Below the pieces are notes generated by a model. It had not been told where the DNA came from and did no database searches. It saw only the letters and a program-made list of their open reading frames with translations. This document shows positions 1 through 64,000 of a DNA stretch of 64,000 nt, in pieces. This DNA comes from Aridibaculum aurantiacum (GTDB lineage Bacteria > Bacteroidota > Bacteroidia > Chitinophagales > Chitinophagaceae). How positions within the stretch are numbered: the stretch's first letter is position 1; each line of letters begins with the position of its first letter. The position numbers were made by a program, and so were the translations under genes. The stretch spans positions 5,001-69,000 of the forward strand of contig NZ_JAFEWC010000003.1 in NCBI RefSeq assembly GCF_017355875.1. Direction: 5' to 3'.

Positions 1-1303
<1,303 letters not shown>

Positions 1304-1354
1304 ATTTTTTTTTATTCTGGTTATTACAACTTCCCAATATGTACATTATTGTAG

Positions 1355-1425
1355 GTTGAGTAGTTGACAAGTTGAATAGTTGATAGGTAACACCCGTCAA
1401 CCAGCCAACTGATCAACCGATCAAC
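1355..1425 (+). repeat. Periodic GTTGA hairpin in the 23S-5S spacer
   Basis: The left arm (1355-1384) has GTTGA four times at exact 8-base spacing. The right arm (1396-1425) is its imperfect reverse complement with TCAAC at the same spacing. The 30-base arms are separated by 11 bases. In the pre-rRNA this would fold into a long interrupted stem, which could serve as a processing site or simply be a low-complexity repeat that settled in the spacer. Confidence 0.75.
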
Positions 1426-1438
1426 TTATTTACCGATT

Positions 1439-1549
1439 TATGGTGGTTTTGCCGGCGGTGTTCACCTCTTCCCATACCGAACAGAGAAGTTAAGCCCGCC
1501 ATGGCCGATGGTACTGGTATTCCAACCGGGAGAGTAGGTAGCTGCCATA
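1439..1549 (+). rRNA. 5S ribosomal RNA
   Basis: A 5S rRNA of about 111 bases. The terminal helix pairs TATGGTGG at 1439-1446 with CTGCCATA at 1542-1549. The conserved CCCATACCGAACAGAGAAGT segment of loops B and C is present near 1471-1490. It lies about 135 bases after the 23S end and is followed directly by a strong terminator, so it is the last gene of the rRNA operon unless a tRNA lies outside the window. Confidence 0.95.
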
Positions 1550-1559
1550 TTTATTTTAA

Positions 1560-1590
1560 CCCTTACAGTTTATTCTGTAAGGGTTTTTTT
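1560..1590 (+). terminator. rRNA operon terminator
   Basis: A perfect 9-bp stem, CCCTTACAG/CTGTAAGGG, with a 6-base loop and a run of seven T. It lies ten bases after the 5S rRNA and is a textbook intrinsic terminator. Confidence 0.9.
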
Positions 1591-1604
1591 ATTCCTGTAC
1601 TTTA

Positions 1605-1640
1605 AGTATAAAGTCAAAAGTAAAAAGTCAAAAAGTAAAA
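1605..1640. repeat. AAGTNAA heptamer tract
   Basis: AGT recurs at 1605, 1612, 1619, 1626 and 1634, a 7-base period with one 8-base step, in an AAAGTCA/AAAGTAA pattern just after the rRNA terminator. It resembles in period, but not in exact sequence, the GTTGGAN-type heptamer tracts elsewhere in the window. Confidence 0.65.
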
Positions 1641-1747
1641 CCGGAAATATAAACCTCAGGCGGGCTGAGTATTCCAAAGTTCGCTTGCTAAGAACAAATA
1701 AACTAGTCAGTGATCAGCTTCATCGTCCAATCTATTGTTTGCTGCTG

Positions 1748-1771
1748 AAGTGTGCGACGCAACAATGCTGA
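1748..1771 (+). repeat. Probable copy of the GTGYGACGCAAC dispersed repeat
   Basis: Contains AGTGTGCGACGCAAC followed by AATGCTGA. It shares the 12-mer GTGCGACGCAAC with the minus-strand copy at 57295-57329 and aligns more loosely with the copy at 52438-52473. It lies in the gap between the rRNA terminator and the aldo/keto reductase gene. Confidence 0.5.
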
Positions 1772-1810
1772 CAAGAGCGGTGATGCTGGTAACAAAAAAA
1801 TCTTCATGTA

Positions 1811-2728
1811 CTAAGGCACATCGTCTCCGGTAGCGGCTCTCCATAATATAAACCATTCCTCCCTTGTTAGCTGGAGGTCTTCTGCCTCTTTAGCTTGTTG
1901 TAGCCTTTCAATCTTGGTGGAACCAACAACGGGAATAATGCGTGCAGGATGTGTATGAAGCCAGGCTATCAATACCTGGTTGATGCCAGTGTTGTACTTT
2001 TCGGCTACCAACTTAGCGGCGGAGGCAATCCTTATATTTTTTTCATCCAGGTCATCCGTTATCAGTCCGCCACCCAATGGTGCCCAAGCCATAGGAATGA
2101 TACCGTGTTCAAGACAATTTTCTAGAACGCCATTATGCAACGCAGCCATTTGCATAATTGAGATCTCAACCTGGTTATATTCTAAGGTGATAAATTTTTG
2201 GAGCATATTTACCTGGTGAGGTAAGAAATTAGAGACACCGAACTGCAGGATCTTGCCCGCCTTTTTTAAATCGTGTACTGCACGTGCTACTTCAGAAGGA
2301 TTGAGCAACGGGTCGGGACGATGGATGAGTAGGACATCAATATAATCTGTATGGAAGTTTTCAAGTGACTGATTTACCGAAGCAATAATGTGGTGGTAGC
2401 TTGTATCGTACGACTTGATGATATGTCCGGCCCTGGTAGGAGCAACTAACTTGATACCGCACTTTGTAATGATCTTGATGTTTTCCCGAATAGCAGGCGA
2501 GGATTTAATAACGGCACCAAACTCAGCTTCAGTAGTATAATGACCATAGATGTCAGCATGGTCAAAGGAATGAATGCCTGCCTGGAGGCAGCTCTCTATC
2601 ATTTGCTGGTAATCGTAGGTGCTGAAGTTGGAGCCCCAGCTTCCCCAGCGCATACATCCGGCTATAGGTGATGAAATGGCTTGCATAGTAGGAGTGATGC
2701 CTAAAGGTATAGCATTAACCTTCGGCAA
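1811..2728 (-). CDS. Aldo/keto reductase, YdhF-like
   Basis: A 305-residue cytosolic NAD(P)H-dependent oxidoreductase of the aldo/keto reductase TIM-barrel superfamily. The family catalytic tetrad is readable: Asp and Tyr in DHADIYGHY, Lys in ITKCGI and His in LIHRPD. The GVSNF motif and the C-terminal IIPVVGSTKIERL nucleotide-binding segment are also present. The lack of further inserts and the overall pattern most resemble E. coli YdhF. The substrate cannot be read from sequence. It lies 166 bases downstream of adhE on the same strand, beyond the adhE terminator, so it is probably transcribed separately. Confidence 0.88.
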   Translation of the reverse strand: MPKVNAIPLGITPTMQAISSPIAGCMRWGSWGSNFSTYDYQQMIESCLQAGIHSFDHADIYGHYTTEAEFGAVIKSSPAIRENIKIITKCGIKLVAPTRAGHIIKSYDTSYHHIIASVNQSLENFHTDYIDVLLIHRPDPLLNPSEVARAVHDLKKAGKILQFGVSNFLPHQVNMLQKFITLEYNQVEISIMQMAALHNGVLENCLEHGIIPMAWAPLGGGLITDDLDEKNIRIASAAKLVAEKYNTGINQVLIAWLHTHPARIIPVVGSTKIERLQQAKEAEDLQLTREEWFILWRAATGDDVP

Positions 2729-2852
2729 AAAAACATTGACAATACCTACCTATTGTGGAAAGATTTGAAATGTCATTACACTATGCTGCGCATACTGAAC
2801 GTGTGCCCTGTAAACAAAGCTTGTAGGTGTGGCTAAGCTGAAGGATTTTATA

Positions 2853-2887
2853 AAGAAAAAGAAGAAAGGCCAGCTATTGCCGGCCTT
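2853..2887 (-). terminator. adhE terminator
   Basis: On the minus strand, AAGGCC and GGCCTT form a stem continued by a G-U pair and a GC/GC step around an AATA loop. A pyrimidine-rich, T-rich tail follows. It starts eight bases after the adhE stop codon. Confidence 0.8.
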
Positions 2888-2894
2888 CCAAATT

Positions 2895-5546
2895 TTAAAC
2901 TGCTTCTTCTTCCAGTTCTAGAACTGGTTGTTCCTGCAAGGCCTGCACACGCCGTACACGTGTTTGACCTTCGTATGCATTTATATACAGTTGCTTTAGC
3001 TCGCTGATAAGTGGGTAGCGTGGATTTGCACCTGTGCACTGGTCGTCGAATGCCTGTTCGGACATACTGTCAATGGTGGAATAAAAGGCTTTTTCAGTGA
3101 TGCCATACTCCCTTATGGAAGCTGGTATTCCCACTTTAGCCTTTAGTTGTTCGATGGCTGCTACAAGCTTTTTAACTTTCTCTTCGTCGGTGGTTCCTCC
3201 CAGTTGCAGGTAGTCGGCTATGCGAGCATATCTCCATTTTGCATTAGGATACTTGTATTGCGGGAAAGCAGTCTGCTTCCTAGGATTATCAACCGCATTG
3301 AACCTGATTACCTCGGTGATAAGCAGTCCATTGGCCACACCATGCGGAACGTGATGGGTAGCACCTAACTTGTGCGCCAGCGAGTGACAGATACCAAGAA
3401 ATGCATTGGCGAAGGCCATGCCTGCAACGGTAGTAGCATGCGCCATCTTTTCACGCGCCTTGATGTTGGTTGTGCCTTCATTGTAAGCGTCAGGCAGGTA
3501 TTTGAAGATGAGCCTGATGGCTTCAAGCGCGAGGCCATTTGTATACTCAGAAGCAAGCACAGAAACATAAGCTTCCAGTGCGTGTGTAAGTCCATCTATA
3601 CCCGAAGCCGATGTAAGACCTTTCGGCATATTCATCATGAGTTCAGCATCTACAATGGCCATGTCGGGCGTTAGTTCATAATCAGCAAGAGGATATTTTA
3701 TGCCTGTTTTTTCATCGGTGATAACAGCAAATGGTGTAACCTCAGAACCTGTGCCAGCTGTTGTAGGGATGGCTACGAAATTGGCCTTTGCACCCATTTT
3801 AGGAAATGCATATACACGTTTGCGGATATCCATAAATCGCATAGCTAGGTCTTCGAAACGTACTTCAGGATGTTCAAATAAAACCCACATGATCTTGGCT
3901 GCATCCATTGGTGAACCGCCGCCTAAAGCAATGATGGTGTCTGGTTCAAAACTCTTCATTTCTTCTGCTCCTTTGCGGGCAGTAGCCAAGGTAGGATCAG
4001 GTTCTACATCAAAGAATATTTTGAAGTCTACATCTATCTCTTCAAGCACTTTTATCACAGGATCTATCAGACCTAAATTATACAGTACTTTATCTGTAAC
4101 AATGAATGCTTTTTTCTTGCCTAGTTCTTTTAGTTCGCGAAGGGCCACGGGCATACAGCCATACTTGAAATAGATCTTTTCAGGTACCCTGAACCATAGC
4201 ATATTTTCTCTGCGGTTTGCCACACTCTTGATGTTTAATAGATGTTTTACGCCTACGTTTTCTGAAACGGAATTACCACCCCATGAGCCGCAGCCCAGCG
4301 TGAGCGATGGAGCTAACTTAAAGTTGTAGATATCGCCGATGGCACCTTGTGAAGAAGGCATATTAATAATGGTACGACCGGTCTTCATTGCTGCGCCAAA
4401 TTGCTGGATGCGATCTTTTGATTTTACCTGGTCTGTATACAAAACTGATGTGTGGCCAAAGCCGCCAAGTTCTACCAGGCGTACTGCTTTTTGTAAAGCT
4501 TCATCAAAATCTTTAGCACGATACATGGCTAGTAATGGAGAAAGTTTTTCGTGGCTAAATGGTTCATCCAGTTCTACAGACTCTACTTCACCTATTAGAA
4601 TTTTAGTATTCTCAGGAACGGTAATACCAGCAAGAGCGGCTATTTTAGCTGCAGGTTGTCCTACTATATTCGCATTAAGAGCGCCATTGATAAGAATTAC
4701 TGCACGTACTTTATCTGTCTCTTCGCCTTGCAGAATATAAGCTCCGCGATCAAGAAATTCATGCTTCACTTCTTCGTAAACCTCATCCAAAACAATCACT
4801 GATTGTTCTGATGCGCAGATAACGCCGTTATCAAAAGTTTTGGAAAGAAGGATAGAGTTGACCGCCATTTTTAGGTGAGCGGTTTCATCTATGATAGCTG
4901 GTGTGTTTCCTGCGCCCACTCCAATAGCTGGTTTGCCGCTGGAGTATGCTGCTTTCACCATACCCGGACCCCCGGTAGCCAATGTAAGATCAGACTGCGC
5001 CATTACAATTTGCGATAGCTCTACAGATGGTTCATCTATCCACGCAATGATGCCTTCGGGAGCACCTGCTTTTACAGCTGCCTCCAGTATTATGGTAGCC
5101 GCAGCGATGGTTGAATTTTTAGCTCGTGGGTGAGGAGAAAAGATGATACCATTGCGCGTTTTTAAAGCAATAAGAGCCTTGAAAATAGCGGTGGATGTAG
5201 GATTGGTAGTTGGGATAACTGCTGCAATCACACCAATAGGTTCAGCAATTTTTGTGATACCAAAAGCTTCGTCAGTTTCTATCACACCGCACGTCTTTTC
5301 GTCTTTATATTGGTTGTAGATGTACTCAGATGAAAAGTGGTTCTTGATCACCTTGTCTTCCACCAGGCCCATACCTGTTTCTTCTACGGCCATTTTTGCA
5401 AGTTGTATCCTTCCGTTATTAGCGGCTATTGCGGCCTGGCGAAAAATTTCATCTACCTCTTCTTGAGAATAAGTGGAGTAGCACTTCTGCGCTTCCCTCA
5501 CTTGCTTGATCCGCTGTTCAAGCTGTTTTGCGTTTGTTACTTTCAT
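2895..5546 (-). CDS. adhE: Bifunctional acetaldehyde-CoA/alcohol dehydrogenase AdhE
   Basis: An 883-residue fusion enzyme that reduces acetyl-CoA to acetaldehyde and then ethanol with NADH. The N-terminal aldehyde dehydrogenase domain (about 1-440) has GVGAGNTPA and the catalytic Cys244 in GVICASEQS. The C-terminal iron-dependent alcohol dehydrogenase (about 450-860) has GGGSP at 542-546 and the metal-binding HSLAHKLGATHHVPHG segment. Both halves are intact and the length is normal for AdhE. I chose the Met at 5546 over one 27 codons upstream because AAGGAAG lies just before it and the protein then starts like known AdhE. It is the key enzyme of ethanol fermentation and usually marks anaerobic growth. 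An FNT-family channel gene lies two genes upstream. Confidence 0.95.
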   Translation of the reverse strand: MKVTNAKQLEQRIKQVREAQKCYSTYSQEEVDEIFRQAAIAANNGRIQLAKMAVEETGMGLVEDKVIKNHFSSEYIYNQYKDEKTCGVIETDEAFGITKIAEPIGVIAAVIPTTNPTSTAIFKALIALKTRNGIIFSPHPRAKNSTIAAATIILEAAVKAGAPEGIIAWIDEPSVELSQIVMAQSDLTLATGGPGMVKAAYSSGKPAIGVGAGNTPAIIDETAHLKMAVNSILLSKTFDNGVICASEQSVIVLDEVYEEVKHEFLDRGAYILQGEETDKVRAVILINGALNANIVGQPAAKIAALAGITVPENTKILIGEVESVELDEPFSHEKLSPLLAMYRAKDFDEALQKAVRLVELGGFGHTSVLYTDQVKSKDRIQQFGAAMKTGRTIINMPSSQGAIGDIYNFKLAPSLTLGCGSWGGNSVSENVGVKHLLNIKSVANRRENMLWFRVPEKIYFKYGCMPVALRELKELGKKKAFIVTDKVLYNLGLIDPVIKVLEEIDVDFKIFFDVEPDPTLATARKGAEEMKSFEPDTIIALGGGSPMDAAKIMWVLFEHPEVRFEDLAMRFMDIRKRVYAFPKMGAKANFVAIPTTAGTGSEVTPFAVITDEKTGIKYPLADYELTPDMAIVDAELMMNMPKGLTSASGIDGLTHALEAYVSVLASEYTNGLALEAIRLIFKYLPDAYNEGTTNIKAREKMAHATTVAGMAFANAFLGICHSLAHKLGATHHVPHGVANGLLITEVIRFNAVDNPRKQTAFPQYKYPNAKWRYARIADYLQLGGTTDEEKVKKLVAAIEQLKAKVGIPASIREYGITEKAFYSTIDSMSEQAFDDQCTGANPRYPLISELKQLYINAYEGQTRVRRVQALQEQPVLELEEEAV

Positions 5547-5792
5547 AATGCTTCCTTGAGAGTTTATTAAATACGATTGTTCCCTGGATGCGCAAAGAGT
5601 TACCTGGAAATGAAACCGGATGCGCATCTTTTTAGCGACAAGAAAATAAGCTTCAGGTGTGCGAGAATGAAGATCGAATAGCTTATTTACTCGATGTAAA
5701 CGTAGTTGTATTATAATCTAATATGTATGATACACATCAATGCTACTGATGATAGTAGATAGCGGAAGAAATGATACCAGGCATGTCATTAA
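5547..5792. other. adhE upstream region without a gene
   Basis: About 250 bases between the porin terminator and the adhE start. It is AT-rich, with no convincing open frame and no clear TAnnTTTG box on the minus strand. It presumably carries the adhE promoter and leader. Confidence 0.4.
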
Positions 5793-5826
5793 CTAACAAC
5801 AAAAGCCGCATCATTGAGTGCGGCTT
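5793..5826 (-). terminator. Porin gene terminator
   Basis: A perfect 8-bp stem, AAGCCGCA/TGCGGCTT, with an 8-base loop and a TTTTGTTGTT tail on the minus strand. It lies 22 bases after the porin stop codon and separates the porin from adhE. Confidence 0.85.
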
Positions 5827-5848
5827 CACATGTGCGTTGTAAGAATTC

Positions 5849-7255
5849 TTATAAGTAGATCTGGAATTGCATCTGCCATTCTCCAGCGCGGGTGAATACT
5901 TTTTTGTTGTGGTAAAGTGGCCTGCTCGAATACTGCAAAGTTATTTTGGCATTATGTCCATCAATGTAGAAGTTGGAACCTATATCGTAATAATGTCCCA
6001 GTTCTTCCAATGCTTCCAGGTCTTTAAGTGTGTATGCTGCTACGGGTTGAAAGCGAACTTTAGAAGAAATATTTTTAGGCAACATAATACCTGCTTGTGT
6101 ATACCAGATTTTCCCTGTTCCTAATAAGAACCTTGCATTGCCAGCACCTTCCTGCACTCTTTTACCTGTAAAAGATGGATCAACAATACCTGTATTCATT
6201 AATCCTATAGTCCTCGTGTAGTTGGGGCCAAAGTCATATTTATATAAAGTGCTACTTGCAGTTATTGCCATGTTTTTCTCTTTAGAACCAAAAGGAAGAT
6301 CTGCAAATACATCTACAGCCTGGATGTTGATGTCATGTTTTTGAATGGTGTTTTCAGCAATAATACTTTTTGTTCCATCTTTGGTGCGATAAAAGCCGGC
6401 ACCTATATTTAAAACTTTTTTGGTGCCTGCGTATGTGCCTACTCTAAAAGGTAACACTTCATTTTCCTGGTCAAGAAACTGGTAGTCTACATAGCCGCCT
6501 ACAGCCGGTTTAGGATCACCATTATTATCTACTGCTACTCCAGCAGCAACGGGAGCTGTATTGGTGGCAAAAGGTTTATTTACGTTGAACCGGTAATGCA
6601 ATTTTCCTGCATGACCTTTTGCATAGAACCCAAACTGCCGCACAAACTGATCAGAGATCTCCAGTGTAGGCCAATTGAACAATGGTGCATCTATCAATAA
6701 AAAGTTTAAAGTACTTGCAGAAGTAAGTCGTGAAATGCCATTCCAATAATGCAAGCCAGCACCAGCATACAAAGAGGCTTTATTTGCTTTGCCTGTTACT
6801 GCATTCTTAGAAGGAATAATTGCATATTCATTCCAAACATCATGGTAAAAAATCTGCGGCTTCTTGCCTGCACCATTTGCTCCTGTACCCGCTGAAACTG
6901 TGCCACCACCATTTGTAAACGTCTGGTTGTTTATGCCAAAATGTGCCATGATCAGGTAGCGAGGCGATAACTGTGCATAAGCTATGGTACGTATGCGTCG
7001 TGCGCCTATGTCAAAAGTTCTGTCAGAAGGTTCGCCACCCACCAATGTTCCGGGATTGTTTTTGATGCTGCGTGCCCAAATCTGGTTCCAGAAAATGAAC
7101 CGGATATACTTGCTGCCTTTTTCATCCAGGTTCAACTTCATGCCTGAACCGTATTCACTGGAACCTTGCGCAAATGAATCAGTAATATCCAAGATGAAAA
7201 GCACAAGTAATGACCAGGTCAGTTTTATAATAAAGTTGTTGAAACGATGTAGCAT
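5849..7255 (-). CDS. Outer-membrane porin-like beta-barrel protein
   Basis: About 468 residues with an N-terminal signal peptide ending near SFAQG, then alternating amphipathic strands and a C-terminal aromatic strand (WQMQFQIYL), as in outer-membrane barrels. RRIRTIAYAQLSPRYLIMAHFGINNQ resembles Bacteroidota porin-family proteins. The Met at 7255 is preferred to one 11 codons upstream because it puts the hydrophobic signal core in the usual place. The gene sits between a formate/nitrite channel gene (98 bases upstream) and adhE, so it may serve exchange of small anions or fermentation products; that is inference. The specific family could not be fixed by eye. Confidence 0.75.
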   Translation of the reverse strand: MLHRFNNFIIKLTWSLLVLFILDITDSFAQGSSEYGSGMKLNLDEKGSKYIRFIFWNQIWARSIKNNPGTLVGGEPSDRTFDIGARRIRTIAYAQLSPRYLIMAHFGINNQTFTNGGGTVSAGTGANGAGKKPQIFYHDVWNEYAIIPSKNAVTGKANKASLYAGAGLHYWNGISRLTSASTLNFLLIDAPLFNWPTLEISDQFVRQFGFYAKGHAGKLHYRFNVNKPFATNTAPVAAGVAVDNNGDPKPAVGGYVDYQFLDQENEVLPFRVGTYAGTKKVLNIGAGFYRTKDGTKSIIAENTIQKHDINIQAVDVFADLPFGSKEKNMAITASSTLYKYDFGPNYTRTIGLMNTGIVDPSFTGKRVQEGAGNARFLLGTGKIWYTQAGIMLPKNISSKVRFQPVAAYTLKDLEALEELGHYYDIGSNFYIDGHNAKITLQYSSRPLYHNKKVFTRAGEWQMQFQIYL

Positions 7256-7353
7256 ATGGTCTCGTCTAGTCCTGGGAAGATGAAACAATTGTAAATCCTT
7301 AAGAAAATAGGTAAATGTTTTTCAAGTGCTTTTTACGCCTACTTGGCATTATC

Positions 7354-8256
7354 CTAATTATCTGATTTCACAAGTTGGTTAGCTTTGCTTTTAATTGGCC
7401 GTGTTTTAGACAAGGGCATGTTGAGTGTTGTTGTACTATTCAACTGTACATTGAGAAACTCTTCCATTTCTGGTTTTTTGTACGAGAACATGTACCAGTA
7501 CGGAATAGCTAAAAACAAAGCTCCTCCTACTATATTTCCTAAGGTTGCCGGCAACAGGTTCACAATGAAAAATTCATACATTGTGATGTCAGCTCCCAGT
7601 AGGATAGATGTTGGAATAAAGAACATATTGGCAATAGAGTGTTCAAATCCAAATGCAACAAAACACATGATTGGGAACCACATAGCCAATATTTTTCCTG
7701 TAACATCTTTGGCTGAATATGAAAGCCATACTGCAAGGCAAACAAGCCAGTTGGCACCTATACCTTTTATGAAAGTGGTAGAGAACGAATGTGAAGTTTT
7801 ATACTGCCCAATTTTTTTTGCAGAAGATAGCCACGGGTCTACGGAGAGTATTTCAGTTTGGTAAGCAAAAAGATAAGCAACTATCAAAGCCCCTACAAAA
7901 TTGCCAACATAGGCTACAAACCAAATACGCAGCAATCGATAAAGCTTGGTTTGTTTATTAAAGTAACTGTAAGCCATTACTGCACAGTCGCTGGTAAATA
8001 ATTCTGCTCCGCCAAGCAAAACCAGGATAAGCCCCAAGGGGAAAACTGCTCCTGACACCAGTTTGGCTATGCCGGGGTTTGCTGAAGACACTTCAGGCAT
8101 ACCTCCCGAAGTGATAATCGATAAAAGCCCACCGAGTGCTACGAAAGCGCCTCCCAATAGAGAATACACCCCTAGTTTTCGCAGTGTATATGCATCTTTA
8201 ACCGTTGCAGTTTTACTGAATTCTTCTGCAAGTTGCTGAGGAGTGTTATATCCCAT
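7354..8256 (-). CDS. Formate/nitrite transporter (FNT) family channel
   Basis: A 300-residue inner-membrane protein with about six hydrophobic segments. FNT hallmarks are the first helix pair ending LLGGAELFTSDCAVM and the second-half segments GNFVGALIVAYLFAY, GFEHSIANMFFIP and LPATLGNIVGGALF, including the central-pore His in FEHSIANM. Members (FocA, NirC) form pentameric channels that conduct formate, nitrite or related anions with protons. The Met at 8256 (MGYNTPQQLAEEF) is preferred to one 13 codons upstream because it matches FNT N-termini. With adhE nearby, formate export during fermentation is a plausible role, but no pflB is in the window and nitrite transport is equally open. Confidence 0.9.
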   Translation of the reverse strand: MGYNTPQQLAEEFSKTATVKDAYTLRKLGVYSLLGGAFVALGGLLSIITSGGMPEVSSANPGIAKLVSGAVFPLGLILVLLGGAELFTSDCAVMAYSYFNKQTKLYRLLRIWFVAYVGNFVGALIVAYLFAYQTEILSVDPWLSSAKKIGQYKTSHSFSTTFIKGIGANWLVCLAVWLSYSAKDVTGKILAMWFPIMCFVAFGFEHSIANMFFIPTSILLGADITMYEFFIVNLLPATLGNIVGGALFLAIPYWYMFSYKKPEMEEFLNVQLNSTTTLNMPLSKTRPIKSKANQLVKSDN

Positions 8257-8373
8257 GTCACTTCTTTTGTCCAGCAAATGTGGATGTAGCAGCAAGGATT
8301 AAGCATGACAGCAGTTGTTAGCAAATATGATATTAATCATTATCCGTGGTTACTGCACTGCACGTATGGGCAT

Positions 8374-8402
8374 AAAAAAAGTCCGGCAATGAGCCAGACT
8401 TT
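8374..8402 (-). terminator. RRM gene terminator
   Basis: On the minus strand, AAAGTCTGGC and GCCGGACTTT form a 10-bp stem with one wobble and a TCATT loop, followed by a run of seven T, 22 bases after the stop codon of the RRM gene. Confidence 0.85.
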
Positions 8403-8423
8403 ACAGATTTCTTGTTGCAAGAA

Positions 8424-8828
8424 TTAGTAGCGATTGTAACCACCGCCGCCGCCGTTTCCGCCGCGGTTGAAGCCACTTCCACCACCGCTGCGACCACCAC
8501 CGCCACGGCTAAATCCGCCGCCGCTGCCGCTGTCGCCGCCGAAGCTTCTTTTCTTAAATCCACCACCACCAGTACCGTCTTTTGGACGAGGCTGTGATTC
8601 GTTAACAACGATTTTACGACCCATGATGTCGCTTTCGTTTAACTGGCTGATAGCAGTACGACCAGCTTCGTCATCAGACATTTCTACGAAACCAAAGCCT
8701 TTGCTACGGTTGCCGTTAAATTTGTCAGTAACAATTTTAGAAGATACTACCTCGCCGAATGGAGTGAAAAGATCGGCTAAATCTTGCTCAGTCATTGTCC
8801 AACTGAGGTTTCCAACGTAAATGTTCAT
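8424..8828 (-). CDS. Glycine-rich RRM RNA-binding protein
   Basis: 134 residues. An N-terminal RNA-recognition motif (1-80) has RNP2 IYVGNL at 2-7 and RNP1 KGFGFVEM. It is followed by a low-complexity tail of Gly, Arg, Ser and Asn ending GYNRY. Such single-RRM proteins are common in Bacteroidota and cyanobacteria and are often cold- or stress-inducible; a role in RNA chaperoning or decay is inferred. The Met at 8828 is chosen because the RRM starts with it (MNIYVGNLSW); the upstream frame is T-rich leader. The gene has a leader region of over 100 bases with poly-A/T stretches, which could hold regulatory structure. Confidence 0.92.
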   Translation of the reverse strand: MNIYVGNLSWTMTEQDLADLFTPFGEVVSSKIVTDKFNGNRSKGFGFVEMSDDEAGRTAISQLNESDIMGRKIVVNESQPRPKDGTGGGGFKKRSFGGDSGSGGGFSRGGGGRSGGGSGFNRGGNGGGGGYNRY

Positions 8829-9319
8829 TTGTAAAACTTTAAAAAAATAAAAAAAACCATAATGAACACAGCGAACAACGTACCAGAGAAACATTTACTT
8901 TAAAAACGTCCAGAGAACAATTGAAACTGTAAAGATCATTAGTGGAATAACGAAGATAGACATTTTATTTATACTTCATATTTTTTGAAAAAGAAAACTA
9001 CCATCTTGGAAATCAATGTTGGTAAGTAATTGGCAACTAAGCTTCTAGCCATAAAATAAGATAAGTTAAGATCAGTTTATATGCAGAGAAACAGGTAAAT
9101 CTAGCAACATGATGCAGAAAATGGATGTAGATAAGGGTTTCAATCATCCTCCTAATACCGAGGAAAAAATAGTTGATCAGAGAACTTTTTCTTGAACATT
9201 TCCAGGACTGCATAAAGTTATTCCTGGCGGTATTCATACATTATTCACAGGCTATCACCATTAACCCAATGAAGCCCTAAATACTTGTTTCATTAACAGC
9301 AAGAACCCTATATTTTACG
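8829..9319. other. Intergenic region between the RRM gene and gyrB
   Basis: About 490 bases between divergent genes. No open frame here looks coding; the longest, a 66-codon minus-strand frame at 9037-9237, has no recognisable domain. The first 120 bases are AT-rich leader of the RRM gene. The gyrB end carries a TAnnTTTG box. Confidence 0.5.
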
Positions 9320-11350
<2,031 letters not shown>

Positions 11351-11374
11351 TACTTGCTAATAATCATATCTAAG

Positions 11375-11402
11375 AAGGAAGGTCTAAAGCCTTCCTTTTT
11401 TT
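11375..11402 (+). terminator. gyrB terminator
   Basis: A perfect 8-bp stem, AAGGAAGG/CCTTCCTT, with a 7-base loop and a T-run, 25 bases after the gyrB stop codon. Confidence 0.88.
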
Positions 11403-11508
11403 ATTTATAACACTTCTTGCTGCAGCGCTATTGCAGGGTGAAAATTGCCTTAGCAGAAAAATTGTAGCTTGTGCACTTTATTATTAGAAATTTTTCAAAA
11501 ACAGAACA

Positions 11509-11715
11509 ATGGATACTTCAAAAATGATCAAGGCTTATTGCTTAAAAACAAAAGAGAAAAATGTACCGATGCATGAAGCAGTAATATCTAAAACAGCCAA
11601 GGGTGGATATATGGCTAGTGGCCACGATGGTAAAGGAAATAAGATGGCTGCTATCATGAGTGAAGCAAAAGCACTACAAGCCATTGAAGATGGTGTAGCT
11701 ACAAAAGGATTCTAA
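11509..11715 (+). CDS. Small protein of unknown function, DUF5679-like pattern
   Basis: 68 residues, lysine-rich, without signal peptide or membrane segment. The sequence MIKAYCLKTKEKNVPMHEAV followed by KGGYMASGHDGKGNKM recalls the small zinc-ribbon DUF5679 proteins (AYCVKCKAK ... GRPA..G.CPVCGTKM), but the zinc-binding Cys residues are missing except one (AYCLKT). I infer a degenerate relative; the match is by eye and could be chance. Its own intergenic space and starting ATG after an A-rich stretch support a real gene. It follows gyrB after a terminator and precedes the barrel gene by about 80 bases. Confidence 0.7.
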   Translation: MDTSKMIKAYCLKTKEKNVPMHEAVISKTAKGGYMASGHDGKGNKMAAIMSEAKALQAIEDGVATKGF

Positions 11716-11795
11716 AGCATTACCAGTTTGTTTTGCTAAGTAAACTTCTAGAAAGTTTGCTTAGTACAGCAGCGGTATATACAACGGACAGAGTA

Positions 11796-12359
11796 ATGAA
11801 ACCTATACGCGTCTTTTTGTTGATAACAACTTGTTTTCTCATGCATAGATCGTATGCACAGGAACCTGGAATGGGTAGTGCATCGCTGAGTGCGGGTTTA
11901 GAATTAGCATTGCCAACTGGTGATCTTAAAACAGGCGCTGGAATAGGATTGGGCGCAAGTTTGAAAACTGCTTTTCCTGTGATACCATATGGAGATGTAA
12001 CAGTCTCAGCAGGATATTTACGTTTTTCTGGTAAAGAAGTAACACTTCCACTATCACAACAGAGTTTCGCTGGACAAACCAGGAAGACTTTAGCCCTTGG
12101 TGCCATACCGCTGAAAGCAGGTTTCCGTTATCGTTTTCCTAACGCATTTTATGTGGAACCGCAAGTTGGTTATACTTTATTTAGTATGAAGGGTTACCAA
12201 AATGAGGGAGCATTCACTTATGTTGGCAGTGTAGGAGTTGTTCTACTTCGCAATATGTTGGATGTAGGGCTCCGTTACGAAGCGGCTACCAAAGAAAATG
12301 TAACTCTTTCACATGTTGGATTGCGTACAGCTTACAATATTGCCGCAAAAAGAAGATGA
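11796..12359 (+). CDS. Outer-membrane beta-barrel protein, paralogue 1 of 3
   Basis: About 187 residues. The signal peptide (MKPIRVFLLITTCFLMHRSYA) is followed by eight or so amphipathic strands, as in small OmpA/OmpW-like barrels. The repeated local patterns LPTGDLKTGAGIGLG, VSAGYLRFSGKEV, IPLKAGFRYRF and YVEPQVGYT match the next two genes at the same positions, so the three are paralogues. The Met at 11796 is chosen because the hydrophobic signal starts there; the 21 codons upstream are not signal-like. A structural or small-molecule role is unknown. Confidence 0.82.
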   Translation: MKPIRVFLLITTCFLMHRSYAQEPGMGSASLSAGLELALPTGDLKTGAGIGLGASLKTAFPVIPYGDVTVSAGYLRFSGKEVTLPLSQQSFAGQTRKTLALGAIPLKAGFRYRFPNAFYVEPQVGYTLFSMKGYQNEGAFTYVGSVGVVLLRNMLDVGLRYEAATKENVTLSHVGLRTAYNIAAKRR

Positions 12360-12379
12360 TCTATTTATCTAAATTCTTT

Positions 12380-12402
12380 GCCTCGCTTTGCGGGGCTTTT
12401 TC
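12380..12402 (+). terminator. Terminator after barrel paralogue 1
   Basis: GCCTCGC/GCGGGGC stem with one wobble and a 3-base loop, followed by TTTTTC. It lies 21 bases after the stop codon. Confidence 0.75.
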
Positions 12403-12489
12403 ATTTTTATCATGCCTGGTGAAGTATTTTGTTTAGCCTTTGCAGGCACGATTTTTATTTGATTATCAACAACTAAAACTCCTTTTTAT

Positions 12490-13005
12490 ATGAAAAAGAT
12501 CCTTGCATGCATGACTGTAGCAGCAGCATTATTTACCACGGCTAGCTATGCCCAGGTAGGTCAAACAACATTAGGTGTAGGCCTGGATGTAGGTGTGCCA
12601 ACCGGTGATTTCAATAACACTCAAAAAATCGGTATTGGTGGTACTGCTGATTTTGGGTACAATGTTGGAACCGGAACAGCACTTACTTTAACGGTAGGTT
12701 ATATCAGTTTTTCCGGCGATGAAGTAGGAACATTTAAATATCCTGCCGTTAATACCATTCCAATAAAAGCAGGTGTTCGCTACTTTGTTGGACCTGGCTT
12801 ATACCTGGAACCTCAATTAGGTTACACTTCTATTAGTACTCCTAATTCAAATACATCCGGTACTGGTGGATTTACTTACGCGGCAAAAGCTGGCTATAGA
12901 ATATCTAATAGTTTAGATCTATCTGCACGTTACGAAGGAATTAGCCGTAACAATGCCAACCTGAATTTCCTTGGATTTAGGTTAGGTTACAACTTCAGGT
13001 TATAA
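12490..13005 (+). CDS. Outer-membrane beta-barrel protein, paralogue 2 of 3
   Basis: 171 residues with a clear signal peptide (MKKILACMTVAAALFTTASYAQ) and the same barrel pattern as its neighbours: VGVPTGDFNNTQKIGIGG, LTVGYISFSGDEV, IPIKAGVRYF, YLEPQLGYTS and a C-terminal strand LGFRLGYNFRL. The terminal aromatic strand is typical for BAM-dependent insertion. No ligand or enzymatic motif is visible. It has a terminator of its own and about 130 bases of upstream sequence, so it can be expressed independently of paralogue 1. Confidence 0.85.
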   Translation: MKKILACMTVAAALFTTASYAQVGQTTLGVGLDVGVPTGDFNNTQKIGIGGTADFGYNVGTGTALTLTVGYISFSGDEVGTFKYPAVNTIPIKAGVRYFVGPGLYLEPQLGYTSISTPNSNTSGTGGFTYAAKAGYRISNSLDLSARYEGISRNNANLNFLGFRLGYNFRL

Positions 13006-13026
13006 GTATTCCAGTTTTTATAGCTA

Positions 13027-13060
13027 AAGCCCCTGGCAGATTTGCCGGGGGCTTTTTGTT
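13027..13060 (+). terminator. Terminator after barrel paralogue 2
   Basis: AAGCCCCTGGCA pairs with TGCCGGGGGCTT around a GATT loop (12 bp, one wobble) and is followed by TTTTTG. It starts 21 bases after the stop codon. Confidence 0.85.
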
Positions 13061-13424
13061 AAATATTATTATTATTTACACGCTGTAATTTCATCTAATT
13101 GCCTACGTAACAAATGGTTCAGCATCTTCTATTCTTAGGATATATATAGTATTTGTACACAATCCTACTCAAGAATTGGCCATTCAACATTTGCGCCCTT
13201 CAGCATTTGATTGTAGAAAAAAGGCAGGAAGTTCAGTATGTAGAATAATGGGTGCTTTTGTTCTTAAACAAGCTGATACATTGTAAATCAGTGTCTTAAT
13301 CAATTTGTTTGACTGTCGGAAAGACCTTTAAAATATAAATCTTCATTTTCAAAATCAGCTTCATTTTCCACAACTTTTTTTCTCAGGCATGCTTTTTTAC
13401 AAAGGGTTAGTAAAATGTATGATT
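13061..13424. other. Intergenic region before barrel paralogue 3
   Basis: About 360 AT-rich bases. I see no coding frame, RNA gene or strong hairpin. It presumably contains the promoter and leader of paralogue 3, but no TAnnTTTG box stands out. Confidence 0.4.
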
Positions 13425-13997
13425 ATGAAAAACACAATTAGACTAATGGTAGTTGCAGCTGCTTTAATAGGTAGTAACTACAGCTTTGGACAATCAACAA
13501 CAACCGGAACAGGATCAACAGATGTAGCATTTTCTGGAAGACCTACGATGAGCTTTGGAGTTACCGCAGCTAAGCCAATTGGCAATCTTGACAAAACAAC
13601 AGACTTTGGTGGCGGTGGTGATATCAAATTTGCTTTCCCTGTTGGCGTAAATACTGATATTACAGCCCAGGCATCTTACCTGTACTTTTCTAGAGACAAC
13701 AGCAATCCTGCAGTACAGCACGCTACCCAGCTTATTCCTTTCAAAGCTGGTTTCCGTTACCGTTTTGGACCACGTAGTTTTTACCTGGAACCACAAGCAG
13801 GTTATAGCGCTGCAGCAGTAGGTGGCTCTGGTGGATCTCAAGGTGGATTTGTGTACGCAGGTAACATCGGGTATTTTCTAAGCAACCACTTCGATCTTTC
13901 ACTCAGGTACGAAGATGTAATAAGAAGAGGAATGCCGAACGATAGCCGCAGCAATCCATTTGTAGGGCTACGACTAGGTTACAACTTCAAGTTGTAA
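13425..13997 (+). CDS. Outer-membrane beta-barrel protein, paralogue 3 of 3
   Basis: About 190 residues from the Met at 13425 (MKNTIRLMVVAAALIGSNYSFGQ, a signal peptide). A short Ser/Thr/Gly stretch follows, then the shared barrel pattern: AAKPIGNLDKTTDFGGGGD, ASYLYFSRDNS, IPFKAGFRYRFG, FYLEPQAGYSA and the C-terminal VGLRLGYNFKL, nearly identical to paralogue 2. The start 12 codons upstream is less likely because it leaves a non-signal extension. Function unknown; likely a minor surface barrel from tandem duplication. Confidence 0.83.
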   Translation: MKNTIRLMVVAAALIGSNYSFGQSTTTGTGSTDVAFSGRPTMSFGVTAAKPIGNLDKTTDFGGGGDIKFAFPVGVNTDITAQASYLYFSRDNSNPAVQHATQLIPFKAGFRYRFGPRSFYLEPQAGYSAAAVGGSGGSQGGFVYAGNIGYFLSNHFDLSLRYEDVIRRGMPNDSRSNPFVGLRLGYNFKL

Positions 13998-14022
13998 GAA
14001 ATATTGTTGAACCATATTGCTT

Positions 14023-14053
14023 AGCCGGGGTAATTCCCGGCTTTTATATTTTT
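14023..14053 (+). terminator. Terminator after barrel paralogue 3
   Basis: A perfect 7-bp stem, AGCCGGG/CCCGGCT, with a 6-base loop and a TTTTATATTTTTT tail, 26 bases after the stop codon. Confidence 0.82.
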
Positions 14054-14264
14054 TAGAAACAGAAGGAATATTTAATCAAGCGGTGGAGAGGAATGCTCAA
14101 TTGGAAAATGTATGTTGAACGGAGCGTCGCAACAACTGCTCCCACATGTACTTCTGCTGATTAATAAAGCTTTGCATGGTACATGTACGCATAAGTTTTC
14201 TTTTTTGAAGAGTAGGTAAGCTTCTATTGCAGAATAGCATTGAACTTTTCGGGGAATGGATGGT

Positions 14265-14272
14265 TACATTTG
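14265..14272 (+). promoter_or_regulatory. hemH -7 box (TACATTTG)
   Basis: A full match to TAnnTTTG. It lies downstream of the first in-frame ATG (14256) of hemH, so a transcript starting about 7 bases later could not use that ATG. This supports TTG at 14304 as the start. No clear TTTG -33 box is seen. Confidence 0.55.
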
Positions 14273-14303
14273 CTCAATTATTTTAAAAAAGGCTACAGCA
14301 TTG

Positions 14304-15368
14304 AAACGCGGAATAATATTGATGAACCTGGGTTCGCCTGATTCTACAGAGGTGAAAGATGTACGGAAGTACCTGATGGAGTTTTTAATGGATGCTCGTG
14401 TAATTGATTCTCCTTTTGTTTTTCGGTCGATGCTGGTAGGTGGCATCATTGTACCATTTCGTGCACCAAAATCAGCAGAGGCATATAAAAGCATTTGGAC
14501 CAAAGATGGATCGCCGTTGATAGTGCTGACAAAACAATTGCAACAGGCACTGCAGCAAGTTGTAGACGAACCTGTGGAGATAGCTATGCGGTATGGTAAC
14601 CCTACCATGAAAGCTGCATATGATAACCTGCTGAAGCGGGAGCCAGGGTTAGAAGAAGTGATAGCAATACCTATGTACCCTCACTACGCTATGAGTAGTT
14701 ATGAAACAGCAGTAGAGCATGCAAAAGATGTACATGCAAAGCATAACTACGGTTTTAAACTCACGGTTGTAAAGCCTTATTACAACGAGGAGAATTACAT
14801 AAATGCATTGGCAGAAAGTATACGACCATACCTGGAGCAGGATTATGACCAGGTATTGTTCAGCTACCATGGTGTGCCAGAAGCGCATGTAAAGAGTGGA
14901 GATATAACTGCCAAGCATTGCCTGAAGATGTATGCATGTTGCGAGGTGCCGTCTGCAGCACATAAATATTGCTACAGGCATCATTGCTTTACAACTACTA
15001 AATTGGTAGCAGAAAAACTTGGTATTCCTAAAGAGAAATATACCTACTCATTTCAATCGCGGTTGGGTAGGGCAGAATGGCTGAAGCCTTACACGGCTGT
15101 GCGTTTTGAAGAGCTGCCAAAAGAAGGCGTGAAAAAATTGCTTGTTGCATGTCCTGCTTTCATCAGCGATTGCCTTGAAACTTTAGAAGAAATAGCCGAA
15201 GAAGGAAAAGAAACTTTTCTTCATGCAGGTGGCGAGAGCTTCCAGATGATACCATGCCTTAATGTACACCCGCTATGGGTGCAGACGCTTAAGAACTACA
15301 TTTCTGATATCAAATCAGGTTCTGAGAAGATGGTGCTGCAGGATACGCTGGAGACAAAAACAATTTAA
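14304..15368 (+). CDS. hemH: Ferrochelatase
   Basis: About 354 residues; inserts Fe(II) into protoporphyrin IX (or coproporphyrin III), a terminal step of haem synthesis. Signatures are the N-terminal RGIILMNLGSPDS, the active-site region FSYHGVPEAHV with the conserved His, SFQSRLGRAEWLKPYT, and the acidic SDCLETLEEIAEEG helix with the metal-binding Glu. The start is taken as TTG at 14304: ferrochelatases begin just before this motif, and the promoter box lies at 14265-14272. The in-frame ATG at 14256 would add 16 unconserved residues. hemJ follows 47 bases downstream on the same strand and hemN converges, forming a haem cluster. Confidence 0.93.
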   Translation, partial: KRGIILMNLGSPDSTEVKDVRKYLMEFLMDARVIDSPFVFRSMLVGGIIVPFRAPKSAEAYKSIWTKDGSPLIVLTKQLQQALQQVVDEPVEIAMRYGNPTMKAAYDNLLKREPGLEEVIAIPMYPHYAMSSYETAVEHAKDVHAKHNYGFKLTVVKPYYNEENYINALAESIRPYLEQDYDQVLFSYHGVPEAHVKSGDITAKHCLKMYACCEVPSAAHKYCYRHHCFTTTKLVAEKLGIPKEKYTYSFQSRLGRAEWLKPYTAVRFEELPKEGVKKLLVACPAFISDCLETLEEIAEEGKETFLHAGGESFQMIPCLNVHPLWVQTLKNYISDIKSGSEKMVLQDTLETKTI

Positions 15369-15415
15369 AAATTTGCTGGTTTAGCTGCTCATACTATTGA
15401 TGTTGTTGTAAAAAC

Positions 15416-15949
15416 ATGTTATACATAAAAGCGCTCCATATCATCTTTATTGTAACCTGGTTCGCCGGCTTATTTTATATGCCGCGATTGTTTATTTACA
15501 ACACAGAAGCGCAGGAAAGAGAAGCGCCTATACGTGATGCATTGCAAGAACAATTTGGCATAATGATGAAGCGGCTTTGGTATGGTATCACATGGCCCTC
15601 TGCAATTCTTACTTTAATCTTTGGTCCCTGGGTGATGTACGAATTAGGTTACTTCGAATCTGTTCCTTCATGGCTTTGGATAAAGCTTGCTTTCGTACTG
15701 GGTTTGTACCTCTACCATTATTCGATTCACCGCATTTTTTTGCAGCACACCAAAGGCTTGCTTAAGTATTCATCGCAGCAGCTGCGTGTATGGAATGAAG
15801 TGGCCACAATTTTTCTAATAGCAATTGTAATGCTGGTAGTGGTAAAGCAAAACCTGAGTGTTGTTTGGGGACTCGTTGGTTTGATCCTTTTCATTGCGTT
15901 ACTCATGTGTGCCATTAAGATCTATAAAGCTCTTAGGCAAAAGAAGTAA
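15416..15949 (+). CDS. hemJ: HemJ-type protoporphyrinogen IX oxidase
   Basis: 177 residues and about four transmembrane helices. It resembles the HemJ/UPF0093 family: YIKALHIIFIVTWFAGLFYMPRLFIY near the N-terminus contains the His implicated in haem binding, and MMKRLWYGITWPSAILTLIFGPW and WLWIKLAFVLGLYLYHY are also family-like. HemJ oxidises protoporphyrinogen IX to protoporphyrin IX in the inner membrane, supplying HemH. Its position 47 bases after hemH, with no terminator between, suggests one operon. HemG and HemY are absent from the window, consistent with HemJ doing this step. Confidence 0.9.
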   Translation: MLYIKALHIIFIVTWFAGLFYMPRLFIYNTEAQEREAPIRDALQEQFGIMMKRLWYGITWPSAILTLIFGPWVMYELGYFESVPSWLWIKLAFVLGLYLYHYSIHRIFLQHTKGLLKYSSQQLRVWNEVATIFLIAIVMLVVVKQNLSVVWGLVGLILFIALLMCAIKIYKALRQKK

Positions 15950-15986
15950 CTGCTGAATCCTTTTTCATTTTATGGTGTCTTCCTAA

Positions 15987-17354
15987 TCATATAGCCTTAC
16001 TAAACATAGGAGAACTTCCTTCATGCTTGTAGCGTGCAAGGTGCAAGTCAAAAGCCTTGCAAATGTTACGGACAAAGTTTTTTCCTTTAGAAGTCAACTG
16101 TAGGCCCAGTTCGTCAAACTCTACTAATCCATCTTCACGTAATAAAGCCAGTTCAGGAAAAGCATATTCTCTTAGCAACGGCAGATGTTCTTCAGCAAAA
16201 GTTGTTGTTCCGCGACAGATAATATTAAGGATATAGCTTTTAAAGGCTCTATCTTCTTCAGTTAAAACATAGCCTCGATGTACAGCCAGGGCTTTATCAT
16301 CAATTGCTAAATAATATTCTTTTAACGACTTTTCATTTTGGGCATAAGCAATGCCTATATCGCTAATGGATGAAACGCCTAAGCCAATCAAAAGTCCACC
16401 TGCCTGTGTGGTATAGCCCATAAAATTTCGATGCAGTTTACCTTCTACTGATGCTAGATACAGGTCATCATGTGGAAGTGCAAAATGATCCATGCCGATG
16501 TCGTGGTAACCATTGTTCGTAAAGAGTTCTTTGCCGCGCAGGTATAGTTGCAATTTAAGATCGGCAGGAGGCAGATCTTTTTCGCTGAACAAACGCTGGC
16601 CGCGACTGTTCCATGGCACATGGGCGTAACTATAAAAAGCGATTCGATCAGGCTGTAGCGTCACGCATTGTTCAACGGTTCTTTGTATGCTCTCTAAGGT
16701 TTGGAATGGCAGCCCGTATATAAGATCGAAGTTGACAGAATTAAAACCTGTAGCCCTTGCCAATGTAGTTGCTTGTACCAGGTTCTCAAAAGGCTGAATG
16801 CGGTTGATGACCTTCTGAACAGTAGGATCATTGTCCTGAACACCATAGCTTATTCTTCTAAAGTTAAGATTGTACAGCGTTTCCAGGTGTTCTTTGGTTG
16901 TATTATTCGGATGACCTTCTACACTGAATTCCCTTGCCGGGTGAATGATGCAATCATTCAGGATGGTGCTCACCAGTTTATCAAGATTAGCAGGAGAAAA
17001 AAAGGTAGGTGTACCGCCTCCTAAATGCAGTTCTTTTACCACCGGCTTAGCTGGCATCAGTTCCAGGTAAAGTTTCCATTCATCTAGTACCGCCTGTAGG
17101 TATACATCTTCTACACTATGATTCGTCGTGATCTTTTTATTGCAGCCACAGTAGGTACACAGCGACTCGCAAAACGGAAGGTGGATATAAAGACTAATTC
17201 CTTCATTAGAGTTTTTTATTTGAAATTGTTGCCGAACCAATTCCTTCCAATTAGGCACATCTATACCAGCATCCCAATGTGGAACAGTAGGATAGCTTGT
17301 ATAGCGCGGTACGGGTTGATTATATTTCTGCAGTAACGATACATCAATATTCAT
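15987..17354 (-). CDS. hemN: Oxygen-independent coproporphyrinogen III oxidase
   Basis: 455 residues; a radical SAM enzyme that decarboxylates coproporphyrinogen III to protoporphyrinogen IX without oxygen. The N-terminal YNQPVPRYTSYPTVPHW is diagnostic for true HemN rather than HemW. The cluster-binding CxxxCxxC is C62, C66, C69, with the extra HemN Cys at 71. GGGTPTF and ISYGVQDNDPTVQKVINR are conserved. It converges on hemJ with 37 bases between stops. A TAnnTTTG box at 17359-17366 is so close to the ATG that the transcript may be leaderless. Confidence 0.95.
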   Translation of the reverse strand: MNIDVSLLQKYNQPVPRYTSYPTVPHWDAGIDVPNWKELVRQQFQIKNSNEGISLYIHLPFCESLCTYCGCNKKITTNHSVEDVYLQAVLDEWKLYLELMPAKPVVKELHLGGGTPTFFSPANLDKLVSTILNDCIIHPAREFSVEGHPNNTTKEHLETLYNLNFRRISYGVQDNDPTVQKVINRIQPFENLVQATTLARATGFNSVNFDLIYGLPFQTLESIQRTVEQCVTLQPDRIAFYSYAHVPWNSRGQRLFSEKDLPPADLKLQLYLRGKELFTNNGYHDIGMDHFALPHDDLYLASVEGKLHRNFMGYTTQAGGLLIGLGVSSISDIGIAYAQNEKSLKEYYLAIDDKALAVHRGYVLTEEDRAFKSYILNIICRGTTTFAEEHLPLLREYAFPELALLREDGLVEFDELGLQLTSKGKNFVRNICKAFDLHLARYKHEGSSPMFSKAI

Positions 17355-17358
17355 AATA

Positions 17359-17366
17359 CAAAGCTA
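17359..17366 (-). promoter_or_regulatory. hemN -7 box (TAGCTTTG) next to the start codon
   Basis: Matches TAnnTTTG on the minus strand, four bases upstream of the ATG. A T-run that could serve as a -33 element lies about 18 bases further upstream. Initiation here would put the first transcribed base at or near the start codon. Confidence 0.45.
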
Positions 17367-17450
17367 CCGGCGGTGGCAGGTGTAAAAAATGACAACAGGC
17401 AGCTTTTGCAGCCTCTGGCCGGTTGATGTTATTGCTGCACCTGTGTTATG

Positions 17451-17458
17451 TACATTTG
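17451..17458 (+). promoter_or_regulatory. Amidohydrolase -7 box (TACATTTG)
   Basis: Full match to TAnnTTTG, 17 bases before the ATG at 17476, giving a short leader. A TTG at 17432-17434 is a poor -33 candidate. Confidence 0.42.
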
Positions 17459-17475
17459 CCACCAAATAAAACTTA

Positions 17476-19101
17476 ATGAAATATATTCTAGGAATCTTAT
17501 TGCTGGTAATTTTTACTGGATGCAGCAGTACAACCGAAGTAGACCTGGTAGTGCACAATGCAGTGGTGTATACAGTGGATGATAGTTTTTCTACAGCACA
17601 AGCTTTTGCTGTAAGTGAGGGTGAAATAGTGGAAGTAGGAACCAATGACGACATACTGGGCAAGTACGCAGCAAAAGAAAAAATTGATGCGCAGGGCAAA
17701 GCTGTTTATCCCGGGTTGATTGATGCCCATGCACACTTTTTAGGCTATGGAAAAAGCCTTTTCATGGTGGACCTGTTTGGTACCAAAAGCTGGGATGAAG
17801 TGGTGGAGCGTGTGAAGAAATTTGCTGATGAACATCCTGAAGAAAAGTGGATACAGGGACGTGGCTGGGACCAGAATAAGTGGCCAGGAAAAGCTTATCC
17901 TACCAATGAAAAGCTTAATGAACTTTTTCCTGGTACACCGGTAGTTCTTACCCGTGTGGATGGTCATGCGGCTATAGCTAACCAGAAAGCATTGGATACT
18001 GCAGGTGTGGTAGCTGGCCAGGCCCTTATAGGTGGCGAAATAGAAACAAAGAATGGAAAGCTGACAGGTGTACTTATAGATAATGCAGTTGATTTGATAA
18101 CCGCCAAAATTCCTGCGGCCAGCATAGATGATTATGTGAAATGGCTGAGCGAAGCGCAAAAAAATCTCTTTGCTACAGGACTAACAACTGTAGCGGATTG
18201 CGGTCTCATGTACAACGATGTGCAGGTGATAGATGGTCTACAAAAAGAAGGTGCTATAGATGTACGGCTATACGTGATGCTGAGTGATGATACCGCCAAC
18301 TATAGCCGCTACCTGGGCAAGGAGCCTTACAAGACGGATAAGATGTATGTAAAAGGAATAAAAGTATATGCAGATGGTGCATTGGGTAGCAGGGGTGCTT
18401 GTTTGCTGGAAGAATACGCCGATAAAAAAGGATGGAAAGGTTTCCTGCTAAAGGAGAAGACCTATTTTGATAGCCTGGCACAAGCACTTGTAAATACCAA
18501 TTACCAGATGTGCACACATGCTATTGGCGATAGTGCCAATAGGGAAGTGCTGAACATTTACAACAAAGTTCTGAATGGCACCAACGACAAGCGGTGGAGA
18601 ATAGAACATGCACAGGTTGTAAACTGGAACGACTTCGGGCTGTTTGGAAAATCAAATATTGTTCCTTCTGTACAGCCTACACATGCTACCAGCGATATGT
18701 ATTGGGCCGAAGAAAGATTGGGTAAGGAGCGCATAACAGGAGCTTATGCCTATAAGCAGCTGCTTAAGCAAAACGGATGGATACCACTGGGTACTGATTT
18801 CCCGGTAGAAGATATAAGTCCTTTTAAAACCTTTCTTGCAGCTGTAGTACGTAAAGATGAAAAGGGTTATCCTGCCAAAGGATTTCAAACTGAAAATGCA
18901 CTTACACGGGAGGAAGCAATAAAAGGAATGACTATTTGGGCAGCAAAATCTTGCTTCCTGGAGAAGGAAATAGGCAGTATAGAAAAAGGTAAAAAAGCTG
19001 ATTTCATTATTTTGGATAAAGACCTGATGAAGGTGGATGAGAAGGAGATATTAGCTACCAAAGTTTTGTCCACTTACTTGGGTGGTAAGAAGGTGCTGTA
19101 A
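17476..19101 (+). CDS. Lipoprotein amidohydrolase, YtcJ-like
   Basis: 541 residues of the amidohydrolase superfamily (amidohydrolase_3 type). An N-terminal lipoprotein signal, MKYILGILLLVIFTGC, has its lipobox Cys at 16, so the protein is probably anchored in the periplasm or outer membrane. The metal-binding HxH lies in GLIDAHAHFLG. Later metal or catalytic positions are suggested by KVYADGALGSRGA, CTHAIGDSANREV, RIEHAQV and LGTDFPVED. The C-terminal composite sheet ends with IGSIEKGKKADFIILDKDL. Substrates of YtcJ relatives are mostly unknown; hydrolysis of amides or N-acyl compounds is inferred. It is transcribed divergently from hemN. Confidence 0.9.
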   Translation: MKYILGILLLVIFTGCSSTTEVDLVVHNAVVYTVDDSFSTAQAFAVSEGEIVEVGTNDDILGKYAAKEKIDAQGKAVYPGLIDAHAHFLGYGKSLFMVDLFGTKSWDEVVERVKKFADEHPEEKWIQGRGWDQNKWPGKAYPTNEKLNELFPGTPVVLTRVDGHAAIANQKALDTAGVVAGQALIGGEIETKNGKLTGVLIDNAVDLITAKIPAASIDDYVKWLSEAQKNLFATGLTTVADCGLMYNDVQVIDGLQKEGAIDVRLYVMLSDDTANYSRYLGKEPYKTDKMYVKGIKVYADGALGSRGACLLEEYADKKGWKGFLLKEKTYFDSLAQALVNTNYQMCTHAIGDSANREVLNIYNKVLNGTNDKRWRIEHAQVVNWNDFGLFGKSNIVPSVQPTHATSDMYWAEERLGKERITGAYAYKQLLKQNGWIPLGTDFPVEDISPFKTFLAAVVRKDEKGYPAKGFQTENALTREEAIKGMTIWAAKSCFLEKEIGSIEKGKKADFIILDKDLMKVDEKEILATKVLSTYLGGKKVL

Positions 19102-19161
19102 CTGGGAGAAGAAAGGAGGTTGCAATAGTTTTTCAACCTAAGTAGTATTTCATAAAATAGA

Positions 19162-19191
19162 AAAGAAGATCACTATATGGTGATCTTCTTT
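19162..19191. terminator. Bidirectional terminator between convergent genes
   Basis: A perfect 12-bp stem, AAAGAAGATCAC/GTGATCTTCTTT, with a 6-base loop, between the amidohydrolase and the small lipoprotein gene. The T-rich tail is better on the minus strand. Confidence 0.75.
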
Positions 19192-19209
19192 GGTATTATA
19201 ACAGTTGGT

Positions 19210-19410
19210 TTACCTTCCCTGGCCTGTACCTGTAGTATCTGCTCCTAGTAGAGGAGTAGTAGTATCTATTCCTCTTGTACCTGTAGGATCAACTACAAAT
19301 GTATCTCTCTGCCTTGGAGACAAAGTATCTGTTGGGTCTGCTGTACCCTCTCCTCCACAGGCTACCAATGTTCCTGCTATTGCTACTAGTGCCAATATCT
19401 TTTTCATCAT
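19210..19410 (-). CDS. Small lipoprotein, Thr/Asp/Gly-rich
   Basis: 66 residues. MMKKILALVAIAGTLVACGG is a lipoprotein signal peptide with the lipobox LVAC. The mature part is about 48 residues, rich in Thr, Asp, Gly and Pro, with no recognisable domain and presumably disordered. Small lipoproteins of this type are frequent in Bacteroidota and usually uncharacterised. Either of the two tandem Met codons could initiate. It lies downstream of a YceI gene but after that gene's terminator. Confidence 0.72.
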   Translation of the reverse strand: MMKKILALVAIAGTLVACGGEGTADPTDTLSPRQRDTFVVDPTGTRGIDTTTPLLGADTTGTGQGR

Positions 19411-19523
19411 GATGTTTCTTCTTAGGTATTAAAAGTTTGTGCCACATGATTAGCGGGTCAAAACATTTTATGCTGTCATTGTTATTAAAAAATTTGTGCA
19501 GATAGCACCGGAAGTTTCAGCTT

Positions 19524-19560
19524 AAATAAAAAAGAGAGCCCAGGACCTGCGCCCCGGGCT
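19524..19560 (-). terminator. Terminator after the distal YceI gene
   Basis: On the minus strand, AGCCC/GGGCT is extended by a G-U pair and GG/CC (8 bp) and followed by CTCTTTTTTATTT, about 55 bases after the YceI stop codon. Confidence 0.75.
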
Positions 19561-19615
19561 TCACTCATACACACCACAATTGTAAAACCATCACCCAGTT
19601 TTGCAGTGTAGTTTA

Positions 19616-20257
19616 TTATTTAATCGGATCGAGAAGGAGTTTAAATTCTACATCAAAATGATCTTTCACTTTTACAAGACCACCAAGTTTTTTTGGAGGA
19701 ACCAAGGCAAAGTCTGCAAATGAAAATGACCGAGAACCATTGAGCGTGATAAGAGAACTATTTGTTTTTGCGAAAGAATAGCAGATCTCGAATTTACGTG
19801 TGGTGCCAGCCAGTTCTATCTCTACCCATCCTTTCATAAAGTCTTTGTTGTTGCCCATTACCGGGTTGCGGTCCAGTGAAAGGAAGCGGATGATCATTTT
19901 AGGATGTTCTTTAACCCTCAGTGTCTTTTGCAGGTCGGTGGTCATTATCTTATTGTAACAGTCAAACCTTGCTACATCAATAGCTAGCGCACCTTTCAGT
20001 GTTACTGTTTTGCTTACACCATTTTCTTCTATGCATGCAATGGTATCTGCCTGGTAGTAGCCTTTAATGTCGCAGCCAAACTCGTTGATGTTGGTAGATC
20101 CATTGATGCGTAGTGTGCTTGTTTTCTGTACAGCCCACTTTACAGCTTCTTTTTTATTGTTCTTTTCTTTATCCCGGTCATCTGCTATGCCTGGTGCCAT
20201 TACCAATAAAAAGAATAAGGTAAGTAGCAGGTTAAAAATTTTATTAGAAGTGTTCAT
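19616..20257 (-). CDS. YceI-family protein, distal copy
   Basis: 213 residues with an N-terminal signal peptide (hydrophobic 8-25) and a YceI-like lipocalin-type fold. Family features are the opening WAVQKTSTLRINGSTNINEF, the middle LRVKEHPKMIIRFLSL (the common YceI 'hP.I.F' strand) and the late TLNGSRSFSFADFAL and PPKKLGGLVKVKD. YceI proteins bind isoprenoid or other hydrophobic ligands in the periplasm. It is only distantly similar to the other YceI copy at 21893 and is separated from the intervening porin gene by a terminator, so it probably has its own promoter. Confidence 0.75.
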   Translation of the reverse strand: MNTSNKIFNLLLTLFFLLVMAPGIADDRDKEKNNKKEAVKWAVQKTSTLRINGSTNINEFGCDIKGYYQADTIACIEENGVSKTVTLKGALAIDVARFDCYNKIMTTDLQKTLRVKEHPKMIIRFLSLDRNPVMGNNKDFMKGWVEIELAGTTRKFEICYSFAKTNSSLITLNGSRSFSFADFALVPPKKLGGLVKVKDHFDVEFKLLLDPIK

Positions 20258-20397
20258 GATCTAAAGAATTTAAATGTCCTGTTTCACTATATCAATTGCT
20301 CTATGTAAAGCTATCTTACCCTTATTTTCTTTCTTATGATGTATATCAAAAGCAATAGTGATTGGTATCAGTTATCTCTTTTTATTGAAAAAGATTT

Positions 20398-20429
20398 AAA
20401 TAGAAAAAGCCGCTTAATTAAGCGGCTTT
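20398..20429 (-). terminator. Porin gene terminator (24-base perfect palindrome)
   Basis: AAAGCCGCTTAA/TTAAGCGGCTTT is a perfect palindrome followed on the minus strand by TTCTATTTAAAT. It lies about 40 bases after the porin stop codon. Confidence 0.85.
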
Positions 20430-20470
20430 CCCAATTGTTTGTTTTATAAATGTGTGGCAGTTGGAATACC

Positions 20471-21862
20471 TTAGAAGCCAACTACTGCTTCAATCACATA
20501 CCCGTTGAATTTAGCTCCGTTGCGGAAATCTGTATTCTTGAAGTTGTTGTAGTTCTGCATTACATACTCAGCTTTCATCAGTACGTTTTTAGTTACGAAC
20601 CAACCAGCTGCTAAAGAGGTACGATCGATCTTTACATTTTCTGTGTAACCGTTCAATCTTGCACTTACAGTGTTGTAACGACCACCTACATACAGGTTCT
20701 CGTCTTTACCAAAGCGGTAGATAAGTTCACCTGCAAGTTGTGTCATGTTGCGATCGTCTCTTTCAGTTTTAGAACGGCCATTAGCTGTTTCAAATGTTCC
20801 GAAGAATTCTAAACCTTGGTATTTACCAAAAGCATTCAACATCATTGCTGTCATTTTTTTGCTGAAGCCAGGGTTGAAACGACCTGAAGTATACATAGCT
20901 GTGTAAGCTTTTGCAGCACCACCACTTGCCCATGTTTCCATTACGTTCTGGTAGTTAGAACCTGCACGGTCGCCACTGTACAGTGTAAGGCCGCTACCGT
21001 TCTGGCTGCTGTTGTGGTATAAGCTACCGCTTATACGAGCTCTTACTCTTGGAGCAAAAGTTTTATCGTAACCACCTTTCAAGATGAAAGAAGGATTTCT
21101 TTTAGTTACAGGGTCTACTACTTCAGTGCCTAGCATACCAGGAGTGGTAGAGTCAACGTGACCTTTGATCATACCGTTGGTCATACCAAACATACCGAAC
21201 AGGCCATTTTTCTGAACATACACTTCACCACCAATTTCAGTAGCAAAAGCATCTGCTATGTTTCCTTCCATGAATGGGCTCTGTAGTGTGTGACCAGCAT
21301 CAGGACGACGGAAGTGAGCATCGCCATAGTTAACCTCCATGTGACCTACTTTAATGGTTGTGATCTCCATCAGGTCGTTCCAGAATTTTCCTTTGAATGG
21401 AAGTTTATCAAATTGGATATAACCACCTTTTACCCAGAACTCGTTGTGGTGACGAGAAGACATATAGTTGGTAACGTTCAAACGGATACCATCAGCCAGT
21501 TGTACATCAATGAACAGGTTAGCCTGTGCAGTCATGAAACCTGGAGTAAGCGGGTACAATTTATTAGCACCTGCAGTAGCTGGTGTGTTACCACCATTGT
21601 TTAGTGCAGTATTAGAATGCTTAATGTTCTGGAACTGCTGTGTGAAGCCAGCACCGAAACGTACACGTGGTCCTTCAAATGGAATGCTGTCAGGTAGTTT
21701 TGAAGTTTCAAACCTGTTGATACCTCTTTGATCGTATGGGTTCCAGTAAGAAGGACGGCCATAAATTTCGCCCAGTCCTTTTTGAGCCATAGTAGTTTGG
21801 GGCAGTATACAACCAGCAACCAGTGCTGCAGTTAGGGTATACTTTAAAAATTGCTTTTTCAT
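20471..21862 (-). CDS. Porin-like outer-membrane protein
   Basis: 463 residues: a signal peptide ending TTMAQK, then long alternating beta strands and a C-terminal aromatic strand (GYVIEAVVGF). Segments such as RLNVTNYMSSRHHNEFWVKGGYIQFD, IKVGHMEVNYGDAHFRRPDAG and LAGELIYRFGKDENLYVGGRYNTVSA follow the pattern of OprP/OprO-like phosphate-selective porins, but I cannot confirm that family by eye. It begins 30 bases after a YceI gene with no terminator between, so the two probably form one transcript. A substrate cannot be assigned. Confidence 0.78.
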   Translation of the reverse strand: MKKQFLKYTLTAALVAGCILPQTTMAQKGLGEIYGRPSYWNPYDQRGINRFETSKLPDSIPFEGPRVRFGAGFTQQFQNIKHSNTALNNGGNTPATAGANKLYPLTPGFMTAQANLFIDVQLADGIRLNVTNYMSSRHHNEFWVKGGYIQFDKLPFKGKFWNDLMEITTIKVGHMEVNYGDAHFRRPDAGHTLQSPFMEGNIADAFATEIGGEVYVQKNGLFGMFGMTNGMIKGHVDSTTPGMLGTEVVDPVTKRNPSFILKGGYDKTFAPRVRARISGSLYHNSSQNGSGLTLYSGDRAGSNYQNVMETWASGGAAKAYTAMYTSGRFNPGFSKKMTAMMLNAFGKYQGLEFFGTFETANGRSKTERDDRNMTQLAGELIYRFGKDENLYVGGRYNTVSARLNGYTENVKIDRTSLAAGWFVTKNVLMKAEYVMQNYNNFKNTDFRNGAKFNGYVIEAVVGF

Positions 21863-21892
21863 TTCTTTGTTTTTGATATGTTTTGTGATGGT

Positions 21893-22477
21893 TTACTTGG
21901 TGTATTTCAGGTTGTAAGAGATAGTGATATCGTTGCCGGTTTTAATGGTACCCATCATTACTGTAGGAGGTTTAACATTGAAGTCGGTCATCTTCATTTT
22001 CTTAGAACCGTTAACGGTTATTGATTTATCTGCAGGGTTATAAGTACCGGTGGCTTGCAGCTCAGTATCTTTTGTAGTACCAGAAATGGTCAGTTTTCCT
22101 ACTGCTTTGATGTTGTAGTTATTTCCACCTGCAGGTGTGATAGATGATGCAGTAAGTACAAACTGGATGTTTGGATTTGCTTCTACATTCATGGCTTTGT
22201 AAGCATTCTTATCAAGGCCAGATGATTCGCTCTTCAGGTTTCTTACCGGTAGGGTGAAGTTTAATTTTGCAATAGAGGTCAGTTTATCTCCTTCTACCAC
22301 GAATGCAGCATCGCTTGTTCCTTGCTTTGCATCCATATGCCAGTCGTGAAGTGTTGATGTTCCGCTAAGCTTAACATCCAAAGCTTGCGTATGATATGGT
22401 GTTTGTGCATATCCAAAAGTGAGAGTAGCCAGGCCGACCGCAAGTGCCAGCATTTTTGTTGTGAATGAACGTTTCAT
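21893..22477 (-). CDS. YceI-family protein, proximal copy
   Basis: 194 residues. Signal peptide MKRSFTTKMLALAVGLATLTFGYAQ, followed by a canonical YceI domain: LSGTSTLHDWHM, LNFTLPVRNLKSESSGLDKN, ANPNIQFVLTAS, YNIKAVGKLTISGTTKDTEL and MKMTDFNVKPPTVMMGTIKTGNDI. The family binds lipophilic molecules such as polyisoprenoids in the periplasm; the ligand here is unknown. It is the first gene of a two-gene unit with the porin and faces the FecA-type receptor gene across a 383-base region with several inverted and direct repeats. Confidence 0.9.
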   Translation of the reverse strand: MKRSFTTKMLALAVGLATLTFGYAQTPYHTQALDVKLSGTSTLHDWHMDAKQGTSDAAFVVEGDKLTSIAKLNFTLPVRNLKSESSGLDKNAYKAMNVEANPNIQFVLTASSITPAGGNNYNIKAVGKLTISGTTKDTELQATGTYNPADKSITVNGSKKMKMTDFNVKPPTVMMGTIKTGNDITISYNLKYTK

Positions 22478-22518
22478 GATTATGATTTTTGGTGTGTGTT
22501 TGTGTAATGATTACGGAG

Positions 22519-22526
22519 CAAAACTA
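22519..22526 (-). promoter_or_regulatory. -7 box of the YceI-porin unit (TAGTTTTG)
   Basis: A TAnnTTTG match on the minus strand, 41 bases upstream of the YceI start codon. No convincing -33 box. Confidence 0.42.
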
Positions 22527-22711
22527 TTTGTGCGCATAAGGTTATTTGCTGCCATGCATCATAAGCTAAGATGATTGTTATCATGAGAGCAGTTTTTTGG
22601 TGAAGGAATCAAGCAGGATATAATTGCCTTAAACAGAGGAGTATAGTAACTAGTAAAGGAGTGGCGAAGCGTATTCTTTATAAAAACGAAGTGCCTAAGT
22701 GTATATATAGG

Positions 22712-22747
22712 TAAGATGGTTTTCATCTTATAATAGGTTGATCAACC
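22712..22747. promoter_or_regulatory. Two adjacent palindromes upstream of the FecA-type receptor
   Basis: TAAGATG-N5-CATCTTA at 22712-22730 is a perfect 7-bp inverted repeat. Five bases later GGTTGATCAACC at 22736-22747 is a perfect 12-base palindrome. Both lie between divergent genes, where dimeric regulators usually bind. Neither is followed by a T-run, so they are not terminators. Confidence 0.45.
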
Positions 22748-22772
22748 TTCCCTGAAACGCGTCTACTGACGG

Positions 22773-22807
22773 TTTTCCTGATTCGGCAGTTTCTTTTCCT
22801 GATTCCG
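22773..22807 (+). promoter_or_regulatory. Direct repeat spaced 21 bases, upstream of the FecA-type receptor
   Basis: TTTTCCTGATTCGG at 22773-22786 and TTTTCCTGATTCCG at 22794-22807 differ in one base. Their start-to-start distance of 21 bases is two helical turns, which would place two protein contacts on the same face of DNA. They end 53 bases before the receptor start codon. Confidence 0.5.
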
Positions 22808-22860
22808 TAAGCTATCACCACTCGATAGCGCCACATTTGCCCCCGTTCAAAAAACCAGAA

Positions 22861-25080
22861 ATGAAACATAGCTTTTTAGCACTGATTGCAATTGGAGTGA
22901 TATCGACAGCACAATCGCAGGACCATAATAAAATTGTAGAGAAGGATACTATAACTGCTCAAAAATATTTGGCTGATGTAACAGTGGTAGGTCGCGGCAG
23001 CCGCAGCGACTACCAGCAAATGCCTGAAGTAGTTGGAACCAGCATCTACGCAGGAAAGAAAAATGCCCTTATTGTATTGGATAATGTACAAGGAAACGTG
23101 GTGAATAATACCATGCGCCAGGTAATGTCGAAAGTGGCGGGCATACACATTTGGGAAAGTGACCCAAGTGGTATACAGATAGGTATTGCGGCGCGTGGAT
23201 TAAGCCCTAACCGTAGCTGGGAGTTCAATGTTCGCCAGAATGGATACGATATTTCTGCCGATCCTTTTGGATACCCGGAAGCATATTACAACCCACAATT
23301 GCAAGCGGTTCAGCGTATAGAAGTAGTGCGTGGACAAGGTTCATTGCAGTATGGAGCGCAATTCGGTGGATTGGTTAATTACATATTGCGCAATGGTAGC
23401 GAGATCAATAAGCCGTTTGAATTCGAAACGCAGCAAAACATTGGTAGCAACAGCCTTTTCAACTCGTATAATGCTATTGGTGGTAAATCAGGTAAAGTAC
23501 ATTATTATGGTTTCTTCGACCATCGCAATGGAGAAGGTTGGAGACAAAACAGTCGCTTTTATACCAATGCCGGTTTTGGAACAGTTACTTACCAGGTAAA
23601 TTCAAGACTGTCTCTTACTGCAGAGTTGATGCGTTCTAACATCCGCAGCCAACAACCGGGTGGACTTACCGATAGTGCTTTTGGTGCAGATGCACAACAA
23701 AGCACCAGGAGCCGCAACTGGTTTGATGTAACATGGACAACTCCTGCGCTTATAGCCAATTACCAGATAAGCGAAAATGCCCGCTGGAATACTAAACTAT
23801 TTGCCACCATTGGTGATCGTAATAGTGTAGGTTTTATGCAAGGTGCTAATGTGGCTGATACCATCAATCCAGCTACACGGCAATACAACAACCGTGTATT
23901 GAATATTGATAAATACCGCAACTATGCTTTAGAAAGCAGGGTGCTTGCTGATTACAACCTGGGTACAATGAAGAACACCTTTTCGGGCGGTATTCGTATG
24001 TATACCGGCGCTACTTACAGGCAAGCAGATGGCCGTGGCACTACAGGAAGCAATTATGATATGACCGTGATTGGTGATTATCCACGTGATGTAACCTTCA
24101 CTTCTCAAAATGCTGCAGCATTCGTAGAAAATATCTTCAGGCTTTCAGATAAGTTCCTGATCATTCCAGGTGTACGCTACGAGTGGTTGCAAGGTTCTGC
24201 ATCAGGCAGGCAAGGTTTTGCTCCAAATGGTTCAGAGATCAATCTGCAAAACATTACCCGCAGCAGGAGCTTTGTGCTGGGTGGCATAGGTGCTGAATAC
24301 CATGTAACAAAAGAAACTGAATTCTACGCCAGCTATGCGCAGGCATATCGTCCTATCCAGTTTGCAAACCTGCAAGCGCCTCCTACTACCGATGTAGTGG
24401 ATCCTGAGCTTAAAGACGCAAGAGGTTATAACATGGACCTGGGTTACCGCGGTAAAATAAACAGCTGGTTGAAGTTTGATGTAAGTGGTTTTTACCTGCA
24501 GTACAACAATCGCGTAGGAACGGTAACCGTTTCTAATCCGGGTGGCACACCTTCAAGCTATAGGTTGATCACCAATGTAGGTGCAAGCACCAGCAAGGGT
24601 TTGGAAAGCTTTGTAGAATTTAATGCAGTTCGTGCTTTTAATGGCAATACCAACTTCGACTTATCAACTTTTGTTACTTATAGTTATTTAGATGCTCGTT
24701 ACAGTGGCAATCATAAAGACGCTAACACCAAAGGAAAGAAAGTTGAGAACGCACCATCTAACATCCTTCGTACGGGTATATCTGCTGGTTACAAAAACCT
24801 GTTGATCACCGGCCAGTTGAGCTATGTAGGTGAAACATATAGCGACGCTAATAATACAGCTAAGCCAACTGCTAATGCACAAAACGGGCTTATACCTTCG
24901 TACAATGTGATCGACCTGACCGCTACTTATAAAGTTAGCCAGGCACTGAACGTAAGAGCAGGTATTAACAACCTTGCTGATGCAAGATATTTCACACGCC
25001 GTGCAGGTGGTTATCCTGGTCCTGGTGTACTGCCAGCCGATGGAAGAACCTTCTTTATATCTGTAGGCGCCAAGTTGTAA
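22861..25080 (+). CDS. TonB-dependent receptor, FecA-like
   Basis: About 739 residues: signal peptide (MKHSFLALIAIGVISTAQSQ), a plug domain (about 45-180) with IAARGLSPNRSWEFNVRQNG and VEVVRGQGSLQYGAQFGGLVNYI-like text, then a 22-strand barrel ending FFISVGAKL. The plug most resembles ferric dicitrate receptors (FecA). There is no N-terminal signalling domain and no adjacent fecI/fecR pair, so it is not of the transducer type. Iron-siderophore or citrate uptake is likely, but other ligands are possible. The Met at 22861 is chosen because the signal peptide starts there. Upstream repeats may be the operator. Confidence 0.88.
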   Translation: MKHSFLALIAIGVISTAQSQDHNKIVEKDTITAQKYLADVTVVGRGSRSDYQQMPEVVGTSIYAGKKNALIVLDNVQGNVVNNTMRQVMSKVAGIHIWESDPSGIQIGIAARGLSPNRSWEFNVRQNGYDISADPFGYPEAYYNPQLQAVQRIEVVRGQGSLQYGAQFGGLVNYILRNGSEINKPFEFETQQNIGSNSLFNSYNAIGGKSGKVHYYGFFDHRNGEGWRQNSRFYTNAGFGTVTYQVNSRLSLTAELMRSNIRSQQPGGLTDSAFGADAQQSTRSRNWFDVTWTTPALIANYQISENARWNTKLFATIGDRNSVGFMQGANVADTINPATRQYNNRVLNIDKYRNYALESRVLADYNLGTMKNTFSGGIRMYTGATYRQADGRGTTGSNYDMTVIGDYPRDVTFTSQNAAAFVENIFRLSDKFLIIPGVRYEWLQGSASGRQGFAPNGSEINLQNITRSRSFVLGGIGAEYHVTKETEFYASYAQAYRPIQFANLQAPPTTDVVDPELKDARGYNMDLGYRGKINSWLKFDVSGFYLQYNNRVGTVTVSNPGGTPSSYRLITNVGASTSKGLESFVEFNAVRAFNGNTNFDLSTFVTYSYLDARYSGNHKDANTKGKKVENAPSNILRTGISAGYKNLLITGQLSYVGETYSDANNTAKPTANAQNGLIPSYNVIDLTATYKVSQALNVRAGINNLADARYFTRRAGGYPGPGVLPADGRTFFISVGAKL

Positions 25081-25103
25081 TGTCCCCCAATCAGAAATAG
25101 AAA

Positions 25104-25134
25104 AGAGTGCTGCCGGAAACGGTGGCACTTTTTG
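25104..25134 (+). terminator. FecA-type receptor terminator
   Basis: AGTGCTGCCG/CGGTGGCACT (10 bp with two G-U pairs) with a GAAA tetraloop and a TTTTTG tail, 26 bases after the stop codon. Its tail abuts the stop codon of the convergent gene at 25136. Confidence 0.82.
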
Positions 25135-25135
25135 T

Positions 25136-25594
25136 TTATAGCAATGGCTGCACTGGCTTCGGTAGAAATTGCACGACAAAATCATTATCAGTTATTTTCA
25201 CCGTGTACAGTTCATCAAAACCTTCTTCGTAAGCCGGCGGTTCTAATATCTTATTCGTTCCCCAAATTCCTTTTTCCGGCACCAGGTGTTTTCCTTGCCG
25301 CTGTTTATTTCGTTCAATGGCTTGCAATACACCTGTGGTAAAGTAGTAGCCGATTACCTTAAACTTCCGCTCTTTTGCCTGTGTTATATAGTTAGCCCGT
25401 GCGGCTTTGGTAGCATTGGTATTATCTATCACAAAACGTTGTTGCATATCAAGGCAAGTTTGCAGCATTTGCCTTTCCTTATTCCTTGTATTCAGCAGGT
25501 CAAGCGATATTCTAAGGTGGGTATGAATAAACCTTCTTATGAAAAAACTCGTTTTTCCTGCTGCCTGTATGCCACAGAAGATTATCGCTTCCAT
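25136..25594 (-). CDS. P-loop NTPase, polynucleotide-kinase-like
   Basis: About 152 residues. The N-terminal Walker A is in IIFCGIQAAGKTSFF (GIQAAGKTS). HTHLRISLDLLNTRNKE and FVIDNTNATKAARANYITQAK follow; the VIDNTN-type segment is characteristic of the T4 polynucleotide kinase/AAA_33 group, which includes small-molecule and RNA 5'-kinases. No nuclease or ligase domain is fused. The Met at 25594 is preferred because it begins directly before the P-loop strand; an alternative is 10 codons upstream. The substrate is unknown and the neighbours (two TonB receptors) give no clue. Confidence 0.8.
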   Translation of the reverse strand: MEAIIFCGIQAAGKTSFFIRRFIHTHLRISLDLLNTRNKERQMLQTCLDMQQRFVIDNTNATKAARANYITQAKERKFKVIGYYFTTGVLQAIERNKQRQGKHLVPEKGIWGTNKILEPPAYEEGFDELYTVKITDNDFVVQFLPKPVQPLL

Positions 25595-25793
25595 GAGTGA
25601 GCTTTTGATAAAATCCTGCCACATAGCTTCCTGAAATGTTTTAGTGAGAATAGAACAACATCCTGCTGTTCACCAAAAACGTATACATAACTCTCATTAC
25701 CTGTACAAGCTTGCGCAGCAGGTGGTGGCAAAGTTTTTTATCTGGAAAGAATTCTTTAAGTTCGTTTAAATAAAAATTTAGGCTAGTCTAAAA

Positions 25794-28052
25794 ATGAAGA
25801 TCATTCTACTCATACTCTTTTGCACGTTTTCCTTTTTTTGTGAAGCACAAAAACTAAAAGGTAGAGTAGTGTGTGAAGGAGCGCCCGTAGCCGGTATCTC
25901 CGTTTTAGTGGAAGGACAAAAAAAAGGAGCTATCACAAATGCACAAGGAGAATTTGATATAGAAGGTGTTGCCCCGCAGACCATCACACTTCATTATTCT
26001 GGTATTGGATACCAGCATAAAAAGCTTGTTTTTCAAGCGGATTCTTTGCATACAGTTTTACCCGAAGTGGAACTTGAAAGGATGATGGGCAACATGCAGG
26101 AAGTAGTGGTAACCGGAACTTTGAAAGCGGTTAGCAAAATGGACAGCCCGATCCCGGTAGAAGTGTACACGCCAGTATTATTCAAGAAAAATCCTTCACC
26201 AAATATTTTTGAAAGCCTGCAGATGGTGAACGGTGTGCAACCGCAGCTTAATTGCAATGTGTGCAACACTGGCGACATTCACATCAATGGTATGGAAGGT
26301 CCGTATACGATGATACTCATAGATGGGATGCCGATCGTCAGCAGCCTTTCTACCGTTTATGGTTTATCGGGTATACCCAATAGTATGGTGAAAAGAGTAG
26401 AGATAGTAAAAGGTCCCGCATCTACCTTGTATGGCAGCGAAGCAGTAGGTGGTTTGATCAATATTATCACTAAAGATCCATTGACAGCTGATAAACTAAA
26501 AGTGGATCTGTCTGCTACCAGTGTAGGTGAATACAATGCTGATGTGAATGCCAAATTCAATGTTCAAAAGTCATCATCTATCATTGGTGTCAACTACTTC
26601 AACTACTGGCAAAGACGTGATATCAACAATGATAATTTTACCGATGTAACACTGCAGAACCGGGTGTCGCTGTTTAATAAATGGAATTTCCACCGAAAGG
26701 AAAACCGGTTGTTTACATTGGCGGGCAGGTATATATACGAAAACCGTTGGGGAGGAGAGCTGCAGTGGAACAGGTCGTTTCGCGGATCGGACAGCATATA
26801 TGGCGAGAGCATTTATACCAACAGGTACGAGCTGATAGGCAACTACCAGTTTAGTAAAAACCTGTATGCTGATGTATCGTACAACTACCACCTGCAGGAT
26901 AGCTACTACGGCACTACACCTTATAAAGCACTGCAACATGTGGCTTTTGCACAACTGAGATATCTAAAATCCATCAATAAACACAATATCCTCGTCGGGC
27001 TGCCATTGCGTTATACATGGTACGATGATAATTCTATCGCTACTCAAAAACGTGGTGGTGTTAATATGCCTGCCATTACTTATTTACCTGGTTTGTTTGT
27101 ACAAGATGATTGGAAGGTGAATGAAAAGCTGACGCTGCTGGCTGGCCTGCGGTACGATCATAACAATAACCACGGCAGCATTTTTACGCCACGACTTGCT
27201 TTCAAATATGCTCCTAATCGCCACAATAGCTTGCGTATGAGTGCGGGCAATGGTTACCGCGTCGTCAATCTTTTTACTGAAGATCACGCTGCCCTTACAG
27301 GAGCCCGCGATGTGGTGATCACTTCTGAACTAAAGCCGGAGCAAAGCTGGAACACCAACATAAACTACACCAGCCATATCAATCTCAACAATGGTTTCAT
27401 AGCTGTGGACGCAAGTGCTTTTTATACCTATTTCACTAACAAGATTGTGGGCGATTTTTTTACTGACCGTAACAAGATCATTTACGATAACCTGTATGGT
27501 TATGCCATTTCTAAAGGATTGACGCTAAACATTGACGCAGGTTTCAAGCAGGGCCTGAAAGTGAATGCAGGTGTAACCTATATGGATGTTTACCAGGTGG
27601 AGGAGGGGCAAAATGGTTTACCAGAGAAAGTGCCGCAGCTTTTTGCGCCAAAGTTTTCCGGTACTTATGCTGTCAGTTATACTTTTCCTAAGGCGGGTAT
27701 AGCCATCGATTGGACAGGAAGGGTGAATGGTCCCATGTATCTTCCGGTTTTTCCAAATGACTTTCGGCCTGCTCAGTCTCCGCTGTACTGCATAATGAAC
27801 CTCCAGTTGACGAAAAATTTCAAGCAATTTGAATGGTATGGCGGAGTGAAGAACCTGCTGGACTTTGTGCCGTCAAATCCCATCCTGCATTCTGACGACC
27901 CTTTCAACAAACCAGGAGGTAAATATTTTGATGCAAATGGAGATTCTCGTCCAGATACCAATCCCAACGGCTATACTTTTGACCCCACCTATAATTATGC
28001 ACCCATACAAGGCGCTAAAGTTTTTGTGGGCGTCAGGTGGATCTTGAAGTAA
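25794..28052 (+). CDS. TonB-dependent receptor with N-terminal CarboxypepD_reg-like domain
   Basis: 752 residues. A signal peptide (to about 18, ending CEAQ) precedes a carboxypeptidase-regulatory-like domain (about 20-95: LKGRVVCEGAPVAGISVLVEG, ITNAQGEFDIEGV). The plug (about 105-225) contains the Cys-containing NCNVCNTGDIHINGMEG and ILIDGMPIVSSLSTVYG, then VEIVKGPASTLYGSEAVGGLINIITK; the barrel ends VFVGVRWILK. The closely spaced Cys pair in the plug is seen in a subset of Bacteroidota receptors. The ligand is not evident and no SusD partner is adjacent, so it is not a SusCD glycan system. Metal chelate, haem or cofactor uptake is possible. Confidence 0.88.
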   Translation: MKIILLILFCTFSFFCEAQKLKGRVVCEGAPVAGISVLVEGQKKGAITNAQGEFDIEGVAPQTITLHYSGIGYQHKKLVFQADSLHTVLPEVELERMMGNMQEVVVTGTLKAVSKMDSPIPVEVYTPVLFKKNPSPNIFESLQMVNGVQPQLNCNVCNTGDIHINGMEGPYTMILIDGMPIVSSLSTVYGLSGIPNSMVKRVEIVKGPASTLYGSEAVGGLINIITKDPLTADKLKVDLSATSVGEYNADVNAKFNVQKSSSIIGVNYFNYWQRRDINNDNFTDVTLQNRVSLFNKWNFHRKENRLFTLAGRYIYENRWGGELQWNRSFRGSDSIYGESIYTNRYELIGNYQFSKNLYADVSYNYHLQDSYYGTTPYKALQHVAFAQLRYLKSINKHNILVGLPLRYTWYDDNSIATQKRGGVNMPAITYLPGLFVQDDWKVNEKLTLLAGLRYDHNNNHGSIFTPRLAFKYAPNRHNSLRMSAGNGYRVVNLFTEDHAALTGARDVVITSELKPEQSWNTNINYTSHINLNNGFIAVDASAFYTYFTNKIVGDFFTDRNKIIYDNLYGYAISKGLTLNIDAGFKQGLKVNAGVTYMDVYQVEEGQNGLPEKVPQLFAPKFSGTYAVSYTFPKAGIAIDWTGRVNGPMYLPVFPNDFRPAQSPLYCIMNLQLTKNFKQFEWYGGVKNLLDFVPSNPILHSDDPFNKPGGKYFDANGDSRPDTNPNGYTFDPTYNYAPIQGAKVFVGVRWILK

Positions 28053-28165
28053 AAGTTGCTAGTTGTAGCAAAGGGCGAAATTGCCGGCTGTCATCTCAAT
28101 CACTCAAACGGTAACAGCAGTTTACTTTCACAGATTCCTGCTTCCAACTGCTTTCTGTCTTTCCT

Positions 28166-28173
28166 TACCTTTG
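28166..28173 (+). promoter_or_regulatory. ileS -7 box (TACCTTTG)
   Basis: Matches TAnnTTTG 36 bases before the ileS ATG. No clear -33 element. Confidence 0.42.
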
Positions 28174-28209
28174 CGCACATTTTTAGCATAACCAGGAGTT
28201 TCTTTTATT

Positions 28210-31200
28210 ATGAATAAATACAGAGAGTTTTCGGGCCTCAACCTGCCGGCAATAGAAAAGGAAATATTGGCCAAATGGGAGGAGAGCCAGGCTTTTGAAA
28301 AAAGTGTAGACCTGCGTGAGGGGGCCACTCCCTTTGTTTTTTACGAAGGGCCACCCAGCGCCAACGGTATGCCCGGCATTCACCACGTTATTTCCCGTAC
28401 ACTAAAAGACCTGGTGTGCAGGTACAAAACCATGCGCGGCTTCCAGGTAAAAAGGAAAGGCGGCTGGGATACACATGGCTTGCCGGTAGAACTAGGCGTG
28501 GAAAAGATGCTGGGGATCACCAAAGAAGATATTGGCAAAACCATTTCTGTAGCTGATTATAATGAAACCTGCCGCAAAGAGGTACTGAAGTACAAGGACA
28601 AGTGGGATGAGCTGACCCAAAAAATGGGTTACTGGGTTGACCTGAAAGACCCTTACATCACTTTTGATAATAAATATATAGAGACACTTTGGTGGCTGCT
28701 AAAGCGCCTGTACGATAAGGGATTGTTGTACCAGAGCGTGAGCATCCAACCGTACAGCCCGGGTGCAGGTACGGGTCTTAGCTCCCACGAACTCAACCAG
28801 CCTGGTACATATAAAGATGTAAAGGACACATCTACAGTGGCGATGTTTAAGCTGCTGAAGAACGACAAGTCGAACTTCCTGGTAGAAAAAGCAAATAATG
28901 AGGATATTTATTTCCTCGCCTGGACCACTACACCTTGGACCTTACCTTCCAATCTTGGTCTTACCGTAGGACCAGCTATTGATTATGTGCTGGTGAAAAC
29001 CTTTAACCCATACACACATTTGCCTATAAATGTGATAATGGCAAAGGCGCTGTTGCACAAGTTCTTCAAGCCTGAAGGAGAGAATGGAGATTTTGAAAAT
29101 TATGCAGAAGGGGTGAAGCTACTGCCATGGCAGGTGTTGGCAGAAGTAAAAGGTGCAGATCTTGAATTTGTAGAATACGAGCAACTGTTACCATATGAAG
29201 CTAACAGTCCTGCGAACATTAATAGCCTTACTGGTGAAGCACCGCAGCCATTCCGCGTTATCCTGGGTGATTTTGTAACAACTGAAGACGGTACAGGTAT
29301 CGTGCATACAGCACCTGCATTTGGCGCCGATGACTATCGCGTTGGTAAAAAATACAACATTGGTATTCTTACCATGGTAGACCGCGAAGGGAAATTTGTG
29401 GATGGACTAGGTGAATTCAGCAACAGGTTTGTAAAGAATTATAAAGACGAAAAAGATTTCGCTGATGTGAATGTAGACATCAGCGTGAAGCTAAAGAAAG
29501 AGAATAGAGCATTTAAAGTAGAGAAATACGAACACAGCTATCCTCACTGCTGGAGAACTGATAAGCCGGTGCTTTACTACCCGCTGGATGCATGGTTCAT
29601 AAAAACCACTGCGCTAAAAGACCGGATGGTGGAGCTAAACAAAACCATCAATTGGAAGCCAAAATCAACCGGTGAAGGCCGTTTTGGAAACTGGCTGGAG
29701 AACATGGTGGACTGGAACCTGAGCCGTAGCCGCTACTGGGGTACACCACTACCGGTATGGCGCACAGAAGATGGAGCAGAAGAAGTATGTATTGGTTCTA
29801 TAGAAGAATTAAATGCCGGCATCCGCAAAGCAAGTGAAGTATTGGGTGGTGATGTAAACAAGAACTACCTGCACGAAGGCATCTTGGATCTGCACAAACC
29901 GTATGTGGATGAAATCATACTCGTAAGCGAAAGCGGCAGAGAAATGAGGCGTGTTCCCGACCTGGTGGATGTATGGTTTGACAGTGGTGCCATGCCTTAT
30001 GCGCAGTGGCATTACCCATTTGAAAATAAGGACCTTGTAGATGAAGGAAAAGCTTTTCCTGCTGATTTTATAGCCGAAGGTGTAGACCAGACACGCGGTT
30101 GGTTCTATACACTTCACGCTTTAGGGTCTTTGCTATTTGATAGCGTAGCTTATAAAACGGTTGTTTCCAATGGGCTTGTTCTTGACAAGAACGGGAACAA
30201 GATGAGTAAGCGACTGGGAAATGTGGTTGATCCATTCCAGACAATTGAAAAGTTTGGAGCTGATGCTACCCGCTGGTACCTCATTACCAATGCCAGCCCG
30301 TGGGATAACCTGAAGTTTGACATAGCAGGAATACAGGAAGTGCAGCGCAAGTTCTTCGGCACCTTATACAATACCTACCAGTTCTTCGTATTGTACAGCA
30401 ATCTTGATGGTTTTGCTTTCAAAGAAGAATACATACCACTTGACCAGCGCCCTGAGATCGACAGGTGGATACTGTCGTCGCTCAATACGTTGGTAAAAAC
30501 GGTTACTGAAGAAATGGATGATTACGAGCCTACACAGGCTGGTCGTGCCATTGAAGATTTTGTAGACGAGCACCTGAGCAACTGGTATGTGCGCCTTTGC
30601 CGCCGCCGTTTCTGGAAAGGTGAATACGAGCAAGATAAGATTGCGGCTTACCAAACGCTGTACGAGTGCCTGGAGACAGTGGTAAGGTTGATTGCACCAA
30701 TCTCTCCATTCTTTGCCGACGCAGTTTTCCAAAACCTGAACGGCGTTACCGGCAGGTTTAAGGCTGAAAGCGTACATCATGTTGATTTCCCTGTAGCCAA
30801 TGAAAATGCAATTGACAGAGATTTAGAGGAGCGCATGCAACTAGCACAGGACGCTTCCTCTCTTATATTAAGCATTCGGAAAAAGGTGAACATTAAAGTG
30901 CGTCAGCCTTTGCAAAAAGTGCTGATCCCGGTTCTAAACCCGGTGATGAAGGTGCAGCTGCAAAAGGTGGAAGACCTGGTAAAGTCGGAAGTGAATGTAA
31001 AGGAGATACAGTACCTGGAGGAAACAGCAGGTTTTATAAACAAGAAGATAAAGCCAAATTTTGTTGCTCTTGGTAAGAAGCTGGGACCGAAGATGAAAGC
31101 AGTGTCTACAGCCCTTGCGAAGTTTAATCAACAGGATATCACCACAATGGAGAAAGATGGTCAATATATTTTGGACATAGATGGTGAACCCCTTACCTTG

Positions 31201-31563
31201 CAAGCAAACGAAGTAGAGATAACAGCAGAAGACATACCGGGTTGGAGTGTAGCAAGTAAAAGTAGCCTTACAGTAGCCCTGGATATCACCATCACCGATG
31301 AGCTAAAGCGAGAAGGAGAAGCACGGGAATTCGTTAACCGTATCCAAAATCTAAGGAAAGACAGTGGCTTCGATCTTACTGACAGGATCGTTATTGAGAT
31401 CGAGCAGAACGACCAGATCGCAGATTCCGTAAATACGTACAACAAATATATTTGCGCGGAAATTTTGGCAGATAACATCCACTTTGTTAACGAGCTTGCC
31501 AATGGCATCGAAATTGAAGTAAATGATATCCGGCTAAAAGTGAGTGTAACTAAAAACACATAA
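28210..31563 (+). CDS. ileS: Isoleucyl-tRNA synthetase with GIHH signature
   Basis: 1117 residues; charges tRNA-Ile with isoleucine. Class I Rossmann features are EGPPSANGMPGIHH near 45-59 and KMSKR near 664. The CP1 editing domain lies around 200-400 (WTTTPWTLPSNLGL, GTGIVHTAPAFGADDY), and an anticodon-binding region and C-terminal extension follow. The normal HIGH motif (HxGH) is rearranged to G56-I57-H58-H59. The length, about 180 residues more than E. coli IleRS, and the overall pattern fit the eukaryote-like IleRS type 2. The GXHH variant of this type is reported to be hyper-resistant to mupirocin. A dksA-like gene starts 4 bp after the stop codon, so the two are probably co-transcribed. 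Confidence 0.96.
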   Translation: MNKYREFSGLNLPAIEKEILAKWEESQAFEKSVDLREGATPFVFYEGPPSANGMPGIHHVISRTLKDLVCRYKTMRGFQVKRKGGWDTHGLPVELGVEKMLGITKEDIGKTISVADYNETCRKEVLKYKDKWDELTQKMGYWVDLKDPYITFDNKYIETLWWLLKRLYDKGLLYQSVSIQPYSPGAGTGLSSHELNQPGTYKDVKDTSTVAMFKLLKNDKSNFLVEKANNEDIYFLAWTTTPWTLPSNLGLTVGPAIDYVLVKTFNPYTHLPINVIMAKALLHKFFKPEGENGDFENYAEGVKLLPWQVLAEVKGADLEFVEYEQLLPYEANSPANINSLTGEAPQPFRVILGDFVTTEDGTGIVHTAPAFGADDYRVGKKYNIGILTMVDREGKFVDGLGEFSNRFVKNYKDEKDFADVNVDISVKLKKENRAFKVEKYEHSYPHCWRTDKPVLYYPLDAWFIKTTALKDRMVELNKTINWKPKSTGEGRFGNWLENMVDWNLSRSRYWGTPLPVWRTEDGAEEVCIGSIEELNAGIRKASEVLGGDVNKNYLHEGILDLHKPYVDEIILVSESGREMRRVPDLVDVWFDSGAMPYAQWHYPFENKDLVDEGKAFPADFIAEGVDQTRGWFYTLHALGSLLFDSVAYKTVVSNGLVLDKNGNKMSKRLGNVVDPFQTIEKFGADATRWYLITNASPWDNLKFDIAGIQEVQRKFFGTLYNTYQFFVLYSNLDGFAFKEEYIPLDQRPEIDRWILSSLNTLVKTVTEEMDDYEPTQAGRAIEDFVDEHLSNWYVRLCRRRFWKGEYEQDKIAAYQTLYECLETVVRLIAPISPFFADAVFQNLNGVTGRFKAESVHHVDFPVANENAIDRDLEERMQLAQDASSLILSIRKKVNIKVRQPLQKVLIPVLNPVMKVQLQKVEDLVKSEVNVKEIQYLEETAGFINKKIKPNFVALGKKLGPKMKAVSTALAKFNQQDITTMEKDGQYILDIDGEPLTLQANEVEITAEDIPGWSVASKSSLTVALDITITDELKREGEAREFVNRIQNLRKDSGFDLTDRIVIEIEQNDQIADSVNTYNKYICAEILADNIHFVNELANGIEIEVNDIRLKVSVTKNT

Positions 31564-31567
31564 GCTA

Positions 31568-32539
31568 ATGGCTACTAAAAAACCCTTAACAGCAGCAAAA
31601 TCAGCTGCTAGTGCTTCAAAAACAGCTAAACCAGCACAGGCTAAACCAAGTGCAAAAACGTCTAAATCTGCCCCGGAAAAGATCACTCCAAAAAAGGCAA
31701 CTGACAAATTAGCAAAAGCAGCCAAGCCTGGCGCAGGAACAACAGCGAAGCAAAATGGGAATAAAGTAGCCGAATCAAGTAAACCCGCAGCTAAGGTTGT
31801 AGCACCTAAAAAGGCTGTTGCAAGTGCTGCATCAAAAACAAATTTGCCTGTGAAAAAAGCATCAGACAATACCAAAGAAAGTAAGGCCACCACAACAGTT
31901 AAGAAAGCAGCGGTAGTTCCTGAAGCTAAAGCAGCTAAGGCAGCTCCTGCAAAACCTGTTGAAGATAAAAAGACCGCTAAGGCAGCGGCTCCTGCAAAAA
32001 CTGAAGAAAAAGCACCTGCAGCAAAAGCTCCGGCCGCAAAGAAGGCAGAGCCAAAAGCAGCCAAGCCGGTAGTTATACCAAAAACATCTACCGATAAAAA
32101 AGTTGACTACGAGCCAGACTTCATGAAAAGCGTACTGGATACACCTGCACCAACTCCGCAAGGTCCTACCATGCGATATAGCGATGCAGAACTACAGGAA
32201 TTCAGGGAGCTGATCAACAAAAAGCTGGATGCAGCTAAAAAAGAATTAGCGTACTTGCAAGGTCTCATCACCCGCCGCGACGAATTGGGTGGCGACGAAA
32301 CTGATAACCGCTACATGACGATGGAAGATGGTGGCATGAGTATGGAGCGTGAGCAGCTTAGCCAGATGGCAAGTCGCCAGATCACCTTCATCGATCACCT
32401 GGAAAAAGCCATCATGCGTATTGAAAATAAGACCTACGGTATTTGCCGGGTTACTGGCAAATTGATAGATAAAGCACGTCTTCGCGCTGTACCTCATGCT
32501 ACTTTAAGCATGGAAGCCAAGTTGGGAATAGTAAAGTAA
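31568..32539 (+). CDS. DksA/TraR-like protein with a histone-H1-like Lys/Ala tail
   Basis: 323 residues. Residues 1 to about 185 are Lys/Ala/Pro-rich low complexity like bacterial histone-H1 or AlgP tails. Residues 201-323 resemble the DksA/TraR family: a coiled coil (AELQEFRELINKKLDAAKKELAYLQG) and the C-terminal YGICRVTGKLIDKARLRAVPHAT. Only one of four zinc-ligand Cys positions remains, so the zinc finger is lost, as in Bacteroidota relatives as far as I know them. It could bind RNA polymerase's secondary channel through the coiled coil and nucleic acid through the tail; that is inference. It is 4 bp after ileS and closed by a strong terminator. Confidence 0.88.
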   Translation: MATKKPLTAAKSAASASKTAKPAQAKPSAKTSKSAPEKITPKKATDKLAKAAKPGAGTTAKQNGNKVAESSKPAAKVVAPKKAVASAASKTNLPVKKASDNTKESKATTTVKKAAVVPEAKAAKAAPAKPVEDKKTAKAAAPAKTEEKAPAAKAPAAKKAEPKAAKPVVIPKTSTDKKVDYEPDFMKSVLDTPAPTPQGPTMRYSDAELQEFRELINKKLDAAKKELAYLQGLITRRDELGGDETDNRYMTMEDGGMSMEREQLSQMASRQITFIDHLEKAIMRIENKTYGICRVTGKLIDKARLRAVPHATLSMEAKLGIVK

Positions 32540-32561
32540 ACTATACACATATTCTTACGTA

Positions 32562-32590
32562 AGGGAGCTACATAGTAGCTCCCTTTTTTT
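32562..32590 (+). terminator. ileS-dksA-like operon terminator
   Basis: A perfect 10-bp stem, AGGGAGCTAC/GTAGCTCCCT, with a 3-base loop and seven T, 22 bases after the stop codon. Confidence 0.9.
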
Positions 32591-32752
32591 GTGTACGAGA
32601 AATTGTAGCACGTTCAAAATCAAAACAATCTCATCTTTTCAACAGCCTTGAAAAATCTTTAAAAACATCATGTAGAGTTAAGAAAACATAAAAACCATAA
32701 AGAACCAGTCTTCGTATTTGGCAGTAACAAATTGTAAATTAAACTGAAGAAT

Positions 32753-35731
32753 ATGAAGACAAAGTCTACTCTCTACCATCTGCCAAAGTTCTTATTCGCA
32801 CCTGCCTTCTGGTTGTGCATGTTTTTGATACCAAACGGGATGAGCCAGGTAAATGCTCAGAAAGTTTATGCGGTCACCTCAGGTTTAAACCTGGTAAGTT
32901 TTGAGGCTGCATCGCCCGGCACCATCACTTCTTCGGTCCCTCTTACAGGACTCCTTGCCAATCACACTTTTGAAGGCCTTGACTTTAGACCAGCAAACGG
33001 GCAGCTATATGCATTTAGCTACCACTCCACCACCGGCGCAGCGCAGGTATATCGAATTAAACCAGGCAGCGGCACCATGACACCGATAGGAAACACCATC
33101 ACTTTAGCTACAGGTATGTCATCTATCGGTTTTGATTTCAATCCAACTGTTGATCGGATACGCCTTACAAGTGCCACCAGGCAGAACTACCGGTTGAACC
33201 CGAATGACGGTTCACTGGCTGCCACAGATGGAACGCTTACCTATGCAGCAGGTGATCCTAATGCAGGTGCTACACCTAACATAAGGGGAGTGGCTTATTC
33301 AAACAATCTTCCTTCTGTCACCACTACTGCAATCTATTACTACGACTTTAACCTGAATACCTTAAGCACCAGCAGTGCACCTAATGCCGGCACTATGAAT
33401 ACAATCGGCTCTTCAGGTATAGTAGCAGCATCTACATCAGCGATTGATATGGATATATATACCAGCACTGGCACCGGTACCAATTCAGCATATCTTTTAG
33501 CTGGTACCAGCGGTAGCAATAGCAACTTCTACAGGTTAAATCTTTCTACAGGGGCAGCAACACTGGTGGGAATGATAGGTAGCGGGTTGGATATTATAGA
33601 TATAGCTGTTATGGTTGATCCCACACCCGTAAATAAGTTGATCTATGGGTTGAGTGGAAACAACCTGGTTACTTTCTTTTCTAATACGCCTAATACATTT
33701 ACCAGTAGCATGATGATCTCTGGCATTACAGCCGGACAAGCCATAGTTGGATTAGATTTCAGACCTGCTACCGGGCAGCTTTTTGCTATGGGCTACAATA
33801 GTAGTAATGGCGCCACCCAGCTTTATGTATTGAATACATCTACAGGCGCTGCAACAGCAGTAGCAGCTCCTGTAACATTAGCTACTGGAATGACGGGTAT
33901 TGGTTTTGATTTTAACCCAACAGTAGACAGGATACGCGTTACGAGTGATCAGCGGCACAACTACCGGCTAAATCCAAACAACGGTGCAATAGGAGCAACC
34001 GATGGTACTCTTACGTATGCACCAGGTGATCCTAATGCTTCGGCAATGCCAGCTGTACATGCAGTTGCATATACCAACAGCTTCAGCGGTGCTACCACCA
34101 CAGCTATCTATTATTATGATATAAACTTGAACATCCTTGCCACCAGTTCAGCTCCTAATGATGGTACAATGAACACTGTAGGAAGTACCGGCATTACAGC
34201 CAATGTTTCGGCAATGATTGACATGGACATTTCATCTAACAGAGCGGCGGCTACCAATAATGCTTTTTTGGTAGCAAGTACCAACGGCACCAGCAGCAAC
34301 CTTTACAGCATCAACCTGGCAACAGGAGCTACCAGGCAAATAGGCCAGGTAGGAATGAGTGGGTTGGTAAGCAATATTGCTGTTTACATTGCGCCACCTC
34401 CTCCTAGCAAACTTGTATATGCACTGTCAGGAAGCAATCTTGTAAGCTTTAATGCAAATATGCCAGGCACGATTGTAAGTTCAGTGGCTGTGACAGGAAT
34501 TGCGGCAGGTCAAACATTGGTGGGTATTGATTTCAGACCAGCAAATGGTCAATTATTTGGAATGGGTTATGCTTCATCGGGAGCTACACAATTGTACCTC
34601 ATCAACCCTGCTACCGGTGCAGCAACCACAGTAGGTTCAGCTATTATGTTAGCTGCTGGTATGACTGATATAGGATTTGATTTCAACCCAACAGTTGACA
34701 GGATCAGGGTGACCAGCAGTAGCCGGAAGAATTATCGTCTCAATCCTAATGATGGCGCTTTAGCTGGAACAGATACTGATCTGAGTTATGATGCAGCAGA
34801 TACCAATCGTTTGGTTGCTCCAGATATTCGTGCAGTAGCTTATACCAATAGTGTAGCAGGAGCTACAAGCACAACTATCTATTACTACGACTATAGCCTG
34901 GATGCGCTTGCTACCAGTGCATCTCCAAATGGTGGAGTACTAACAACCATAGGTAGTACAGCGGTGAACACTACTACTTCTATGGGTTTGGATATGGATG
35001 TGTATACCGACGTAGCCACAATGATGAATACTGCATTTTTATCTGCCACTAATAGTGCAGGAATGAGCAATTTTTATACGTTGAACCTGCAAACTGGTGA
35101 GGCAACGTTGGTGGGAACAATAGGAGGTATGCCTATTTCTGATTTCGCTGTTAGCAGCATGGATGCGCCCCTGCCTGTTACACTGGCTGAATTTAAACTA
35201 GAGAAAGTTGGCCGTAGCAGCAGGCTTAGCTGGATCACGCAAACGGAGATCAACAACGATCATTTTATCATTGAGCGTAGCACGAACGGGGTTGACTTTA
35301 CAGCCATTTCAGGTGTGATCCGTTCAAAAGCGGTGAATGGTAACAGCACCCAGCAGATCTCGTACGAGTACAATGACCTGGCACCAGTAAAAGGAGCAAA
35401 CTTCTACAGGCTTTTACAAGTAGATAAAGATGGAACGAAAAAAACCAGTCGTGTGCTACAAGCAGTGTTTGATGATGTGGTGCCTGTGAAAGTATTCCCT
35501 AATCCAACACGCGGTGAACTGAATGTAACTGCCATTTTTGATGTAGGGACTGTTGTAAGCTCTCGCCTAGTAGATGGATCAGGTAAAGTTATTTTTGTAA
35601 AACAGGAAAAAGTAAGCAGCGGCACTATGAGCAACAGGTTTGATCTTTCCTCTCTGCCTGCGGGAGTTTATTACCTGCTGGTGTTGGATGGCGAAAACGT
35701 AATTCATAGGCAGACTGTTCAGAAGCAATAG
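32753..35731 (+). CDS. Secreted protein with three DUF4394 repeats and a T9SS C-terminal domain
   Basis: 992 residues. A signal peptide ending near MSQVNAQ precedes three homologous repeats of about 258 residues, starting near 37, 295 and 553. Each has GLDFRPANGQLYAF-like, GIGFDFNPTVDRIRVTS-like and NYRLNPNDG-like segments, the hallmarks of DUF4394. Residues about 808-905 look like a FN3-like linker (LSWITQTEINNDHFIIERST) and about 910-992 form a T9SS type A sorting domain (VFPNPTRGELNV ... GVYYLLVLDGENVIHRQTVQ). The protein is therefore probably exported by T9SS and attached to the surface or released. The function of DUF4394, likely a beta-propeller-type fold, is unknown. Confidence 0.92.
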   Translation: MKTKSTLYHLPKFLFAPAFWLCMFLIPNGMSQVNAQKVYAVTSGLNLVSFEAASPGTITSSVPLTGLLANHTFEGLDFRPANGQLYAFSYHSTTGAAQVYRIKPGSGTMTPIGNTITLATGMSSIGFDFNPTVDRIRLTSATRQNYRLNPNDGSLAATDGTLTYAAGDPNAGATPNIRGVAYSNNLPSVTTTAIYYYDFNLNTLSTSSAPNAGTMNTIGSSGIVAASTSAIDMDIYTSTGTGTNSAYLLAGTSGSNSNFYRLNLSTGAATLVGMIGSGLDIIDIAVMVDPTPVNKLIYGLSGNNLVTFFSNTPNTFTSSMMISGITAGQAIVGLDFRPATGQLFAMGYNSSNGATQLYVLNTSTGAATAVAAPVTLATGMTGIGFDFNPTVDRIRVTSDQRHNYRLNPNNGAIGATDGTLTYAPGDPNASAMPAVHAVAYTNSFSGATTTAIYYYDINLNILATSSAPNDGTMNTVGSTGITANVSAMIDMDISSNRAAATNNAFLVASTNGTSSNLYSINLATGATRQIGQVGMSGLVSNIAVYIAPPPPSKLVYALSGSNLVSFNANMPGTIVSSVAVTGIAAGQTLVGIDFRPANGQLFGMGYASSGATQLYLINPATGAATTVGSAIMLAAGMTDIGFDFNPTVDRIRVTSSSRKNYRLNPNDGALAGTDTDLSYDAADTNRLVAPDIRAVAYTNSVAGATSTTIYYYDYSLDALATSASPNGGVLTTIGSTAVNTTTSMGLDMDVYTDVATMMNTAFLSATNSAGMSNFYTLNLQTGEATLVGTIGGMPISDFAVSSMDAPLPVTLAEFKLEKVGRSSRLSWITQTEINNDHFIIERSTNGVDFTAISGVIRSKAVNGNSTQQISYEYNDLAPVKGANFYRLLQVDKDGTKKTSRVLQAVFDDVVPVKVFPNPTRGELNVTAIFDVGTVVSSRLVDGSGKVIFVKQEKVSSGTMSNRFDLSSLPAGVYYLLVLDGENVIHRQTVQKQ

Positions 35732-35748
35732 ACTATAGAAATACCAGT

Positions 35749-35788
35749 AAAAAGCAATAGCGATCAGGAATGATCGCTATTGCTTTTT
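35749..35788. terminator. Bidirectional terminator, 18-bp perfect stem
   Basis: Positions 35749-35766 pair perfectly with 35771-35788 around GGAA. A/T-runs at both ends let it terminate in both directions. It sits between the convergent DUF4394 and ABC exporter genes. Confidence 0.9.
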
Positions 35789-35806
35789 ATAAAAGAGTGT
35801 GAGCTT

Positions 35807-37639
35807 TTATTTTACTTCCTGCATATCTACTAGTCGCCTGTAGATACCGTTGTGGTTTATGAGTTCTTCGTGTGTGCCGCGTTCTGCTATTTCGCCTTTA
35901 TTAAGTACTAAAATTTCATCTGCATGGCGAATAGTACTTAAGCGATGGGCGATAACAATGGAGGTCCTGTTTTCCATCATTTTGTAAATGGCATCCTGCA
36001 CCAGTCTTTCGCTTTCTGTATCCAGCGAAGAGGTGGCTTCGTCTAATATAAGTATGGGCGGATTTTTAAGTACTGCACGTGCAATGGTAAGCCTTTGCCT
36101 TTCGCCACCACTGAGCTTGCTTCCACGGTCACCTATGTTGGTAGCATAACCTTCTTCTTTCTGCGAAATATAATTGTGGGCATTTGCAATCTTAGCGGCT
36201 TGTTCTATTTGTTCAGGTGTGGCTTCTTCCATACCCAGCGCTATATTCTTTGCAATTGAATCATTAAAGAGAATTGGCTCTTGGGTTACAATTCCCATAT
36301 GACTTCTTACAGAATGCAGTGAATAATCTTTTATGTTCACACCATCTATCAGTACTTCGCCCTCCGTTACATCATGAAATCGTGGTACAAGATCAGCCAG
36401 TGTACTTTTACCTGCACCTGAAGAACCTACCAGTGCTACCGTTTTTCCCTTTTCTACAGTGAAATTGATGTTCTTCAATATCACCTTGTCTTCGTACCTA
36501 AATCCAACGTTCTTAAACTCTAACTTGTTTTTGAACGTATCCATCTTCAGCCCGTTCTCGTTAGCATCTACTTTTACATGGGCATTCAATATTTCCTCTA
36601 TACGCTCAATAGCAGCTGAACCTTTTTGAATATTATAATATGAACCTGACAGCGCTTTTGCCGGGCTAAGAATTTGGGTAAAGATGACGATGTAGCCGAT
36701 AAATCCTTCAGCGCTAAGTTCACCTGCAAGGCCGCCTAAAACCAGTCTTCCACCAAACCACAGAATGCCGCACAATACACCTACGCCTAGCACCTCGCTT
36801 AACGGTGAGGCCAAGTCGCGCCTGAACTGCATTTTGTTGCGCAAATGATACAGGTCGTCGTTGATACCAAAAAAACGATTGCGAAGCAGTTGCTCTGCAT
36901 TGAAAGCTTTAATAACGCGTAATCCTGTAAGGGTTTCATCCAAAATAGATAAACCTTCTCCAAGTTTCACGGCAGCTATGTTCGATTGTTTTTTTAGTGT
37001 CCGGCTAATGCGCCCAATGATCAGCGCTGTCAGAGGAAGAAAGATCAGCAGGAAAAGCGAAAGCTGCGGACTGATAACTATAAGTATGGTTAGAATGATA
37101 ATGATGTAAAGCGGGTCCTTGATCAATCCTTCCAGTGTCCCCACCACCGAACCATCCACTTCGCCGATGTCGTTGGTCATGCGGCTCATAACATCACCTT
37201 TGCGTTGCTCCGTGAAATATCCAATTGGAAGCATCAGCAGTTTATTGTACACTTCTGCTCTAAGCCTGGTGGATACATGGTTTTTTATAGGTGTGAGTAC
37301 ATAAAAAGATAAGTAGAAAAACAGGTTTTTGAGTAAGATAGTAACAATGATTGCAATACATATATATCCCAAAGCGAGCAATGGACCGTTGGCACCATTT
37401 TGCTTTATCAGGTTACTTAACTCATAATTTATCACCTGTACAAAGTCGTTTGAGCTTTTTATTACCTCAGGCCTGGTAAGCACCAACTGGTCGGGAAAAA
37501 AGATCAGTCGTAAAAAGAACGGCAGCGTACCAAGAGAGATAAGTGAGAAAATTATGGATAGAAGCGTAAAAATGAAGTAGAGAACAATGTTGCCTTTATG
37601 AGCAGAGAGATATCTAAAGATCCGGGAGTATTTTTTCAT
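35807..37639 (-). CDS. ABC exporter (MsbA-like, half transporter)
   Basis: 610 residues: an N-terminal transmembrane domain of six helices (about 15-330) fused to a nucleotide-binding domain. The NBD has Walker A (GSSGAGKST), the Q-loop in GIVTQEPILFND, signature LSGGERQRLTIARAVL, Walker B (ILILDEATSSLD) and the H-loop (IAHRLSTI). It works as a homodimer in the inner membrane exporting lipids or hydrophobic compounds. It resembles MsbA and related type IV exporters; a lipid A-core flippase role is possible but not provable here, since the family also includes drug exporters. Divergent from rbfA. Confidence 0.92.
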   Translation of the reverse strand: MKKYSRIFRYLSAHKGNIVLYFIFTLLSIIFSLISLGTLPFFLRLIFFPDQLVLTRPEVIKSSNDFVQVINYELSNLIKQNGANGPLLALGYICIAIIVTILLKNLFFYLSFYVLTPIKNHVSTRLRAEVYNKLLMLPIGYFTEQRKGDVMSRMTNDIGEVDGSVVGTLEGLIKDPLYIIIILTILIVISPQLSLFLLIFLPLTALIIGRISRTLKKQSNIAAVKLGEGLSILDETLTGLRVIKAFNAEQLLRNRFFGINDDLYHLRNKMQFRRDLASPLSEVLGVGVLCGILWFGGRLVLGGLAGELSAEGFIGYIVIFTQILSPAKALSGSYYNIQKGSAAIERIEEILNAHVKVDANENGLKMDTFKNKLEFKNVGFRYEDKVILKNINFTVEKGKTVALVGSSGAGKSTLADLVPRFHDVTEGEVLIDGVNIKDYSLHSVRSHMGIVTQEPILFNDSIAKNIALGMEEATPEQIEQAAKIANAHNYISQKEEGYATNIGDRGSKLSGGERQRLTIARAVLKNPPILILDEATSSLDTESERLVQDAIYKMMENRTSIVIAHRLSTIRHADEILVLNKGEIAERGTHEELINHNGIYRRLVDMQEVK

Positions 37640-37706
37640 CAGTCGTGTTAATCAAAATCAAATCGGCACAAAGTAACTACTTTTACAAGCATAAATTTTC
37701 TTAATA

Positions 37707-38081
37707 ATGCAGGAAGGAAAACGTCAGAAACAGGTAGCAGCGGTGTTGCAGCAAGAGCTCAATGATATTTTCATGAGGCTGGGAATGAACATGATGGATG
37801 GAGGTATGGTATCCATTTCGGCGGTTAAGGTTACGCCCGATCTTTTGGAGGCGCGTATATACCTCAGCCTTTTCCAGGTTCCTGATCCAAAGGAAGCATT
37901 GAAAAAAATAGAAGGAAGGGCTTGGGAAGTAAAACGGGAATTGAGTGACAGGGTAAAAACCCAGTTGCGCCGTATACCGGTTCTCCAGTTCTTCTTAGAC
38001 GATACGCTTGACTACGTATTCAAAATGGAAGAAATATTCAAGCAGATAAAAACAGATGATGATAAACCAGCAGAGCAGTAG
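37707..38081 (+). CDS. rbfA: Ribosome-binding factor A
   Basis: 124 residues; RbfA is a KH-fold protein that binds the 30S subunit during maturation of the 16S 5' end. The typical pattern is present: N-terminal KRQKQVAAVLQQELNDIF, then VSISAVKVTPDLLEARIYLSLF and the C-terminal VKTQLRRIPVLQFFLDDTLDYVF. It is followed after 30 bases by a LolC/LolE-type permease gene on the same strand without a terminator; the pairing is likely operonic. Confidence 0.94.
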   Translation: MQEGKRQKQVAAVLQQELNDIFMRLGMNMMDGGMVSISAVKVTPDLLEARIYLSLFQVPDPKEALKKIEGRAWEVKRELSDRVKTQLRRIPVLQFFLDDTLDYVFKMEEIFKQIKTDDDKPAEQ

Positions 38082-38111
38082 ACTCTGTTGCCACTTAAGC
38101 AGTTATTATAA

Positions 38112-39329
38112 ATGACCTTTCTTTTTGCATGGCGGTATTTCAAAGCAAAGAAAACCACCAATGCTATCAACATCATTTCGTGGATCAGCATATTGGCCAT
38201 AGCTGTAGGCGCTGCAGCACTTATACTAGTGCTCAGTGTTTTCAATGGCTTTGAAGATCTTGTAAAAGGTCTTTATGCTGATTTTTATGCAGATGTTCGG
38301 GTAGGTCCTGCAAAAGGGAAAACAATCACATTAACCACCGATCAATTACAGAAACTAAGAGGGACACCTGGCGTAGCCACCATGAGCCTGATAGCTGAAG
38401 AAAAAGCTGTTTTAGTTAATGAAGAATACCAATCTATTATATACCTGAAGGGTGTAGATGAGCAATACACGCAGGTAAATGGCTTGGCGAAGCATATTAT
38501 AAAAGGTAAGTTCCTGACCGGTGTGGCGGACGATCCACTGCTGGTATTAGGTGCGGGAATAGAGAATGCTGTTGGCGTAGAACCGGGTGTAAGTATTCAG
38601 CCACTAACGGTTTACCTGCCAAATAGAAAGGCTGTTAACTTCTCTGGTATGGATGCATTGAATTCTTACAATGCCTTTGTCAGTGGTTCTTTTGTATTGC
38701 AACAAGATTTTGATAATAAGTACGCCATCACCAATCTCGGCTTTGTAAAGTATATGCTCGACATGGCAGAGGATGAATATACCGCTGCAGAAATAGCACT
38801 CACACCGGGTACAGATGTAGAAGACATAACCGATCAGCTGTCTGCGGTCCTTGGGAAAGATTACCAGGTACAAACGCGCTACCAGCAAAACCAAAGTCTG
38901 TATGCGGTGATGCAAATGGAGAAATGGGTGATCTATGGCATTCTTTCTATCATACTGGTAGTTGCCGCCTTTAATATGATAGGAGCGCTTACCATGCTTG
39001 TTTTAGAAAAACAGAAAGACATTGCTGTTCTTCGTGCAATGGGCGCCGACAACCATTATATACAACGGATTTTTGTAAATGAAGGCATCGTGCTGGCGAC
39101 AGTTGGTGGCGGCATAGGGATACTTTTAGCCGCGGGCATATGTTACCTGCAAATCGAGTATAAGCTCTTAAAGTTATCAGGCGGAAGTTTTATTATTGAT
39201 TACTACCCGGTAAAAATGTTGCCGCAGGATTTTTTACTGGTAGTGAGTACCGTGTTCTTTATATCATTATTAGCTGCATACATCCCTGCACGTAAGGCGT
39301 CAAGGCAGCAATTTTCGCTGAAGAGTTAG
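38112..39329 (+). CDS. FtsX/LolCE-type ABC permease
   Basis: 405 residues with one N-terminal helix (NIISWISILAIAVGAAALILVL), a periplasmic domain (about 45-275) and three C-terminal helices near 280-395 (FNMIGALTMLVLEKQKDIAVLRAMGA, GIVLATVGGGIGILLAAGI, FISLLAAYIPARKASRQQ). This is the LolC/LolE arrangement. In Bacteroidota, one such permease works with a LolD-like ATPase to release lipoproteins from the inner membrane; that role is inferred. No ATPase gene is adjacent. Likely co-transcribed with rbfA. Confidence 0.9.
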   Translation: MTFLFAWRYFKAKKTTNAINIISWISILAIAVGAAALILVLSVFNGFEDLVKGLYADFYADVRVGPAKGKTITLTTDQLQKLRGTPGVATMSLIAEEKAVLVNEEYQSIIYLKGVDEQYTQVNGLAKHIIKGKFLTGVADDPLLVLGAGIENAVGVEPGVSIQPLTVYLPNRKAVNFSGMDALNSYNAFVSGSFVLQQDFDNKYAITNLGFVKYMLDMAEDEYTAAEIALTPGTDVEDITDQLSAVLGKDYQVQTRYQQNQSLYAVMQMEKWVIYGILSIILVVAAFNMIGALTMLVLEKQKDIAVLRAMGADNHYIQRIFVNEGIVLATVGGGIGILLAAGICYLQIEYKLLKLSGGSFIIDYYPVKMLPQDFLLVVSTVFFISLLAAYIPARKASRQQFSLKS

Positions 39330-39672
39330 TGAAAGTGAGTAGCAGTTTCTACATCAGCTATGAACAAAAACTCTAAGCCATAGAATTTTTTCGTTTCACT
39401 TATACTAAACAAGACTGTGGCAATGTTTTTATGCAAATGTGGCCAGCAAATGAAGGTTCTCCTTCAATTTTTTTTGCCACACTTACATCTATTACCGTAT
39501 TTCTCCCATCTTTCTAAATATGGGAAAAATACTGCAAATGGATAACGACCATGCTGTATGAAGTATCTATTAAGTAAAACATTAATTTCTGTTTTTGCTT
39601 AAAATCGGTTTAATTTGCGGGCTCTTAACAGTCCCCCAATAAATAAATTAATAGAAACAAATTGCTTTTTGC
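39330..39672. other. Intergenic region with a terminator and no gene
   Basis: About 340 bases between the permease gene and the WecA/TagO-type gene. Besides the terminator at 39451-39475, there is a weak inverted repeat, CCCAT/ATGGG, around 39505-39525. No coding frame or RNA gene was recognised. Confidence 0.45.
39451..39475 (+). terminator. Terminator downstream of the LolCE-type permease
   Basis: TGAAGG/CCTTCA with a TTCT loop followed by A and eight T. It lies about 120 bases after the stop codon, so it may instead end a leader or a small RNA. Confidence 0.6.
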
Positions 39673-40815
39673 ATGGAACAGATCATACTAGGTGGGATTA
39701 TAGCATTTGCACTTACATTTTATTCAATACCGGTCATCATCAAGGTTGCCAATGAAAAGAAGCTTTATGATGTACCAGATGATAAGAGAAAGATCCACAC
39801 CAGTCCGATTCCTTCCTTAGGTGGTTTGGGAATGTTCATTGGTTTTACCGTTAGTTTACTGCTTACATACAATTTTGTTCAAGGGGCACCTGAATTCCAG
39901 TATTACCTGGCTGCTTTCCTTGTCATTTTCTTTGTAGGTATAAAAGATGATATCCTGATACTTTCTGCCGGCAAAAAATTCATAGGTCAGCTGATTGTTA
40001 GTGGTATTCTCATCTTCAAAGCGAACCTGGTAATTACCAACATGCAAGGCTTTATGGGTATCAATGAAATACCGGTGTTTGCCCAGTATTTGCTTACCAT
40101 GTTTGCTTCAGTTGTTATCATCAATGCCTTCAACCTGATTGATGGAGTAGATGGACTGGCAGGAACAGTTGGCGCAGTTACATCATTATTATTTGGAACT
40201 TTCTTCTTATTAAATGGCAATTACGCCTATGCTACACTTGGCTTCACCTTTTCTGGAGCTATCATAGCATTCTTATATTACAATTTCAACCCGGCTAAGA
40301 TATTCATGGGCGATACCGGCTCACTTCTTATCGGGTTAGTGAATACAATTCTGGTTATCAAATTCATAGAAACAGGCGCTACTTATACCGCATTTCCTAT
40401 TACGGCAGCCCCGGCTGTAGGTTTTGGAATACTGCTGATACCTTTAATGGATACATTGAGAGTGTTCGGTATGCGGATAATGAAAGGTAAATCGCCATTC
40501 AGCCCAGACAGAAATCATATTCATCATCTGTTATTAGACAGGGGCTTCAATCACAAAGGCGTTACTTACACTTGTGGTATCGTTACTTTATTAGTTGCGG
40601 CTTCAGCTTACTTCCTGCAGTTCATTGGAACTACCAATCTTATTTTCACCCTGATCGCTGGCTTTTTCGGTTGGGTGTATACTTTGTATATCAGGCGGTC
40701 ACGGTTTAAGTTGCGTGTTATTAAAGGTGATGCTGAAAAAACCAGGAGAGAAGCCAAAAGCATTCGTTTGGTTTCATTAGCAAATCATCCTGCTGCAGTG
40801 GCAGAAGAGGAGTAA
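39673..40815 (+). CDS. Undecaprenyl-phosphate GlcNAc/sugar-1-phosphate transferase (WecA/TagO/MraY family)
   Basis: 380 residues and about ten transmembrane helices. It transfers a sugar-1-phosphate (often GlcNAc) from UDP-sugar to undecaprenyl phosphate, starting O-antigen, capsule or teichoic-acid-like glycans. Family motifs are GIKDDILILSAGKKFIGQ, NLIDGVDGLAG, YYNFNPAKIFMGDTGS and PDRNHIHHLLLDRG; the HIHH-type motif favours WecA/TagO over MraY. The C-terminal tail is short and charged. It has its own terminator at 40838-40864. Confidence 0.92.
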   Translation: MEQIILGGIIAFALTFYSIPVIIKVANEKKLYDVPDDKRKIHTSPIPSLGGLGMFIGFTVSLLLTYNFVQGAPEFQYYLAAFLVIFFVGIKDDILILSAGKKFIGQLIVSGILIFKANLVITNMQGFMGINEIPVFAQYLLTMFASVVIINAFNLIDGVDGLAGTVGAVTSLLFGTFFLLNGNYAYATLGFTFSGAIIAFLYYNFNPAKIFMGDTGSLLIGLVNTILVIKFIETGATYTAFPITAAPAVGFGILLIPLMDTLRVFGMRIMKGKSPFSPDRNHIHHLLLDRGFNHKGVTYTCGIVTLLVAASAYFLQFIGTTNLIFTLIAGFFGWVYTLYIRRSRFKLRVIKGDAEKTRREAKSIRLVSLANHPAAVAEEE

Positions 40816-40837
40816 AAGAAAATTTTCAGAATAAAGT

Positions 40838-40864
40838 AAAAGCAACCGATGAGGTTGCTTTTTT
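40838..40864 (+). terminator. WecA/TagO-type gene terminator
   Basis: A perfect 10-bp stem, AAAAGCAACC/GGTTGCTTTT, with a 5-base loop and a T-run, 22 bases after the stop codon. Confidence 0.87.
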
Positions 40865-40890
40865 AGTTCATAATTTTTAGTCTATTTAAG

Positions 40891-40898
40891 TAGATTTG
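40891..40898 (+). promoter_or_regulatory. frr -7 box (TAGATTTG)
   Basis: A TAnnTTTG match 20 bases before the frr ATG, after the upstream terminator. No clear -33 box. Confidence 0.48.
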
Positions 40899-40918
40899 CC
40901 GCGTAAAATACTCAACCT

Positions 40919-41482
40919 ATGTCTGAAGAATTGGAAATGGTAATTGATGACGCTGAAACATCCATGAAAAAGGCCATTGGTCATTTGGAAGCTGAACTTG
41001 TAAAGATCAGGGCAGGAAAAGCAAATCCTACTATGCTCGATGGGATCAATGTAGATTATTATGGTTCACCTACGCCTATTAACCAGGTTGCTAATATCAA
41101 CATTATGGATGCTAGAACCATCAGTATTCAACCATGGGAGCGTAATATGCTTCAGCCTATAGAAAGAGCTATCATTGCTTCTAACATTGGCTTGAACCCA
41201 CAGAACGATGGTGTAAACATTCGCCTTTACCTGCCACCTTTAACAGAAGAAAGAAGAAGAGAACTTGTAAAACGTTCCAGTGGCGAAGGAGAGCATTCAA
41301 AAGTTGCCATTAGAAATATCAGGCGCGAGGCAATAGAAGAAGTGAAAAAACTTCAGAAAGAAGGATTAAGTGAAGACGCAGCTAAAGACTCAGAAAAAGA
41401 AATTCAAGACCTGACAGACAAGTATATAAGCCAGGTAGATAAACTACTTGTTGCAAAAGAAAAAGACATCATGTCTATTTAG
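40919..41482 (+). CDS. frr: Ribosome recycling factor
   Basis: 187 residues; with EF-G it splits post-termination ribosomes. The three-helix bundle pattern is clear: KAIGHLEAELVKIRAGKANP, TPINQVANINIMDARTISIQPWE, GVNIRLYLPPLTEERRREL and AIRNIRREAIEEVKKL. The length is normal (about 185). Its stop codon overlaps the 3' end of the convergent EamA gene by 8 bases, and its terminator lies inside that gene. Confidence 0.97.
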   Translation: MSEELEMVIDDAETSMKKAIGHLEAELVKIRAGKANPTMLDGINVDYYGSPTPINQVANINIMDARTISIQPWERNMLQPIERAIIASNIGLNPQNDGVNIRLYLPPLTEERRRELVKRSSGEGEHSKVAIRNIRREAIEEVKKLQKEGLSEDAAKDSEKEIQDLTDKYISQVDKLLVAKEKDIMSI

Positions 41483-42407
41483 AAACTGAAGTCCCGGATG
41501 CAGCCTGCACCGGGATTTTTTCTTTACTCACCCTGTTTGCCAGGTAGACGCCCAACAAAATAATTCCGAGGCACATTACCTGTACAGGTGTTATAACTTC
41601 TCCTCCAAGTATTCCCCAAAACACTGCTACAAACGGAATTCCATAAGTAACAGTGGATGCAAAAAGACCACCGGCTCGTTTTACCAGTACATAAAAGAAG
41701 ACAGACGCCAGAGCGGTACCGAAAACCCCTAGTATAGTGCTTGCGCCAGTTGCATGCCAAAAAGCATAGGTGGTAGGTTTGGAAAAATAGCCAGTAATAT
41801 ATAGCACCAATAGCGATGGCGGTATGAGAAATGTAAATGCTAACGCCGCTATATCCATTGAAGCCGTGTTCTTCAGGTTCCTGCTTACGATGTTGACATT
41901 TATACCATAAAAAATAGTGGCTAGCAATACAAGGAAGGCAAAGTATAAATAGCCAAGCGTGATGTTTCCACGGGAGATAAACAGTAACGCCAGCCCAATA
42001 AAACCAACAATAACCCCAATATACCTTTGAACGGAAACCTTCATTTTGAAGAAAAGAACACCTATCAGGATGGTGAACAAGGGCGTCAAAGCATTTAAGA
42101 TGCCGGCCAGAGAACTATCTATTCTTGTTTCTGCAATACAAAATAAAAATGCAGGGAAAAAGCTGCCAAGAAGGCCAGATAACAACACGATGTTGATCTT
42201 ACTTCTATCGATATTCCGGATTGCTTTGATGGTGAAGGGAAGTAGAACTACACCCGCGCTTAGCATTCTTATTGCCGCTACCTGGTAAGGAGATAATTCT
42301 TCCATTCCAATCTTCATCAATCTGAACGAGCTTCCCCAAATAATAGAAAGAAGAATAAATATGCTCCAATTGATCAACCAGTTTTTCAATTCTTGATTTT
42401 GCGGCAA
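41475..42407 (-). CDS. EamA/DMT-family transporter
   Basis: 310 residues with ten predicted helices in two EamA repeats (about 12-145 and 160-295), as in the RhaT/YdcZ drug/metabolite transporter superfamily. Typical strings are LLSIIWGSSFRLMKIGMEELSP, GSFFPAFLFCIAETRIDSSLAGIL and VFGTALASVFFYVLVKRAGGLFASTVTYG. The substrate is unknown; members export amino acids, nucleosides or other metabolites. The last residues (QAASGTSVSK) are encoded by the sequence that forms the frr terminator. Confidence 0.9.
   Translation of the reverse strand: MPQNQELKNWLINWSIFILLSIIWGSSFRLMKIGMEELSPYQVAAIRMLSAGVVLLPFTIKAIRNIDRSKINIVLLSGLLGSFFPAFLFCIAETRIDSSLAGILNALTPLFTILIGVLFFKMKVSVQRYIGVIVGFIGLALLFISRGNITLGYLYFAFLVLLATIFYGINVNIVSRNLKNTASMDIAALAFTFLIPPSLLVLYITGYFSKPTTYAFWHATGASTILGVFGTALASVFFYVLVKRAGGLFASTVTYGIPFVAVFWGILGGEVITPVQVMCLGIILLGVYLANRVSKEKIPVQAASGTSVSK
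41492..41524 (+). terminator. frr terminator inside the convergent gene
   Basis: TCCCGG-A-TGCA pairs with TGCA-CCGGGA (10 bp with one bulged A) around a 3-base loop, then six T. It starts 10 bases after the frr stop codon and overlaps the coding 3' end of the EamA gene. Confidence 0.82.
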
Positions 42408-42512
42408 ATGTCGCTAAAGGCTTTTGAATGGATACTTATTTATTTGTTAGCATAGAAGTTTCATTGCCAGTATTTGCAATGGCTTTGGCTATAGTTCATC
42501 AATTGGTAAAAA

Positions 42513-42542
42513 TTTGGTAAATGATATTAAAGATTATATTTG
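42513..42542 (+). promoter_or_regulatory. DUF3078 gene promoter (TTTG-N18-TATATTTG)
   Basis: A -33 TTTG at 42513-42516 and a -7 TATATTTG at 42535-42542 with an 18-base spacer, nearly ideal for Bacteroidota. It lies about 50 bases before the chosen start at 42590 and excludes the in-frame ATG at 42521. Confidence 0.6.
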
Positions 42543-42589
42543 CTTCGACCATAGCAGCTTATAAATTTTACCAACTCGAACTGCAAACA

Positions 42590-43501
42590 ATGAGAAAACT
42601 GATACTAACTGCACTCTATACTTCTGCATGTATAGGTTTAACTGCTCAACCTACTTCCTCCACTACACGCACTACAACGGTTACCAATAAAACGACCAGC
42701 CAATGGAAACGTGGGGGAATGGTAAGTGTATCGTTATCTCAAGGCGGTACACGTAACTGGGCTCCTGGCGGCGACCGTTTTACACTTGCTGCAAACGGTT
42801 TTCTTAATCTATATGCTAATCATACCAAAGGGAATTTGCATTGGGATAATATGCTGGATGCAAACTTTGGTTTTCTGAATAGTAACAAGTTTGGAATTGT
42901 AAAAAATGATGACAAGCTTGATTTTGTTTCTCGCCTTACCCGCCAGATTGGTACTACCAGTTTCAGGTATGGTGCATGGGGTAATTTCAGAACACAATTT
43001 GCTGATGGATATGATTATGATGGTGATATACCTAAAAGGATCTCAGCATTCCTGGCGCCGGGTATAGCCAGCGTTTCACTGGGTGTAGATTATTATGGTA
43101 AAGGTGGCGCTTTCAACCTGCATGTTGGTCCCCATGCACGATGGATAATTGTTGCCAACAGGCCATACGAGTTGGCGGCCAATTACAATGTTCAACCAAA
43201 CAGGGAAGTGAAAATTGAAGCAGGTGCTATGGCGAGTGTAGGATATAATAAAGAGATTATTCCTAATGTTACCTACCGCTCAAGATTGGATGTTTTCTCT
43301 GATGGTTTAGATCATCACCCGGGCAATGTGGATATATTCTGGACAAATATGTTTCACCTGAAAGTGAACCGCTACCTGGGCGTTGTATATAACTTCGACT
43401 TGCAATACGATGATGATACTCAGATATTTGGGTATGAGAAAAGCAGCCCGGGAACACAGTTGAAGTCTATTTTGGGAGTAGGCTTGTCCGTGAAGTTCTA
43501 A
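42590..43501 (+). CDS. DUF3078 family outer-membrane protein
   Basis: About 303 residues from Met 42590 (MRKLILTALYTSACIGLTAQ signal peptide). A linker of Thr/Ser precedes WKRGGMVSVSLSQGGTRNWAPGG, which is the DUF3078 signature. Barrel-like segments WDNMLDANFGF, KLDFVSRLTRQIG and YRSRLDVFSDG follow, with a C-terminal VGLSVKF strand. It is predicted to be a periplasmic or outer-membrane barrel. The start 23 codons upstream is rejected because the promoter overlaps it. Function unknown. Confidence 0.86.
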   Translation: MRKLILTALYTSACIGLTAQPTSSTTRTTTVTNKTTSQWKRGGMVSVSLSQGGTRNWAPGGDRFTLAANGFLNLYANHTKGNLHWDNMLDANFGFLNSNKFGIVKNDDKLDFVSRLTRQIGTTSFRYGAWGNFRTQFADGYDYDGDIPKRISAFLAPGIASVSLGVDYYGKGGAFNLHVGPHARWIIVANRPYELAANYNVQPNREVKIEAGAMASVGYNKEIIPNVTYRSRLDVFSDGLDHHPGNVDIFWTNMFHLKVNRYLGVVYNFDLQYDDDTQIFGYEKSSPGTQLKSILGVGLSVKF

Positions 43502-43525
43502 TACATAATCCTTTACATTTGTGAT

Positions 43526-43557
43526 GTCCTGTAGGCTTAGCTTGCAGGACTTTTTTA
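43526..43557 (+). terminator. DUF3078 gene terminator
   Basis: GTCCTG/CAGGAC with an internal wobble and a 13-base loop, then TTTTTTATTT, 24 bases after the stop codon. Because it precedes 43575, scpA needs its own start of transcription or readthrough. Confidence 0.78.
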
Positions 43558-43574
43558 TTTATAACTCTACTCTA

Positions 43575-44390
43575 ATGGCGACTACAGAAACCTACCAGAT
43601 TAAACTCCCGCAGTTCGAAGGTCCTTTTGACCTGCTGCTATTTTTCATTGAAAGGGATGAACTGGATATATATAACATTCCCATTAGTAAGATCACCAAC
43701 GACTTTTTAGATTATATCCATTCGCAGGAGTCGCTTAATATAGAATTGAGCAGTGAGTTTATCCTGTTCATTTCTACCCTGATGCGCATAAAGGCGAAGC
43801 TCCTGTTGCCGCGTAAGGAAGTAGACGCTCAAGGCAATGAAATTGATCCGCGCCAGGAACTGGTAGATAAGATCCTGGAATATAAACGTTTCAAAGAAGC
43901 TGCGGTACAGATGGCTGAAATGGAGGCTACACGTATGCTAATGTTGCGCCGCGGAAACCTGCAAAAAGAACTAAACGCTATCGGTGAAACCGCTGGTGAA
44001 GGCACCGAGATACAAACAATCAGCCTCTTCAAGCTGATGAAGGCGTTTGAAAAGGTGATGATGAAAGTTCATGAGCGCCAGAACAAACCGGTGCACACGG
44101 TGGTAAGGTATAACTACTCAATGGAAGAAAGCCGGGAGTATGTACTGGACGTAGCACAGAAAGAACGAACCGTTTCTTTTGAAAAAGTTTTCGAGGTTTG
44201 TAATGACCGCATCCACGCCATCTTTCTTTTCCTGTCAATGCTGGAGCTAATACAGTTGCATTATATGAGCATAATGGTAGGCGAAGGCAAAAACAACTTC
44301 ATTATAGAGTGGAATGAAAACAGGCAAGAGGAGGAAGTCGCGGGCAATAATGTTTCACCGGTTTTACCTACAGATCCAATAGCAGAGTAG
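43575..44390 (+). CDS. scpA: Segregation and condensation protein A
   Basis: About 271 residues. ScpA is the kleisin that bridges the SMC dimer with ScpB for chromosome condensation. The N-terminal IKLPQFEGPFDLLLFFIERDELDIYNIPISKIT is diagnostic, as is ISTLMRIKAKLLLPRK. The Met at 43575 (MATTETYQIKLP) is chosen because an in-frame ATG 18 codons upstream lies at the terminator of the previous gene. scpB is not adjacent. The stop codon is separated by one base from the stop of the convergent histidine-kinase gene. Confidence 0.93.
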   Translation: MATTETYQIKLPQFEGPFDLLLFFIERDELDIYNIPISKITNDFLDYIHSQESLNIELSSEFILFISTLMRIKAKLLLPRKEVDAQGNEIDPRQELVDKILEYKRFKEAAVQMAEMEATRMLMLRRGNLQKELNAIGETAGEGTEIQTISLFKLMKAFEKVMMKVHERQNKPVHTVVRYNYSMEESREYVLDVAQKERTVSFEKVFEVCNDRIHAIFLFLSMLELIQLHYMSIMVGEGKNNFIIEWNENRQEEEVAGNNVSPVLPTDPIAE

Positions 44391-44391
44391 T

Positions 44392-46128
44392 TTAATTCAT
44401 CTCCGCCATTTCCTGCATTGGTTTCGTAGCGTACTTCTTGATCTTGGAAAGTAAGTGCGCTGGCTGGAAAGGTTTGAGAATACAATCTTTAAAACCTTGT
44501 TCTACCAGGCTGGTGTACATATTATTATCCATGAGCGCAGCAGTAAACGCTACTACTGGCAGGTGGCCATGTAGTAGCTTGATCTCCTTCAAGGCAGTAT
44601 AACCATCCATTTCAGGCATTTCAAGATCCATCAGTACCAGGTTGTAATTGTTATCCTTAGCCAACACATCCATTGCTATTTTGCCGTTCTCGCAAGGTGT
44701 TACTACTGCCTTCCAATCTTCCAAAATCTTTTTAGCAATCATCATATTGATCAGATTGTCTTCGGCTATCAATATTCTATAACCAGAAAGATCAGAAAGA
44801 TCGGTTTCTCCTTTGATTGACGAAGGTTGGTTTATACTCACTACAGGGAAGGTGATGGTGAAGTAGAACTTGCTTCCTTTGTCCTGCGTACTTTCCAGCA
44901 GCAGTTTACTATTCATCAGTTGCAAAAGTCGCTGGCAAATGGTTAATCCTAAACCAGTACCACCATACTTACGGGTGCTCTCGTTGTACACCTGCCAGAA
45001 GCTGTCAAAGATGCGATGTTGGACATCTGTAGGAATACCAATACCTGTATCCTGGACAGAAAAAAGCACCTCCATTTTTCCTTCCTCATGTTTTTTAAGG
45101 CGTGCTTCCAGTTTTACATAACCTTTCTCAGTAAACTTCAGCGCATTAGAAAGCATGTTATTGATGACTTGTACCAGGCGTACATCGTCAGCCATTATCA
45201 ATGCATCCAGTTCAGGATCTATCTCTAGTTTTAGCTCCAGTTGTTTTTCTTCAAACCGGTTGTAGAAGGGTAGCAGCGACTGGGTTAGAATATGCTTCAG
45301 GTTACATTTTGAAGGATGGAGTTCCAGTTTGTCCTGCTCAATTTTGTTGAAATCCAAAATATCGTTCACCAGGCCCAACATATGGTCCGAGCAATATTTT
45401 AAAATATCCAGGTACTTCTGTTGCTCAGGTAACGATGAGCCGTTGCGGATAAGATTAGTAGCGCCAATGATCCCATTGAGGGGCGTACGCAATTCGTGCC
45501 CCATGTTAGAAAGGAACTTTGTACGTGCCTCAACCGCATCTTCTGCTTTATTTTTCTGTATCACAAGTGCCTTGGCATATTTGCGCTCCAGGTAAATACT
45601 TAGGTAAGAAAATGCTGCCGACAAAACAACTATAGAGAAGTTGTTGATGTAGAACATCTTGGTGTAGGTTTCATCCGAAATGTGCTGCCAGGTACTTCTT
45701 TCATCGCAGAAAACAAGCACGATTGCAAAGCATGTGATGGTAATAGAGAAATAGGTGACAACTTCCCACAAATAACTTTTGCTGTTGTTTATTAGAAAGG
45801 GAAGCGCAAACAAAACCGGTAAAAAATATAGATATCCACCTGTATCACGCCCTTCAGCAAAGGCAATGATCATAATGAAAATGCTGATAACAGAAACAAT
45901 GGCAATTTTAGTGATGGTGCCGTAGCCATACTTGTTTAGCCAAAGGATGAGCGCCATGCAGATAAACATGGCAGAAACCAAAATGGTAGACAAGGTATTG
46001 CCATGAATAACATTTGTGATGATTGTTAGAAAAGCAAAAAGGAGGGCAATTGCACCAAATTGAAAAACCCGGTTAGAGGTTTCGGTTACATCATGCACAT
46101 CCATAACAGGAGTTGCTTTTTTTCTCAT
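44392..46128 (-). CDS. Hybrid histidine kinase with fused receiver
   Basis: 578 residues. About six transmembrane helices (22-180) form the sensor, followed by HisKA with the phosphoacceptor His211 (SNMGHELRTPLNG) and an HATPase domain with N box (NNMLSNALKF), DTGIGIP and GGTGLGLTIC. A receiver (about 450-570) has acceptor D502 in LVLMDLEMPEMDG and Lys in KPFQP. No PAS or other extracellular sensory domain is seen, so the signal may be membrane-borne. No response regulator gene is adjacent, so the output passes to a distant Hpt or regulator. The phosphorelay assignment is family knowledge; the stimulus is unknown. Confidence 0.92.
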   Translation of the reverse strand: MRKKATPVMDVHDVTETSNRVFQFGAIALLFAFLTIITNVIHGNTLSTILVSAMFICMALILWLNKYGYGTITKIAIVSVISIFIMIIAFAEGRDTGGYLYFLPVLFALPFLINNSKSYLWEVVTYFSITITCFAIVLVFCDERSTWQHISDETYTKMFYINNFSIVVLSAAFSYLSIYLERKYAKALVIQKNKAEDAVEARTKFLSNMGHELRTPLNGIIGATNLIRNGSSLPEQQKYLDILKYCSDHMLGLVNDILDFNKIEQDKLELHPSKCNLKHILTQSLLPFYNRFEEKQLELKLEIDPELDALIMADDVRLVQVINNMLSNALKFTEKGYVKLEARLKKHEEGKMEVLFSVQDTGIGIPTDVQHRIFDSFWQVYNESTRKYGGTGLGLTICQRLLQLMNSKLLLESTQDKGSKFYFTITFPVVSINQPSSIKGETDLSDLSGYRILIAEDNLINMMIAKKILEDWKAVVTPCENGKIAMDVLAKDNNYNLVLMDLEMPEMDGYTALKEIKLLHGHLPVVAFTAALMDNNMYTSLVEQGFKDCILKPFQPAHLLSKIKKYATKPMQEMAEMN

Positions 46129-46311
46129 GGGTATCGGGGACAGTTTGAAGCTGGCTTTTTATCAAAAATGCCATGTATTATAACAGCTAACAGGAGAAGT
46201 TATTGTACTTACAGGGTGTTTTTGGCAAAAATTAATATCAGGTCAAGGTGGATTAAAAATACTGGCAAATGTAAGCGGGATGCGGAATAAACAAGAAAAA
46301 TGAGACTCTTT

Positions 46312-46944
46312 CTATTTAAAAATCCAAAGCAAAATGGGTTTAGAAGATCGGCTGATCTCTTTGTTTACAACATCCAGGAATTTGTACGAGATCATCGGGC
46401 AACCCAGGCTGTTGCATATTGGCGCCGGGTACACCTCTATATCGGGTACACAATGGTATGCATGCAGTACAACAAACCTTTTGAATGCATTGCTATTGGT
46501 ACTGTCTAACCCATGAAGTTTGAAGGCCTGTCCAAAGTTTCCATTGTATCGGTTACCAACTTTGTACCTGCCAAGTGAACTGCAGCCGCCTCCTTCTACA
46601 TTAGAAAATTTCCCTTCTGAAAGAAAAAGAGAATTGCAACTGCCATGAGCCACCAACCCGGCATCTTTTATCTTCCGGTTTTTGAGGTCGTAAATGAAGA
46701 AACGCTTCTTGCCGCTTGGTCTGCGCATGTCTATTAAGAAGCATACGTCCTGGTTGTACTTCTTCTTACGGCAGAAGTCAGCAGCTTGCATTGCCAAATT
46801 ATTCAGTCGCTCTGCCTGGGTTTCTTCCGGCGCCAGGTTTTCCTTCTTCTTTTGTGTAGGAATATGGGAAGCAGGTTTGTTGATATACAGCAGGAAACCT
46901 ACAAAAAGAATAGCTATAAACAACAGGAAGGCATTCCACTTCAT
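46312..46944 (-). CDS. Murein L,D-transpeptidase catalytic-domain family protein (YkuD_2-like)
   Basis: 210 residues with an N-terminal membrane anchor (6-20). The C-terminal half contains the pattern of the YkuD-related YkuD_2 family: LHGLDSTNSNAFKRFVVLHA and ICNSLGCPMIS, with the Cys182 nucleophile in SLGC and His residues at 161 and 164. Such proteins are proposed to cleave or form 3-3 peptidoglycan cross-links in the periplasm; activity here is inferred. GKKRFFIYDLKNRKI is the common first strand of the family. The gene has about 78 bases before the dxs stop region and is transcribed in the same direction as dxs. Confidence 0.87.
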   Translation of the reverse strand: MKWNAFLLFIAILFVGFLLYINKPASHIPTQKKKENLAPEETQAERLNNLAMQAADFCRKKKYNQDVCFLIDMRRPSGKKRFFIYDLKNRKIKDAGLVAHGSCNSLFLSEGKFSNVEGGGCSSLGRYKVGNRYNGNFGQAFKLHGLDSTNSNAFKRFVVLHAYHCVPDIEVYPAPICNSLGCPMISYKFLDVVNKEISRSSKPILLWIFK

Positions 46945-46973
46945 GTGCTTAAGATACAGATGAAAATAAATTC

Positions 46974-47001
46974 CATAAAAAAGGCTACCGTTCGGCAGCC
47001 T
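46974..47001 (-). terminator. dxs terminator
   Basis: On the minus strand, AGGCT-G-CCG/CGG-T-AGCCT with a 2-base apex, followed by TTTTTATGG, 22 bases after the dxs stop codon. Confidence 0.78.
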
Positions 47002-47022
47002 CTTCTACTTCTAAGAATTTAT

Positions 47023-48957
47023 TTATCCAGCTATCAAAGAGCTGACGTTTATCTTTTCTATCATCAATTCTCTTACAGCATCTGCAATTCCCTGGGCATC
47101 GTAACCACATTCGCGATGTAGTTCTTTAGGCGTTCCATGTTCTACTATCCTGTCAGGAATGCCAAGCAGTTTTACGTCGGCCTTGTAATGATGTGCATTC
47201 ATAAATTCTAATACTGCGCTTCCAAAACCACCTACCACAGTGCCATCTTCTACAGTTACTACTTTGTTGTATTTAGTAAACACTTCATGAAGCATTTCTT
47301 CATCAAGTGGTTTTACAAAACGCATGTCGTAATGTGCTGGATTAAGCCCTTGTGTTCTTAGCTCACGTATTGCGGCTGTAGCAAAATTACCAGGATGACC
47401 AAGTGTGAGAATAGCTACATCCTGCCCATCCTTCAATTTTCTTCCCTTACCAATCTGGATCTTTTCAAAAGGTGTCCTCCATTCTGTCATCACACCTTCG
47501 CCACGTGGATAGCGTATCACAACCGGTAAATCAGTTTCTTCCAATTGAGCTGTAAACATCATATTGCGCAGCTCGCTTTCGTTCATTGGCGAACATATCA
47601 CCATATTAGGTATGCAACGGAAGTAAGCAATATCGTAAGCTCCATGATGTGTAGGTCCATCTTCACCCACCAGGCCAGCACGATCCAGGCAAAGCACCAC
47701 AGGAAGTTTCTGTATTGCTACGTCGTGTACCACCTGGTCGAAGGCACGCTGCATAAATGATGAATAGATGTTGCAGAAAACGCGCATGCCTTGCGTAGCC
47801 ATACCGGCGCTTACCGTTACAGCATGTTGCTCTGCAATGCCTACGTCAAAAGCACGGTGCGGCATTTTCTCCATCATGTATTTAAGAGAGCAACCACTTG
47901 GCATGGCAGGCGTTATGGCCATTATCTTGTCGTTAGCTTCCGCTAGTTCTATTATTGAATGCCCAAACACATCCTGGTACTTTGGCGGCTGCGGTGCATC
48001 GTATTTCTTCTTTACTATTTCGCCTGTTATCTTATCAAATAAACCTGGCGCATGCCATTTCGTTTGATCTTTTTCGGCCAGCGCATAACCTTTACCTTTT
48101 ACAGTAACGATATGCAGGATCTTTGGTCCCGGTATCTGCTTCAGGTCCTTCAGTGTATCTACAAGCTTAGTGATGTTGTGCCCGTCTATAGGACCAAAAT
48201 AACGCAGCTTCAATGCCTCAAATAAGTTGGCGCTGCTGCTTACCATTCCTTTCAGGCTTTCAGCAATCTTGTGCGCGACAGGCTGTGTGAAGTTTTTTCC
48301 AGGCAATTTTCCAAGTGCCTTCCAAACATCATCTTTCAGCTTATTGTAAGTAGGAGAGAGAGTGATATCCGTTAAATATTCTTTCAGTGCACCCACATTC
48401 GGGTCAATGCTCATACAGTTGTCGTTCAGTATGATAAGCATATCGCTGTCTGCTACGCCGGCATGGTTCATAGCTTCGAAAGCCATCCCGGCCGTCATAG
48501 CACCATCACCTATTACAGCAATTGTTTTGCGGTCGGTTTCGCCTTTATAGCGCGCCGCCATAGCCATTCCCAAAGCTGCAGAAATAGAGGTGGAAGAGTG
48601 CCCTACACCAAAAGTATCGTACTCGCTTTCGCTTCTTTTCGGAAAACCGCTTAATCCATGATACTTGCGGTTGGTGTAGAAATTATCACGGCGCCCGGTA
48701 AGTATCTTATGACCATAAGCCTGGTGACCTACATCCCAAACCAACTGATCGTAAGGCGTGTTGTAAACGTAATGCAATGCAACTGAAAGCTCTACTACTC
48801 CAAGACTAGCAGCAAAATGCCCCCCGTGAACACTTACCACATCAATAATGAATTGACGCAACTCATCACATACTTTGTGAAGTTGTTCACGTGAAAGTTT
48901 TTTCAGGTCAGCAGGACTGTCGATGGTTTTAAGTAAAGAACCGGGTGTGATCTCCAT
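47023..48957 (-). CDS. dxs: 1-deoxy-D-xylulose-5-phosphate synthase
   Basis: 644 residues; the thiamine-diphosphate enzyme that condenses pyruvate and glyceraldehyde-3-phosphate, the first step of the MEP isoprenoid pathway. Signatures are VWDVGHQAYGHKILTGR, the ThDP-binding VIGDGAMTAGMAFEAMNHAG with NDN, YFGPIDGHN, DVGIAEQHAVTVSAGMA and the C-terminal VTVEDGTVVGGFGSAVLEF. Length and order are normal. Its product feeds quinone and undecaprenyl synthesis, and possibly the GGGPS substrate made elsewhere. Confidence 0.97.
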   Translation of the reverse strand: MEITPGSLLKTIDSPADLKKLSREQLHKVCDELRQFIIDVVSVHGGHFAASLGVVELSVALHYVYNTPYDQLVWDVGHQAYGHKILTGRRDNFYTNRKYHGLSGFPKRSESEYDTFGVGHSSTSISAALGMAMAARYKGETDRKTIAVIGDGAMTAGMAFEAMNHAGVADSDMLIILNDNCMSIDPNVGALKEYLTDITLSPTYNKLKDDVWKALGKLPGKNFTQPVAHKIAESLKGMVSSSANLFEALKLRYFGPIDGHNITKLVDTLKDLKQIPGPKILHIVTVKGKGYALAEKDQTKWHAPGLFDKITGEIVKKKYDAPQPPKYQDVFGHSIIELAEANDKIMAITPAMPSGCSLKYMMEKMPHRAFDVGIAEQHAVTVSAGMATQGMRVFCNIYSSFMQRAFDQVVHDVAIQKLPVVLCLDRAGLVGEDGPTHHGAYDIAYFRCIPNMVICSPMNESELRNMMFTAQLEETDLPVVIRYPRGEGVMTEWRTPFEKIQIGKGRKLKDGQDVAILTLGHPGNFATAAIRELRTQGLNPAHYDMRFVKPLDEEMLHEVFTKYNKVVTVEDGTVVGGFGSAVLEFMNAHHYKADVKLLGIPDRIVEHGTPKELHRECGYDAQGIADAVRELMIEKINVSSLIAG

Positions 48958-49249
48958 TTATGAAAAATAATGTTGCAAATTAGTTATAACGCCTCAAAAG
49001 CAACAAACAGGTATTACAAATTGTTGTAAAAGCTGCTGTTGAATAACAATATATCTTCAAGTATCATTCCTGCTTCTGTCTTCTATCTTGGCTAACGCAA
49101 CTATTGCAGGTACAATTGCGTATAATTTAATCAACAATGGCTACTTTCAAATAATGTTGTAACTATGTTTTAAACCAGTTACATATCTATCGCACCATAC
49201 ATCAACTGGTGAATGTGCCGCTAGAGCCATATAAATAACTTTACGTAGT

Positions 49250-50308
49250 ATGAATAATAAGATCTCGAAATATTGGTTGTGCCAGGTTGGTGGGTGGAGT
49301 ACTTATATCATAGTCTATACTTTCTTTTACCTCACGTTACGTACTAAGGTTCAGCCTTTTTTCTTCGAGGTACTATTTCTCGACGCCTTCTTAGGTATCT
49401 GCATCACCCATATGATGCGGTCGTTCATTAATAAAGTAGGTTTCCTGAAGTTGAAACTGGACAGCCAGATCACCTACATGTTTCTTACCACGGTGGGCTT
49501 CTCCATATTATTTGCATTTACCAGCATATACCTCGAAGACATCTTTGGTTTCACCAGCGAACAGTTCAAGCAATATGGTTTGCTCAACAAAACGCTTCGG
49601 GCATCGTATGGTTGTTTCCTTTTCCTGCTTATCTGGAACCTGATCTATTTTACCTACCACTATATAGAGAAAAGCAGGCAAGAGCAATTGGATAAGATCC
49701 GTTTACAAAGCCTGGTAAAAGAACTGGAATTAAAGACTATCAAATCGCACATCAACCCGCATTTTATCTTCAATGCGTTGAACAGTATCCGTGCACTGGT
49801 GGATGAGAACCCTGAAAGAGCAAGACAGGCGATCACCGAGTTGAGCAATATCCTTCGTAGCAGCATGCAAGCTGAAAAGGTAGAGACTGCTCCTTTGGAA
49901 AGAGAACTAAATATTGTAAAAGACTACCTGGCACTAGAGCACATTCGTTTTGAAGACAGGCTGCAGGTGGAATTTGATATAGATGAGGATACACTGGACC
50001 AACCGGTGCCTCCTATGATGCTGCAGACCCTGGTAGAAAACGCCATTAAACATGGAATAAGTAAAAGAGTAGATGGTGGCGTGATTAGGATCATTTCTGA
50101 TTTTAAAGATGACTCACACCAGTTGATCGTAAAGAATACCGGACATATGAATGGTAGTTTCAATCCTGATGGCTTTGGATTGTACAGCACCCAAAACAGG
50201 TTGCAGTTATTGTACGGCGACAAAGCACATTTTCAAATAAGAAACAACGATGACAATACGGTGGAGGCTACCGTTACAATGCCAGCTACTACTATCTTAA
50301 CTAAATAA
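49250..50308 (+). CDS. LytS/YehU-type sensor histidine kinase
   Basis: 352 residues with four or so N-terminal transmembrane helices (about 12-140), a short coiled coil and a His_kinase domain: SHINPHFIFNALNSIRALVDE with the phosphoacceptor at His171. An HATPase module follows (LQTLVENAIKHGISKRVDGG, GFGLYSTQNRLQLLYG). It partners with the LytTR regulator 15 bases downstream. This class is common in Bacteroidota and controls diverse targets; the signal is not evident. Confidence 0.93.
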   Translation: MNNKISKYWLCQVGGWSTYIIVYTFFYLTLRTKVQPFFFEVLFLDAFLGICITHMMRSFINKVGFLKLKLDSQITYMFLTTVGFSILFAFTSIYLEDIFGFTSEQFKQYGLLNKTLRASYGCFLFLLIWNLIYFTYHYIEKSRQEQLDKIRLQSLVKELELKTIKSHINPHFIFNALNSIRALVDENPERARQAITELSNILRSSMQAEKVETAPLERELNIVKDYLALEHIRFEDRLQVEFDIDEDTLDQPVPPMMLQTLVENAIKHGISKRVDGGVIRIISDFKDDSHQLIVKNTGHMNGSFNPDGFGLYSTQNRLQLLYGDKAHFQIRNNDDNTVEATVTMPATTILTK

Positions 50309-50322
50309 ACCCTTTTAATGCC

Positions 50323-51066
50323 ATGTCTGTAAGAACAATCATTATTGACGACGAACGCCTGGCGCGTAACGAACTGAAGAAATTATTGCAGGACTTTGGA
50401 GAGATCGATATCATAGATGAGGCTTCCAATGTGCAGGAAGGCCTGGAGAAAATTGAACAACATTCGCCTGATCTTATTTTCCTTGACATACAGATGCCGG
50501 GAAAGACAGGCTTCGATCTGCTGGAGGATCTTGACAGGCTGCCAAAGGTGATATTCACCACCGCTTACGACGAGTATGCACTGAAAGCTTTTGAAGTAAA
50601 TGCTCTTGACTACCTGCTAAAACCGGTAGAGCCAAAGCGCCTATCTGATGCCATCCAGAAACTTCACCTGGAAGAGGCAAAAGAACCTGCTGCTGCCAAT
50701 GGAATGAGTTTTGCTCCACGCAATACCTTACTGGGTGAGCAGGACCAGGTGTTTGTAAAAGATGGCGAAAGATGCTGGTTTGTAAAGCTTAACGAGATCC
50801 GCTTATTTGAAAGCGTGGGCAATTACGCTAAAGTATTTTTTGGTCCTAACAAACCACTGATCTTAAAATCGCTGAATGCTTTGGAAGAGCGATTGGATGA
50901 CAAAGTATTTTTTAGAGCCAACCGCAAACACATCATCAATATGCGGTGGATAGAAAAAATAGAACCTTATTTCAATGGAGGTCTTCTGCTTGAACTGAAA
51001 GGTGGCGAAAAAATAGAAGTTAGCCGCAGGCAAACAGTAAAGTTCAAAGAAATGATGAGCTTATAA
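50323..51066 (+). CDS. LytTR-family response regulator
   Basis: 247 residues: an N-terminal receiver (1-115) with the acidic pair IIDDE and phosphoacceptor D55 in LIFLDIQMPG, TTAYDEYALKAFEVNALDYLLKP and a C-terminal LytTR DNA-binding domain (about 145-245: VFVKDGERCWFVKLNEIRLFE, SVGNYAKVFF, FFRANRKHIINM). Only 15 bases separate it from the kinase gene, so the two are co-expressed. Target promoters cannot be read here. Confidence 0.95.
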   Translation: MSVRTIIIDDERLARNELKKLLQDFGEIDIIDEASNVQEGLEKIEQHSPDLIFLDIQMPGKTGFDLLEDLDRLPKVIFTTAYDEYALKAFEVNALDYLLKPVEPKRLSDAIQKLHLEEAKEPAAANGMSFAPRNTLLGEQDQVFVKDGERCWFVKLNEIRLFESVGNYAKVFFGPNKPLILKSLNALEERLDDKVFFRANRKHIINMRWIEKIEPYFNGGLLLELKGGEKIEVSRRQTVKFKEMMSL

Positions 51067-51088
51067 GATTTCCCTCTTAACTATACAC

Positions 51089-52375
51089 ATGAATAAGATA
51101 TTCTGGTTATTGCTGCTCTCGGCAGCAACAGGGTGCGCTGTAGCACCACGTCTGGACAAACAGGTTACTGAAACAGAAGTACAACGAATAATTGGGACAT
51201 TGGCCGCCGACGATATGGAAGGCCGGGCAACATTTACTCCAGGCATTGAAAAAGCGGCAGACTTCATTGCTGCGGAATTCAGGAAAATTGGGCTTGAACA
51301 ACTGGAAGGTGTAACCGGCTACAAGCAGTCGTTCGAAATGCTGAAGCCTTCTGTTGTTTCGGCTACGGCTACTGTAGATGGTCAAAATATCGATAGCAAG
51401 AGTATAGTTGCTTTTAGCACCAATACCGAAATAGATTTAAACGCTGCCAGCGGCTACCGTAAAGTTCACATTGCCAAAGGCAGTAATATAGGTGCAGAGA
51501 TCGGCCAATATTTTGAACCTACTGAGAATACAGTTGTATTTATTGACACGAGTTTTTCACGCGTCTTCCGCAGGCTTGGTGGGTTTATGTCGTACACTTT
51601 TCCAAGAAAACATAACGTAGTATTTGTATTGACTGCTTCACCCGCTGATTCCTATGATATCAAAGTTCGGCAGCAGGTTACGCCTGTAGTAGCGCACAAC
51701 ATAGTAGGTGTACTGCCGGGAAAATTTAAGAGAGATGAGCAGGTAATTTTCTCTGGTCATTACGATCATATAGGAATTGGTAAACCTGTAAATGGAGACT
51801 CAATATATAATGGTGCAAATGATGATGCATCAGGTATCACTGGTGTTATTATGGCCGCTAAATATTTTAAAAGAGCCAGGAATAACGAACGTACACTTGT
51901 TTTTGCAGCCTTCACCGCAGAAGAAATGGGCGGTTATGGAAGCAAGTATTTTTCGCAGCAGCTAAACCCTGCCAAGGTGATGGCAATGTTCAACCTGGAA
52001 ATGATTGGTACTGATAGTAAGTGGGGCAAGAATTCAGCCTACATCACAGGGTTTGATGAAACAGATATGGGAAAGATTTTGCAGAAAAACCTGGAAGGGT
52101 CTGCCTTCACTTTTCACCCTGATCCTTACCCTGCGCAGCAGTTGTTTTATCGTTCAGACAATGCTACACTGGCGCGGCTAGGAGTGCCGGCGCATACCAT
52201 TTCTACATCTAAAATGGATTCGGAACCTAACTACCACAAGGTAACAGATGAAGTAGGTACACTGGATCTGCAAAATATGACAGCCATTATCAAGGCTATC
52301 ATCACCAGTTCTGCTTCAATTATAAAAGGAACGGATACACCTACAAGGGTGAATGCAGCAAACCTGAAGAGGTAG
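51089..52375 (+). CDS. M28-family zinc peptidase (lipoprotein)
   Basis: 428 residues. Lipoprotein signal with the lipobox Cys16 (SAATGC). The M28 catalytic domain has HYDHIG at about 224-229, NGANDDASGI near 241-250, FTAEEMGGYGSKYF near 275 and a final His in LGVPAHTIST. These supply the two-zinc site. An N-terminal pre-domain (IGTLAADDMEGRATFTPG) is typical of the family. It is likely an aminopeptidase or related hydrolase anchored to the periplasmic face or outer membrane. It follows the two-component pair by 22 bases with no terminator, so it may be in the same transcript. Confidence 0.92.
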   Translation: MNKIFWLLLLSAATGCAVAPRLDKQVTETEVQRIIGTLAADDMEGRATFTPGIEKAADFIAAEFRKIGLEQLEGVTGYKQSFEMLKPSVVSATATVDGQNIDSKSIVAFSTNTEIDLNAASGYRKVHIAKGSNIGAEIGQYFEPTENTVVFIDTSFSRVFRRLGGFMSYTFPRKHNVVFVLTASPADSYDIKVRQQVTPVVAHNIVGVLPGKFKRDEQVIFSGHYDHIGIGKPVNGDSIYNGANDDASGITGVIMAAKYFKRARNNERTLVFAAFTAEEMGGYGSKYFSQQLNPAKVMAMFNLEMIGTDSKWGKNSAYITGFDETDMGKILQKNLEGSAFTFHPDPYPAQQLFYRSDNATLARLGVPAHTISTSKMDSEPNYHKVTDEVGTLDLQNMTAIIKAIITSSASIIKGTDTPTRVNAANLKR

Positions 52376-52383
52376 GCGATGGA

Positions 52384-52427
52384 GTTGGTAGGTGTTTGTT
52401 GTTAGGTGTTGGAGGTTGGATGTTGAT
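52384..52427 (+). repeat. GTTGGAN heptamer tract
   Basis: GTTG recurs at 52384, 52398, 52408, 52415 and 52422. The last three are an exact 7-base series (GTTGGAG, GTTGGAT, GTTGATA). The reverse complement (ATCCAAC type) matches the tract at 59353-59390. Located just after the M28 gene and directly before a copy of the GTGYGACGCAAC repeat. Confidence 0.72.
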
Positions 52428-52437
52428 ACGCACGGAG

Positions 52438-52473
52438 GTACAAGAGTGTGACGCAACGAAGGTTGAGTAATGG
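52438..52473 (+). repeat. TACAAGAGTGYGACGCAACG dispersed repeat, copy A
   Basis: A 36-base element in the convergent M28/GGGPS gap. It matches the minus-strand copy at 57295-57329 at 20 of the first 21 bases, with looser similarity to the end (GTTGAGTAATGG against GCTGAATATGG). The pair is inverted and 4.8 kb apart. Confidence 0.78.
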
Positions 52474-52522
52474 CCATGTGCCGGATACAAAAGAAAAATT
52501 TACAAGATTACCCGTTAGGCAT

Positions 52523-53278
52523 TTATGCAGTCACAGTTGTTCCATGCACTGCATCTGCCATCTCTTTTATCAGGCTGGCATCTTTTTCAATAGCATTTCC
52601 TACCACTATTACATCGGCGCCTGCCTTGCAGTTGCGATAAGCTTTTTCCGGGTCGGTAATACCGCCGCCAATGATCAATGGAGCCTCTATATGGCTACTC
52701 ACCATTTCTATCATGCTCTCGGTGATAGGACGTTTGGCACCGCTGCCGCTATCCATATAAATGAGTTTCATTCCCAGCATTTCGCCGGCCATAGCAGTAC
52801 ATAGTGCTATCTCGTTCTTGTCGCTTGGAATGGGTGCTGCATTGGAAATATAAGAAACGGTAGTAGGAGCACCACCGTCAATTACCATATAACCGGTAGG
52901 CATTATTTCGAGTCCGCTGCTTTTTACGAAAGGAGCGCTTACCACGTGCTGGCCGATCAACAACTCGGCATTTCTACCTGAAATAAGAGAAAGATACAAA
53001 AGAGCATCAGCGTATTTGCTTACCTGCGAAGGACTACCAGGGAAAAGGATAACCGGGATATCGCATAGCGCCTTGAACTGCTGGATGCATTCATCTAGAT
53101 GATTGGAGATAAGCAGGCTACCACCAACAAGGAAGTAATCCACTTTAGAGGTTGTAGCCAGTGAAACCAATTGTTCAATCTTTGCAGCATCCACTTTATC
53201 AGGATCTACTAGTACTGCAAAAGATTTATGTCCTTGCTGTTTATTCTTTACAAAGTGCTGGTAAATCTTATTCTTCAT
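52523..53278 (-). CDS. Geranylgeranylglyceryl-phosphate synthase family protein (PcrB/GGGPS)
   Basis: 251 residues of a TIM-barrel prenyltransferase. Family segments are SFAVLVDPDKVDAAKIEQL, VDYFLVGGSLLISNHLDE, PVILFPGSPSQVSKYADALL, LEIMPTGYMVIDGG, MKLIYMDSGSGAKRPI and PLIIGGGITDPEKAY. It resembles the Bacteroidota GGGPS group. In characterised members the enzyme joins geranylgeranyl diphosphate or a longer prenyl diphosphate to sn-glycerol-1-phosphate, an ether-lipid step best known from archaea. Its role in these bacteria is poorly understood. No glycerol-1-phosphate dehydrogenase gene is in the window. Confidence 0.9.
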   Translation of the reverse strand: MKNKIYQHFVKNKQQGHKSFAVLVDPDKVDAAKIEQLVSLATTSKVDYFLVGGSLLISNHLDECIQQFKALCDIPVILFPGSPSQVSKYADALLYLSLISGRNAELLIGQHVVSAPFVKSSGLEIMPTGYMVIDGGAPTTVSYISNAAPIPSDKNEIALCTAMAGEMLGMKLIYMDSGSGAKRPITESMIEMVSSHIEAPLIIGGGITDPEKAYRNCKAGADVIVVGNAIEKDASLIKEMADAVHGTTVTA

Positions 53279-53783
53279 GCAATTGGTTATCGTGGTATTG
53301 CAAAAATGCTAAAAAAATCGTTTGTATGAGTTTTAACCTGTCCAAATCGCTCCAAACATACTATAAAACAACTGTGTACGGCGCTAACGGAGCCGGGGAC
53401 TAGGCGCTTTATTTAAGTTATACTAAAGTAATGCCACTTATATCAAGCAGTTACTTCGTATTTATTAGGAAACCTCTTTCGTGATAATACTAAAGAAGTA
53501 GGCTTGCATGATTAGGAGACCAATTAAGAAAACAGCTTATGAATAATTCAAATACTTATAGGCTTTAGGAACGTTGGGACTAGTGTTATAGCCTTCAGAT
53601 ATGAAAATTTGGGCGCTTTCAACGTATGCCAAAAAACTTATTTGATGCCTTTTTTTATCTACATCGTGTGGACATTGCACGTAACTCACTCCCTGTAAAG
53701 GCTTCCAATTTCTGCACATTCATTTTCCACATCTGTGCATATTTGAAAGCCGTTCATACAAGAAAGGAAGGATATTTTCGTTA
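53279..53783. other. Long intergenic region upstream of nrdJ
   Basis: About 500 bases without a coding frame I would accept. It was searched by eye for a cobalamin riboswitch because nrdJ uses B12; the B12-box pattern was not found. A GC-rich patch near 53380-53410 has no clear fold. It probably contains the promoters of both flanking genes. Confidence 0.4.
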
Positions 53784-53806
53784 CCCGCCTCAATTTTTTT
53801 GACGGG
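53784..53806 (+). other. Hairpin 40 bases upstream of nrdJ
   Basis: CCCG-CC-TCAA and TTGACGGG form an 8-bp stem with a 2-base bulge and a 5-T loop, followed by CTTTTC. It could be a weak terminator or an attenuator in the nrdJ leader. Confidence 0.35.
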
Positions 53807-53846
53807 CTTTTCAAACTTCCATTTAATCAATATAAATCTTCTTCAC

Positions 53847-56800
53847 ATGCCTACACCAAACAGCAAAAAAGGACTCCAGTTCCAGCGGCGCTTTACCAAA
53901 GAAGGCGTTTCTCCGTTCGACCAGTTTGAGTATGACTACCGTACCAGTGTCATTCGCAACCCGTCGGGTGAAATTGTTTTTGAAATGACCAATGTAGAGG
54001 TTCCAAAAGGATGGAGCCAGATTGCAACGGATATCATTGCACAAAAATATTTCCGTAAGGCTGGTGTACCGCAAGCTGATGGTACGCTTGGTCGCGAAAC
54101 CTCATCTAAACAGGTGGCGCATCGTATGGCCAACTGCTGGAGAGTGTGGGGTGAGCGTAATGGCTATTTTGCAACAACTGAAGATGCACAGGTATTTTAC
54201 GAAGAACTGGTATATAGCATATTGAACCAGGCTTGTGTGCCTAACAGCCCGCAATGGTTCAATACCGGCTTGTACGAGAGCTATGGTATAAAAGGATCGC
54301 CGCAGGGACACTATTATGTTGATCAGAAAGATGGAAAACTGAAAAGATCTACATCGGCTTATGAGCGTCCGCAGCCGCATGCATGTTTTATATTAAGTGT
54401 AGAAGATGACCTGGTAAATGAAGGTGGAATTATGGATCTGTGGGTTCGCGAAGCCAGGATCTTTAAATACGGTTCTGGTGTAGGAACAAACTATAGTAAC
54501 ATTCGTGGAGAAGGAGAGAAGCTGAGTGGTGGTGGTACATCCAGCGGATTGATGAGCTTTTTGAAGATTGGTGACCGTGCTGCTGGTGCAATCAAAAGTG
54601 GTGGCACTACACGTCGTGCGGCTAAAATGGTTTGTCTCGACCTGGATCATCCTGAGATCGTAGACTTCATTGAATGGAAAGTAGAAGAAGAAAAGAAAGT
54701 AAGTGCTTTAATAACTGCAGGTTATGCCAGTGATTACGAAGGCGAAGCATACCGCACAGTATCTGGACAGAATTCTAATAATTCTGTTCGTGTACCAAAC
54801 GAATTTTTCGAGAAACTGGAAAAGGGAGAAGACTGGGAACTGACAGCTCGTACCGATGGCCGCACCATGAAGAAGGTCAATAGCCGCGAGTTGTGGAATA
54901 AAATAGCTTATGCCGCATGGCGTTGTGCAGATCCAGGCTTGCAGTACAACTCTACCATTAACGAGTGGCATACCTGCCCTAAGGGTGGAGAAATCAGGGC
55001 TTCTAATCCTTGCTCTGAATACATGTTCCTCGACAATACTGCATGTAACCTTGCATCTGTGAACCTGCGCAAGTTTCACAACGACGATACCAATGTTTTT
55101 GATGTAGAAGGTTTTGAATATACCTGCCGCCTGTGGACAGTTGTATTGGAAGTATCCGTACTGATGGCACAGTTCCCAAGTAAAGAAGTAGCACAATTAT
55201 CATACGACTATCGCACACTGGGTTTAGGTTTTGCCAACCTTGGAAGCATGTTAATGGTAAGTGGTATCGCTTACGATAGTGAAGAGGCAAGAGCTATTGC
55301 AGGATCTATTTCCGCTATCATGACTGGTACAGCGTACAAAACAAGCGCTGAAATGGCCAGCTTCTTAGGCGCTTTTAATAAGTATGCTGAGAATGCTGAA
55401 GACATGATGCGTGTTATGCGCAACCACCGACTGGCTGCTTACGATGCAGATGCTTATGAAAAGATCAGCATCAAGCCGCAAGGAATAAAAGCAACTTATT
55501 GCCCTGATTATTTGCTGACAGCAGCATGCAAAGCATGGGATAGCGCAGTAGAGTTAGGAGAAAAATATGGTTATCGCAATGCGCAAACAACTGTTATTGC
55601 TCCTACCGGAACAATTGGTTTGGTAATGGATTGCGACACTACCGGTGTAGAACCAGATTTTGCTTTGGTGAAGTTTAAAAAATTAAGCGGTGGCGGATAC
55701 TTCAAGATCATCAACCAGAGCGTGCCTTTAGCTTTAAGAAACCTCGGCTACAGCGAAAAAGAAACCGATGCTATCATCAAATACGCAGTAGGTTCTGCCT
55801 CTTTCGAAGGTGCTCCATTCATCAACCAGCAGTCGCTGAGCGAGAAAGGTTTTCTTGGCGAAGAGATCAAGAAACTGAACGATGCATTGAAAGCAGCATT
55901 TGAAATTAGTTTTGTATTCAACCGTTTCACGCTTGGCGAAGCTTGTTTGCAAAGACTTGGTTTTACAGAAGCTGAGTATAGCGACTGGAACTTCAACCTG
56001 TTGGAAGCACTAGGATTCACTGAGGAGCAGATAGACGCAGCCAACGATTACATCTGCGGTACAATGACAGTAGAAGGTGCACCTTATTTAAAAGAAGAAC
56101 ACCTGAAAGTTTTTGACTGCGCTAACAAATGCGGTAAAAAAGGTGAAAGATATATCCACGCACATGGGCACATCCGTATGATGGCTGCTACACAGCCTTT
56201 CATCAGTGGCGCTATTTCTAAAACCATCAACCTGCCAAACGAAGCTGAAGTAGAAGAGATAGCTGATTGCTATATGCTTAGCTGGCAGTTGGGTCTGAAG
56301 GCAAATGCATTGTATCGTGATGGTTCTAAACTATCGCAGCCACTGAGCAATAAAAGCGATAAAAAGAAGAAGGACGAAACAACAGAGGATACATCTTCAG
56401 AAGTTGTAGAACCTCAAACCTCAAACCTTCAACCTCAAACTACAGAGTCTAACATCGTTGACCTGAGCAAGCTTACAGTAGAGGAGCTATTGGAAGAAGT
56501 AACCAAGCGCATGCATGCTTCGCCTGATACAAAACTGAAGCGTAAGCTGAGTGATATTGTTCAGCGTAAGTCGCTGCCGGCAAAGCGTCGTGGATTTACC
56601 CAAAAAGCAAAGATCAATGGCCAGGTGATATTCCTGCGGACCGGCGAATTCAACGACAATACGCTCGGTGAAATATTCATCGATCTTGCGAAAGAAGGTT
56701 CGACACTTCGCAGTATGATGAACTGTTTTGCAATAGCCGTTTCTGTAGGCCTGCAATACGGTGTGCCACTAGAAGAGTTCGTGGAGAAGTTCGTCTTCAC

Positions 56801-57209
56801 CAAGTTTGAACCAGCGGGAATGGTAGATCATCCAAACATCAAGACAACAACATCGTTGGTTGATTTCGTCTTCCGTTGCCTAGCTTACGAGTACCTGGAT
56901 CGTACTGACCTGGTGCATGTGCTTGATAAGCCAGAGGTAATGAACCTGGGTGATGATATAGAAGATTTTAAACCTGAATTAAGCAGTGTACGCATAACCG
57001 CTCCATCCAATAATGGTGCTGCTCCTAAAGCAGAAAAAGCGGTAGCCAAAGCAACAGCCAATGTTAGCAACGGCCTGGAAGCTTTGAACGCAGCTAATAA
57101 AAATATGCAAAGTGATGCTCCTGCCTGCAACACCTGTGGCCATATCACTATCCGTAGCGGTACCTGCTACAAGTGTATGAACTGCGGCAACAGCATGGGA
57201 TGTAGCTAG
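53847..57209 (+). CDS. nrdJ: Adenosylcobalamin-dependent (class II) ribonucleotide reductase
   Basis: 1120 residues from Met 53847; converts ribonucleotides to deoxyribonucleotides using adenosylcobalamin. The ten-stranded reductase core spans about 20-830: NACVPNSPQWFNTGL, GSGVGTNYSNIRGEG, the active-site NPCSE near 388 and APTGTIGLVMDCDTTGVEP. Residues about 840-870 are a low-complexity linker that contains PQTSNLQPQTT, encoded by a CTCAAAC heptamer repeat (56413-56440). A TSCPD-like domain follows, then a C-terminal Cys motif (CNTCGHITIRSGTCYKCMNCG). The start at the upstream ATG (53799) is rejected as it overlaps the leader hairpin. Independent of oxygen, it complements or replaces class I reductase. 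Confidence 0.95.
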   Translation: MPTPNSKKGLQFQRRFTKEGVSPFDQFEYDYRTSVIRNPSGEIVFEMTNVEVPKGWSQIATDIIAQKYFRKAGVPQADGTLGRETSSKQVAHRMANCWRVWGERNGYFATTEDAQVFYEELVYSILNQACVPNSPQWFNTGLYESYGIKGSPQGHYYVDQKDGKLKRSTSAYERPQPHACFILSVEDDLVNEGGIMDLWVREARIFKYGSGVGTNYSNIRGEGEKLSGGGTSSGLMSFLKIGDRAAGAIKSGGTTRRAAKMVCLDLDHPEIVDFIEWKVEEEKKVSALITAGYASDYEGEAYRTVSGQNSNNSVRVPNEFFEKLEKGEDWELTARTDGRTMKKVNSRELWNKIAYAAWRCADPGLQYNSTINEWHTCPKGGEIRASNPCSEYMFLDNTACNLASVNLRKFHNDDTNVFDVEGFEYTCRLWTVVLEVSVLMAQFPSKEVAQLSYDYRTLGLGFANLGSMLMVSGIAYDSEEARAIAGSISAIMTGTAYKTSAEMASFLGAFNKYAENAEDMMRVMRNHRLAAYDADAYEKISIKPQGIKATYCPDYLLTAACKAWDSAVELGEKYGYRNAQTTVIAPTGTIGLVMDCDTTGVEPDFALVKFKKLSGGGYFKIINQSVPLALRNLGYSEKETDAIIKYAVGSASFEGAPFINQQSLSEKGFLGEEIKKLNDALKAAFEISFVFNRFTLGEACLQRLGFTEAEYSDWNFNLLEALGFTEEQIDAANDYICGTMTVEGAPYLKEEHLKVFDCANKCGKKGERYIHAHGHIRMMAATQPFISGAISKTINLPNEAEVEEIADCYMLSWQLGLKANALYRDGSKLSQPLSNKSDKKKKDETTEDTSSEVVEPQTSNLQPQTTESNIVDLSKLTVEELLEEVTKRMHASPDTKLKRKLSDIVQRKSLPAKRRGFTQKAKINGQVIFLRTGEFNDNTLGEIFIDLAKEGSTLRSMMNCFAIAVSVGLQYGVPLEEFVEKFVFTKFEPAGMVDHPNIKTTTSLVDFVFRCLAYEYLDRTDLVHVLDKPEVMNLGDDIEDFKPELSSVRITAPSNNGAAPKAEKAVAKATANVSNGLEALNAANKNMQSDAPACNTCGHITIRSGTCYKCMNCGNSMGCS
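56413..56440 (+). repeat. CTCAAAC heptamer repeat inside nrdJ
   Basis: Four consecutive 7-base units, CTCAAAC, CTCAAAC, CTTCAAC, CTCAAAC, in frame with nrdJ and translated as PQTSNLQPQT. The same unit type forms the intergenic tract at 59353-59390. The repeat sits between two conserved domains, where an insertion can be tolerated. Confidence 0.8.
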
Positions 57210-57234
57210 TCATTTTGGTTTTTCATGATTGCCG

Positions 57235-57261
57235 AAGCCACCTTTCCAGGTGGCTTTTTTT
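57235..57261 (+). terminator. nrdJ terminator
   Basis: A perfect 8-bp stem, AAGCCACC/GGTGGCTT, with a 6-base loop and a run of seven T, 25 bases after the stop codon. It lies inside the extended reading frame of the next gene, supporting the later start there. Confidence 0.88.
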
Positions 57262-57294
57262 ATGTTTTGAAATGATTGGAAGCCGCCTGCCAAT

Positions 57295-57329
57295 CCATAT
57301 TCAGCTTCCGTTGCGTCGCACTCTTGTAC
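57295..57329 (-). repeat. TACAAGAGTGYGACGCAACG dispersed repeat, copy B
   Basis: On the minus strand this reads GTACAAGAGTGCGACGCAAC followed by GGAAGCTGAATATGG. It matches copy A at 52438-52473 at 20 of 21 core bases. It lies between the nrdJ terminator and the phosphatase start. Confidence 0.78.
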
Positions 57330-57400
57330 AGTTGTGGTTATGGCAGCAGATAGGCTGCTGTATTACAGCAAACATGTATTTTGCAGCTCAACAAGATCAT

Positions 57401-58777
57401 ATGAAGTCAAGCCTCGTTCTGCTTTTCCTTTTTCTAACCTCCTACCTATTTGCTCAAAAACCTGCTGGTGTAGTAAGTGGTCCCATGCCTGGCCATATAG
57501 ACATGCGTACCGCCACCATATGGGTGGAACTAAAAGAAGGCATAGCAGAAGCCATTTTGCTTTATTGGCCAAAGGACAAGCCGAAAGCAACAGCCAAGAG
57601 GATAGTAATGAAAAAAGATTACACTGCTTTTCCAAATACTTATAAATGGCAGTTGCCACAACTGGAGCCAGCAACTACTTATTTATATAATGTAGTGATG
57701 GGTAAAGAGAATGCCGTTATCGGTGCTGGCGAGGTCACAACTCAGCCGCTGTGGCAATACCGAACTGATGCGCCTGACTTTTCCTTTGTCACCGGCAGTT
57801 GTGCTTATTTTAACGATAACTACGACAGGCCAGGTGTGCCTTACGGAAAAGACAGTTCCATATTTACTACCATGGCCACTGAGACCAATGCATCTTTTAT
57901 GCTGTGGCTAGGCGACAACTGGTACACCCGCGAGGTGGACTACAACAGCGAATGGGGCTTGAAGTATCGTGCCTCCCGTGACAGGAGTATGCCTGTACTT
58001 CAGCCGCTACTAAAGGCAATGCCGCATTATGCTATCTGGGACGATCATGATTATGGTCCCAACAATGCAGATAAAAGTTATATACTGAAAGATACCAGCC
58101 GCAGCATCTTTATGAAGTACTGGGCCAATCCCTCCTATGGACAGAACGGGCAAGGCATCTTCACTAAGTTCACCTTCAGCGATGTTGATTTTTTCCTGCT
58201 GGACGACCGCTGGTTTAGAAGCAATGATGAAATGGTTGATTCAATTGGAGGTTTGGAGAATACAGCAAAACGGATGTTTGGGGAGCAACAAATGGAGTGG
58301 CTAAAGAATGCTTTATTGCAAAGCAATTCCAACTCTATGGTTCATTTCAGAGTGATCGCCACCGGCAGCCAGGTGCTAAATCAATCATCTGTAAAAGACT
58401 GTTTCATTCATTATCGCACCGAATTCCGGGAGTTAATGGATTTCTTGCAGCAGCATCCGATCAATGGATTGGTATTCTTAACAGGCGACAGGCATCTTTC
58501 CTCAGTTGTAAAGAGAGAGCGTAATGGCAATTACCCGCTTTATGATATTACAGCTTCTTCGCTTACAGCAGGCCTGTCACGCAGGTCGCCAGCTGAGGCT
58601 TCAGATCCAAATATGTTGCTGCGGGTAGACGATCAGAATAACTATAGCAGGATATCTTTTACAGGTAAAGGTGCAGAACGAATTATGAAGGTGGTATTTC
58701 TGAATAAAAAGGGGGAACAGTTGGCTGAGTGGGCAGTTGCGCTCAAGGATATTAGTACTCCCAAACCAGCACGCTAA
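57401..58777 (+). CDS. PhoD-like alkaline phosphatase family protein
   Basis: 458 residues with signal peptide MKSSLVLLFLFLTSYLFAQ. A FN3-like N-terminal domain (about 25-115: VSGPMPGHIDMRTATIWVEL) precedes the metallophosphatase domain with WLGDNWYTRE, HYAIWDDHDYGPNNAD, FLLDDRWFRS and VFLTGDRHLSS. These are the metal-binding motifs of the PhoD/MetallophosN group (phosphodiesterase/phosphatase). It is probably periplasmic or secreted. The ATG 62 codons upstream is rejected because the nrdJ terminator and repeat copy B lie in that stretch. Confidence 0.9.
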   Translation: MKSSLVLLFLFLTSYLFAQKPAGVVSGPMPGHIDMRTATIWVELKEGIAEAILLYWPKDKPKATAKRIVMKKDYTAFPNTYKWQLPQLEPATTYLYNVVMGKENAVIGAGEVTTQPLWQYRTDAPDFSFVTGSCAYFNDNYDRPGVPYGKDSSIFTTMATETNASFMLWLGDNWYTREVDYNSEWGLKYRASRDRSMPVLQPLLKAMPHYAIWDDHDYGPNNADKSYILKDTSRSIFMKYWANPSYGQNGQGIFTKFTFSDVDFFLLDDRWFRSNDEMVDSIGGLENTAKRMFGEQQMEWLKNALLQSNSNSMVHFRVIATGSQVLNQSSVKDCFIHYRTEFRELMDFLQQHPINGLVFLTGDRHLSSVVKRERNGNYPLYDITASSLTAGLSRRSPAEASDPNMLLRVDDQNNYSRISFTGKGAERIMKVVFLNKKGEQLAEWAVALKDISTPKPAR

Positions 58778-58830
58778 CATCCTGTTGCCTTTGATAGATA
58801 TCGGCTTCTATTTTGCAGTTACTCTTTTCC

Positions 58831-58838
58831 TACTTTTG
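58831..58838 (+). promoter_or_regulatory. YcxB-like gene -7 box (TACTTTTG)
   Basis: A TAnnTTTG match 19 bases before the chosen start. A TTTG at 58812-58815 is 15 bases further upstream, shorter than the usual spacer. Confidence 0.4.
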
Positions 58839-58857
58839 GTGCACTGAAAACAATAAG

Positions 58858-59331
58858 ATGGAGATATACTTTGGATATGATAAAAAGCAGGTGATACAGG
58901 CATTACGTTATCATTTTATTTCTCGCCCCGAGGTGAAGATTTTATTGATAGTGGTAAATGTATTTACAATTATTTCAGCCAGCCTATTCTTCTTTAGAAA
59001 AGTGTCACCGTTGGCATTTCTCGTTGCATCCTTGTTATGGATGGTGCTAATGATCTCCTTCTGGTTTATTCTGCCAAAGACTGTCTACAAACGCGCATCT
59101 ACCTTTCGTGATACATTTAAAATGTCTTTTAGTGAACATCATGTATTGCTGGAAAATGCACGTGGACAGATGCAATGGGCATGGAAAAACTTTTCCCGCT
59201 TTGTAGAAAGTCCGCATTTCTTTCACCTCTACTTCGATAGCCGTTCGTTTTTTCTTGTTCCCAAAGCAGCGTTGGAAGACAATGAAAGAACAGACCTTCG
59301 ACAATTGTTTAAGGAAAAGATTGGAGAGTAG
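58858..59331 (+). CDS. YcxB-like membrane protein
   Basis: About 157 residues with two transmembrane helices near 30-75 (ILLIVVNVFTIISASLFFF, LAFLVASLLWMVLMISFWF). The C-terminal part (FKMSFSEHHVLLENARGQMQWAWKNFSRFVESPHFFHLYFDSRSFFLVPKAAL) has the pattern of YcxB-like proteins, a family with two helices followed by a small beta domain of unknown role. The Met at 58858 is chosen from the -7 box; an upstream Met is 15 codons earlier. Likely in the inner membrane. Function unknown. Confidence 0.78.
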   Translation: MEIYFGYDKKQVIQALRYHFISRPEVKILLIVVNVFTIISASLFFFRKVSPLAFLVASLLWMVLMISFWFILPKTVYKRASTFRDTFKMSFSEHHVLLENARGQMQWAWKNFSRFVESPHFFHLYFDSRSFFLVPKAALEDNERTDLRQLFKEKIGE

Positions 59332-59352
59332 TTTATGGTTCCTGGTTACCTT

Positions 59353-59390
59353 AACCTCAAACTTCCAACTTCTAACCTCCAACTATCAAA
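59353..59390 (-). repeat. CTCAAAC/TTCCAAC heptamer tract
   Basis: Five consecutive 7-base units, CTCAAAC, TTCCAAC, TTCTAAC, CTCCAAC, TATCAAA, between the YcxB-like gene and the GNAT gene. The last unit contains the GNAT stop codon. On the minus strand the units read GTTTGAG/GTTGGAA, the same type as at 52384-52427 and in nrdJ. Confidence 0.8.
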
Positions 59391-59814
59391 GGTTTTTCTC
59401 CATTACATAGTGCGGTATGGTTACTTCTTCAAACTCTTGTCCTATAATATTATAGCCTTGTTTTTCGTAGAAGCCAATGGCTGACTTACGCGCATGCATG
59501 GTGATTTTTGTATTGCCCCTATCACGCGCAAGGTTCTCTGCAAACTGCATTAAAACTCGTCCAATTCCTTTTCCCTGCAGTCCGGGCTTTACAGCCATCT
59601 GTCTTAGCCTTACTGTTTGCGGACCTACTTTAGTTAGCATACAACAACCCAGCATCTCATCATCTTCGTAAGCCCCAATCAACATATCACCTTTCTCACG
59701 TTCTAATTCTTCTTCAGTAAATGACAATCCTAAAGGCTTGCGCAAAATGTTGTAGCGCAGGTCCACCATTCTATTGTATTCTTCCGTTCCGTGATCAATG
59801 ATCTTTAATGGCAT
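59386..59814 (-). CDS. GNAT-family N-acetyltransferase
   Basis: 142 residues. A complete GNAT fold: strands MLGCCMLTKVGPQTVRLRQMAV, then the acetyl-CoA-binding GLQGKGIGRVLMQFAENLA and the final strands ITMHARKSAIGFYEKQGYNIIGQEF. GNATs acetylate amines of small molecules or proteins; the substrate is not readable. The stop codon lies at the edge of a heptamer repeat, so the repeat may have trimmed or altered the original 3' end. A shorter heptamer-like tract lies just upstream of the start. Confidence 0.9.
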   Translation of the reverse strand: MPLKIIDHGTEEYNRMVDLRYNILRKPLGLSFTEEELEREKGDMLIGAYEDDEMLGCCMLTKVGPQTVRLRQMAVKPGLQGKGIGRVLMQFAENLARDRGNTKITMHARKSAIGFYEKQGYNIIGQEFEEVTIPHYVMEKNL

Positions 59815-60078
59815 ATGCTAGTTAGATGTTTGTTAGTTGTATAAAAATAGAACTTCCATCAACTAGAATCATACCTCAATCATTTTTTGTTCATGATGAA
59901 TTCAAAGAGTGAGCTACCAGACCTTCATGAAGCCACAACAAAAAACACAGGTAAGCTGAAACCTTTTATAGATGGTTTCTATAGAGAAAAAAGCAATAAG
60001 CGCAGTGGTCAAAAAGATGAAGTTCTTGAATGCGTTATAATACGCTATTAGATAAGGAAATAAAAATCATTGATTTCG
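59815..60078. other. GNAT-acpP intergenic region
   Basis: About 260 AT-rich bases. 59819-59840 contains a GTTAGAT-GTTTGTT heptamer-like start near the GNAT gene. No gene seen. Confidence 0.4.
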
Positions 60079-60107
60079 TTGCTTATTTACCAAAATCTAT
60101 ATTTTTG
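60079..60107 (+). promoter_or_regulatory. acpP promoter (TTG-N18-TATTTTTG)
   Basis: A -7 TAnnTTTG at 60100-60107 with a TTG at 60079-60081 at 18-base spacing. It gives a leader of about 20 bases before acpP. Confidence 0.5.
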
Positions 60108-60131
60108 CAACCGTAACTAAACTTTATAACA

Positions 60132-60368
60132 ATGTCAGACATCGCAACAAGAGTTAAGAAAATCATTGTTGACAAACTAGGAGTGGACGAAGCAGAAGTA
60201 ACCAATGAAGCTTCTTTTACAAATGACTTAGGTGCAGATTCACTAGACACCGTTGAACTTATTATGGAATTTGAAAAAGAATTCAATATTTCTATTCCTG
60301 ACGAGCAAGCTGAAACTATCACTACTGTAGGCCAGGCTGTTGCCTATTTGGAAGAGCACGCTAAATAA
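60132..60368 (+). CDS. acpP: Acyl carrier protein
   Basis: 78 residues. ACP carries growing fatty acyl chains on a 4'-phosphopantetheine attached to Ser37 in [15 protein letters not shown]. The acidic composition and helix II recognition surface are typical. It precedes fabF, but two hairpins lie between the genes, which fits higher expression of acpP than of fabF. Confidence 0.97.
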
Positions 60369-60382
60369 TGTCATTGCTCTGC

Positions 60383-60408
60383 CCCTAAAACTACAGTTTA
60401 GGGTTTTT
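60383..60408 (+). terminator. acpP terminator or attenuator
   Basis: CCCTAAA and TTTAGGG (7 bp, inner ACT/AGT pairing with a bulge) followed by TTTTT. Probably partial, since fabF is likely to need readthrough or its own promoter. Confidence 0.7.
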
Positions 60409-60420
60409 GACAATAATCTT

Positions 60421-60460
60421 AATCCGCCTCACATAGCAAGTTTGCTTCTGTAGGCGGATT
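60421..60460 (+). other. Second hairpin between acpP and fabF
   Basis: AATCCGCCT at 60421-60429 pairs with AGGCGGATT at 60452-60460, with an inner AGCAA/TTGCT pairing. There is no T-run, so it is more likely an mRNA-stabilising or processing element than a terminator. Confidence 0.6.
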
Positions 60461-60484
60461 ATTCACTTAAAACCACAGGTATTT

Positions 60485-61738
60485 ATGGAATTGAAAAGAG
60501 TTGTTGTAACAGGAATAGGTGCATTAACTCCATTAGGAAATGATTTGAATTCATATTGGGATGGCTTGGTAAATGGAGTTTCTGGTGCGAATCCTATTAC
60601 CCAATTCGATGCGACTAAATTCAAAACCAAATTTGCTTGTGAGCTTAAGAATTTTGACGCTACACAATACCTCGATAGAAAGGAAGCGCGTAAAATAGAC
60701 CGCTTTACCCAGATCGCATTAGTTGCCAGCGACCAGGCTGTGCAAGATGCAGGTATCACCAAAGAGAATGTAAACGTAGATCGAGTTGGTGTGATCTTCG
60801 CCAGCGGTATAGGTGGTTTGATCACTTTCCAGCAAGAAGTAGTAGAGTTTGCTAAGGGAGATGGAACACCGCGTTTCAATCCTTTCTTTATACCTAAGAT
60901 GATCCTTGATATTGCTGCAGGGCAAATATCTATGCGTCATGGTTTCCGTGGTCCCAACTTCGCTGTGGTTAGTGCTTGTGCTTCTTCTACCAATGCTATC
61001 ATTGATGCATTTAATTATATCAGGCTTGGAAAAGCAGATGCAATTGTAACAGGCGGTAGCGAAAGTGTGATCAGTGAAGCTGGCGTAGGTGGTTTCAATG
61101 CTATGAAAGCACTTAGTGAGCGCAACGATGATTATCAAACTGCAAGTCGTCCTTACGACAGAGACCGTGATGGTTTTGTAATGGGCGAAGGAGCCGGTGT
61201 TTTAATTTTAGAAGAACTGGAACATGCGAAAGCACGTGGTGCACACATCTACTGCGAAGTATCAGGTGGTGGTGCTACAGCTGATGCGCATCATATAACA
61301 GCCCCGCACCCTGAAGGACTAGGAGCTAAAAACGTAATGTTATGTGCCTTGGATGATGCGGGTATGAAACCAGAAGACATAGATTATATTAACACGCATG
61401 GTACATCTACACCATTAGGCGATGGTGCCGAAGTAAAAGCGATATTGGATGTTTTTAAAGAACATTCATACAAGCTAAATATAAGTGCAACCAAAAGCAT
61501 GACCGGCCATTGCCTGGGCGCCGCTGGAGTAATAGAAGCCATAGCTTGTATACAGGCCTTAGTTCACGATATTGTTCCTCCTACTATAAATCATTTCAAC
61601 GACGACCCTGAATTGGATCCAAAGCTGAACTTTACTTTTAATACTGCACAGAAGCGTACAGTGAATGCTGCTTTAAGTAATACGTTTGGTTTTGGTGGCC
61701 ACAATGCAGCAGTGATAGTGAAAAAATACGTAGCTTAA
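60485..61738 (+). CDS. fabF: Beta-ketoacyl-ACP synthase II
   Basis: 417 residues; elongates acyl-ACP by condensation with malonyl-ACP. The thiolase fold has the catalytic triad Cys165 (VSACASSTNAI), His in NTHGTSTPLGD and His in SMTGHCLGAAG. Length and order are typical. It is followed 4 bases later by rnc, an arrangement (acpP-fabF-rnc) conserved in many bacteria. Confidence 0.97.
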   Translation: MELKRVVVTGIGALTPLGNDLNSYWDGLVNGVSGANPITQFDATKFKTKFACELKNFDATQYLDRKEARKIDRFTQIALVASDQAVQDAGITKENVNVDRVGVIFASGIGGLITFQQEVVEFAKGDGTPRFNPFFIPKMILDIAAGQISMRHGFRGPNFAVVSACASSTNAIIDAFNYIRLGKADAIVTGGSESVISEAGVGGFNAMKALSERNDDYQTASRPYDRDRDGFVMGEGAGVLILEELEHAKARGAHIYCEVSGGGATADAHHITAPHPEGLGAKNVMLCALDDAGMKPEDIDYINTHGTSTPLGDGAEVKAILDVFKEHSYKLNISATKSMTGHCLGAAGVIEAIACIQALVHDIVPPTINHFNDDPELDPKLNFTFNTAQKRTVNAALSNTFGFGGHNAAVIVKKYVA

Positions 61739-61742
61739 CATT

Positions 61743-62453
61743 GTGGAATTGTTCGGAAAATTTTTAGGGAAGAATAAGGGAAAACAATCACTTGAAAAGC
61801 AATTGCAAAATGTGCTGGGCATAAAGCCCGGCAATATTTTTTTATATACCACTGCTCTTAGCCATAGGTCAGTTAAAGAAGGTACGGATGAGAACAATGA
61901 ACGCCTGGAGTATCTTGGCGATGCAGTTCTAAGTGCTATCGTTGCTGATTATCTCTTCAAAAAATATCCTTACAAAGGCGAAGGTTTCCTTACTGAAATG
62001 CGCAGTAAGATGGTTAACCGCCAGCAGTTGAATGATCTTGCTATCAAGATCGGTCTCAAGAAAATTACGCTGTACAATAAGTTTGATGGTTCGCTGAAAG
62101 GCAGCCAAATTTTTGGCAACACACTTGAAGCATTGGTTGGTGCCGTTTATCTTGATAAAGGTTACAAGCGCACGCAAACATGGGTGCAAAAACATATCAT
62201 CATCCCTCATTTATATGTTGATGACCTGGAAAACATTGACATCAACCTGAAGAATAAACTGATTGGCTGGGCGAGCAAAAATGGCCGCATACTTACTTTT
62301 CAAACGCTTGATGAAAAGCTTGAAAATAGCCGACGTGTTTTTACCGTTGCCGCAGTGCTGGATGGCGAGCAACTTAGTATCGGTAAAGCATTCAATAAAA
62401 AAGATGCTAGCCAGATAGCCGCACAACTAGCTATAGAAAAGCTAGGTCTATAA
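61743..62453 (+). CDS. rnc: Ribonuclease III
   Basis: 236 residues starting at GTG. RNase III cleaves double-stranded RNA, including rRNA precursors. The RNase III domain has the signature ERLEYLGDAVLSAIVADYL with the conserved Glu and Asp residues; a dsRNA-binding domain follows (about 165-235). It is 4 bases after fabF and thus cotranscribed with it. It could process the periodic hairpin found in the 23S-5S spacer, but this is speculation. Confidence 0.95.
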   Translation: MELFGKFLGKNKGKQSLEKQLQNVLGIKPGNIFLYTTALSHRSVKEGTDENNERLEYLGDAVLSAIVADYLFKKYPYKGEGFLTEMRSKMVNRQQLNDLAIKIGLKKITLYNKFDGSLKGSQIFGNTLEALVGAVYLDKGYKRTQTWVQKHIIIPHLYVDDLENIDINLKNKLIGWASKNGRILTFQTLDEKLENSRRVFTVAAVLDGEQLSIGKAFNKKDASQIAAQLAIEKLGL

Positions 62454-62483
62454 CCCGCTCCTTTATTTCAAAAAAATTATTGG

Positions 62484-62517
62484 CAATAAAAAAGGCCTCT
62501 TCTTTTGGGAGAGGCCT
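62484..62517. terminator. Terminator between rnc and the convergent small secreted protein
   Basis: A perfect 8-bp stem, AGGCCTCT/AGAGGCCT. On the minus strand it is followed by TTTTTTATTG, a good terminator for the gene at 62537; in the plus direction the T-run is poor. Confidence 0.8.
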
Positions 62518-62536
62518 AATGTTCTTTAAGTTTATG

Positions 62537-62926
62537 TTAGGCTTTGGTTGCGCTTGATTGATCGTTCTTAGAAGCTACATTCTGCTCTTTTACAGCGCGT
62601 GCAGCTTTGTTAGAAACATTAATCTCACCATTCATTGTTTTAGCAAAAATGGTAGTTGTGATAGTTTTAGGCAAACTGATGTAAGCAGCTCCATATTCAT
62701 TGGTAGATGTAATAGTGATCAGGTTGTCTTCTTCATCAAACAGAACAACTGTTGATCCTTTTGGAAAATCACTTACCCAGATATTGGTTTTATCTTCCAG
62801 TGCTACCACAGCAAGACGACTTTTTAAGGTAGTAGCCTCATCGTTTTGTGCAGATACAGTGATCACTGAAAATACAGTAGCAAGTATATAAAGGAAGAAA
62901 AAACGGAAGTTGAATTGCTTTGCCAT
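62537..62926 (-). CDS. Small secreted protein, unknown function
   Basis: 129 residues with an N-terminal signal peptide (hydrophobic 8-24, ending VSAQ). The mature part has a beta-rich segment (WVSDFPKGSTVVLFDEEDNLITITSTNEYGAAYISLP) that resembles secreted repeat-like proteins of Bacteroidota, followed by a Lys/Ala/Asn-rich tail. No known domain recognised. Located between rnc and methylmalonyl-CoA epimerase, with its own terminator. Confidence 0.75.
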   Translation of the reverse strand: MAKQFNFRFFFLYILATVFSVITVSAQNDEATTLKSRLAVVALEDKTNIWVSDFPKGSTVVLFDEEDNLITITSTNEYGAAYISLPKTITTTIFAKTMNGEINVSNKAARAVKEQNVASKNDQSSATKA

Positions 62927-63177
62927 GTGAGCTCGCTTTGTTGTTGTTTCTACAGGTAAGGCAAGCCCTGTGCCAATTGGAAGAAAGCGTGTTTTTACGG
63001 TCTTCTAAAGCTTTTTCGACTATTGCTATAAAAAATAATTGTGTCTGATTGGAGTATCTAAATAAGTAGTTTCAGAACAAGTGGTTTTTGGTTCCTCATG
63101 TTGTTCTGTAATCCAATAAATGTGGTATTTATCAACCAATCAGTATATAGGTCTTAACTAAGATAATTAATTGTATA

Positions 63178-63582
63178 TCAAATATTTACATCTTGGCATA
63201 TTTCAATTAGAACACCATTAGTCCCCTTTGGATGCAGGAAGCAAACCAGCTTGTTATCTGCTCCTTTTTTCGGTTTTTCATTCAGTAAAACAAAGCCTTC
63301 CTGCTGTAATCGCTTCATCTCGTCTTCAATATTTTTAACCTCAAAGGCTATATGATGAATGCCTTCACCTTTTTTTTCAATGAACCTGGCAACTACGCCT
63401 TCAGGGTCCAAACTTTCCAATAATTCTACTTTCGATTCCCAAATCTGGAAAAATGCAGTATTGACTTTTTCCGACTCAACTACTTCTGTTTTATAACATG
63501 ACGTATTCAATATTTTTTCAAACAGTGGAATGGAAACCTCCAGGCTTTTTACGGCAATGCCTATATGCTCAATATTTTTCAT
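63178..63582 (-). CDS. mce: Methylmalonyl-CoA epimerase
   Basis: 134 residues with a VOC/glyoxalase fold. It interconverts (2R)- and (2S)-methylmalonyl-CoA, linking propionyl-CoA carboxylase with B12-dependent methylmalonyl-CoA mutase. The IEHIGIAVKSLEVSIPLFEKIL start, AFFQIWESKVELLES, EGIHHIAFEVKNIEDEMKRL and FLHPKGTNGVLIEICQ with the metal-binding His and Glu residues are typical. The mutase genes are not in the window. Confidence 0.92.
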   Translation of the reverse strand: MKNIEHIGIAVKSLEVSIPLFEKILNTSCYKTEVVESEKVNTAFFQIWESKVELLESLDPEGVVARFIEKKGEGIHHIAFEVKNIEDEMKRLQQEGFVLLNEKPKKGADNKLVCFLHPKGTNGVLIEICQDVNI

Positions 63583-63688
63583 TGAAAGAAGAAGTTAAGA
63601 AGGATGAGTAAATACTGCCTCATGTTACGAAATCAGGAAAAACAGCAAAGGCAGCTTTAATGGCACAAAATTATAGGTGCTATTGGTT

Positions 63689-63696
63689 TACTTTTG
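63689..63696 (+). promoter_or_regulatory. -7 box of the cysteine desulfurase gene (TACTTTTG)
   Basis: A full TAnnTTTG match, 35 bases before the ATG at 63732. No clear -33 box. Confidence 0.47.
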
Positions 63697-63731
63697 TGTA
63701 AATACAAGTAGTAGTTAAAATATTGGTTCTT

Positions 63732-64000
63732 ATGTTGAAATTACCCGTTTATCTTGATAATAATGCCACTACACCATGTGATCCTCGTGTAGTAGAAGCA
63801 ATGATTCCATATTTCACTGAAAGCTTTGGTAATGCTGCCAGCAGAAACCATCCTTTTGGTTGGGCAGCTGAAGAAGCTGTTGATTATGCGCGTGAACAAG
63901 TTGCCAAATTGATAGGTGCTGATCCTAAAGAGATCATCTTCACCAGTGGAGCAACAGAAGCCGACAACCTGGCTATCAAAGGTGTTTTTGAGATGTACGC
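63732..64000 (+). CDS. Cysteine desulfurase (IscS/NifS-like), 5' part
   Basis: The first 89 codons before the window ends. PLP enzymes of this family strip sulfur from cysteine for Fe-S cluster and thio-cofactor assembly. The start ([24 protein letters not shown]) and the [18 protein letters not shown] segment are diagnostic for NifS/IscS-type class V aminotransferases. The active-site Lys and Cys lie beyond the window. [11 protein letters not shown] is in the expected position for the substrate-binding loop. Not fully visible, so IscS, NifS or another group cannot be separated. Confidence 0.93.

Follow-up and report, generated by a model that had tools for sequence, protein, structure and literature searches.

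A DksA-type protein with a one-cysteine finger and a lysine-rich N-terminal extension encoded behind ileS in Aridibaculum aurantiacum

The window analyzed here, a stretch of 64,000 nucleotides from the genome of Aridibaculum aurantiacum (4.86 Mb in 5 contigs, estimated completeness 100%), carries immediately behind ileS an open reading frame that joins a long lysine- and alanine-rich extension to a domain resembling the transcription factor DksA, with most of the zinc-binding cysteines missing. Is this a working regulator of RNA polymerase, and what do the altered finger, the extension, and the company of ileS mean for it? Our reading, to which we assign a probability of roughly 60%, is that the protein acts as a zinc-independent regulator in the secondary channel of RNA polymerase and carries a lysine tail that would tether it to nucleic acid. 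The features are as follows.

28210..31563, + strand: ileS, isoleucine--tRNA ligase, first gene of the pair (TIGR00392, 1038.6 bits versus a cut-off of 621.4)
31568..32539, + strand: DksA/TraR-type protein, whole open reading frame, 323 aa, ATG start (PF01258, 31.1 bits versus a cut-off of 24.9)
31568..32062, + strand: residues 1-165, variable Lys/Ala-rich tail, presumably disordered (composition; 21-41% identity to seven of nine congeners)
32063..32173, + strand: residues 166-202, conserved linker (68-89% identity to seven of nine congeners)
32108-32140, + strand: linker motif Y181-D191, YEPDFMKSVLD (66 of the 67 family rows carry one or the other of two motif forms)
32183..32434, + strand: coiled coil, helices 206-240 and 255-289 (AlphaFold2 model; best Foldseek matches 1tjl, 4ijj, and 7khi)
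32288-32329, + strand: acidic tip loop, residues 241-254 (AlphaFold2 model)
32435..32521, + strand: one-Cys finger, residues 290-318, with C293, T296, S314, and A317 (alignment; model confidence low here)
32561..32585, + strand: terminator-like hairpin and T run, likely transcript end (11 pairs, 6 G-C, loop of 3)

Comparison with relatives marks the open reading frame as a real, conserved, and under-described DksA variant. A first-pass annotation made from the sequence had allowed that the tail might be confined to one strain as an assembly artifact; we reject this, as 58 of 59 relatives match the protein (the genome of the remaining one is 57% complete) and all 67 family rows of the tree described below are tailed. 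All 198 sampled genomes of the phylum match our domain alignment A1 (29 rows picked from the 60 that represent the window and 59 loci of its relatives); for the phylum loci, 20 + 20 chosen loci were fetched and 26 genomes were searched anew. A mis-called start is likewise rejected: the next in-frame Met codon is residue 186, a loose M-A/P/S...K start pattern fits 66 of the 67 family proteins, and the start lies 1 to 7 nt after ileS in 65 of the 67 family rows. Phage origin was also considered and rejected: a search of 50,697 phage records gave a single match, with 30.8% identity and E = 4e-8.

The C-terminal end belongs to the DksA/TraR superfamily, matching PF01258 above its gathering cut-off, and is the sole match to that family in the genome at E ≤ 0.001; it falls short of both NCBIfam DksA equivalogs, TIGR02420 (41.1 versus 115.5) and NF033459 (37.4 versus 105). 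The AlphaFold2 model (pTM 0.50) shows a coiled-coil hairpin with an acidic loop between its two helices, followed by a finger modeled at low confidence (pLDDT only 52-69) in which strands 290-292 and 299-301 precede further helices. The top four Foldseek matches are E. coli DksA (1tjl), Pseudomonas aeruginosa DksA2 (4ijj, two chains), and DksA bound to RNA polymerase at a promoter together with ppGpp (7khi), with a best E of 2.6e-3, none at or below 0.001, and TM scores of 0.36-0.40 by query length. VIA-align placed unrelated generic helical hairpins first and returned no DksA among its 50 rows, and we left it out of the fold claim. The DksA-type coiled coil and finger proposed in the first-pass annotation are thus borne out by profile, model, and structural search. 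A PDB sequence search gave DksA-type proteins as its best four matches (6ptg, 4ijj, 2kq9, and 1tjl); the first of these, a "DnaK Suppressor" presumably from Chlamydia trachomatis (2.2e-07), likewise has one Cys in the aligned finger, but its chain is short (132 aa) and leaves no room for such a tail. Identity to seven of nine congeners (the comparison omits L035, whose tail frame is broken, and L038, whose full-length row is normal) is 21-41% in the tail (residues 1-165), 68-89% in the linker (166-202), and 92-97% in the domain (203-323), and in linker and domain the changes are concentrated at third codon positions. For the domain, this combination of high identity and mostly third-position changes points to strong purifying selection.

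In the finger, the four zinc positions align with C293, T296, S314, and A317, so that the four-Cys site is absent and the single remaining Cys is as first described. Across the window and 59 loci of its relatives (60 rows), the finger reads C-T-S-A in 56, the exceptions being C-S-S-A in L075 and L081 and C-T-S-G in L083 and L087. In the wider sample of 180 phylum loci, taking the best row of each, 161 are C-T-S-A, 10 have another one-Cys form (CTSG, CSSA, CTTA, or CSTA), and 9 differ (eight with at least two Cys, one with C-S-R-F); 80 of these loci were found via patterns drawn from the one-Cys finger, which biases the one-Cys share upwards, and three (L091, L092, and L129) duplicate genomes G005, G006, and G035. 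Most relatives examined evidently share the loss of the zinc site with the window's protein, and the one-Cys form in 171 of the 180 loci argues against local decay. The C-T-S-A finger in 161 of them points to a zinc loss that is both old and tolerated, as in the zinc-free Pseudomonas DksA2.

Deep lineages of the phylum have four-Cys forms, in several cases also directly behind ileS, and the four-Cys protein in this position therefore looks ancestral, the zinc site having apparently been lost early in the window's lineage. When mapped on a 66-row IleS tree, the one-Cys state requires three changes, each imposed by well-supported branches, since the four-Cys loci L210, L248, L260, and L261 are nested in a clade with one-Cys rows (compare L191-L201). 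This interleaving would reflect either repeated identical replacement by T, S, and A or regain of a four-Cys gene. Separately, in the deep-lineage loci L234, L235, L239, L240, L241, L242, and L243, an insert in the finger adds a second Cys-x-x-Cys, and all except L243 lack the last Cys of the usual finger; the outcome may be a rearranged zinc knuckle.

Loss of zinc in itself is already known from P. aeruginosa DksA2, which is described as having two Cys, binding no zinc, and being able to replace DksA1 (PMC9213440). Its zinc-free finger shows matching C-x-x-T and x-x-A replacements of the Cys ligands. DksA2 differs in keeping two Cys and in being, by that account, a second copy made under zinc starvation, whereas the window's protein has one Cys and, as the sole PF01258 match, stands beside no four-Cys DksA.

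E. coli DksA itself is alike in its coiled-coil hairpin and finger and is the first Foldseek match, but it has the C4 zinc site and the exact tip motif that the window's protein lacks, and it has neither the long N-terminal extension nor the position behind ileS. That tip motif is named as DxxDxA in PMC9239242; the aligned tip here is D-E-T-D-N-R (243-248), which keeps D243 and D246 and not the Ala. In E. coli, ppGpp site 2 is reported to be contacted by DksA R91, L95, K98, R129, and K139 together with beta-prime N680, and the substitutions K98A and R129A to stop site-2 binding while polymerase binding is retained (PMC7676912). The equivalents here are R270, F274, H277, V308, and K318, so that two of the five (R91 and K139) are kept and F, H, and V replace L95, K98, and R129. 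Across 182 rows, the R91 and K139 equivalents are kept in 179 each and the R129 position is Val in 179, while the L95 position is Phe in 131 or Tyr in 45 and the K98 position is mostly His (97) or Asn (34). On the polymerase side, RpoC of this genome is identical to E. coli beta-prime at E677, N680, D684, F773, and I774 and has Gly for K681; for the residues other than N680, the role in site 2 is our assumption. Among the positions that we take to include ppGpp site 1, those aligned with R362, R417, K615, I619, and Y626 differ, and H364 and D622 are kept. RNA polymerase binding by the domain is thus plausible on comparative grounds, and E. coli-type ppGpp dependence is doubtful given that site 2 is only partly kept (R91 and K139, but not K98 and R129). 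These domain changes are common to tail-less orthologs and are therefore independent of the tail.

The low-complexity sequence lies at the N-terminus, as an extension, and does not form a C-terminal tail. Lys makes up 22% and Ala 25% of residues 1-201 (82% K/A/P/T/S/V), and the best 165-residue stretch is 54% K+A, compared to 24% in the next best of the 37 frames of at least 200 codons in the window, which places the composition beyond chance. At 54% K+A over 165 residues, the stretch has the Lys/Ala-rich composition of histone-H1-like bacterial proteins, and none of the three Pfam matches at E ≤ 1 is an H1-like family. The first-pass description of about 185 residues of H1-like low complexity therefore holds for the Lys/Ala richness, and its extent is better divided into about 165 variable residues and a conserved linker of about 37. 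Tail length, which that annotation had proposed to compare between strains, was compared across relatives: in the 67 family rows, the extension is 130 to 368 residues long. Without its last 37 residues, it contains 16-37% Lys, 0-3% Arg, 1-14% acidic residues, and 1-11% FWYLIMC, with a net charge of +9 to +92 (medians: Lys 26%, Arg 1%, Ala 25%, Pro 16%, acidic 3%, charge +40). Composition is thus kept while the sequence changes, as expected for an electrostatic tether. As a query against its own genome, the tail found itself alone at E ≤ 10, in a search presumably weakened by low-complexity correction; a tail shared with another protein of the genome was set aside on this weak evidence.

Expansion of KAA-type repeats had been offered as the reason for the length of the tail. 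The window's own copy shows little repetition (a single array of a 15-base unit, 2.2 copies, score 45), but the relatives carry clear tandem arrays, scoring at least 50 in 43 of the 67 family rows, compared to 1 to 9 of 67 in five codon-shuffled controls, and at least 100 in 28 rows, compared to none in five codon-shuffled sets. The period is a multiple of 3 in 134 of 135 arrays, and the arrays suggest that the relatives' tails were lengthened by in-frame tandem duplication; two best arrays, being 98 and 100% matched, look recent. L079 (G048), L060 (G029), and L069 (G038) have very long extensions of 508, 367, and 369 residues ahead of the same domain, and that of L060 contains a 33-base unit repeated about 13.5 times.

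On an IleS tree of 138 rows, a tail, defined there as at least 45 residues ahead of the domain, is present in all 67 rows of the clade that contains the window's own family (support, 100). The tail label requires 8 gains or losses, at least 5 of them forced by well-supported branches, and 55 of the 71 rows outside the clade have no tail, which means that the core function does not need it. Long extensions also occur in scattered lineages outside the clade (e.g., L069, L083, L143, L157, and L159), and a short extension (45-62 residues), again rich in Lys, precedes the domain in the deep rows L205, L207, and L208; a tail of this short kind could therefore be an old feature and not a gain. From the 180 loci, 42 were dropped before the tree was built (repeat genomes, no ileS within -60 to 250 nt, or IleS shorter than 700 residues). 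In five of the dropped loci, which resemble the family, a broken or gapped tail frame makes the tail seem short or absent: in L045, L134, and L138, a Lys-rich peptide is spread over several frames, L114 has a masked gap, and L035 is partly Lys-rich and less clear. The broken frames in L035, L045, L134, and L138 would be either low-complexity sequencing error or real frameshifts.

These data bear on the alternative that the tail is a functionless, near-neutral low-complexity expansion, in which in-frame duplication of Lys and Ala codons is tolerated on a free N-terminus. The low identity, the wide range of lengths, the excess of tandem arrays over codon-shuffled controls, and the five broken or gapped frames are what such drift would produce. 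However, every one of the 67 family rows keeps at least 130 residues, Lys is used with almost no Arg and rare acidic residues, and the tailed proteins outside the family are similar in composition; further, the Lys-rich peptide continues across frames or around the masked gap in four of the five broken loci (L035 being less clear), which makes sequencing or assembly error possible there. We consider a purely neutral tail unlikely. Quite unlikely, too, is a tail whose target is ribosomal or messenger RNA, not DNA, and which thereby couples the regulator to translation. Lysine without Arg or many hydrophobic residues fits general polyanion binding, and the lysine-rich disordered region of Bacteroides Rho is reported to condense with RNA, but the sequence of the tail does not discriminate RNA binding from DNA binding.

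Between tail and domain lies a motif that the first-pass annotation did not mention, Y-x-P-x-F-x-K/R-S-V/I-L-D, about 15 residues ahead of the coiled coil. By short-pattern tests on the 67 family rows, 52 have an S/A-V/I/L-L-D/N form, 14 have a Y-x-P-x-Y-x-P/S/L-L/M-E form, and 1 (L053) has neither; tailed proteins outside the family mostly lack the motif, as judged by eye. The AlphaFold2 model covers the linker with modest confidence (pLDDT blocks of 60-74) and gives it two single helix turns.

In the reading that we prefer, of a zinc-independent polymerase regulator with a lysine tether, the protein would be made from the ileS transcript and its finger would fold without zinc. In the Chitinophagaceae and some other lineages, the lysine-rich N-terminal extension, predicted to be disordered, would most likely hold the protein and its bound polymerase near DNA or RNA, raising the local concentration and perhaps gathering them into condensates like those of Bacteroides Rho, and the linker motif would most likely dock on the DksA domain, the polymerase, or another partner. 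That the core is a zinc-independent secondary-channel regulator is likely, judging by family, fold, and conservation. That the tail tethers the protein electrostatically to nucleic acid has, in our view, slightly better than even chances, given that composition is maintained although sequence is not, that tails recur in separate lineages, and that Rho offers a precedent.

That precedent comes from the same phylum: in Bacteroides, a lysine-rich disordered region of Rho is described as driving RNA-dependent condensation and binding ppGpp (PMC13269538; its main text does not mention DksA). Like the window's protein, Bacteroides thetaiotaomicron Rho is a transcription factor combining a lysine-rich disordered region with short conserved motifs; it is unrelated, and its region is described as Lys/Glu-rich plus Asn/Gln-rich, in contrast to the Lys/Ala/Pro composition with few acidic residues found here. 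The Aridibaculum genome has one match each to the RelA/SpoT, GreA/GreB, and Rho families by profile search. The open frame of its Rho (match G000:C1:318943-319164) spans 553 residues, which exceeds the 419 of E. coli Rho, so this protein may also carry an extra region. A bolder version of the tether follows from the analogy with Rho, from the changed site 2 (K98 to H, R129 to V), and from the polymerase differences at the presumed site-1 residues: the tail would be a ppGpp- and RNA-responsive condensation module that takes over alarmone sensing and gathers polymerase into starvation-induced foci, with the linker motif as a switch between tail and domain. We regard this as a long shot.

Three features are new to us: the one-Cys finger, frozen and widespread; the lysine tail found throughout the family; and the conserved motif in the linker. 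Among the matches listed in searches of open-licence papers, we found none on any of these three and no title on Bacteroidota DksA; open-licence searches combining DksA with Chitinophagaceae, DksA with alanine-rich/lysine, or the DksA zinc finger with Bacteroidetes or Chlamydia trachomatis found none. A paper on B. thetaiotaomicron networks (PMC12596196) reportedly mentions DksA once. In much of the phylum, the branch of starvation control that depends on DksA may work with no zinc and with only part of the ppGpp site 2 known from E. coli, and one large family may add a disordered tether to it. If so, the phylum would have, besides Bacteroides Rho, a second core transcription factor whose wiring was changed by a lysine-rich disordered region. 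The short linker motif named here is the first target for mutation.

The position of the gene directly after ileS had suggested a connection from aminoacylation status to transcription. The arrangement itself is as first described, with both genes on the same strand, a gap of 4 nt, and a terminator-like hairpin behind the second. The hairpin is only suggestive as a terminator, given that our scan found 12 terminator-like sites where shuffles predict 6.1 (about twofold), and with it the two genes probably form the end of one shared transcript. The stronger claim, a regulatory circuit through which the capacity for isoleucyl-tRNA charging would set the amount or the activity of DksA, draws on this tight spacing, on the gap of 1 to 7 nt kept throughout nearly all of the family, and on the adjacency of ileS (-60 to 250 nt) in 152 of 182 rows of fetched loci. 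Yet the same neighborhood is present at loci without a tail, and an lspA-like ORF comes next in 61 of the 113 loci outside the 67 family rows (some dropped family loci included) and in 0 of 67 within, by a rough motif test; the lspA of the Aridibaculum genome lies about 44 kb from the dksA-like gene. Such an order looks like an old growth-gene neighborhood and may reflect merely shared growth-linked expression. Rfam returned no family at gathering score across 27500-33500, on which basis an RNA element near the pair was rejected, and no tRNA-related domain was matched in the 323-aa protein by Pfam or NCBIfam profiles. Gene order thus gives a reason for shared expression and lends no support to charged-tRNA sensing, and the circuit seems to us decidedly improbable. 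That the protein has left the secondary channel to serve chiefly as a histone-H1-like nucleoid protein is hardly credible: tail composition and the failed NCBIfam cut-offs would fit, but the domain is the most conserved part, R270 and K318 are nearly invariant across the 182 rows, and no H1-like Pfam family was matched. The next gene downstream (32753-35731, + strand) encodes three DUF4394 stretches and a C-terminal Por_Secre_tail secretion sorting domain.
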